A stretch of DNA of 28,758 nucleotides from a virus: IMG/VR virus record IMGVR_UViG_3300010354_000442, positions 1 to 28,758 of that record; one strand, given 5' to 3'. Below the pieces are notes generated by a model, which ran no database searches, was not told the origin of the DNA, and saw nothing but the letters and a program-made list of their open reading frames with translations. A program made the position numbers and the translations under genes. Shown piece by piece: positions 1-28,758 of this stretch. Within the stretch, counting starts at the first letter, position 1. Each line of letters starts with the position of its first letter.

Positions 1-66
1 CTGGGCGGGTTGCTGGGCATTGGCGGCCTGCGCACGCTGGAGAAGGTCAAGGGCGTGGCGAAATAG
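1..66 (+). CDS. 3' end of a rightward phage gene, possibly holin-like membrane protein (partial)
   Basis: The first 66 bases read as 21 codons ending in TAG. The tail is Gly/Leu-rich and then basic (LGGLLGIGGLRTLEKVKGVAK). A hydrophobic Gly-rich segment followed by a short basic end resembles the C-terminus of small phage membrane proteins such as holins. It would be the last rightward gene before the convergent leftward block, as expected for a lysis gene at the end of a late operon. Its 3' end overlaps the end of the leftward zinc-binding gene by 20 bases. The start lies outside the window, so the function is only a guess. Confidence 0.45.
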   Translation: MGGLLGIGGLRTLEKVKGVAK

Positions 67-253
67 CCCCGCAACCCGTCAACGATTCCCACTGGTCGCG
101 GCATTCAGGGCCGCACCACCGGCGCACGTCGTCCAGCACTTCGTCGCAGTGCAGACAGCGGCCGGTCGCCACGGGGCCAGCAGGGCGGCGCAAGCGCTGG
201 GCTTCCTCGATACCGCGCTCAATCTCGGGCGCTGCGCGGTCGGCGTCATCCAT
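47..253 (-). CDS. small zinc-finger phage protein
   Basis: This 68-residue protein has a C4-type metal site at about residues 33-51 (CLHCDE...CGPECRDQWE), which recalls small TraR/DksA-like or MYND-like zinc fingers of phages. The ATG at 253 has GGAG seven bases upstream and overlaps the end of the DUF3310 gene by 8 bases. It is the last gene of the leftward early operon and converges with the rightward gene ending at 66. The exact function is unknown. Confidence 0.75.
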   Translation of the reverse strand: MDDADRAAPEIERGIEEAQRLRRPAGPVATGRCLHCDEVLDDVRRWCGPECRDQWESLTGCGAISPRP

Positions 254-539
254 GGCGTTTCTCCAGTTCGATCAACAGGTCCAGAAAGTGACGGGCCTTC
301 TCCAAGTCTTTGATGCCGCCTTTTACGCGCCAGCGCGTCACGTACTTGATCACGCTGCCCTCAGCAAACGGAATGCCGTTCGCGTGGATGTACTCTATAG
401 GCTGGATTTTGAGGTCTTTGTAGTGCCCGCCCGCTACCTGCACGTCTAGGGCGCTTTGTTTTTCGACGCGCTCCACCCCGCCCGGCAGGGTGCAGTTGCA
501 GCCTGACGGCAACACGCCGCATCGTTCGCAGAGTTTCAT
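246..539 (-). CDS. DUF3310 family phage protein with N-terminal Cys cluster
   Basis: This 97-residue protein carries the DUF3310 core at about residues 36-95: a GGHYKD motif, then QPIEYIHAN, then KYVTRWRVKGGIKDLEKARHFLDLLIELE. The family is common in phages and is often labelled nucleotide kinase, without a clear experimental basis known to me. An extra CERCG...CNC cluster at residues 4-16 may bind a metal. The start codon overlaps the helicase stop by 4 bases (ATGA), so the two genes are translationally coupled. Confidence 0.85.
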   Translation of the reverse strand: MKLCERCGVLPSGCNCTLPGGVERVEKQSALDVQVAGGHYKDLKIQPIEYIHANGIPFAEGSVIKYVTRWRVKGGIKDLEKARHFLDLLIELEKRHG

Positions 540-1939
540 TTTTTCCCTTTCAAGTAATCCAGCAGGATGTCCTGCACTTCGCGCTTTGATGCCCGGCGGG
601 CCATCACCAGTTCGTCAATTGTCCCCGCCGCCACGATGTAGTGTATGAACGTGGGGCGGTCTTTGCCCGCTTGGTACTGGCGCATCGGGCCAACGCGCTC
701 GATAACCTGGTCGTGGTGTTCGAGATTCCAGTCCTGGGCAAAGAACACCACCGTGTTGCAATGTTCTTGCAAGCCGTCAACACCATGGCCCATGCTCTGG
801 GGGTGGCCCAGCCACAGCTTGCCCTTGCCCGCCATGGCCTGCGCCATGTGCTCGGGCTTGCTTAGGTCCAACGCATCGGGAAAGGCGCGCAGCAAACGCT
901 CGCGGTCGCTTACAAACTGATACACCACCAGCAGGGGGTCGTCGCCCGTCTGTTCGGCCAGTTCGGCCAGTGCGTCCAGCTTCTCGAAATGACATTCGGC
1001 CCACTTGCCCTGGCCGTAGCGTTCGGCGTCCAGATACACCGCGCCGTTCGCCAACTGCAGACATTTCTGCGACTTCGCGGCAGCGTTCAGGGCTTCGACC
1101 TCGCTGCCCTCGATCATCGTGAACAGTTCGCGCTCCATTTCCCGGTACTTCGCCCGCGCGCTGGCCGGTAGTTGCACCTCGATGGTGTTGACGATTGGCT
1201 CGCGCAGGTCGAACCAGTCGCGCGGGTCCAGTGTCAAGCAGATGTCAGATAGGCGCTGCTGTATTTCTTCCTGCGCGTGCTCTGCGGGAACCCAGCGCGT
1301 GAACTGCTGGCCCCCGCCTTTGGCAACGGGGCGAAACCATCGCTGCTGGAAAGCACTGAACGTGCGGCCCAGGCGCTGGCCAGCGTCAAGGAACCATGTT
1401 TGCCCCCACAGGTCGGCCAAGCCGTTGCTGGCCGGGGTGCCGGTTAAATTGATCCAACGTTCCGTCTGGGAGTGCGCCACCTTTGCCAGCGCCTGGGCGC
1501 GCACGGTGCCCTGCCGTGACCGGAAGCCTTTAAGCTTTGTCGATTCGTCCGGCACCACCATACCGAAGGGCCACGGCTTGCCATCGAACTGGTCGCGCAG
1601 CCACTCCAAGTTGTCGTAGTTGGTGACAAACACGGGGGCATCGCGGCGCAGCGCGGCCTTGCGCTGGTCGGGCGTGCCCACCACCGGCACCACCTCAAGC
1701 CCGCGCAAGTGTTCCCACTTCGCGGCCTCGTTGGCCCAGGTATCGCGCGCCACTCGCAGTGGCGCTAGCACCAGGGTAGGTCGGGTCTCGCCCCAGACGT
1801 TATGCAAGTAGTCGATAAACGTCAGGCCCATCACGCTTTTGCCCATGCCGGGCTTGGCGAACAGGGCGCAACGCGGATTGTCCGCGAAATGCTGCATGAC
1901 CCGCCCGTGGTAGGGGCGGGGGGTGAACTGGCGGGTCAT
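536..1939 (-). CDS. SNF2-like DEAD/DEAH-box DNA helicase
   Basis: This is a 467-residue superfamily 2 helicase. Walker A is GMGKS at about 31-35, motif Ia is near 57-66 (VLAPLRVA), and the motif II box is DEST at 131-134, a variant of DEAH. Motif III is LTGTP at 165-169, and the motif V/VI region (GHGVDGLQ...QVIERVGPMRQ) lies near 390-425. The shape matches the phage SNF2-type helicases that travel with VRR-NUC nucleases and family A polymerases. It probably remodels or unwinds DNA during phage replication or recombination. The ATG at 1939 was preferred over an upstream start at 1978 because it forms an ATGA overlap with the preceding gene, as elsewhere in the operon. Confidence 0.9.
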   Translation of the reverse strand: MTRQFTPRPYHGRVMQHFADNPRCALFAKPGMGKSVMGLTFIDYLHNVWGETRPTLVLAPLRVARDTWANEAAKWEHLRGLEVVPVVGTPDQRKAALRRDAPVFVTNYDNLEWLRDQFDGKPWPFGMVVPDESTKLKGFRSRQGTVRAQALAKVAHSQTERWINLTGTPASNGLADLWGQTWFLDAGQRLGRTFSAFQQRWFRPVAKGGGQQFTRWVPAEHAQEEIQQRLSDICLTLDPRDWFDLREPIVNTIEVQLPASARAKYREMERELFTMIEGSEVEALNAAAKSQKCLQLANGAVYLDAERYGQGKWAECHFEKLDALAELAEQTGDDPLLVVYQFVSDRERLLRAFPDALDLSKPEHMAQAMAGKGKLWLGHPQSMGHGVDGLQEHCNTVVFFAQDWNLEHHDQVIERVGPMRQYQAGKDRPTFIHYIVAAGTIDELVMARRASKREVQDILLDYLKGKK

Positions 1940-2145
1940 TTTTTGAATGTGGGCAGCGGGGCCCAATGGGTGTACCAAGTGTCGCCCGTGAGCAGCATGC
2001 CGTACTGCGCCACGCCATAGCGGCGGTTTATCAGTTGCAGCTTGGTCCCGCGCGGCGTGTCCTTGTCAATCGGCAACCAGTGGACGCCAGTGTCCACCAC
2101 GGCGGCCTTATCGTTTGTTTGCTTTATCATTTTTGATGGCGGCAT
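1936..2145 (-). CDS. small phage protein, DUF551-like C-terminus
   Basis: This protein of up to 69 residues has a C-terminal half (RGTKLQLINRRYGVAQYGMLLTGDTWYTHWAPLPTF) that resembles the DUF551 pattern, in which a tryptophan-rich strand ends in THWxPLP. The function is unknown. Starts at 2145 or 2130 are both possible and neither has a strong ribosome site. It directly precedes and overlaps the helicase gene by 4 bases, so it may couple helicase translation. Confidence 0.7.
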   Translation of the reverse strand: MPPSKMIKQTNDKAAVVDTGVHWLPIDKDTPRGTKLQLINRRYGVAQYGMLLTGDTWYTHWAPLPTFKK

Positions 2146-2166
2146 GTTTTCATTTATTGCCCAAAA
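2139..2166. repeat. junction repeat D, copy 1 (17 + 11 bp; copy 2 at 3986-4015)
   Basis: 17 identical bases, a two-base gap, then 11 identical bases are shared with 3986-4015. Read leftward, copy 1 carries a remnant start (MKTCRHQK then stop) of the zinc-ribbon gene that is intact at copy 2 (MKTCRTCNQPK). Confidence 0.8.
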
Positions 2167-2242
2167 TGTCGTCGTCGTCTCGATCCCGCTCGTCTTGCCA
2201 GCGGTCGTGCTTGTCGCCGCGCTGTCTTGCTCTACGTGACAT
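2150..2242 (-). CDS. 30-aa charged peptide
   Basis: This short ORF reads MSRRARQRGDKHDRWQDERD followed by an acidic run and ILGNK. It is highly charged, basic then acidic, with no recognisable domain. It has one of the best ribosome sites in the operon (AAGGGAG, about 7 bases before ATG), supplied by a 44-bp repeat that also precedes the gene starting at 3154. Its stop lies in another repeat shared with the junction at 4000. It may be a real small protein or a by-product of recombination at these junctions. Confidence 0.5.
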   Translation of the reverse strand: MSRRARQRGDKHDRWQDERDRDDDDILGNK

Positions 2243-2351
2243 TGGTTTCTCCCTTCATGGCTTTATCCCTTGCGCGGATGGCGGCGGCGCGGTTCGCATA
2301 GCGGTTCTTCCGTTCAAGCAGCTTTCGCTGCGGTTTCGGGGACTTGCCCAT
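2232..2351 (-). pseudogene. 39-aa ORF, probable remnant sharing its C-terminus with the gene at 3135-3410
   Basis: The frame reads MGKSPKPQRKLLERKNRYAN and ends with AAAIRARDKAMKGETNVT. The AAAIRARDKAMKGE part is identical to the C-terminal part of the 91-aa protein encoded at 3135-3410, and the DNA is identical over 44 bp. The ribosome site is weak and the ORF overlaps the preceding gene by 38 bases. A fragment left by a past duplication or recombination fits better than an intact gene. Confidence 0.4.
2247..2290. repeat. junction repeat A, copy 1 (44 bp; copy 2 at 3159-3202)
   Basis: The two copies are identical over 44 bases. Read leftward, each encodes the end of one gene (AAAIRARDKAMKGE) and carries the AAGGGAG ribosome site of the next gene, whose start codon follows directly. 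Confidence 0.92.
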
Positions 2352-2847
2352 CACTTTCTGCACCGGGCACGTCGACGTAGACCGTCGTCGGGGTGTACGG
2401 GAAAGTGATCGGCACCATGCTGTCGCGGTTGGTGTAGCAGGCGCCGTTCGGCTCCCGAAACACCCGGCCGTCGAGGTCGTAGGCCTGGCCGTCAAAACGG
2501 TCTGCCTGCTTGAAGACGTGGCTGCAGCGGCGGTTCTGGAAGACGCCGTCACCGACCTCGCACCACTCGTCGGGCTCGCCCGTGAGCGGGCCGAGCGGCT
2601 GGTAGGCGAGCAACTTGTCGAGGCAGTGGCGCGCCCAGTTGGCGCTGAACCCGCTGTGCCCGTGCGTGCTGAACACTAGGATCATCTCCTTCAGTTGGGC
2701 GTTCATCAGCGCTTGCATCTCGTCGTCTGCCTTGGGCAGTTCACGCTCTGCGTGGGCCATCAGGTTGCCCGGCTCGGCGCGGAGGATGCGCCAGCAGAGG
2801 GCGAGGCGGCGGGTGAGTTCTCCAAAAGTCGGGTTGTCGATGTTCAT
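2314..2847 (-). CDS. conserved phage protein of unknown function
   Basis: This 177-residue protein has a central block (DDEMQALMNAQLKEMILVFSTHGHSGFSA...PLGPLTGEPDEWCEVGDGVFQNRRCSHVFK) and a C-terminal block (FDGQAYDLDGRVFREPNGACYTNRDSMVPITFPY). I recognise this arrangement from many phage hypothetical proteins, but no function is known to me. The ATG at 2847 follows GGAGT by about 7 bases. The start region (MNIDNPTFGEL) and the upstream spacer are shared almost exactly with the gene starting at 6124, so the N-terminus appears to be a module swapped between genes. Confidence 0.8.
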   Translation of the reverse strand: MNIDNPTFGELTRRLALCWRILRAEPGNLMAHAERELPKADDEMQALMNAQLKEMILVFSTHGHSGFSANWARHCLDKLLAYQPLGPLTGEPDEWCEVGDGVFQNRRCSHVFKQADRFDGQAYDLDGRVFREPNGACYTNRDSMVPITFPYTPTTVYVDVPGAESDGQVPETAAKAA

Positions 2848-2885
2848 GTTTTACTCCTTAGTGTCCCAAGTTAATGTTTCGCGCC
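2832..2885. repeat. junction repeat B, copy 1 (54 bp; copy 2 at 6109-6162)
   Basis: The copies are identical over 54 bases and remain similar for about 10 more. Read leftward, each encodes ARNINLGH and a stop, a 10-base spacer with GGAGT, and the start MNIDN of the next gene. A stop-spacer-start unit is therefore repeated whole. Confidence 0.93.
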
Positions 2886-3154
2886 TTTGCTGCACGGGCG
2901 AGAGCAGCACGAACCCGCGGGAGCGCATCGGCGGCCCGTCTTTCGCACCAAGCGACATCGTCGCCGGGCTCGCGGTCGGCGTCCCCTATGTCCGACAGCG
3001 CGGCCTCCGCAACCCCAAGCGCCTCCAGCATCTGCCGGATCAGCTCGGTGTCTTGCCGTTGTTGCTCGCGCAGTTGCTCGATTTCATCCAGCGTGTCGTT
3101 GAGCACATCCCCAGTGGTCACTATGCGGCCCGAGTCAGGGTGCGTTCTGTCCAT
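2858..3154 (-). CDS. phage protein with coiled-coil segment, unknown function
   Basis: This 98-residue protein has a helical, Gln/Glu-rich segment at about 20-55 (LDEIEQLREQQRQDTELIRQMLEAL), probably a coiled coil. It has a basic C-terminus ending in ARNINLGH. That ending is shared with the protein at 6135-6299 through a 54-bp DNA repeat. AAGGGAG lies six bases before the ATG, and the gene overlaps the preceding one by 20 bases. No function is recognised. Confidence 0.7.
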   Translation of the reverse strand: MDRTHPDSGRIVTTGDVLNDTLDEIEQLREQQRQDTELIRQMLEALGVAEAALSDIGDADREPGDDVAWCERRAADALPRVRAALARAAKARNINLGH

Positions 3155-3410
3155 GTGGTTCTCCCTTCATGGCTTTATCCCTTGCGCGGATGGCGGCGGC
3201 GCATTCTTGCGCGGCCTCTGCATAGATTTCATACGGGCGCTGCGTTTGGAAAATGTTTTCACACACTCGCGCACACGCCTCGCGCTCCTTTGCTGCTACC
3301 AACTCGGCGAAACGCTCAAGGCCTTGTTCGTAAACCCACTTCTTGAGGTCTACGTGCCAGCTTGCAATGCCAGCCTCCCGCGCCATCGCAATCACTTCGT
3401 CAGGCCGCAT
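3135..3410 (-). CDS. conserved phage protein, Cys-containing helical, unknown function
   Basis: This 91-residue protein (MRPDEVIAMAREAGIASW...LERFAELVAAKEREACARVCE) belongs to a type often seen in phage early regions as a hypothetical protein. It is mainly helical, with an ACARVCE segment near residues 56-62. The ATG at 3410 was chosen over one at 3419 because AAAGGA lies eight bases upstream of it. The last 14 codons of its conserved end are repeated at 2232-2351. Confidence 0.75.
   Translation of the reverse strand: MRPDEVIAMAREAGIASWHVDLKKWVYEQGLERFAELVAAKEREACARVCENIFQTQRPYEIYAEAAQECAAAIRARDKAMKGEPHGQNAP
3159..3202. repeat. junction repeat A, copy 2
   Basis: Identical to 2247-2290. It lies inside the 3' end of the gene at 3135-3410 and gives the ribosome site for the gene starting at 3154. 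Confidence 0.92.
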
Positions 3411-3606
3411 GGCTGTCATCCTTTAAAAATGAGATTTCGGGAACGTCCTTTCGCAGCGCTGCGTACTCCACTTGCACCTTGGCCGATGCGATCATCTTCC
3501 CGGCCAGATTGGCAAGCTCTGCGGCTTCGCTGGGCTTGATTGCCCCGACCTTGAGTTGTTCAAATACCTGCGCCAGTTCGGCGCGTAGCTCACTTGCTGT
3601 TTTCAC
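3400..3606 (-). CDS. conserved small phage protein, unknown function
   Basis: This 68-residue protein (MKTASELRAELAQVFEQLKVGAIKPSEAAELANLAGKMIASAKVQVEYAALRKDVPEISFL) is predicted to be helical. It matches a pattern I recognise from many phage early regions, where it is annotated as hypothetical. It overlaps the preceding gene by 17 bases and the following one by 11 bases. No catalytic motif is visible. Confidence 0.8.
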   Translation of the reverse strand: MKTASELRAELAQVFEQLKVGAIKPSEAAELANLAGKMIASAKVQVEYAALRKDVPEISFLKDDSHAA

Positions 3607-4000
3607 GGATGTACCTCTTTATCTTTAGCAGTTCCCGCTGGGCTTCCACCAGCGGTTGCGGTATGTCTGCGGATTTCAGTCCCATGCTTGCAGCCAGCAT
3701 CCGGCGCACGTATGCGTCGTTCAGCTTGCCGCGCTGGCGGGCCATGTTTTCGCGGCACACATCGCGCCGCTTGTCGGGGTTGGCCTTGGCCCACTCTACG
3801 GCGCGGGCCTTCACCGTGTTTGCATGGGCCGCGTACCAATTGCGGTAGTACGCCTTTTGATCCTCTCTCTGATGTGGCTTGACGGTCTGCGCCGCGTACC
3901 ACTGGCGCTTCCGCGCGTGTTCACATGCAAGGCACATGCTGCGGGTGCCTCTGTACGCTTCGGCGGGCTTAGGTTGGTTGCATGTGCGGCATGTTTTCAT
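3590..4000 (-). CDS. zinc-ribbon phage protein with basic helical C-terminus
   Basis: This 136-residue protein begins with two CxxC pairs (CRTC at 4-7, CLAC near 23-26), a treble-clef-like zinc site typical of phage HNH-associated N-termini. A long basic, aromatic helical region follows (YYRNWYAAHANTVKARAVEWAKANPDKRRD). No HNH catalytic core is present, so DNA binding is more likely than cleavage. The ATG at 4000 forms an ATGA overlap with the upstream gene; an ATG at 4006 is an alternative. A damaged copy of its first codons occurs near 2139-2155. Confidence 0.75.
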   Translation of the reverse strand: MKTCRTCNQPKPAEAYRGTRSMCLACEHARKRQWYAAQTVKPHQREDQKAYYRNWYAAHANTVKARAVEWAKANPDKRRDVCRENMARQRGKLNDAYVRRMLAASMGLKSADIPQPLVEAQRELLKIKRYIRENSK

Positions 4001-4015
4001 TTCCATTGCCCAAAA
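3986..4015. repeat. junction repeat D, copy 2
   Basis: This is the intact version of the junction at 2139-2166. It spans the stop of the DUF1660-like gene and the start of the zinc-ribbon gene. Confidence 0.8.
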
Positions 4016-4194
4016 CTGCGGTACATAGATTCAAGCTCGCCGTCCCAATCTATAAACGACCGCGTGTTGTCGTGCATGGCCCACTTGCGATTGCATCTTG
4101 TGCAACCGACTTGTCGAGCACCGGGATTGAATACACGATGCACAACGTATTTGTGACCAAACAACGCGCACAAAATTCGTTCGATGGTTCTCAT
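3997..4194 (-). CDS. DUF1660-like zinc-ribbon prophage protein
   Basis: This 65-residue protein starts MRTIERILCALFGHKY and carries a CTRCNRKWAMHD metal motif at about 41-52. It then has SFIDWDGELESMY. LFGHK near the N-terminus followed by a CxxC pair is the pattern of the DUF1660 prophage family. Both ends overlap their neighbours by ATGA. The function is unknown. Confidence 0.75.
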   Translation of the reverse strand: MRTIERILCALFGHKYVVHRVFNPGARQVGCTRCNRKWAMHDNTRSFIDWDGELESMYRSFGQWK

Positions 4195-4475
4195 GCCAAA
4201 GACTCCAATGTGAAATCGCCCAATCGGACGATCTTTGTCTCGTCGTCGCCGTCGAACACGACACATTCACCAACCCAGAGTAGATGTGCGACGCAATCCT
4301 GAAAATACTCGTCGGCCAAATCTGCGCCGTGAAAAACAAACTCATCGGCGGCGTCTGTCGGCATTCCGTTACAGCGGATAAATTCCTCAGCCGCGTTGGT
4401 CGCAAGCCTGTGAGCGCGGTCGTCTGCTTGTTTTTCAACAAGCGCTCGCATGATCTTTTCTGCTGCGCTTGTCAT
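4191..4475 (-). CDS. acidic phage protein, unknown function
   Basis: This 94-residue protein has a helical N-terminal half (AAEKIMRALVEKQADDRAHRLATNAAEEFI) and an acidic C-terminal half with alternating hydrophobic strands (ADLADEYFQDCVAHLLWVGECVVFDGDDETKIVRLGDFTLESL). I do not recognise a family. It is coupled to both neighbours by 4-base overlaps. Confidence 0.65.
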   Translation of the reverse strand: MTSAAEKIMRALVEKQADDRAHRLATNAAEEFIRCNGMPTDAADEFVFHGADLADEYFQDCVAHLLWVGECVVFDGDDETKIVRLGDFTLESLA

Positions 4476-4786
4476 TCTTGTCTCTCCAAACTAGCAGCGC
4501 ATACAGGACAAACATAGGTGACTGTTCGTGTTTGCTTGCGCATGGCGGCCCACCACGCGCTGCTGCCGATGATCGTGTCGTCTGGCATGTTGCGCGTCTC
4601 CCACTCGCGGAAACCTTCGGCGTCGAACAATGCCGCTGGCACTGCCTGTGCTTCCAGCTCAGTGACGCGAGCGTGAAGTCGGCGCAGTTCGGCGGCTGCT
4701 TCTCCGTCAAGGTATTCCTGTGCTGTGCCTAACGGAAACTGCTGCTCCAGCGCATCAGCCAGTCGTAGTGCTTCGGGTTGTGTCAT
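4472..4786 (-). CDS. Ead/Ea22-like phage protein with C-terminal CxxC
   Basis: This 104-residue protein starts MTQPEALRLADALE and continues with AAAELRRLHARVTELEAQ, a short coiled coil often seen in Ead/Ea22-like phage early proteins. The C-terminus has a CPVC pair. Its first 14 codons are nearly identical in DNA to the start of the gene directly upstream, so the two adjacent genes share one N-terminal module. The start overlaps the upstream stop by ATGA. Confidence 0.75.
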   Translation of the reverse strand: MTQPEALRLADALEQQFPLGTAQEYLDGEAAAELRRLHARVTELEAQAVPAALFDAEGFREWETRNMPDDTIIGSSAWWAAMRKQTRTVTYVCPVCAASLERQE

Positions 4787-4794
4787 GGCTTGTC
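4753..4794. repeat. junction repeat C, copy 1 (42 bp; copy 2 at 5064-5105)
   Basis: The copies are identical over 42 bases, with near-identity continuing for seven more. Each spans an ATGA stop/start junction and the first codons (MTQPEALRLAD) of two adjacent genes. Confidence 0.92.
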
Positions 4795-5097
4795 CTTTGT
4801 TTCTACGACGCGAAGACCAAGTTCCTGTGCGCGAGACTTTGCGGCATCAGCAGTCTCACAGCAGTCGATCCAAAATGCCTGATCGGAGGCAACTGCGATA
4901 GCAATGGGCGGCACGTCTGGGCCGCACTCGGTCTGAGGGCCAATCACGACATCAACACCAGCAGCGAGATAGTTCGCCATCTGAGCTCTGCATTCAGGAA
5001 AGACCGCTCCGACATGGGCGCGGCGGGTGGCGGCGTGGGGGTCGGTGCCATGCGACTCCAGCACATCAGCCAGTCGTAGTGCTTCGGGTTGTGTCAT
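4783..5097 (-). CDS. phage protein sharing the MTQPEALRLAD N-terminus, unknown C-terminal domain
   Basis: This is a 104-residue protein. The first 14 residues match those of its downstream neighbour (MTQPEALRLAD, then A or V, LE). The rest differs: a Cys-containing helical stretch (GAVFPECRAQMANYLAAGVDVVIGPQTECG) and an alpha/beta-looking C-terminal part (AIAVASDQAFWIDCCETADAAKSRAQELGLRVVE). The ATG at 5097 makes an ATGA overlap with the nuclease stop. It appears to be a module fusion or a diverged duplication, with unknown function. Confidence 0.7.
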   Translation of the reverse strand: MTQPEALRLADVLESHGTDPHAATRRAHVGAVFPECRAQMANYLAAGVDVVIGPQTECGPDVPPIAIAVASDQAFWIDCCETADAAKSRAQELGLRVVETKDKP

Positions 5098-5105
5098 GGC
5101 TTGTC
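5064..5105. repeat. junction repeat C, copy 2
   Basis: Identical to 4753-4794. It covers the nuclease stop and the start of the gene at 4783-5097. Confidence 0.92.
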
Positions 5106-5543
5106 TCCTTGTGTTGTGGTTTGCTTCTTTCTCCACTCCCACGGCGGCTCGGCGTGCTGCGCCCACAGCCCACGGCCAGCTTGTCGCGCTGCCTGCTCAA
5201 CAGCTTGCAGCTGCTCGCGCCCCTTGCCGTACTTGACGTAGTACCAAGCCATGCCCGCGCGAACTTGCTCTGTGGCAACGTCACGGCCTTGGCACTCAAC
5301 ATCGCCGACCGTGCGCCCGTACTTGTCCGTGGTCTTCGGGTTGATGGTTGCTTGCCGTTGAAAGCACAGGTCGGACAGGTGTTGCTTTGACTTTTGCCCG
5401 AATGCTTGTCGTGACTCGGGCGCGTCTATGGCGCTGATACGAACTGTTATCTGTTCGTAATTTCCGGGTTGTCCACAGCGGGCTTTGATCGTGTCGCCGT
5501 CTGTAACTGCGACGACCAAGCAGAGCAGTATGGTCGGGGTCAT
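5094..5543 (-). CDS. thermonuclease (SNase-like) family endonuclease
   Basis: This 149-residue protein has the staphylococcal nuclease fold signature. VTDGDTI at about 13-19 supplies metal-binding acids. RISAIDAPE at 35-43 carries the catalytic Arg and Asp/Glu residues, and the second Arg lies in KYGRTVG near 74-80. The family cuts DNA or RNA with calcium. The N-terminus is hydrophobic (PTILLCLVVAV) but merges into the first strand, so a signal peptide is doubtful. The ATG at 5543 has AAAGG eight bases upstream. A longer in-frame extension upstream is only the antisense of a low-complexity gene. Confidence 0.88.
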   Translation of the reverse strand: MTPTILLCLVVAVTDGDTIKARCGQPGNYEQITVRISAIDAPESRQAFGQKSKQHLSDLCFQRQATINPKTTDKYGRTVGDVECQGRDVATEQVRAGMAWYYVKYGKGREQLQAVEQAARQAGRGLWAQHAEPPWEWRKKQTTTQGDKP

Positions 5544-5547
5544 GTCG

Positions 5548-5769
5548 TTAACCTTTACCGTAGCCACTGCCACTGCCACTGCCACTACCACCGCCATAGC
5601 CATTGCCACTGCCATAGCCACCGCCATAGCCATTGCCACTGCCATAGCCACGGCCACTGCCATTGCCACCACCGTCGCCACTGCCACTGGCACTGCCGTC
5701 ACCGTAGCCGTCACCGTCACCGTCACCTTCGCAGTAGCCGTTGCCCTCTCGAAACACCTTGCTAGGCAT
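5548..5769 (-). CDS. Gly/Ser/Tyr-rich low-complexity protein
   Basis: This 73-residue protein starts MPSKVFREGNGYCEGDGDGD, and the rest is almost wholly Gly, Ser, Asn, Asp and Tyr. Residues 41-60 are two perfect copies of GYGSGNGYGG. It is preceded by an ideal ribosome site (AAAGGAG, seven bases before ATG) and overlaps the upstream gene by 8 bases, which argues that it is translated. Gly-Tyr repeats of this kind are disordered and can self-associate. I know of no proven function in phages. Confidence 0.7.
   Translation of the reverse strand: MPSKVFREGNGYCEGDGDGDGYGDGSASGSGDGGGNGSGRGYGSGNGYGGGYGSGNGYGGGSGSGSGSGYGKG
5590..5649 (-). repeat. two perfect 30-bp tandem repeats
   Basis: Positions 5590-5619 and 5620-5649 are identical 30-bp units. 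They encode GYGSGNGYGG twice inside the Gly-rich protein. They sit in a wider tract of degenerate GGNAGTGGC-type triplets covering about 5560-5720, which is prone to slippage and length change in frame. Confidence 0.9.
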
Positions 5770-6124
5770 TGATGCTCTCCTTTGACTTTTCGGTGCATGG
5801 GATCAACTCACACACCCCCGTCAGATAGATCAACGGATTGACCACATCAATCTTGCATTCACTGGACACGACGCCGTGCTGTGCCACGCCAGACAGCGCA
5901 ATGCCGTCTTGCGCTTTCCACGACCACAGGCGTCGCGAATCCTTCAGAATGACGTTTTCACCATCCACGCTCACCACTTCACCAGCATGGACGCCAGCGG
6001 AATAGCAACGAGCGATGCAGTATTTGCCAATGACCGGGTTTGCCGGTTTTGCTGCTGTTTGCTGGCCTGCGAACATGGCCGCGATTTGTTTGAGTTCGCC
6101 AAAAGTCAGGTTGTCGATGTTCAT
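5762..6124 (-). CDS. DUF6948-like phage protein
   Basis: This 120-residue protein has a core at about 31-90 (VIGKYCIARCYSAGVHAGEVVSVDGENVILKDSRRLWSWKAQDGIALSGVAQHGV) that I recognise as the DUF6948 pattern of small beta-rich phage proteins. The family has no known function. The first residues (MNIDNLTFGELKQIAAMFAG) are shared in part with the gene starting at 2847, along with an identical GGAGT ribosome site and spacer. Confidence 0.75.
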   Translation of the reverse strand: MNIDNLTFGELKQIAAMFAGQQTAAKPANPVIGKYCIARCYSAGVHAGEVVSVDGENVILKDSRRLWSWKAQDGIALSGVAQHGVVSSECKIDVVNPLIYLTGVCELIPCTEKSKESINA

Positions 6125-6162
6125 GTTTTACTCCTTAGTGTCCCAAGTTAATGTTTCGCGCC
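6109..6162. repeat. junction repeat B, copy 2
   Basis: Identical to 2832-2885. It joins the end of the gene at 6135-6299 to the start of the DUF6948-like gene at 6124. Confidence 0.93.
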
Positions 6163-6299
6163 GCTGCCAGCGCTTTTAGAAATACTTCTCGTTGTGTGGT
6201 CCTGGTTTCACTTTCAGTTGCCCACGGCGCGCACCGCGGCCACTGGTTGAAATGGTTCATGGCCATCGGCGCGAAGGCGCGGGGGGTGTAGTCACGCAC
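6135..6299 (-). CDS. small phage protein, unknown function
   Basis: The protein reads VRDYTPRAFAPMAMNHFNQW and continues to a C-terminus ending in ARNINLGH, about 54 residues. The GTG at 6299 was chosen because GGAG lies seven bases upstream and the overlap with the preceding gene is only 8 bases. An ATG at 6344 would force a 53-base overlap. The ending is the same as that of the protein at 2858-3154, through the 54-bp repeat. Confidence 0.55.
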   Translation of the reverse strand: MRDYTPRAFAPMAMNHFNQWPRCAPWATESETRTTQREVFLKALAAARNINLGH

Positions 6300-6423
6300 G
6301 CACTCGCTCCTCGGTTGTGAACCTGTGGCCGTTGGCGCATTCATACCGGCGCACGCAGGTTCCGTCCTTGCGTCGGCGGGTCTCCAGCACGAACGTCCAC
6401 ACTCCGCAATGCACGCACTTCAT
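6292..6423 (-). CDS. 43-aa zinc-ribbon protein (NrdR/Ogr-like finger)
   Basis: This short protein is a single zinc ribbon: CVHC at residues 3-6, then C, H and further Cys in CVRRYECANGHRFTTEE. The pattern resembles the N-terminal finger of NrdR and small phage transcription factors. The ATG at 6423 forms an ATGA overlap with the upstream HTH gene. DNA or RNA binding is likely; the target is unknown. Confidence 0.7.
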   Translation of the reverse strand: MKCVHCGVWTFVLETRRRKDGTCVRRYECANGHRFTTEERVRA

Positions 6424-6785
6424 GCTGCGCCCCCCGCCATGACGTTGATCATCGCCAAGTGGGCCGCCTTTGCGCGGTAGCGCATGGCCCGCTGCGCGGG
6501 GGTCATTCTTTCGCGCTTTGCGTTGCGGCCCTTGCCGATCTTGTAAACCTTGATGCTGTCGCGCCCCATGGTGTCCTTTTCCCAGGCGCAGATATGTGCA
6601 GCGCCAGCGGCGTGCAACTCGCGCGTGTACTGGAGCACGGTCACATAGTGCAGGCCGGTAAGCTCTGCCAGTTCCTGGCAAGTGTGCACGCCTTCGAGCA
6701 TGTGCAGCACAAGCTGGGCATACGACAGCGCGCCGACTTTGACCTGCTTTCGATTCTTTTGGCTAGGCGGTGTGGGCTTGGTCAT
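6420..6785 (-). CDS. winged helix-turn-helix phage protein
   Basis: This 121-residue protein has a central wHTH at about 25-65 (QLVLHMLEGVHTCQELAELTGLHYVTVLQYTRELHAAGAAHI) and a basic C-terminal tail (KIGKGRNAKRERMTPAQRAMRYRAK). It probably binds DNA as a small regulator. Its start overlaps the VRR-NUC stop by ATGA, and its stop overlaps the next zinc-ribbon gene, so it lies in the early operon. Confidence 0.75.
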   Translation of the reverse strand: MTKPTPPSQKNRKQVKVGALSYAQLVLHMLEGVHTCQELAELTGLHYVTVLQYTRELHAAGAAHICAWEKDTMGRDSIKVYKIGKGRNAKRERMTPAQRAMRYRAKAAHLAMINVMAGGAA

Positions 6786-7114
6786 GCCAACAACCCCTCA
6801 ACGCCCTCGATGCTGTCGATTACCACCACGCGCTGGCCCATGGCGCGCATGCGCTCGTGCTCGCGCACCTGGCTGGGGCGGGGCCCCTGACCAGGGGCTT
6901 TTAGTTCGACCCAGTACAGCGCGGAAGGCCGCGCCAACTTGTCAACGTAGCGGGTTCCCCAAGGGCCATCTTGGCGAACACGCTCTATGATTTCGGGCAA
7001 CATCACCACCCTGTCGGGGGCGCTTTTCCTGCCGACCCACTGGACTTTACGCACCTCGCCGCCAAGTTCCTTCACGCGCTTGACTAGGTGCGCTTCGATT
7101 GTGGACTCACGCAT
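6782..7114 (-). CDS. VRR-NUC domain nuclease
   Basis: This 110-residue protein starts MRESTIEAHLVKRVKELGG and has KSAPDRVVMLP near 29-39 and ALYWVELKAPGQGPRPSQVREHERM near 64-88. These are the PD-(D/E)xK motifs of stand-alone VRR-NUC proteins (E at the start, PD, ExK). Such phage nucleases may resolve branched DNA and often sit next to SNF2-like helicases, as here. An ATGA overlap couples it to the next gene. Confidence 0.88.
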   Translation of the reverse strand: MRESTIEAHLVKRVKELGGEVRKVQWVGRKSAPDRVVMLPEIIERVRQDGPWGTRYVDKLARPSALYWVELKAPGQGPRPSQVREHERMRAMGQRVVVIDSIEGVEGLLA

Positions 7115-7117
7115 TGC

Positions 7118-7288
7118 TCACCCCCACACCAGCAAAATGAACCCGACAGCGGCGGCGGCGAGCGTACAGCCGAACAGCACCACGGCGTCGGCGGTATCGT
7201 TGCGCTGCTGGCGCTCGATGGGGTCGGCGCTTGGGATAAACACCGCGTCGTGCATGCTGCGCGGGGTGGTGAAGTGAGAGGGTTTCAT
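7118..7288 (-). CDS. 56-aa single-TM phage protein (MKPSHFTTPR type)
   Basis: This short ORF starts MKPSHFTTPRSMHDAVF and ends with one hydrophobic helix of about 20 residues (AVVLFGCTLAAAAVGFILLVWG). MKPxHFTTPR openings with a C-terminal TM segment are familiar in phage early regions, with unknown function. AAGGA lies eight bases before the ATG at 7288. It is the first gene after the operator-promoter at 7320-7349, so it leads the accessory operon. Its stop is three bases before the VRR-NUC start. Confidence 0.75.
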   Translation of the reverse strand: MKPSHFTTPRSMHDAVFIPSADPIERQQRNDTADAVVLFGCTLAAAAVGFILLVWG

Positions 7289-7319
7289 GGTTTGCATCCT
7301 TGCTGTTGTTGATGTCTGA

Positions 7320-7349
7320 AGTTTAGCACTTGCTAAATGCTACGGGCAA
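7320..7349 (-). promoter_or_regulatory. leftward sigma70 promoter with palindromic operator
   Basis: Read leftward, there is TTGCCC (7349-7344), 18 bases, then TAAACT (7325-7320). The spacer and -10 box contain a perfect operator, TTTAGCA-CT-TGCTAAA, at 7322-7337. The operator half also supplies an extended -10 (TGC before TAAACT). It drives the accessory operon starting at 7288. The same arrangement recurs at 11.0 and 12.8 kb. Confidence 0.75.
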
Positions 7350-7350
7350 A

Positions 7351-7370
7351 TAAAAACCCCTCGGTGGGGT
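7351..7370 (-). terminator. intrinsic terminator of the replication operon
   Basis: The stem ACCCC/GGGGT at 7356-7360 and 7366-7370 has a five-base loop and, read leftward, is followed by a T run. It lies just past the stop of the 70-aa gene at 7377 and just before the next promoter, so it separates the replication operon from the accessory operon. Confidence 0.75.
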
Positions 7371-7376
7371 AGGGTA

Positions 7377-7589
7377 TTAGTTGCTTTCCAGTTCCTCTAC
7401 CTTGGCAGCCAAGTCGTCTACTTGCCTAGCCAGCCTATCGTTTTCGGCCTGAAAATAATCAAGGTCGGCGCGCAGGTCCGCATCACCGTCAACCGCGCTG
7501 GCGTACGCAGCGGCCAGTGCCGTGTCGCCGGTGGCGTGGTGCCAGCGCTCCAGTTCCTCGGGGCTCAGGTTTGTGGGTGGGGTTTTCAT
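7377..7589 (-). CDS. small coiled-coil phage protein
   Basis: This 70-residue protein ends in a heptad-like helix (DYFQAENDRLARQVDDLAAKVEELESN), likely a leucine-zipper coiled coil. The N-terminal part (SPEELERWHHATGDTALAAAYASA) is also helical. AAAGGA lies seven bases before the ATG, which is three bases after the polymerase stop. It is the last gene before a terminator. The function is unknown. Confidence 0.75.
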   Translation of the reverse strand: MKTPPTNLSPEELERWHHATGDTALAAAYASAVDGDADLRADLDYFQAENDRLARQVDDLAAKVEELESN

Positions 7590-7592
7590 GGG

Positions 7593-9671
7593 TCAGTCCT
7601 TTCGATAGCGGGTGGTCTCGAAGCCAGCGGCAGCCAGCGGGATGCCCTTCGCCCATGCCGGTGCGGTGGCCATCATCCGGCCCAGCACGTCGGCGTTGAA
7701 CTCGGGGCTATCGGGGGTCTCGGTCAGCAGTTCGTCGTGCACTGACAGCACGATCTCGTAGCCCACGGCTTCGATGCCTGGCATGTTGTAGGCTAGAACG
7801 TCGCGGGCGAATGCCTGGGTGGCGTTCTCCACCAGCTTGCCGCCGTAGGTTTTGATGCGCCCCCACTGGCGGGTGTACTGGTTGACGCCGAAGTACGTGA
7901 TTTGCCCGTCGTCGTCCACGCTGGGGTTGATGTAGCAGAGATACCGCCCACTTGGCAGCCGGATGCGCAGCCAGGCGCCATCGCGCCGAGCCCGCAGGTG
8001 CTCGCCAATCGGGAAAATCACGCCGGGGTTGCTGATGGCCGCGCGCACGCTGTCGCCCGCTGCTTTCCACAGCGCGCTGGTCATAGGGTGTGCTTCGCGC
8101 CAGGCCTTCTTCAGCACCTCGCACGCCACGTAGATACGCTCGGGCAGGCCCAGCGTGCGTTTCTTGCTGGTGGCCCACTTCCATACGCCCTGTGCGTCGG
8201 TCAGTGCTTCGCGCGACGCGGTGCTGTAGACCGCATCGGCAAGCTGGCCCAAGTCCATGTTGTAGACCGCGGCAAAAGTTAGGAACGCGGCGACACCGCC
8301 CTCGTACCCTAGGCCCAGCTCCATCACCTTACCGATCTGGCGCTTTTGGCCGGTGGCTTCCTTGGGGTCGATGTTGAACGACCGACCGTAGGCCACCTTG
8401 TATAAGTCCTCGCCCACGCCCGCGTCGAAGTCTGCAAACGCTTTCAGTTTCCACCGCTCGCCCGCCAGGAACGCCAAGCCCCGGCCCTCGATGTTGGACA
8501 GGTCGGCGATAACCAGTTTCTTCCCGTGCGGCGCCACGATGCACCCGCGCACGGTGTTGGCTGTCAGGCGCATCACGTTGTCGAAAAACATATCGGCGCA
8601 ACCCGCTTTCAGCGCGTCGATGCCCTCGTCAATCTGCGCCTGCTTCATGTCCGGGCGGGGCATATTCTGCGGCTGGAAGATGCGCCCGGCCCACCGCGCG
8701 GTGCGCGTCGCGCCAGCGAACTGCAACGTGTTGCGCAAGCGACCGTCTGCACTGGTGGCCTTGACCAGCGCGCCGTACTTGGCCGTGCTGGTCTTTGTGG
8801 CTTCGAGGCGAATGGACAGCAGCAGGCGCACACCTTCGGGCAAGTCTGGATCATCGACGCGACGTCGCAGGGTGTCGGCCCTCATATCGGGCAGGTCCAC
8901 GCCGTGCTCGGCGCAGATAAACGCCAGTAGCTGGTCGCGCTTGCTGGCCGATTGCACCAGCCCGTCGGTGGCGTCCTGCACGGCCTGCTTCAGGCGCTTT
9001 TGTTCGACGGCCACCGCGTCGATGGCGGCGGTGGCCAGGTCAACGTCCACGGCCACGCCGCGGTCGTTGATCCGCTGGTCGAGATGCCAAAGCGCTAACT
9101 CGGGGTGACCGGCGCGGTAGTTCCAGCTTGGTAAACGACTGTCGATGGCGCGCATGGCCACGATATCCTGGCGGCTGTACTCCAGAAACTCGGCCCACTC
9201 CTTCGGGTGGGTTGCGCGCGTGGCGCGGCGCAACGCGTGACCCTTTGGCCTGGGTTTGCAAAACAGTTGGATCAGTTCGCGCCCGCGCTTGTCCTTCGCC
9301 TGGTCGGCTTCCAGGCCGACGATCTGGCCGATCTTGTCAAGGCTGCCGGGCAGGCCGTGGGCCATGGCCTTGATCATGGTGTCCTGCCAGCGCTCCACAG
9401 GCACGTCGATGCCCCAGCAGTGGCGTAGCAAAGTGCGGTCGAACATTGAATTGTGAAAAATCAACGTGACGGACGGGTCTGCCAAAAGCGCCATTGACTC
9501 GGCGCTGGGCTTGCCGTCGTCGCTCAAGTCCTCAACAACGGGTTCACCATCGTCAACCGCCCATTGCCAAACTATCACCCGCGTAGATTCATGCTCTGCG
9601 TAGCGATGTGTCCCGTGGGCTTTCAGGTCGCACTCGCTGAACGTTTCGGTGTCGCCCCACAGAATCGTCAT
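7593..9671 (-). CDS. family A DNA polymerase with 3'-5' exonuclease
   Basis: This 692-residue replicative polymerase has an N-terminal proofreading domain: Exo I DTE at 7-9, Exo II HNSMFD at 73-78, Exo III YSRQD at 165-169. The polymerase motifs follow: motif A VIADLSNIEGRG with D390 and E395, motif B around KRQIGKVMELGLGYEGG (443-459), and motif C HDE at 645-647. All key residues are present. There is no 5'-3' exonuclease domain. The ATG at 9671 overlaps the HNH gene stop by ATGA. It works with the ssDNA-binding protein, DUF2800 nuclease and primase-helicase encoded nearby. Confidence 0.95.
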   Translation of the reverse strand: MTILWGDTETFSECDLKAHGTHRYAEHESTRVIVWQWAVDDGEPVVEDLSDDGKPSAESMALLADPSVTLIFHNSMFDRTLLRHCWGIDVPVERWQDTMIKAMAHGLPGSLDKIGQIVGLEADQAKDKRGRELIQLFCKPRPKGHALRRATRATHPKEWAEFLEYSRQDIVAMRAIDSRLPSWNYRAGHPELALWHLDQRINDRGVAVDVDLATAAIDAVAVEQKRLKQAVQDATDGLVQSASKRDQLLAFICAEHGVDLPDMRADTLRRRVDDPDLPEGVRLLLSIRLEATKTSTAKYGALVKATSADGRLRNTLQFAGATRTARWAGRIFQPQNMPRPDMKQAQIDEGIDALKAGCADMFFDNVMRLTANTVRGCIVAPHGKKLVIADLSNIEGRGLAFLAGERWKLKAFADFDAGVGEDLYKVAYGRSFNIDPKEATGQKRQIGKVMELGLGYEGGVAAFLTFAAVYNMDLGQLADAVYSTASREALTDAQGVWKWATSKKRTLGLPERIYVACEVLKKAWREAHPMTSALWKAAGDSVRAAISNPGVIFPIGEHLRARRDGAWLRIRLPSGRYLCYINPSVDDDGQITYFGVNQYTRQWGRIKTYGGKLVENATQAFARDVLAYNMPGIEAVGYEIVLSVHDELLTETPDSPEFNADVLGRMMATAPAWAKGIPLAAAGFETTRYRKD

Positions 9672-10156
9672 GCTCGACTCCAGGTGTAGCCGTAGGCGCT
9701 TTTCTTTTTCCCGGTCAAGCAGTGATTTATCGCTGAACTGGCTTTCCCTGCTAGTGCTTTTTCAGCATCAAGCTGGCTGTTAAACCTCACCGCAAAACCA
9801 CCATTCAGCGGGGTGCCAACTACAGCAAAACGCGTGGGGCCTTTATGCCCATTCGCGTATGCGTGTTGGATGTTTTTGCTGCGCGTAACCCACTCTAGGT
9901 TTGTCGCGCAGTTGTTCACCTTTTTGGTGTCTCTGTGGTTCACCTCTGCCCCTGCAAACCACCCGTTTACGAACGCTTCGGCAACGAGTGTGTGAACCAG
10001 ACGGACCCGACGCACGCCGTCAAGATACAAGTGCACAACAAGGTAGCCGCTGTTTTGCGGCTGGGGGCGCAAAGACCCCTTCACGCCGCGTACACGGCCC
10101 AAGTCGCTCACTTGATACCGGCCTTCATAGCCAGGGATGTCTTTCCACTGTTCCAT
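9668..10156 (-). CDS. NUMOD4/HNH homing-type endonuclease
   Basis: This 162-residue protein starts with a NUMOD4 motif (WKDIPGYEGRYQVSDLGRVRG, about 4-24). An HNH_3 core follows (LVHTLVAEAFVNG...EVNHRDTKKVNNCATNLEWVTRSKNIQHAY, about 54-100). Such genes are usually free-standing homing endonucleases. It lies between the ssDNA-binding and polymerase genes, a common insertion place in phages, yet its stop is fused to the polymerase start by ATGA, so it is translationally integrated. No intron boundary is seen. The ribosome site is weak. Confidence 0.9.
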   Translation of the reverse strand: MEQWKDIPGYEGRYQVSDLGRVRGVKGSLRPQPQNSGYLVVHLYLDGVRRVRLVHTLVAEAFVNGWFAGAEVNHRDTKKVNNCATNLEWVTRSKNIQHAYANGHKGPTRFAVVGTPLNGGFAVRFNSQLDAEKALAGKASSAINHCLTGKKKSAYGYTWSRA

Positions 10157-10398
10157 TTCCCGCTTTCAAAAATAGTTGGCCCGTTCCCCGAGATGCCCCG
10201 ACATCCGTTACCACCTCGGCGGGGCTGTCCCGTGCATCCCCCTGAAGAAATTGATTGCGGGAGAGGGTCGCACGTAATCTCGGGGCTGGTTGGCGGCTGG
10301 TGCCATGGCCACCTCGGATTTCCGAGGTCCCGCTGTTTTGCAGGGTCTCCACATTCTGGAGGACCTGCAAAACAGCCCTGTTACCAGGGCTGGGTGCT
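10157..10398 (-). other. structured intergenic stretch with three hairpins
   Basis: This 242-base gap lies in an otherwise gapless operon. It holds three inverted repeats: 10374-10391 (AGCCCTG/CAGGGCT; loop GTAA when read leftward, a GNRA tetraloop), 10332-10376 (13 perfect pairs GCTGTTTTGCAGG plus about five to six inner pairs) and 10311-10328 (ACCTCGGA/TCCGAGGT, two-base loop). The first two overlap by three bases. A possible 32-aa ORF follows at 10208-10306. Confidence 0.8.
10208..10306 (-). CDS. possible 32-aa ORF behind a hairpin-sequestered ribosome site
   Basis: The frame reads MAPAANQPRDYVRPSPAINF followed by FRGMHGTAPPRW and a TAA stop. A GAGGT ribosome site lies four bases before the ATG and forms the 3' arm of the perfect hairpin at 10311-10328, so folding would hide it. 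No family is recognised. It is the only plausible frame in the gap, and it could be regulated, or be chance. Confidence 0.35.
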   Translation of the reverse strand: MAPAANQPRDYVRPSPAINFFRGMHGTAPPRW

Positions 10399-10977
10399 TT
10401 ACGCGAAGTCGTCGGCACCAGCGCCTTCGGTCACTTCCTCGAACTCGTCAGCATCGGCGGGACGCCCTGCACTGAAGCTGTCGCCGTCGCGCAGGAACTG
10501 AATGCCGCGCAGTTGGGCGTTGATGCGCTGGCCGTAGTTGTTGTCCTGCGCCCAAAACTCGATGCTAGCGTTAACGTAGCAACCAGGGTAAGGGCGGCCT
10601 GACTTCGCAGACAGCGGCGAGCGGTCGCGGTCGATGACCGTGGGCGCTGCGTTTTCCTGCGCCGCTGCGCTGATGAAGAAGTTGCCGGGGAACCCGTCGT
10701 ATTTGACCTTGGTGTCCCCGTCGTGCAGCGCCAGCTTATCCTGCTTGTCCAGGCCCTTGACCATGGCGGCGGCCTTGTCGCGCCACTTGTCCTTTGCCAC
10801 GGCTTCCTGCTTTGTGCGAATCTCGGCAAGCTGAGGGTGGTCGGCGGGGATGATCAGCGTGGCGCTGTAGCGGGGCTTGCCTTCACCGGCCACCGTGGTG
10901 GGCTCGAACAGGTTGGGGAATGCCAGGCGCACGTCTTTGAGAAGCAAGCGGCCAATGGGTTGGTTTTGTGTTGCCAT
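10399..10977 (-). CDS. Enc34-type ssDNA-binding protein (DUF2815)
   Basis: This 192-residue protein (VRLAFPNLFEPTTVAGEGKPRYSATLIIP near 16-44; PYPGCYVNASIEFWAQDNNYGQRINAQLRGIQFLRDGDSF near 129-168) has the OB-fold pattern of the DUF2815/Enc34 family. It ends in an acidic tail (EFEEVTEGAGADDFA), as usual for ssDNA-binding proteins that recruit partners. AAGGA lies upstream of the ATG at 10977. It has its own operator-promoter at 11013-11041, which would raise its level above that of the upstream nuclease gene. Confidence 0.9.
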   Translation of the reverse strand: MATQNQPIGRLLLKDVRLAFPNLFEPTTVAGEGKPRYSATLIIPADHPQLAEIRTKQEAVAKDKWRDKAAAMVKGLDKQDKLALHDGDTKVKYDGFPGNFFISAAAQENAAPTVIDRDRSPLSAKSGRPYPGCYVNASIEFWAQDNNYGQRINAQLRGIQFLRDGDSFSAGRPADADEFEEVTEGAGADDFA

Positions 10978-10990
10978 GGTAAAAGTTCCT

Positions 10991-11041
10991 TTTAGCAGTT
11001 GATAACGGTTAGATTGTAGCTGGTGCTAAAGCGTTGGGCAA
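10991..11041 (-). promoter_or_regulatory. leftward promoter with two operator-like sites before the ssDNA-binding gene
   Basis: Read leftward, there is TTGCCC (11041-11036), 17 bases, then TACAAT (11018-11013), a good sigma70 match. A degenerate operator at 11015-11030 (TGTAGCT-GG-TGCTAAA on the plus strand) covers the spacer and -10. A second site, TTTAGCA-GT-TGATAAC, lies at 10991-11006, centres 24 bp apart. The promoter lies between the DUF2800 stop at 11046 and the start at 10977. Confidence 0.65.
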
Positions 11042-11045
11042 GCAC

Positions 11046-12305
11046 TTACGCCAGGTTTTCGAAATCATCGACAGACGGGCGGATGTCGAGGGCGGGGCGC
11101 GAGTCGCTGGCGGGAGCAACGTGGGGCTTGCCTTCAGACTGCGTGATAAGCGCCTGAACCTTGGGCCACTGGCGAGGGCCGATGACTTCGGCCTTGGCCA
11201 GCTTCTCGGCGCTGGTGGGGCTTATAAGGCTGTAGCTGTATATCTGCTCGTGCTTCAGCCGCATAGCTTTGAGCACTTCCTCGGCGGCCTTTTCGTCGGC
11301 CCACTTGCGGTTGCCTTTTTTGCCCTGCACCAGCTTGTAGCCCGGCACTTCCTCGCCAGCCAGCAGGCGGCGCTCGGTCTCTGCGCGGATGGCCTTGCAC
11401 CAGTCCTCGATGAGGTCAACGCGGTTGAGACACGCGGACAGCCATTTTTCGCTCGACTTTGGCGTCGGTTTATATGGCTCGATAAGTGCAAATTCGTCGG
11501 CTGTCGCGGGCTTCGCCGCGGCGGTAAACGCCGCGACTTCATCGCGCAGCGCCGGGCATGTGGCCTTGGCGCGGCAAAACTTGCACTGTTTCTCGCCGGG
11601 ACGCAGGAACGTGTCGTGCCACTCCGCGCGGCGGTGCTCCTCGGGGTGGGCCACCTCCGCATTGGTACACGATGCCACCGCACTGCGCGCAGCACTGCGG
11701 CCCCATGCCTCTAAGTCGGCCACGCTGGTGTCGTACTCGCTGGGCGCCGACTTGATGCGCGGCTGGCTGATAGCCATGCGTACGCGGTCGAAGTCAGCGA
11801 CCAGCCCGTGGTACGCCTGCAACGCACCCAAGGCGTACAGTGACATTTGCGGGTTGCGCTCGGCACTGACCTCAACGCCCATGCCGTACTTGAAATCGAC
11901 CACGATCAACTCGCTGCCGCGGGCCACGATCACGTCGGCGGTGCCCCATGCGTCCGACTCTGGCACGTCCAGGTAACTGGAGTAGTTGACCCGAATGTCT
12001 GCAAACACGATGCCGTCGTCCCCGCGCAGATCGTGCACGTAGTCGATGCACGTCTGGACATGTCCAACCATGTCGTCGTCCACCTCGAACATAAACCCGT
12101 CGGCGTCGATCACACGCCCGATATAGGCGGCAGCAGGGCGGTCCTCCTGCAGCGCCCAGGTCAATACCTGGTGCGCGGCGGTGCCCTCTGCGGCGTACTT
12201 GCTGGAACTGTTGGGCAGCCCAGCCTGCAAAACGTGGGAGCCAGGGCAGAGCATGCGCTGCTCAAAGCCCGAAGCGCTCCATCTCGAATGCGCGGCTTCG
12301 GTCAT
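11046..12305 (-). CDS. DUF2800 family Cas4/RecB-like PD-(D/E)xK nuclease
   Basis: This 419-residue protein has the RecB-type nuclease core: an AAEGTAAH motif near 38-45, GTAD with D124, VVDFKYG with D137 and K139, and NPQMSLYALG with Q153. Four cysteines (C20, C241, C244, C250) match the iron-sulphur cluster layout of Cas4/AddB-like nucleases. A C-terminal helical region of about 160 residues follows. The family is a standard member of phage replication modules with DUF2815 and PolA, probably an exonuclease for recombination or replication. The ATG at 12305 overlaps the upstream stop by one base; an upstream in-frame ATG at 12353 is less likely. Confidence 0.9.
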   Translation of the reverse strand: MTEAAHSRWSASGFEQRMLCPGSHVLQAGLPNSSSKYAAEGTAAHQVLTWALQEDRPAAAYIGRVIDADGFMFEVDDDMVGHVQTCIDYVHDLRGDDGIVFADIRVNYSSYLDVPESDAWGTADVIVARGSELIVVDFKYGMGVEVSAERNPQMSLYALGALQAYHGLVADFDRVRMAISQPRIKSAPSEYDTSVADLEAWGRSAARSAVASCTNAEVAHPEEHRRAEWHDTFLRPGEKQCKFCRAKATCPALRDEVAAFTAAAKPATADEFALIEPYKPTPKSSEKWLSACLNRVDLIEDWCKAIRAETERRLLAGEEVPGYKLVQGKKGNRKWADEKAAEEVLKAMRLKHEQIYSYSLISPTSAEKLAKAEVIGPRQWPKVQALITQSEGKPHVAPASDSRPALDIRPSVDDFENLA

Positions 12306-12766
12306 CACAACTCCGCAATCTTGGCGTTGACGGCGGCCAGGGCTTCGCCCCACTTCGCGCTGTCCAGTTCCTTGAACGTCTTGACGCCCATGCTTGACGC
12401 AACGCTGGCGGCGGCTTCGCGGGACTTACCGGCCAGCGCAAACACTGCTTTTTGCAAGGTTGCGTAATCGACGGGCTCGGTCGAGGAGGCACTCGACACA
12501 GCGGGTGCTTCCTGTGCGGTAGGCGCCGCAGCAGGCTTTGGGTCAGAATGGGACGCCACAGCAAATGCGGGCGCTGCAACTTTGGTCTCGGTCACAGCGG
12601 GGGTAGCTGCAACCTTCGGGGCTTTTGGGGCGGGTTTGTTCAGTTCGGCGGCGGGGATGAACTCGCCGGATTCGAGCGCAAGGCCGGGGGTGACGGTGGC
12701 TTTCTTGTTGGTGAAGAACGCCAGCAGTTCCTGCTCGCTGGTGAAGTTGAGGGTCACTTGAATCAC
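12305..12766 (-). CDS. phage protein with Ala/Pro linker, unknown function
   Basis: This 153-residue protein has an N-terminal segment (IQVTLNFTSEQELLAFFTNKK), a long Ala/Pro-rich linker at about 45-95, and a C-terminal helical domain (YATLQKAVFALAGKSREAAASVASSMGVKTFKELDSAKWGEALAAVNAKIAEL). That domain looks like a small unit seen at the C-terminus of various phage early proteins. GTG at 12766 is the start, with AAAGGA seven bases upstream. It is the first gene of the replication operon. Confidence 0.75.
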   Translation of the reverse strand: MIQVTLNFTSEQELLAFFTNKKATVTPGLALESGEFIPAAELNKPAPKAPKVAATPAVTETKVAAPAFAVASHSDPKPAAAPTAQEAPAVSSASSTEPVDYATLQKAVFALAGKSREAAASVASSMGVKTFKELDSAKWGEALAAVNAKIAEL

Positions 12767-12783
12767 GGTGCTGTCCTTTCAGG

Positions 12784-12834
12784 TTTAGCGGTTGGTGAAT
12801 GGATAGTTTAGCAGGTGCTAAACACACAACGCAA
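12784..12834 (-). promoter_or_regulatory. leftward early promoter with operators
   Basis: Read leftward, there is TTGCGT (12834-12829), 18 bases, then TAAACT (12810-12805). The operator GTTTAGCA-GG-TGCTAAAC at 12806-12823 is an 8-2-8 perfect palindrome inside the promoter. A weaker copy (TTTAGCG-GT-TGGTGAA) lies at 12784-12799, centres about 23 bp apart, which recalls multi-operator phage control regions. It drives the replication operon. Confidence 0.75.
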
Positions 12835-12840
12835 AGAAAA

Positions 12841-12860
12841 GCCCCACAAAGTTGCGGGGC
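12841..12860. terminator. bidirectional intrinsic terminator in the control region
   Basis: GCCCC (12841-12845) and GGGGC (12856-12860) form a stem flanked by A-rich sequence on the left and TTTA on the right. Leftward reading gives the better U-tract (TTTTCTTT). It insulates the leftward promoter from the rightward regulator promoter. Confidence 0.65.
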
Positions 12861-12941
12861 TTTACGTTGACCCAGCGGGCTACTTCAGCGCCGCAAGGCA
12901 TACACGGATTGCATAGCGTCAAGGTATTAAACCTACAGCAT

Positions 12942-12971
12942 TTGACGCAAGCATTTAGCAACAAGTAAAAT
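12942..12971 (+). promoter_or_regulatory. rightward promoter for the regulator gene, leaderless
   Basis: TTGACG (12942-12947), 18 bases, then TAAAAT (12966-12971) is close to the sigma70 consensus. The operator half TTTAGCA lies in the spacer at 12954-12960, with a poor second half. Six bases separate the -10 box from the ATG at 12978, so transcription should start at or next to the start codon. This is like the leaderless repressor mRNA of lambda. Confidence 0.7.
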
Positions 12972-12977
12972 TCACGC

Positions 12978-13316
12978 ATGAATACGACAATGAAAACCAT
13001 CACCCCAATGAAAGCGTGGATGAGCGCCGCCACCACCGCCGAGCAGGAACTGCTGGCGGCCAAGGCGGGCACGTCGCGCGGCATGCTGTTTCAACTCGCG
13101 GGGGGTCACCGCCAGGCCAGCGCTGCGCTGGCTGGCAAGATTGAACACGTCGCGTTTGAAATGGCCAAGGCCAGTAAAGGCCGCCTACCCGTTGTGACGC
13201 GCACAGACCTGTGCGCTGCTTGCCAGCGGTGCCAGTACGCCGCGAAGTGCCTGGGCGAGCGCGCGGTGGTCAGTGAGTTCCCAATCGTGAGCGGCGAGCA
13301 GTTGGAGCAGCAGTGA
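12978..13316 (+). CDS. Cro/YdaS-like phage regulator with C-terminal Cys cluster
   Basis: This 112-residue protein has an HTH region at about 15-60 (AWMSAATTAEQELLAAKAGTSRGMLFQLAGGHRQASAALAGKIEHVAFEMAKAS), as in Cro/YdaS-type phage regulators. A cysteine cluster follows (CAACQRCQYAAKC, near 79-91) that may bind a metal. It lies in the divergent control region beside the operators and is the best candidate to bind TTTAGCA-NN-TGCTAAA. The ATG at 12978 has no ribosome site, which agrees with a leaderless mRNA. Whether it acts as repressor or Cro cannot be told from sequence. Confidence 0.75.
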   Translation: MNTTMKTITPMKAWMSAATTAEQELLAAKAGTSRGMLFQLAGGHRQASAALAGKIEHVAFEMAKASKGRLPVVTRTDLCAACQRCQYAAKCLGERAVVSEFPIVSGEQLEQQ

Positions 13317-13408
13317 TTTCCTGGTCCACGGCCTTTCTGATTGCGTGGGTCGCGTTTATCGCGGGCTTCCTGTTGTGTGGCCTGTTGTCCATGAGACGGG
13401 ATGATTGA
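13313..13408 (+). CDS. 31-aa single-TM peptide
   Basis: A GTG start overlaps the regulator stop (GTGA). GGAG lies five bases upstream. The peptide is one hydrophobic helix (STAFLIAWVAFIAGFLLCGL, then LSMRRDD), with a positive-charged end. Its stop overlaps the next gene by 8 bases, so it sits in a coupled series. The function is unknown. Confidence 0.6.
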   Translation: MISWSTAFLIAWVAFIAGFLLCGLLSMRRDD

Positions 13409-13601
13409 TCGCCTGCGCCCCGGCATGTTGCTGCGCCTGCCGAGCGGGCGTGAAGTGTTGCTTGTGCGCCGCAATGGCGTCGAGTGGGTGTGCCAGTACG
13501 CCGAGCGCGTGCGGGGTGAAGTTGAGTTTTCCGGTGCGTGGTTGCGACGCTACGCCACATTAGCAAACAGCACGGCGCGTTTGCAATCTGCTAAAGTGTA
13601 G
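13401..13601 (+). CDS. small phage protein, beta-rich, unknown function
   Basis: This 66-residue protein (MIDRLRPGMLLRLPSGREVLLVRRNGVEWVCQYAERVRGEVEFSGAWLRRYA) has alternating strands ending in FSxxWLRRYA. It looks like a small SH3/KOW-like barrel, and I recognise similar hypothetical proteins in phage regulatory regions. It overlaps the preceding TM peptide by 8 bases. The function is unknown. Confidence 0.7.
   Translation: MIDRLRPGMLLRLPSGREVLLVRRNGVEWVCQYAERVRGEVEFSGAWLRRYATLANSTARLQSAKV
13580..13597 (+). promoter_or_regulatory. operator with embedded extended -10 before the methyltransferase gene
   Basis: TTTGCAA-TC-TGCTAAA at 13580-13595 matches the operator with two mismatches in one arm. 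The right arm gives an extended -10, TGC-TAAAGT, ending at 13597. Transcription from about 13604 would make a leader of roughly 138 nt before the methyltransferase start. No good -35 is visible. Confidence 0.5.
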
Positions 13602-13741
13602 GGGCCAATCCCCTAATCAGTAACCATCCGCAAAGCCTACCGGCGAGCGCCCGTCACCCCCATTTTGCGGTGGGGCCGGGGTTGGCACTTCGGACGGGCG
13701 CTCACCTGTGGGCGACCAGCAGAAAGACGTGCCAACCGTCC
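13602..13741 (+). other. structured leader of the methyltransferase gene with interleaved inverted repeats
   Basis: Arm A (GAGCGCCCGTC, 13645-13655) pairs perfectly with A' (13693-13703). Arm B (GGTTGGCAC, 13680-13688) pairs perfectly with B' (13729-13737). The order A-B-A'-B' permits either a pseudoknot or two rival hairpins. B' ends four bases before the ATG at 13742, over the ribosome-binding region, where no ribosome site is obvious. A further 6-bp hairpin (TAGGGG/CCCCTA) sits at 13599-13615. Confidence 0.7.
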
Positions 13742-14968
13742 ATGTTCGACCTTCACCTTGGTGACTGCCTCGTCACCCTTAAAACCCTCCCCGACAACAG
13801 CGTGGACAGCATCGTCTGCGACCCGCCCTACGGCCTGAGCTTCATGGGCAAGCGCTGGGATTACGACGTCCCGTCCGTTGAGGTCTGGGCCGAGTGCCTG
13901 CGCGTCCTCAAACCAGGCGGGCACCTGCTGGCCTTTGCCGGTACACGCACACAGCACCGCATGGCCGTGCGGATCGAGGACGCGGGCTTTGAAATCCGCG
14001 ACATGATCGCGTGGGTCTATGGGTCGGGGTTTCCGAAAAGTCTGGATGTGTCGAAGGCGATTGACAAGGCGGCGGGGGCGGAGCGGGAGGTTGTTGGCAA
14101 GCAGCAGCGGCATGAGGGCCGTCAGTTTGCGGAAGGCGCAAGTGGTTTCGCAAGAGGCGTCATCAACATCACCGCCCCCGCCACCCCCGAAGCCCGCCAG
14201 TGGGCAGGCTGGGGCACCGCTCTAAAGCCCGCGCTGGAGCCCATCACCGTCGCCCGCAAGCCCCTGACCGGCACGGTGGCGGAGAACGTGCTGGAGCATG
14301 GTACGGGTGCGCTGAATATTGATGGGTGCAGGGTGGGGAATGAAGCGATGCCGAAAACGAAATCAACCGGCGTCTTGGTTTCCGAGAATGGCAGCATGTC
14401 CGGTGGGAACTATGCCAGGTTTTCGGCTGGACATGCTGAAGGCCGCTGGCCCGCCAACCTGGTCCACGATGGGAGCGACGAGGTGGTGGGGTTGTTTCCG
14501 AATACGGGCGCGAGCAAAGCGTCCATGCGGGGTGTCGGGCTAACTGGCGCGGACAAAAAGGTTTACGGCAAAGGCGACCCCGCTTTCGACACACTTCGCG
14601 GCCACAACGACAACGCCGCCCGCTTTTTCTACTCGCCCAAAGCGAGCAAGCGCGACCGGGATGAGGGGTTGGACGACTTCACAACAACCACAAAAGCGGG
14701 CAGCGGCGCACTTCGAGACGGAAACCGAGAGACACAACCCCGCGCCAACGTCCATCCCACCGTCAAGCCCACCGACCTGATGCGTTACCTGTGCCGACTG
14801 GTCACGCCGCCCGGTGGTGTGGTGCTGGACCCGTTCATGGGAAGCGGAAGCACGGGCAAGGCCGCCGTGCTGGAGGGCTTCCGGTTCATCGGGTGCGAAC
14901 TTAGCCCCGAGTACATGGCCATCGCCAACGCGCGCATTGCGCACGCGCTGTATGGGGATTTGGCATGA
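13742..14968 (+). CDS. beta-class DNA methyltransferase (N6-adenine/N4-cytosine)
   Basis: This 408-residue enzyme has the catalytic motif DPPY at 27-30 near the N-terminus and the AdoMet-binding motif DPFMGSGSTG at 363-372 near the C-terminus. This is the beta order. Residues around VHPTVKPTDLMRYL (about 340-352) are the usual preceding element. A central region of some 300 residues probably holds target recognition. No partner restriction enzyme is visible, so host-restriction evasion or regulation is likely. The ATG at 13742 fits the family start; upstream GTG at 13670 lies in the structured leader. Confidence 0.92.
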   Translation: MFDLHLGDCLVTLKTLPDNSVDSIVCDPPYGLSFMGKRWDYDVPSVEVWAECLRVLKPGGHLLAFAGTRTQHRMAVRIEDAGFEIRDMIAWVYGSGFPKSLDVSKAIDKAAGAEREVVGKQQRHEGRQFAEGASGFARGVINITAPATPEARQWAGWGTALKPALEPITVARKPLTGTVAENVLEHGTGALNIDGCRVGNEAMPKTKSTGVLVSENGSMSGGNYARFSAGHAEGRWPANLVHDGSDEVVGLFPNTGASKASMRGVGLTGADKKVYGKGDPAFDTLRGHNDNAARFFYSPKASKRDRDEGLDDFTTTTKAGSGALRDGNRETQPRANVHPTVKPTDLMRYLCRLVTPPGGVVLDPFMGSGSTGKAAVLEGFRFIGCELSPEYMAIANARIAHALYGDLA

Positions 14969-15183
14969 CGCAATCCCGAAGACAGAGCGCTATCGAAGCT
15001 ATAGCAAACACTGCGATTGGTTACGGCGTTGCCATCATGTCGCAGTTGCTTGTTTTTCCGCTTTTCGACATTCACTTGCCGTTGTCTGACAACTTGCTGA
15101 TTGGCTTGTGGTTCACCGCTATCTCGCTGGCGCGCAGTTACGTTTTGCGCCGTGCGTTCAACGCACTGAAAGGCCGGCCATGA
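14965..15183 (+). CDS. DUF7220-like two-TM phage protein
   Basis: This 72-residue protein has two hydrophobic helices (about 13-33 and 41-60) and a C-terminal SYVLRRAFNAL. It matches the SRRxSxxEAxxNxxxGYGVA...FPLF...RSxxLRRxF pattern of DUF7220. The function is unknown. It is coupled by ATGA to the methyltransferase stop and to the primase start. Confidence 0.8.
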   Translation: MTQSRRQSAIEAIANTAIGYGVAIMSQLLVFPLFDIHLPLSDNLLIGLWFTAISLARSYVLRRAFNALKGRP

Positions 15184-17162
15184 GCAACGTTGCGCACATC
15201 ACGCCGCACCTGCGCAACGTCGAAGCCCCTGCCGCCATCCGTGACCTACCAGCGTGGGTGCTGTGGCGCTTCGAGGCGGTGCCAGGGGGCGGCAAGCCCC
15301 GCAAGGTGCCGTACTACGCCAACGGCGGCAAGCGCCACGGCGAGCAGGGTGGGCCCAAGGACGTGGTTAACCTGGTCACGTTCGACGCGGCGAAAGCGGC
15401 TGCTGCGCGCCGGGGCTTTGACGGCGTGGGCTTCGCCGCACTGCCTCAGTTCAACATTTGCGCGCTGGACTTCGACAACTGCATCACCGACGGGCGCATT
15501 CACCCCCAGGTCGAGGCGCTGCTGGCCGACAGTTACGCCGAGTACAGCCCCAGCGGGCAAGGCATCCGGGTGTTTTTTAAGGGTAACTTGGGCAACGGCA
15601 AGGCCCTGCGCGACGCGGACTACGGCATGGAGTGCTTCAGCAGTCGCGGGTTCGTGACATTCACCGGCAACACCTTGGACATCACTGAGTTGCTGGGCAA
15701 CACCGACACCGTGGTGCCGTTGCCAGATGAGGTCTACCGGTTGCATGCCGAGCGATTCAAGCGCCCAGACCGTGAGCCAGTGGTGCCTGCCAGCGGCGAG
15801 CCGTCCGGGTTGAGCGCGGCGCAGATTGAGCGTTGTCTGGCCGCTTTGCCGCCTGACCTGCATTACGACGACTGGTTAATGGTCGGTATGGCTATCCACT
15901 GCGAGACCCGCGGCGAGGGCTTCGAGATGTGGGAGGAGTGGAGCCAGCGGTCCAGTAAATACAGTTCGCGCGAGTACAACGAGGAGCGCTGGCGCAGCTT
16001 CGGCAAGGGCGGGGGGCTGCAGGTCACGGGCCGCAGCTTGCTACACCTGGCCAATGAACATGGCGCTGGTATCAGCTTGACCGCCCCAGCCAGCCCCGAG
16101 GAGTTCGAGGCGATGGTCGGTGATGTCCAGAAAATGGACACCACCACGCCCCCGCGCTACCAGTTTGAGCCCGTGCACACATTCGCCAGCGCCACGGCCC
16201 TGCCGTGGGTTATCAAGGGCGTGCTGCCCAAGGCGGGGCTGGCCGTGGTGTACGGGGCCAGCGGGTCGGGAAAGTCGTTTGCTGTGCTGGACATGAGCCT
16301 GGCCGTAGCCCAGGGCATTGACTGGCGCGGCAAGCGCGTCAAGCAGGGCAGGGTGGCGTACATCGCAGCCGAGGGTGCCGACGGCTTCCGAAAGCGCTTG
16401 GCAGCCTACGCGCTGGCCAAGGGTGTGGACTTGGCAGGGGTGCCAATGACGGTACTCAACGCCGCGCCCAACTTGCTGGAGAAGCAGGACGCCGTGGACG
16501 TGGTTAAGGGCATCCGTGCCAGCGGTGGGGCCGACCTGATTATCGTGGACACGTTCGCCCAGACCACGCCGGGAGCGAACGAGAACGCGGGCGAGGACGT
16601 AGGCAAGGCGCTGGGCCATTGCAAGCGCGTTCACGAGGCCACGGGGGCCATGGTTGTGCTGATCCACCACAGCGGCAAGGACGCCAGCAAAGGCGCGCGG
16701 GGCTGGTCGGGCTTGCGCGCCGCGTGCGATGCCGAACTGGAGGTGGTGCGCGAGCCCACGGGGCGCTATCTGCGCTTGTCAAAGAGCAAGGACGGCGAGG
16801 ACGGGCTGGAGTGGGGCTTCGACCTGGAGGTGGTGCAGTTGGGGGTGGATGAGGATTTGGACCCCATCACCAGTTGCGTGGTCATTGAGGCTGCGCTACC
16901 AGTCAAGGGCGGCGTTGCCAGCCGCAAGATGGGCCCTGTCGAGGCGGTAATCATTGAGGTGGTCAACGAGATAGCCAGGGCCCAGACCGAAGGCATTGAG
17001 GTCGGGCCAGTGATTGCGGAGGCTGTGCGCCGCCTTGATCCGCCAGCCGACGGCAAGCGCGACACGCGCAAGCAACGGGTGCGCAGGGCGCTGGAGGCCC
17101 TTTGCAACGGGGACGACGCGCCGTATTGGCTTGGGGATGATGGGTGCATTGCGGTTTGCTGA
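15180..17162 (+). CDS. bifunctional primase-helicase (prim-pol, PriCT-2, RepA-like ATPase)
   Basis: This 660-residue replication protein has three regions. The first is a prim-pol-like N-terminus with the catalytic DFDN at 97-100 and SPSGQGIR at 123-130. The second is a PriCT-2 linker domain at about 210-295. The third is a RecA-fold RepA/AAA_25-type ATPase with Walker A GASGSGKS at 359-366 and Walker B LIIVD near 453-457. A conserved HHSGKDASKGARGWSG motif follows. It should prime and unwind DNA for the family A polymerase. The ATG at 15180 overlaps the upstream stop by ATGA. The candidate origin lies directly downstream. Confidence 0.9.
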   Translation: MSNVAHITPHLRNVEAPAAIRDLPAWVLWRFEAVPGGGKPRKVPYYANGGKRHGEQGGPKDVVNLVTFDAAKAAAARRGFDGVGFAALPQFNICALDFDNCITDGRIHPQVEALLADSYAEYSPSGQGIRVFFKGNLGNGKALRDADYGMECFSSRGFVTFTGNTLDITELLGNTDTVVPLPDEVYRLHAERFKRPDREPVVPASGEPSGLSAAQIERCLAALPPDLHYDDWLMVGMAIHCETRGEGFEMWEEWSQRSSKYSSREYNEERWRSFGKGGGLQVTGRSLLHLANEHGAGISLTAPASPEEFEAMVGDVQKMDTTTPPRYQFEPVHTFASATALPWVIKGVLPKAGLAVVYGASGSGKSFAVLDMSLAVAQGIDWRGKRVKQGRVAYIAAEGADGFRKRLAAYALAKGVDLAGVPMTVLNAAPNLLEKQDAVDVVKGIRASGGADLIIVDTFAQTTPGANENAGEDVGKALGHCKRVHEATGAMVVLIHHSGKDASKGARGWSGLRAACDAELEVVREPTGRYLRLSKSKDGEDGLEWGFDLEVVQLGVDEDLDPITSCVVIEAALPVKGGVASRKMGPVEAVIIEVVNEIARAQTEGIEVGPVIAEAVRRLDPPADGKRDTRKQRVRRALEALCNGDDAPYWLGDDGCIAVC

Positions 17163-17506
17163 ATCCGCATGGCGCTGCACGTTCGGCGCTGAACGTGCAA
17201 TTTTGTGCGGGAAAAAGTGCAACACGGGGTGTTTTTTGGCCTTGTTGCAACGTGCAGCAAATGCTAAGTGTTGCACGTGTTGTAAAAATGCAAATGCAAC
17301 ACGTGCAATTTTTTACACGAAGTTTGTAAGTTGTTGATTATTAATGGCTTTTGGCAAAGTGCAACACGTGCAACACGAGTGCAACACGACTCATGTTGCA
17401 ATGTTGCACTACTCGGGAAGTTGCAACGCAACGCAACGTAAGCCTATAGGCTACGTTGCAGTGTTGCACCGAGTGTCGGTCGTTGCGTTGCAATGAAAGG
17501 GCTGGC
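17163..17506. other. iteron-rich intergenic region, candidate replication origin
   Basis: This is a 344-base gap without genes. By hand I count 7 TGCAAC and 8 GTTGCA hexamers between 17218 and 17492. Four are full GTGCAACACG decamers (17217, 17359, 17368, 17379), with near copies in both orientations. An AT-rich stretch lies at 17311-17350. A bulged inverted repeat (17433-17444 / 17449-17459, loop TATA) and a long imperfect one (17276-17319) are also present. Dense repeats, AT-rich DNA and an adjacent primase-helicase gene suggest an origin, but a regulatory role is possible. Confidence 0.6.
17176..17205 (+). terminator. probable terminator after the primase-helicase gene
   Basis: A perfect 9-bp stem, TGCACGTTC (17176-17184) and GAACGTGCA (17191-17199), with a six-base loop is followed by ATTTTG. 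It lies 13 bases after the primase stop. The T run is short, so efficiency may be modest. Confidence 0.55.
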
Positions 17507-17743
17507 ATGAAGAAACCGCTGTCAATTAACGAACTGGGCCGACGCATTGGGGAATCGCACCCTGGCGCGAAGCTCACCGACGCCGAGGTGGAACTGGTGC
17601 ACGAACTGCTGGAAGGCGGCATGTCGTTCGCCAAGGTCGCGGAGAAGTTCAACGTGTCGAAGTCGTGCATTCAGAAAATAGCGGATGGCTCGCGGCGGGC
17701 GCAGCGCGTATCCCGTACCGTGTGGGTATCCGTGAGAACATAG
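17507..17743 (+). CDS. small helix-turn-helix protein, possible late regulator
   Basis: This 78-residue protein has a clear HTH at about 36-62 (ELLEGGMSFAKVAEKFNVSKSCIQKIADGSRRAQ), resembling resolvase/Hin-type or sigma region 4-like DNA-binding helices. AAAGGG lies upstream of the ATG at 17507. It is the first gene after the candidate origin, and its 3' end contains the first copy of the late promoter motif. A role in late transcription or packaging recognition is possible but unproven. Confidence 0.75.
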   Translation: MKKPLSINELGRRIGESHPGAKLTDAEVELVHELLEGGMSFAKVAEKFNVSKSCIQKIADGSRRAQRVSRTVWVSVRT

Positions 17744-17757
17744 CACGCTGCTAAATT
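17726..17757 (+). promoter_or_regulatory. late promoter copy 1, before the small terminase gene
   Basis: GTATCCGTGA (17726-17735), 16 bases, then TAAATT (17752-17757). TGC precedes the -10 box, and a partial operator (CATAGCA, then TGCTAAA) overlaps it at 17739-17755. Seven bases separate the -10 box from the terminase ATG at 17765, which has no ribosome site, so the mRNA should be leaderless. Confidence 0.75.
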
Positions 17758-17764
17758 CAAGCAA

Positions 17765-18274
17765 ATGGCACATCACCACTTTGACTGGAAACCCGCTTTC
17801 CTGGCTGCGCTCAAGGCGTACCCGGTGGTGGCGCATGCGTGCGCAGCGGTGGGCATCGAGCGCAGCACGGCCTACCGCGCGCGCGAGTCCAACGAGGTGT
17901 TCGCCCTCGCATGGGACGACGCGCTGGAGGACGGTATCGACCGCGCCGAGAAAGAGGCTTTCCGACGTGCGGTGACGGGCTACGAGGAGCCTGTTATCGA
18001 CAAGGGGCGCCTGGCCTACGCATACGAGCGCTACGTGGACGAGGAGGGCGCGGAACACTATTGCCCCGTGCTTAACGACAAAGGCCAGCCCGTGCCCCTC
18101 ACGGTGCGCAAGCATAGCGACGCCCTGCTGGCGCTGATTCTCAAAGGGCGGCGCAAAGCTGTGTACGCCGAGCGCAAGGAAGTGACCGGGGCGGACGGCG
18201 CCGCGTTGCCCGCCGCGCAAGTAATCATCGCCACCGGCGTGCCCAACGCCGACGACTTCGGAGACCTAGCATGA
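17765..18274 (+). CDS. terminase small subunit
   Basis: This 169-residue protein has an N-terminal HTH (AFLAALKAYPVVAHACAAVGIERSTAYRARESNEVFALAWDDALEDGIDRAEKEAFRRAV, about 11-69). It continues with KHSDALLALILKGRRKAVY, a standard layout of phage TerS proteins that recognise the packaging site. It sits just before the large subunit, separated by a 34-aa ORF. No ribosome site precedes the ATG, in agreement with the late promoter placed only seven bases upstream. Confidence 0.88.
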   Translation: MAHHHFDWKPAFLAALKAYPVVAHACAAVGIERSTAYRARESNEVFALAWDDALEDGIDRAEKEAFRRAVTGYEEPVIDKGRLAYAYERYVDEEGAEHYCPVLNDKGQPVPLTVRKHSDALLALILKGRRKAVYAERKEVTGADGAALPAAQVIIATGVPNADDFGDLA

Positions 18275-18375
18275 CCATCGGGGAATTTATCGACGTGGCC
18301 ACCACCGTGCTGGTGGCGGCGCTGTACGGGGGTGCAATGGTTGGGCTGTGGGTGCACCTCAAGCACAAGGAATGA
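18271..18375 (+). CDS. 34-aa single-TM peptide between terminase genes
   Basis: The ATG at 18271 overlaps the small terminase stop (ATGA) and the stop overlaps the large terminase start (ATGA), so the frame is tightly kept. The peptide starts MTIGEFIDVATT and has one hydrophobic helix (VLVAALYGGAMVGLWV), then HLKHKE. Its position and double overlap argue for a real gene, perhaps also serving to couple translation of the terminase pair. The function is unknown. Confidence 0.65.
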   Translation: MTIGEFIDVATTVLVAALYGGAMVGLWVHLKHKE

Positions 18376-19709
18376 GCGCGATTAGCCTGGGCTACCAGCC
18401 CCGCGTGTGGCAGCAGGAATGCCACCTTAACCGCAAACGCTTCACGATCCTGGCGCTGCACCGACGTGCGGGCAAAACCGAACTGGCCATCGCCGAACTG
18501 GTGGACAAGGCGCTTCGCTTCGCAAAAGACCTGGGCCTGTTTTTCTACGTTGCGCCGCAACTCAAGCAGGCAAAGACGGTCTCATGGTTGCGTCTGAAGG
18601 CCCGCGTAAGCCCGTTGATCGCCGCTGGCATGGTGGAAATCAACGAGTCCGAACTGTGGGTACGCTTTAAAACCAACGGGGCCATGATCCGCGTTTACGG
18701 GGCCGACAACCCTGACGCTATGCGCGGCGTGCGCTTGGACGGCGTGGTGATTGACGAAATCGCGCAGATCAAGCCCGAGGTGTGGGACGAGGTGATACAG
18801 CCCGCGCTGGCCGACCGCATGGGTTGGGCCATGTTCATTGGCACGCCCAAGGGCGTCAACCTGTTTTCCAAGCTGTTCTTCGAGGCCAAGCACAAACCCG
18901 ACTGGCACGCCGCGCTGTACACGGTCTATGACACCAACTCGCTGGACCCCGACGAGGTGGAGCGCCAGCGACGTGAACTGTCCGACGAGTCGTTCAGGCG
19001 CGAGTACCTGTGCGATTTCAGCGCAGCGGGTGAGGATCAACTTATCAGCTTGTCGCTGGCCCGCGCAGCCACCGAGCGCCACTTGCGCAGTGACGCCTAC
19101 GACTTCGCGCCCCGCGTGCTGGGCGTGGACCCGGCGCGCTTTGGCGACGACCGCAGCGTGATATTCCCACGCCAAGGGCTCTACGCCGCGCCGCCCCGTG
19201 TGTTCAAGGGCATCGACAACATGACGCTGGCCGACCGCGTTGCGCAGGAGATTCAAGCGTTCAAGCCCGACGCCGTGTTCATTGACGCGGGCAACGGGGG
19301 TGGGGTTATCGACCGCCTTCGCCAACTCAACTACGACGTGACCGAGGTCAACTTCGGTGGCATCCCAAACTCAGCGCGCTACATCAACAAGCGCGCCGAG
19401 ATGTGGTTCGACATGCGCGACTGGCTCAACGCAGGGGGCTGCATCCCCAAAAGCAACGAATTGTTGCAAGATTTGGCCGCACCCACGTTTCGCTTTACAC
19501 CCGCCGACAAAATCCAGCTTGAAAGCAAAGACGACATCAAGGCGCGCATCAAGATGAGCCCCGACCTGGGCGACGCGCTGGCGTTGACGTTCGCGTACCC
19601 CGTGCACCGCAACAACAACGTGGAGTCACAGGCCCGTGCGCTTGGCATGCCCGTTATTGACACTGGCGTGAGCGCGGTCGTGAACTACGACCCATACGCC
19701 AGCATGTAG
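18372..19709 (+). CDS. terminase large subunit
   Basis: This 445-residue packaging motor has Walker A RRAGKT at 31-36, Walker B VVIDE at 125-129 and a coupling motif FIGTPKG at 155-161. The C-terminal RNase H-like nuclease domain has VLGVDPARFGDD at 249-260, a second acid in VFIDAGNGGG near 304-313, and a DLGDALALTFA motif near the end. All expected motifs are present. The ATG at 18372 forms an ATGA overlap with the TM peptide; an in-frame start at 18348 is less likely. Confidence 0.95.
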   Translation: MSAISLGYQPRVWQQECHLNRKRFTILALHRRAGKTELAIAELVDKALRFAKDLGLFFYVAPQLKQAKTVSWLRLKARVSPLIAAGMVEINESELWVRFKTNGAMIRVYGADNPDAMRGVRLDGVVIDEIAQIKPEVWDEVIQPALADRMGWAMFIGTPKGVNLFSKLFFEAKHKPDWHAALYTVYDTNSLDPDEVERQRRELSDESFRREYLCDFSAAGEDQLISLSLARAATERHLRSDAYDFAPRVLGVDPARFGDDRSVIFPRQGLYAAPPRVFKGIDNMTLADRVAQEIQAFKPDAVFIDAGNGGGVIDRLRQLNYDVTEVNFGGIPNSARYINKRAEMWFDMRDWLNAGGCIPKSNELLQDLAAPTFRFTPADKIQLESKDDIKARIKMSPDLGDALALTFAYPVHRNNNVESQARALGMPVIDTGVSAVVNYDPYASM

Positions 19710-19716
19710 CCCCGGC

Positions 19717-19748
19717 GTATCCGTCAAGCGCGCGGCAGTGCCCACAAT
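19717..19748 (+). promoter_or_regulatory. late promoter copy 2, before the 64-aa gene and portal
   Basis: GTATCCGTCA (19717-19726), 16 bases, then CACAAT (19743-19748). Here the mRNA would have a short leader of about 20 bases with AGGAG before the ATG at 19776. Confidence 0.7.
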
Positions 19749-19775
19749 GCGGGAAATTGACACAGGAGCGCCCGC

Positions 19776-19970
19776 ATGTGCTTGCCATCCGCACCGAAGA
19801 TTGACACACCGCCACCGCCGCAAATGGCGAAAGAGCCCGACACGGCCATGCTCAAAAGCGACGCCCGGCGCAACCGTAGCGCCATGACAGGCGGATCGCT
19901 GCTCACAAGCCCCACCGGCGTGGCCAACGCCGCGGCATCCACCGGTCGCACCACGTTGCTGGGCGGTTAA
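19776..19970 (+). CDS. small conserved phage protein upstream of the portal
   Basis: This 64-residue protein starts MCLPSAPKIDTPPPPQ and ends with GGSLLTSPTGVANAAASTGRTTLLGG. Proline-rich starts with a C-terminal SLLTxPxGV...TLLG motif are typical of a small protein placed before head-tail connector genes in podoviruses, probably a virion component. AGGAG lies eight bases before the ATG. The role is not known. Confidence 0.75.
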   Translation: MCLPSAPKIDTPPPPQMAKEPDTAMLKSDARRNRSAMTGGSLLTSPTGVANAAASTGRTTLLGG

Positions 19971-19982
19971 CGCACACGCCTT

Positions 19983-21668
19983 ATGGACCAGCCCATCACC
20001 AAGCGCCAGCGCATCCTGTCGCGCAAGTCCGCGCTGTGGACAGAGCGCTCCTCGTGGGTCGCACACTGGCGCGACATTAGCGAGTACCAACAGCCACGGG
20101 CGGGCCGGTTCATTGCTACCGACCGCAACCGTGGCGAGCGCCGCGACAATCGCATCCTGGACAACACCGCCGTGTTTGGTGCCCGCACGCTGGCCGCTGG
20201 CCTGATGTCGGGCATGACCAGCCCCGCGCGCCCGTGGTTCAAGCTGGAGATTCAGGACAAAGACCTCATGGAGTCGGCAGCGGTCAAGGAATGGCTGCAC
20301 GACAGCGCTACGCTGATCCGCGCCATCTTCGCAAGCTCCAACACCTACCGCGCCTTGCACTCGATGTACCAGGAGCTCGGGCTTTTCGGCACGGCCTCCA
20401 GCATCGTGCTGCCCGACTTCGACAACGTGCTGCACCACTACCCACTGACCATCGGTGAGTACGCCTTGGGTACGAACGCCAAGGGTGAAGTGGACACGCT
20501 GGTGCGCGAGTTCCAGATGACCGTGGGCCAGGCGGTCGAGCAGTTTGGTGTCGATAACGTCAGCATGTCCATTCGCAACCTGTGGACTAAGGGCAGTTAC
20601 GACGCATGGGTGGACGTGGTGCACATGATCCAGCCCCGGCGCGACCGCGACACGCGCAAGATGGACGGCAAAAACAAACGGTTTGCGTCAATCTACCTCG
20701 AACCCGGCAAAGATAATTTCGACAAGTTTTTGAGCGAATCGGGCTTTGACCGATTCCCCGCGCTGGCCCCCCGCTGGGAGGTCACGGGCGGCGACGTGTA
20801 CGGCACCAGTCCGGGCATGGAGTGCCTGGGCGACGTGAAGCAGTTGCAGCACCAGCAGCTTCGTAAAGGGCAGGGCATCGACTACCAGGTCAACCCCCCG
20901 CTGGTGGTGCCAACGCGGTACAAGGAAGCGCAGAAAAGCCGACTGCCGGGTGGCGTCATGTACGTGGACGGGCAGGGCGCACAGCAGACCGTGCGCAGTG
21001 CGTTCGACGTGAACCTGAACCTACAGCACTTGGGCCTGGACATTCAGGACGTGCGCGAGCGCATCCGCGCGGCGTACTACGCCGACCTGTTCATGATGCT
21101 GGCCAACGACAACCGCAGCGGCATCACCGCTACGGAAGTGGCAGAGCGCCACGAGGAAAAGCTGCTGATGCTGGGCCCCGTGCTGGAGCGCCTGCACAAC
21201 GAACTGCTGTCCCCGCTGATCGACACCGCGTTCGACTACGCCGAGCGCGCGGGCATCCTGCCCGAGCCCCCGCCCGAACTTCAGGGCCTCGACCTGAAGG
21301 TCGAATTTATCAGCGTGCTGGCACAGGCACAGCGCGCGGTGGCCGCCAGTGGCGTGGACCGCCTGCTGGGCACCGTGGGCCAGTTGGCCGGGCTCAAGCC
21401 TGAAGTGCTGGACAAGGTGGACTTCGACCAAGTGGTTGACGACTACGCCGAGATGTACGGAGTCAATCCTAAAATCATCATCCCCGACGACAAAGTGGCA
21501 GCACTGCGCGAGCAACGCGCGCAGCAGATGGCCGCGCAGCAGGCCGCCGCCGCGGTGCCCGCCATGGCCGACACGGCAAAGACCGTTGGCGAGGTGGACG
21601 CGCAGGGCGTGCAGGACGTTATGGCATCGCTTCAGGGCTACGGCACTGTGAACGGCGCGATGGTGTAA
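19983..21668 (+). CDS. head-tail connecting (portal) protein
   Basis: This 561-residue protein matches the podovirus head-to-tail connecting family (T7 gp8-like). It has an N-terminal helical region, LDNTAVFGARTLAAGLMSGMTSPARPWFKLEI near 59-91, and the core VTGGDVYGTSPGMECLGDVKQLQHQQLRKGQGIDYQVNPPL near 264-304. YYADLFMMLANDNRSGITATEVAERHEEKLLMLGPVLERLHNELLSPLI lies near 365-413. Twelve copies form the portal ring at the capsid vertex. The C-terminus is Ala/Gln-rich. It lies 12 bases after the small 64-aa gene. Confidence 0.93.
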   Translation: MDQPITKRQRILSRKSALWTERSSWVAHWRDISEYQQPRAGRFIATDRNRGERRDNRILDNTAVFGARTLAAGLMSGMTSPARPWFKLEIQDKDLMESAAVKEWLHDSATLIRAIFASSNTYRALHSMYQELGLFGTASSIVLPDFDNVLHHYPLTIGEYALGTNAKGEVDTLVREFQMTVGQAVEQFGVDNVSMSIRNLWTKGSYDAWVDVVHMIQPRRDRDTRKMDGKNKRFASIYLEPGKDNFDKFLSESGFDRFPALAPRWEVTGGDVYGTSPGMECLGDVKQLQHQQLRKGQGIDYQVNPPLVVPTRYKEAQKSRLPGGVMYVDGQGAQQTVRSAFDVNLNLQHLGLDIQDVRERIRAAYYADLFMMLANDNRSGITATEVAERHEEKLLMLGPVLERLHNELLSPLIDTAFDYAERAGILPEPPPELQGLDLKVEFISVLAQAQRAVAASGVDRLLGTVGQLAGLKPEVLDKVDFDQVVDDYAEMYGVNPKIIIPDDKVAALREQRAQQMAAQQAAAAVPAMADTAKTVGEVDAQGVQDVMASLQGYGTVNGAMV

Positions 21669-21686
21669 CGATTTGCGACTTCAACC

Positions 21687-21744
21687 CCTAGCTCTTAGAG
21701 CTAGGCCGGGCCGCCCTTTCGCAAGATTGGACGGCTTTTCTTTT
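21687..21744 (+). terminator. terminator region after the portal gene
   Basis: There are two hairpins. The first is a perfect CCTAGCTC/GAGCTAGG stem at 21687-21705 with a three-base loop and no T run. The second has stem GCCGCCC/GGACGGC with one mismatch (21710-21716 / 21729-21735), followed by TTTTCTTTT. The second is a plausible intrinsic terminator. Late promoter copy 3 starts four bases beyond. Confidence 0.65.
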
Positions 21745-21747
21745 GCC

Positions 21748-21779
21748 GTATCCGTGACGTTGTAGCCCACCGATAACAT
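21748..21779 (+). promoter_or_regulatory. late promoter copy 3, before the Bbp19-like gene
   Basis: GTATCCGTGA (21748-21757), 16 bases, then TAACAT (21774-21779). The -10 box covers the first ATG at 21778, so transcripts from here should begin near the GTG at 21787, giving a leaderless mRNA. The sequence after the -10 box aligns with that of copy 4 (GCGC, then GTG or ATG, then GCAACC). Confidence 0.7.
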
Positions 21780-21786
21780 GCGGCGC

Positions 21787-22104
21787 GTGGCAACCAACAC
21801 CGACCCGACAGATTTGCACCGACAGGAGCGCGACGCCGAAGCCGACGAGGCAGTGGCGCGCGAAACCCGACGGCGCGAATTGGAGGATTTGCGTTGGTTG
21901 CTGGGCCACCCGCAGGGCCGACGTGTCGCAGCACGTTTGTTGGAGGAAGCCGGGGTGTTTCGCACATCGTTTAACCATAGCGGCAGCGTTATGGCTTTCA
22001 ACGAGGGGCGCAGGCACGTCGGGCTTTTCATTACCAGCGAACTGATGGAAGCGTCAGCCGACGGGTATCTCAAGATTCTGAAAGAATTTAAAGGCCAAGC
22101 ATGA
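21787..22104 (+). CDS. Bbp19-like phage head-region protein
   Basis: This protein of about 105 residues has LEDLRWLLGHPQGRRVAARLLEEAGVFRTSF and FNEGRRHVGLFITSELMEASADGYLKILKE. This is the pattern of the Bbp19 family from Bordetella phage BPP-1, which lies between portal and scaffold genes. The GTG at 21787 is preferred because the ATG at 21778 overlaps the promoter -10 box, but readthrough mRNA could use that ATG. Neither has a ribosome site. Its stop overlaps the next start by ATGA. Confidence 0.8.
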   Translation: MATNTDPTDLHRQERDAEADEAVARETRRRELEDLRWLLGHPQGRRVAARLLEEAGVFRTSFNHSGSVMAFNEGRRHVGLFITSELMEASADGYLKILKEFKGQA

Positions 22105-22691
22105 CCGACCCCGCAGCAAGTACCTCCACACCAGACACCGACGGTGGGAACGCGACACCTGAGACCGTGCCCGCTGGCACCCCGCCTGCACCCGCAGCCG
22201 AGCCGACGACGCCGCCCGCAGAGCCTGCAAAGGCCGAGCCCGTTGCGCCTGAAAGCTACGACCTGAAGATGCCGGAGGGTGTCGAACTCGACAAAGTGGC
22301 AGCCGACGAGTTCACCGCCATCGCCAAGGAACTGAAACTCGATCAACCGACAGCGCAAAAGCTGGCCGACGTAGGCGCCAAGATGGCCCAGCGTCAAGCT
22401 GAAGCCCATGCAAAGCTGGTTGAGTCGTGGACTGAGCAAGTCAAAACCGACAAAGACATCGGCGGCGACAAGTTCACCGAGAACCTGGCCGTGGCCCGCA
22501 AAGCGCTCGAAACCTTCGGTACACCCGAACTGCGTGACGTTTTGAACGCCACCGGCCTGGGCAACCACCCCGAGGTGATTCGTGCGTTTTACAAAGCAGG
22601 CAAGGCTATCAGTGATGACTCGTTTGTCAAAGGCGCACAGGGTGGCGGCGAGACAGACATCGCCCGCAAACTTTTCCCATCCATGAACTGA
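22101..22691 (+). CDS. scaffold/protease-like capsid assembly protein
   Basis: This 196-residue protein has a disordered Pro/Ala/Thr-rich N-terminus (1-50). A helical part follows (FTAIAKELKLDQPTAQKLADVGAKMAQRQAEAHAKLVESWTEQVKTDKDIGGDKFTENLAVARKALETFGTPELRDVLNATGLGNHPEVIRAFYKAGKAIS). This layout, directly before the major capsid gene, is that of podovirus scaffold or so-called protease proteins. No catalytic triad is evident, so scaffold is the better guess. Confidence 0.75.
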   Translation: MTDPAASTSTPDTDGGNATPETVPAGTPPAPAAEPTTPPAEPAKAEPVAPESYDLKMPEGVELDKVAADEFTAIAKELKLDQPTAQKLADVGAKMAQRQAEAHAKLVESWTEQVKTDKDIGGDKFTENLAVARKALETFGTPELRDVLNATGLGNHPEVIRAFYKAGKAISDDSFVKGAQGGGETDIARKLFPSMN

Positions 22692-22705
22692 AAGGTACTT
22701 GAATC

Positions 22706-23698
22706 ATGCCCGCACTTTCCGCTAATAACCCCACGCTGTTGGACGTTGCACGACGCACCGACCCCAACGGCTCTATTGCATCCATCGTTGAACTGCTGAA
22801 CCAGACCAACGAAATCCTCGACGACATGACGTTCGTTGAGGGCAACCTGCCCACCGGCAATAAAACGACCGTTCGCACCGGCCTGCCTTCGCCAACCTGG
22901 CGCAAGCTGTACGGCGGCGTGCAACCCGGCAAGTCCACCACCGCGCAGGTCACTGACTCGTGCGGTATGCTGGAAGCCTACGCCGAAATCGACCGCGCAC
23001 TGGCCGACCTGAACGGCAACACCGCAGCGTTCCGCCTGTCCGAGGACACCGCCTACATCGAGGGCATGTCCCAGACCATGGCGCAAACGCTGTTCTACGG
23101 CAACGAAGGCACCACGCCTGAAGCCTTCACCGGCTTGGCCCCGCGCTTCAACAGCTTGTCCGCGCAAAACGCCGACAACATCGTGAACGCTGGCGGCACC
23201 GGCTCTGATAACACGTCAATTTGGTTGTGCGTGTGGGGCCCGCAGACTGGCTTTGGCATCTACCCGAAGGGTTCGCAGGGCGGGCTGTCGATGACCGACA
23301 AGGGCCAGGTGACCATCGAGAACGTGGACGGCGCAGGCGGACGCATGGAAGCCTACCGCACGCACTACCGCTGGGACGCTGGCCTGACGATCCGCGACTG
23401 GCGCTACTTCGTGCGCATCCCGAACATCGACGTGTCCGACCTTGATACCTTGGCCAACACCAAGAACCTGATCAACTGGATGATCGCCGCAAGCGAGCGC
23501 ATCCCTTCGTTTGGCAAGGGCCGCGCCTGCTGGTACGTGAACCGCACCATCCGCGAAAAACTGCGCTTCGGCATTTTGGAAAAGGTCAGCAGCAACCTGT
23601 CATGGGAAACCGTGGAAGGCAAGCGCGTTATGACTTTTGACGACATCCCGGTCAAGCGCGTAGACGCCCTGATCAACACCGAGGCCCGCGTGGTCTGA
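22706..23698 (+). CDS. major capsid protein (Gp7/Bbp17-like)
   Basis: This 330-residue protein starts LSANNPTLLDVARRTDPNGSIASIVELLNQTNEILDDMTFVEGNLPTG and contains LPSPTWRKLYGGVQPGKSTTAQVTDSCGMLEAYAEIDR. These are features of the Gp7-type major capsid proteins of BPP-1-like and related phages, which adopt the HK97 fold. AAAGG lies upstream of the ATG. It follows the scaffold gene and precedes the cement gene. Confidence 0.9.
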   Translation: MPALSANNPTLLDVARRTDPNGSIASIVELLNQTNEILDDMTFVEGNLPTGNKTTVRTGLPSPTWRKLYGGVQPGKSTTAQVTDSCGMLEAYAEIDRALADLNGNTAAFRLSEDTAYIEGMSQTMAQTLFYGNEGTTPEAFTGLAPRFNSLSAQNADNIVNAGGTGSDNTSIWLCVWGPQTGFGIYPKGSQGGLSMTDKGQVTIENVDGAGGRMEAYRTHYRWDAGLTIRDWRYFVRIPNIDVSDLDTLANTKNLINWMIAASERIPSFGKGRACWYVNRTIREKLRFGILEKVSSNLSWETVEGKRVMTFDDIPVKRVDALINTEARVV

Positions 23699-23718
23699 GC
23701 CTGAAAGGAACCTGAAAA

Positions 23719-24195
23719 ATGATCATCGACAAACGAAACGAGTTTTGCGACAACGTGTTGCTGAACACGGGTGCCGCTGGCACCTACCTGCTGGGCGACC
23801 AGATCGACCTCGTGTCTCCGGGTACTGTGGTTTCCCCCGGCCCCATGGGTACCGTTGACGAACTGTATTTGGTGATTCTGGCCTCGGTCGGCATCACCGC
23901 CGCGTCCGCCGGTACGGTGTCTTTCTCGCTGGCGTCTGACGACAGCGCGACTATCGCCACCAACGGCACGGCCACGGTGCATTTCACCACCCGCGCCTTC
24001 ACGACCGGCACGACCGCTATCCCCGCGGGTACGGTATTGGCCTGCGTGAAGCTGCCCGTGGGGTTCAATTACGAGCGTTTCCTGGGCATTCTCCAGACCA
24101 CCGGCACCACAGCCATCGCCGCTGGCCGTATCGACGCATTCCTCACGCCTGACCCGGCGCTGTGGGCTGCTTACGATAGCCCTCCTCAACTGTAA
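23719..24195 (+). CDS. Bbp16-like capsid cement protein
   Basis: This 158-residue protein starts MIIDKRNEFCDNVLLNTGAAGTYLLGDQIDL. It continues as Thr/Ala/Gly-rich beta strands (TVSFSLASDDSATIATNGTATVHFTTRAF...LPVGFNYERFLGILQTTGTTAIAAGRIDAFLT). It matches the Bbp16-type cement or decoration proteins encoded just after the major capsid gene. It probably stabilises the capsid surface. AAAGGAA upstream is the ribosome site. Confidence 0.85.
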   Translation: MIIDKRNEFCDNVLLNTGAAGTYLLGDQIDLVSPGTVVSPGPMGTVDELYLVILASVGITAASAGTVSFSLASDDSATIATNGTATVHFTTRAFTTGTTAIPAGTVLACVKLPVGFNYERFLGILQTTGTTAIAAGRIDAFLTPDPALWAAYDSPPQL

Positions 24196-24208
24196 TTGAG
24201 GTAAGCCC

Positions 24209-24436
24209 ATGAAAGTCATTGCGACCAAAATGGGCTTCTTCGGAAGCCTTCGCCAGCCGGGTGAATCCTTCGACGTGCCCGACGGGTCGAAGGCTTCCTG
24301 GTATGTGCCAGCAGACGCTGCGCCGAAGCAGGCCAAACCTGCCAAGGCCAAAGACGAACCGAAAGCTCTGAGCGAACTAGCTCGCGGTAACGGTAAGACC
24401 TTCAACGAGGTCCACGATAAAACCGACCTAGCCTGA
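24209..24436 (+). CDS. small conserved head-region protein, unknown function
   Basis: This 75-residue protein starts MKVIATKMGFFGSLRQPGESFDVPDGSKASWYVP, a compact beta-rich module I recognise from phage head regions. It ends in a Lys/Ala-rich tail (KQAKPAKAKDEPKALSE). GAGGT lies before the ATG. A strong terminator follows. Confidence 0.75.
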   Translation: MKVIATKMGFFGSLRQPGESFDVPDGSKASWYVPADAAPKQAKPAKAKDEPKALSELARGNGKTFNEVHDKTDLA

Positions 24437-24451
24437 CAAGGTGGCAACGAC

Positions 24452-24473
24452 AAACCCGCTTCGGCGGGTTTTT
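24452..24473 (+). terminator. strong intrinsic terminator after the capsid genes
   Basis: CCCGC (24455-24459), TTCG tetraloop, GCGGG (24464-24468), then TTTTT, with outer AAA/TTT pairs. It is a textbook rho-independent terminator. The next late promoter starts seven bases downstream. Confidence 0.92.
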
Positions 24474-24479
24474 CTTCGC

Positions 24480-24511
24480 GTATCCGTGTCGCGTCGGGTC
24501 TTACCTACACT
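24480..24511 (+). promoter_or_regulatory. late promoter copy 4
   Basis: GTATCCGTGT (24480-24489), 16 bases, then TACACT (24506-24511). Six bases separate the -10 box from the ATG at 24518, which lacks a ribosome site, so a leaderless mRNA is expected. The strong terminator upstream means this promoter must supply the following genes. Confidence 0.8.
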
Positions 24512-24517
24512 CCGCGC

Positions 24518-24874
24518 ATGGCAACCATCCAACCTACTACCACGTTTCCGTTTGAGACAAGCATGGACGTGGCTGTCACAACGTGGGCCGCTCTGCACGC
24601 CGACGACGACGGTGAACCCGTCCGCCTGGCCGTGTATTCGGACAGATCAATCCAAGTTGCTGGGGCGTTTGGCGGGGCCAGCGTAACCATTGGCGGCAGC
24701 AACGACGGGGCAACCTATCACGCACTGACCGGGACGGATGGCCAGACACTGACACTGACCGCAGGTGCTTTGCGCCAAGTGGTTGAGCTTCCCGTGTTTA
24801 TTAAGCCCCGAGTGTTCGGCGGTGACGGCACGACGGACATTACCGTCGTACTGGCTGGTAGAAAATCAATTTGA
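24518..24874 (+). CDS. beta-rich virion protein
   Basis: This 118-residue protein contains AVYSDRSIQVAGAFGGASVTIGGSNDGATYHALTGTDGQTLTLTAGALRQVVELPVFIKPRVFGGDGTTDITVVLAGRK. That is a beta-sandwich pattern seen in small phage structural proteins (SDRSxQVxGxFG...GSNDG...RPxxxGGDGTT). It is likely a decoration or tail-associated protein. The ATG directly follows late promoter copy 4 with no ribosome site. Confidence 0.75.
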   Translation: MATIQPTTTFPFETSMDVAVTTWAALHADDDGEPVRLAVYSDRSIQVAGAFGGASVTIGGSNDGATYHALTGTDGQTLTLTAGALRQVVELPVFIKPRVFGGDGTTDITVVLAGRKSI

Positions 24875-24883
24875 GGTATCAAC

Positions 24884-25282
24884 ATGGCTAACGCGATTTA
24901 TCCGAAATACAAGGAAGCGGTACTGACCAGCGCAGCCAATTCGTCGCTTACAGGTACGCTAAAGGCCGCCTTGGTCGATACTGGCGCCTACACGTACAGC
25001 GCCGCGCATGAGTTTCTATCTTCGTTAACGGGCGTCGTGGGCACGGCGCACACCTTGGTAAGTAAAAGCTACGCCGATGGCGTGTTCGACGCCGCTGATG
25101 TTACTTACCCAGCGGTCACCGGTAACAGCGTGGAAGCCATCGTTTTCTACATCGACACCGGCAACGCAAACACTTCGCGCCTAGTGGCTTACCTTGACAC
25201 CGGGTTCACCGGCCTGCCGGTCACGCCCAATGGTGGCGACATAACGGTCACCTGGAACGCGTCGGGCATCTTCGCTTTGTAA
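24884..25282 (+). CDS. virion structural protein
   Basis: This 132-residue protein (MANAIYPKYKEAVLTSA...LKAALVDTGAYTYSAAHEFLSSL...VEAIVFYIDTG...LPVTPNGGDITVTWNASGIFAL) matches a widespread phage structural family. These proteins show a conserved AALVDT..YTYSAAHEFLS and a C-terminal LPVTPNGGDITVTW. It is probably part of the tail or head surface. GAGGT precedes the ATG. Confidence 0.8.
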   Translation: MANAIYPKYKEAVLTSAANSSLTGTLKAALVDTGAYTYSAAHEFLSSLTGVVGTAHTLVSKSYADGVFDAADVTYPAVTGNSVEAIVFYIDTGNANTSRLVAYLDTGFTGLPVTPNGGDITVTWNASGIFAL

Positions 25283-25295
25283 GGAGGGGTAAGGC

Positions 25296-25706
25296 ATGGC
25301 AGACAACCTCGGATATACCCCCGGCGCGGGGGCAACCGTCGCCACCGACGAGGTGGCTGGCATCCACTACCAGGTAATCAAGCCCGCATTCGGGCCGGAT
25401 GGCGCCGTGCAACTGGTCAGTGAGGCCGCGCCGCTGCCCGTTGCGGACGCCAATAGCGGCAACCTGCTGTTGCGAATCTTGCAGATGCTGATGGCCCCTT
25501 TGGGGTACGACAAAAGCCTGCAACGGCAGCGCGGCACCGTGGTCGTCGAATCCGGCACGGTCACAACCGTTTCGACTGTGACAACAGTCACTACATGCAG
25601 CGCCGTCACCTCACTGAACAACCTGGACGGCTACATGGCCCGCATGCAGATTCTTGACACCAACCGCACCGCCTGGGCGCAGTGCGTGCGCGCTCGTATT
25701 ACCTGA
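25296..25706 (+). CDS. phage virion protein, unknown role
   Basis: This 136-residue protein starts MADNLGYTPGAGATVATDEVAGIHYQVIKPAFGPDGAVQLVSEAAPLPV, an opening I recognise in phage structural regions. A Val/Thr-rich strand stretch follows (VVVESGTVTTVSTVTTVTT). GGAGG precedes the ATG. It lies within the virion gene cluster; the exact role is unknown. Confidence 0.75.
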   Translation: MADNLGYTPGAGATVATDEVAGIHYQVIKPAFGPDGAVQLVSEAAPLPVADANSGNLLLRILQMLMAPLGYDKSLQRQRGTVVVESGTVTTVSTVTTVTTCSAVTSLNNLDGYMARMQILDTNRTAWAQCVRARIT

Positions 25707-25715
25707 GGTATCAAC

Positions 25716-27341
25716 ATGGCCAACACCTTTAAAAAAGTGATAGATCAAATGGTGTGGCGGCAAGTGCCGCCCATGCCCAACGCCCACGCCACAGCGGTCA
25801 GCGTGTGCAGCGACATGCGCAACGATGTCAGCCGCAACCCGTTCGTGTATCAACTGGTCAGCGCGGCCATTCTCAACCGCTACAACATCGTCACCAAGGG
25901 TTCGGCATTCGTTGTGAACCCCGCCCTGGGCGGTACGTTCGGCGCGGGCGCGGCATCGGCATTCGCCCCGTCGCTGGGCCTGGTGGGCACCATCGCAGCG
26001 GGGGCCACCTCAACCAGCGTCACGTTGACGACCGCACTGCCCACGGCGGTTGGATTGAACATGCTCGCCAATCGTGGCGGGTCGGGTGAATACGGCTTCA
26101 AGCTGCGCATCATCGACAACGGCGCTGGCGGCTCTGGTAAGACCGCAGAGCGCTATATCACCGGCAACACAGCAAGCACGACGCCTACCATCAACGTGCT
26201 GTCCACCTTCGGCTTCACTCCTGTGGCTGGTTCGCGGTATGAAATCATCGCTGGCCGCGTGATGATGCTGTCGGCGGGTGCTCTGGCAGCTACGTCCTGG
26301 CGGTCTTTCGAGGTGGCGTCCAACACGCTGGCCTCGATGACGCAGACCAACCTGCCCGCCACCATCGGCACGGATTCGAGTCTGATGGTGCTGGACGAGC
26401 AGTACGTTCCTTATGACTGCTCACCTGGCGACGGCATGGTCAAAGGTGCGTACAACTACGACACTGGCCTGGTGTCGCGGTATGCGTTGACTGCTACCGC
26501 CTCGGGCGCCAGCACGCTCACCGGGCAGGCCACGCTGGGCGACGCCGTGGTGGCGGCCAACGAGTACCGAAATTTCCAGATCCGCATTGTTGAGGATACG
26601 GTCAACGTCACGGCGGTAGGTCAGCGGCGCATCATTGCCAGCCACACCGCGGGGCCTTCGGCGGTCTATACCCTGGGCACCGCCTGGACGGTCACACCGA
26701 GCAGTAGCGCCAAGTTCGTCATTGAACTGCCGAACCTGATTTTGTTGCGCAGCACGGCCACCACCACGGTCTATGCCTACAACTACGGCGACGCGACCGT
26801 CAACAACGGCACCAACAACATCCCTGCAAACTCCTGGAGCACCACCTACTTCGGTGCGGCTCCTGCGGCCAACGCTGCGGGCGGCATGTGGATGCCGTCG
26901 TGGGGAATCCAGCCCGACGCAGCCCGCAATGCGCGGCATTCCATGTGCTACTTCTTCCGAGGCGGCGCGTCGACCCTGGACGTGCTGGACATTGCGGCCA
27001 GCATCACCGGCACATGGACCGGGGCGATCACCTATGACGGTTCCCCTGGTGCTTTGCCCGCCACGGGATCAAGCGGGTGCTACGCGCCGTTTGAGAACGA
27101 GGGGCGCATGTTCTACGCCAACCTGTACGTGGCCAGCGCCATTAGCCAGATTTACCGGTTTGACGTGCAAAACCGGGTGCTGGCCTTGTTCACGCCGACC
27201 GACTTTTTGCAATCAGGCGCTGCCGCAGTCGGTAACCGCATGGCCGCGTATTGCGCCATCGACGGCACCGACACTTACGACACGGTGTTTCTCCAGTCGC
27301 ATCTTTCAACCGTTGCTCAGGAAATGGTGGTCCTGGTATGA
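25716..27341 (+). CDS. large virion structural protein, beta-rich
   Basis: This 541-residue protein is dominated by Gly/Ala/Thr-rich beta strands, with MANTFKKVIDQMVWRQVPPMPNAHATAVSVCSDMRND at the start. Features include WNNP-less repeats of short strands, aromatic Tyr/Trp clusters (MWMPSWGIQPDAARNARHSMCYFFRGGASTLDVLDIAA) and a C-terminal FYANLYVASAISQIYRFDVQNRVLALFTPTDFLQ. A head fibre, tail sheath-like shell or propeller is possible; I cannot assign one. GAGGT precedes the ATG. It is coupled to the next gene by ATGA. Confidence 0.75.
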   Translation: MANTFKKVIDQMVWRQVPPMPNAHATAVSVCSDMRNDVSRNPFVYQLVSAAILNRYNIVTKGSAFVVNPALGGTFGAGAASAFAPSLGLVGTIAAGATSTSVTLTTALPTAVGLNMLANRGGSGEYGFKLRIIDNGAGGSGKTAERYITGNTASTTPTINVLSTFGFTPVAGSRYEIIAGRVMMLSAGALAATSWRSFEVASNTLASMTQTNLPATIGTDSSLMVLDEQYVPYDCSPGDGMVKGAYNYDTGLVSRYALTATASGASTLTGQATLGDAVVAANEYRNFQIRIVEDTVNVTAVGQRRIIASHTAGPSAVYTLGTAWTVTPSSSAKFVIELPNLILLRSTATTTVYAYNYGDATVNNGTNNIPANSWSTTYFGAAPAANAAGGMWMPSWGIQPDAARNARHSMCYFFRGGASTLDVLDIAASITGTWTGAITYDGSPGALPATGSSGCYAPFENEGRMFYANLYVASAISQIYRFDVQNRVLALFTPTDFLQSGAAAVGNRMAAYCAIDGTDTYDTVFLQSHLSTVAQEMVVLV

Positions 27342-27505
27342 ACATCAAAGACTTAATCCGCATCGTCAGCACCACGCTGGCGACCCTCAATTCCGCCAAG
27401 GCGACCGCTACGTCGCTTGGCGACCTGGACCGGATAGTCCAACTTGACGTCACCATTGAGGAAACACAGGCCACGCTGGCGTTACTGCGCAGCATGACGG
27501 AGTAG
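27338..27505 (+). CDS. 55-aa helical phage protein
   Basis: This short protein starts MNIKDLIRIVSTTLATLNSA and continues as Ala/Thr-rich helices ending in TIEETQATLALLRSMTE. The ATG at 27338 forms an ATGA overlap with the large structural gene. It may be a chaperone or minor component; no family is recognised. Confidence 0.65.
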   Translation: MNIKDLIRIVSTTLATLNSAKATATSLGDLDRIVQLDVTIEETQATLALLRSMTE

Positions 27506-27509
27506 CCCC

Positions 27510-27995
27510 ATGCTTTTGACCCTGCTCCAATCTGGCGGGGCTGGGTTTGGTGTCGTTCAGACAAGCCGGTTTGACAACGCACAGGCGTTTTACGGCGGCA
27601 CGGTCGCCCAACCCACCGGCACGCAGTCCGTCGTACAAACCAACCGGTTTGACAATGCGCAGGTGTTCTATGGCGGTGCGGTCGCCGCCGTGCGCGCCTT
27701 GGTGCAGTCCAGCCGGTTTGACAACGCCCAGACGTTCTACGGTGGCGGCGTCACGATTGCCCAGACTGTTACGCAATCTGGCGGGTTCAACAACGCCCAG
27801 ACGTTCTACGGTGGCGTCGTCACGATTGCCCAGGCTGTCATTCAGTCGGGCAGGTTTAACAACACACAGACGTTCTACAGCCACCGCGTTAGCAACCTAA
27901 AGTATTTCACCGAAGCCGAAATGCAGGAAATTTGCACATGGCTGAAAGAGAACTGCAGCACCACCCCGCCGCAGATTTGGCTGCGCCGCCGCTAA
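27510..27995 (+). CDS. virion protein with five FDNAQTFYGG-type tandem repeats
   Basis: This 161-residue protein carries five repeats starting near residues 15, 41, 64, 87 and 110, with consensus VxQSxRFDNAQTFYGGxVTIAQ and steps of 26, 23, 23 and 23 residues. A unique C-terminal part follows (VSNLKYFTEAEMQEICTWLKENCSTTPPQIW). Repeats with N-x-FY-x-x-x-V occur in many phage minor structural proteins and may form a beta-solenoid-like surface. GGAG lies seven bases before the ATG. Role unknown. Confidence 0.8.
   Translation: MLLTLLQSGGAGFGVVQTSRFDNAQAFYGGTVAQPTGTQSVVQTNRFDNAQVFYGGAVAAVRALVQSSRFDNAQTFYGGGVTIAQTVTQSGGFNNAQTFYGGVVTIAQAVIQSGRFNNTQTFYSHRVSNLKYFTEAEMQEICTWLKENCSTTPPQIWLRRR
27552..27893 (+). 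repeat. tandem 69-bp-class repeats in the FDNAQTFYGG gene
   Basis: Five related DNA units encode the protein repeats, most with the FDNAQ/FNNAQ and FYGG codons conserved at the nucleotide level (for example near 27717-27742 and 27784-27812). The first step is 78 bp and the others 69 bp. In-frame gain or loss of units is possible. Confidence 0.8.
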
Positions 27996-27996
27996 C

Positions 27997-28028
27997 GTAT
28001 CCGTCAAACCTGATGGCCTCCATAAACT
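27997..28028 (+). promoter_or_regulatory. late promoter copy 5, before the tail adaptor gene
   Basis: GTATCCGTCA (27997-28006), 16 bases, then TAAACT (28023-28028). The motif begins two bases after the stop of the repeat protein. The mRNA would have a leader of about 15 bases with CGGAG before the ATG at 28050. A CCTCCA/TGGAGG hairpin overlaps the -10 region. Confidence 0.78.
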
Positions 28029-28049
28029 GGAGGGCATCGGAGAAACCGC

Positions 28050-28679
28050 ATGCCGTCCATCGTCCAAATTTGCAACATGGCCCTAAGCCACATTGGTTCG
28101 GAGGCGCGCGTCGCCAGCTTGAGCCCCCCGGACGGCAGCGCCGAGGCGGGCTACTGCGCCGCGTTCTACGACCAGGCGCGCACCGAGATGATTGAGGCTG
28201 GCCAGTGGAACTTCGCGCTCAAGCGCGCCACGTTGGCCGAGGTCACGAACGCCAGCACCACCTGGGCCTACGCCTACGCGCTGCCGTCCGATTGCTTGCG
28301 CGCCCTGCGCATCATGCGCCCTGGCGTGGGTTTGACGGTGTTCACCGAGGACCAGGTGGAGTACAGCCCCAACGACGGCGACACAGCGGAGTTCACCATC
28401 GAGGGTGATGTGGCCTACACCAACGAACCCGAGGCGGTGCTGCTGTACCTGCGCGACGTGACCGACCCCAACAGTTTCACGCCCAGCTTTACGGGCGCAC
28501 TGTCGTACATGCTGGCCGCGTACCTGGCGGGCCCCATCATCAAGGGCAGCGAGGGCCTGCGCGTGGCCGACGGCATGCGCGAGCGGGCCACGGCTATGGG
28601 CGGGGCGGCAGCGGCGACCAATGCTAACGCAGCGGGTGGCACCAACGAGTTCACCCCGTCACAACATCGGGCGCGCTGA
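28050..28679 (+). CDS. tail tubular protein A-like adaptor
   Basis: This 209-residue protein starts MPSIVQICNMALSHIGSEARVASLSPPDGSAEAGYCAAFYDQARTEMIEAGQWNFALKRATLAEV. It continues with WAYAYALPSDCLRALRIM. This is the characteristic pattern of T7 gp11-type tail tubular A proteins, which join the portal to the tail nozzle. The C-terminus is Ala/Asn-rich. It is the first gene after late promoter copy 5, and its stop overlaps the next start (TGATG). Confidence 0.88.
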   Translation: MPSIVQICNMALSHIGSEARVASLSPPDGSAEAGYCAAFYDQARTEMIEAGQWNFALKRATLAEVTNASTTWAYAYALPSDCLRALRIMRPGVGLTVFTEDQVEYSPNDGDTAEFTIEGDVAYTNEPEAVLLYLRDVTDPNSFTPSFTGALSYMLAAYLAGPIIKGSEGLRVADGMRERATAMGGAAAATNANAAGGTNEFTPSQHRAR

Positions 28680-28758
28680 TGGCAGTCAAAAACATTTGGC
28701 GCAGTTTCGCGGGCGGCGAGATTGCCCCCGAACTGGCGGGCCGCCTTGACCTGACCAA
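28679..28758 (+). CDS. 5' end of a tail nozzle-like structural protein (partial)
   Basis: The ATG at 28679 overlaps the adaptor stop. The visible part reads MAVKNIWRSFAGGEIAPELA followed by GRLDLT. An opening of SFAGGExxPELxGRxDL is typical of the large podovirus tail protein that follows the adaptor gene (nozzle or tail tubular B analogue). The rest is outside the window. Confidence 0.7.
   Translation, partial: MAVKNIWRSFAGGEIAPELAGRLDLT

Follow-up and report, generated by a model that had tools for sequence, protein, structure and literature searches.

At the middle promoters of phage T4, a phage protein recognizes a box that replaces the -35 element while the -10 element is still used (PMC7403470). 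The consensus of this box, to which MotA binds, is TGCTTtA (PMC9004378). Small phage activators of late operons are also known from P2 (Ogr) and Mu (Mor and C); Ogr, a zinc-finger protein, binds near -55, and the binding position of Mor/C is near -50. The sequence analyzed here, hereafter called the window, is the whole 28,758-nucleotide stretch of the IMG/VR record IMGVR_UViG_3300010354_000442, a 28.8-kb fragment of a BPP-1-like podovirus that stops where the record ends, at position 28758. The window carries a repeated two-part signal comparable to the MotA/AsiA system of T4 in that a phage-encoded protein is proposed to recognize a box standing in place of the -35 while the -10 is kept. The two systems differ in that the present block lies at about -38 to -29, late genes are served and the proposed activator is a 78-amino acid protein with a single helix-turn-helix (HTH). 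A further difference is the similarity of this protein, in both sequence and fold, to HTHs of the HTH_38/resolvase type and to the HTH portions of phage homing endonucleases. Identity with the MotA box was considered and rejected, the block of the window being GTATCCGT and not TGCTTtA. In contrast to the situation described for Ogr and Mor/C, the present block is located at -35 and the proposed activator is predicted to contain a single HTH domain.

The sequence GTATCCGT is present five times in the window, always on the plus strand, at positions 17726, 19717, 21748, 24480 and 27997, and forms a 10-nt block with the two bases that follow it. Searching the window for GTATCCGTSA with at most one mismatch returned 6 matches against 1.7 expected, a number reached in none of 100 shuffles. 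A hexamer starts exactly 16 nt past the 10-nt block in all five cases (TAAATT, CACAAT, TAACAT, TACACT and TAAACT). The first-pass annotation, made by a model from the letters of the window without database searches, had claimed five plus-strand copies with this spacing and was correct for each of them. The -10 pattern that it proposed, TANANT, fails for CACAAT and TAACAT and is replaced here by YANNNT, which fits the five copies. A sigma-70 scan for a TTGACA-like -35 placed 16-18 nt before a -10 detected no site at any of the five blocks, and no known RNA element was found between positions 16900 and 28758 of the window.

The five blocks are followed, in order, by terS, a small gene downstream of terL, the gene that comes after the portal, a gene of the virion region and a tail gene. 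All five predicted promoters are on the plus strand. The first (17726..17757; GTATCCGTGA-N16-TAAATT) ends 7 nt before the ATG (17765) of the terminase small subunit gene terS (17765..18274, plus strand; phrog_4044), which is predicted to be leaderless. The first-pass annotation had placed every copy at or in the gap before a late gene; this one falls within the terminal codons of the HTH gene (17507-17743), the 3' end of which it overlaps, and GTATCCGTG is read there as V-S-V. A near-copy of the block, GTATCCCGTA, is observed at position 17708, 18 nt ahead of it. The second promoter (19717..19748; GTATCCGTCA-N16-CACAAT) lies between terL and a 64-amino acid gene (19776), and its leader carries AGGAG before that gene. 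The third (21748..21779; GTATCCGTGA-N16-TAACAT) is separated by 7 nt from the GTG start codon (21787) of the phrog_528 gene that follows the portal. The fourth (24480..24511; GTATCCGTGT-N16-TACACT), whose block ends in GT and not in SA, is found 6 nt before the ATG at 24518 of a virion-region gene of unknown function, directly behind an intrinsic terminator made of a hairpin and a T-run (24452..24475, plus strand; z -4.1). The statement that two copies directly follow terminators is thus only partly confirmed, the case being clear at 24480 and weaker at 21748 (z -1.8). The fifth promoter (27997..28028; GTATCCGTCA-N16-TAAACT) precedes the phrog_394 tail gene (28050), and its -10 is flanked by a 10-nt inverted repeat, GATGGCCTCC/GGAGGGCATC.

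Relatives were collected by means of a portal protein search, the portal of the window being 58% identical to that of BPP-1. In the first set of 73 portal relatives, GTATCCGT was found in 18 loci, on the plus strand only and mostly at the same orthologous genes; GTGTCCGTG replaces it in most members of the clade. Whether the motif is dispersed over both strands and within genes was checked on ten clade genomes, consisting of nine larger relatives (40-47 kb) and the window, where GT[AG]TCCGT is present in 59 copies on the late strand versus 6 on the opposite strand. Copies followed by YANNNT at a spacer of 16 or 17 nt number 50 on the late strand versus 0 on the opposite one, the spacer being 16 nt in 45 cases and 17 nt in 5, and a -10 is rare at other distances. 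Because of the strand, the fixed spacing, the position at late genes and the conservation at orthologous genes, the proposal of a late promoter class in which the block stands in for the -35 is well supported by the sequence; promoter activity is not directly shown. A subclade formed by G006 and its relatives L019 and L021 displays a 17-nt spacer throughout. Across clade-A phages, the -10 hexamer is largely specific to the gene served (CACAAT for the small gene after terL, TACCAT for the fibre gene and TACGAT after the portal), as if promoter strength were tuned for each gene.

The motif belongs to a wider class, GT[GA][CT][ACG]C[GAT]T[GA], that includes BPP-1, with GTGCCCGTG ahead of bbp24, bbp19 and bbp9, Limnohabitans phage DC33 (GTACCCGTA), Caulobacter phage Jess A (GTGCGCATGA) and prophages of several proteobacterial genera. 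The 39-kb record of phage DC33 (L079, PQ492659.1) contains a tailed-phage portal, yet its taxonomy reads Inoviridae. When the Jess A portal was used as a query, two distant loci only were obtained. An unsupervised search was performed for 9-mers recurring within one locus with a -10 at 16 or 17 nt, the motif not being presupposed, and returned GT[GA][CT]NC[GA]T[AG] in many loci (e.g. GTGCGCGTA, GTGCACGTA and GTGCCCGTA), not in all of them. This finder, which operates locus by locus, misses loci whose own promoters differ among themselves, and the 9-mers that it returned for several loci, among them Jess A and the window, are chance ones. Across a collection of 223 sites, conservation is concentrated in the -10 and the nine bases of the block, which is partly a consequence of the search pattern; a G immediately ahead of the block is conserved to a lesser degree, as are, more weakly, a few other positions. 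Apart from these, the 16-nt spacer is close to background, and no separate conserved -35 element exists around the block in these sites.

The first-pass annotation had recognized neither the trans-acting factor nor the wider family of motifs nor the leaderless starts predicted here. The proposed late activator is the 78-amino acid HTH protein encoded at 17507..17743 on the plus strand. It is an ortholog of BPP-1 Bbp27, which occupies the same place beside terS in a phage provided with a cognate motif, GTGCCCGTG. Among non-structural genes, the HTH gene alone was detected in each of the 16 genomes compared; it was found in 170 of 286 loci, many of the others being short fragments, and adjoins terS in many of them. 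Pfam identifies HTH_38 and resolvase HTH domains in the protein. The AlphaFold2 model (mean pLDDT 84.8) displays three helices between two terminal strands, the third of which is the recognition helix (residues 52-60) and holds Q56 and K57, the proposed specificity residues. The matches retrieved by Foldseek are HTH domains, in BFVD mostly those of homing endonucleases; no match was obtained in the PDB at E <= 0.001. Bbp27 is annotated 'endonuclease' in NC_005357, a label that probably reflects similarity to endonuclease HTH domains, and neither a function nor a promoter role for this protein was found in the open-access literature searched. Upstream of the HTH gene, the non-coding segment 17163-17500 of the window is packed with direct and inverted repeats of the GCAACACGTGCAAC type, which could represent an operator array or an origin.

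The presence of sites follows that of the HTH gene. Among 125 long portal loci, the 94 that contain the gene average 1.93 sites, against 0.01 on the other strand, and 30 of the 31 without a detected HTH gene are devoid of any site. The sole exception, L065, contains the motif and no detected HTH gene; only 4.5 kb of sequence precedes the portal in this locus, and the gene might lie beyond the truncated end. Salmonella phage epsilon15 and related enterobacterial prophages share a homologous portal (about 48% identity). No match to the HTH protein was found in epsilon15, and those enterobacterial loci in which no HTH gene was detected have no sites either.

Covariation between the protein and the motif was analyzed using a motif template in which base 5 was left free. 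Calls were obtained for 113 loci; 57 of the 170 loci with an HTH gene received none, some of them possessing deviating motifs (e.g. L204 and L324). The HTH proteins were clustered at 90% identity, yielding 86 clusters. The HTH column tied most strongly to base 5 is residue 57 (z 17.9, reached in 0 of 300 shuffles), followed by residue 56 of the same helix (z 10.6). Residue 57 remains first after clustering at 75% and 65%, with the exception of one column without a defined score. In general, K, H or W is associated with C, D, G or S with G, and R mostly with A. As a control, the count was restricted to sites more than 150 nt away from the HTH gene, which excludes any effect of a promoter overlapping the 3' end of its coding sequence. 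Under this restriction, K/H/W is accompanied by C in 48 of 53 loci, D by G in 21 of 22, G/S/C by G in 15 of 17 and R by A in 9 of 12.

The loci are related, so raw covariation counts overstate independence. Closely related phages were also compared: among the 548 pairs with portals at least 70% identical and a different base 5, residue 57 is shared in only 24. Sibling phages with 81-93% identical portals change helix and motif together, as in L147 versus L225 (portals 93% identical), with helices SKWAIGRICRYERR versus PKSTVRDICTGRRR and motifs GTGCACGTAC versus GTGCGCGTAC. Two Cupriavidus prophages with 84% identical portals likewise have motifs GTGCACATAC versus GTGTCCTTAC, and their helices differ too. 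At least 20 changes of base 5 occurred along the portal tree. When independent pairs on this tree were scored for G versus not-G, 7.3 of 9 followed residue 57 and 0 went in the opposite direction (median p 0.016); the C-versus-A part of the code was not significant in this test.

The blocks are therefore interpreted, with high confidence, as the -35-replacing halves of dedicated late promoters driven by the phage HTH activator, a class proposed for the Rauchvirus (BPP-1-like) group. The motif, its spacing, strand and conservation, its co-occurrence with the HTH gene and the covariation of helix and motif are established by sequence comparison. Physical binding, activation rather than repression, late timing and start points are inferred from sequence alone, no transcript or binding data being at hand. 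The first-pass annotation had suggested an activator or altered sigma recognition; a phage-encoded activator, the 78-amino acid protein, is favored because the motif covaries with the recognition helix and is absent in long relatives without a detected HTH gene. In the proposed mechanism, the activator encoded just upstream of terS would use its third helix to bind the block at about -38 to -29 and would help the host RNA polymerase holoenzyme to use weak -10 hexamers on the late strand. It would replace or aid the contact made by region 4, in the same manner as MotA at the middle promoters of T4. The -10 lies 6-7 nt before the start codon in 143 of 287 sites, and the first transcribed base is therefore predicted to be at, or within about 2 bases of, the start codon. 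About half of the transcripts would thus be leaderless, starting at the start codon or 1-2 bases before it, and the rest would have a short leader; terS and the gene after the portal are the recurrent predicted-leaderless cases.

Three other explanations can be considered. A host factor, either an alternative sigma or a host activator, might recognize the block, the HTH protein acting elsewhere, for example in packaging. The location of the HTH gene beside terS in many loci is compatible with this view, and host factors do serve many phages. It is nevertheless considered very unlikely, given that base 5 covaries with the recognition helix of a phage protein, that the Cupriavidus prophages differ in both motif and helix despite their 84% identical portals, and that sites are absent from 30 of the 31 long relatives without a detected HTH gene.

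The HTH protein might also bind the block as a repressor or silencer of late genes. Small HTH proteins often repress, and an operator covering the -35 would occlude the polymerase. Against this reading, which is judged unlikely, the block replaces a recognizable -35 and the -10s are weak, as suits activator-dependent promoters; the sigma-70 scan moreover reported no promoter-like site at the blocks, and the 223 sites contain no separate conserved -35 around them. Finally, the signals could be promoters that depend on a sigma factor or a single-subunit RNA polymerase encoded by the phage, phage-specific conserved promoters being typical of T7-like phages. This possibility is considered highly improbable: two conserved elements separated by 16 little-conserved bases correspond to the geometry of a holoenzyme, and Sigma70_r2 was detected in 0 of 16 genomes while the controls were positive. 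The single-subunit RNA polymerase profile (PF00940) gave no match, but its controls gave none either. Activation by the phage HTH protein is retained as the preferred explanation.

A bolder reading is that Bbp27 represents an unnamed family of 78-amino acid single-HTH activators in which residue 57 sets base 5, protein and promoters having been jointly re-specified on repeated occasions and about half of the late mRNAs being leaderless. The balance of evidence leans slightly in its favor. The first-pass annotation knew of no named promoter class of this kind, and no description was found in the open-access literature searched either, which is weak evidence since that literature is incomplete. 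Systems of this kind are already known; what appears to be new is the family, its recognition code and the recurrence of leaderless late genes.

Inverted repeats were also observed at fibre-gene promoters of clade A and before bbp9 in BPP-1. In clade-A phages, a 7-13 nt inverted repeat flanks the -10 of these promoters and its right arm holds AGGAG (e.g. G001 17577, G002 28341, G009 42837, G010 25820, G011 41334 and G027 36005). In BPP-1 (L078, NC_005357.1), a 13-nt perfect inverted repeat, followed by TTTTT, flanks the -10 located before bbp9 at about position 6184 on the minus strand. As inferred from sequence alone, read-through RNA would fold or terminate at such a repeat, and RNA started at the promoter would lack the left arm.

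The proposed system constitutes a concrete candidate for the way in which late genes are turned on in BPP-1 and related phages. In BPP-1, the tail-fibre, mtd and diversity-generating retroelement genes lie downstream of the site that precedes bbp9. The set of activator-promoter pairs comes with a proposed specificity code of a single residue, and closely related phages offer a natural example in which an activator has changed along with several of its sites. Should the predicted leaderless starts be real, the gene after the portal would possess a conserved phage leaderless mRNA, as would terS in the window and several relatives.
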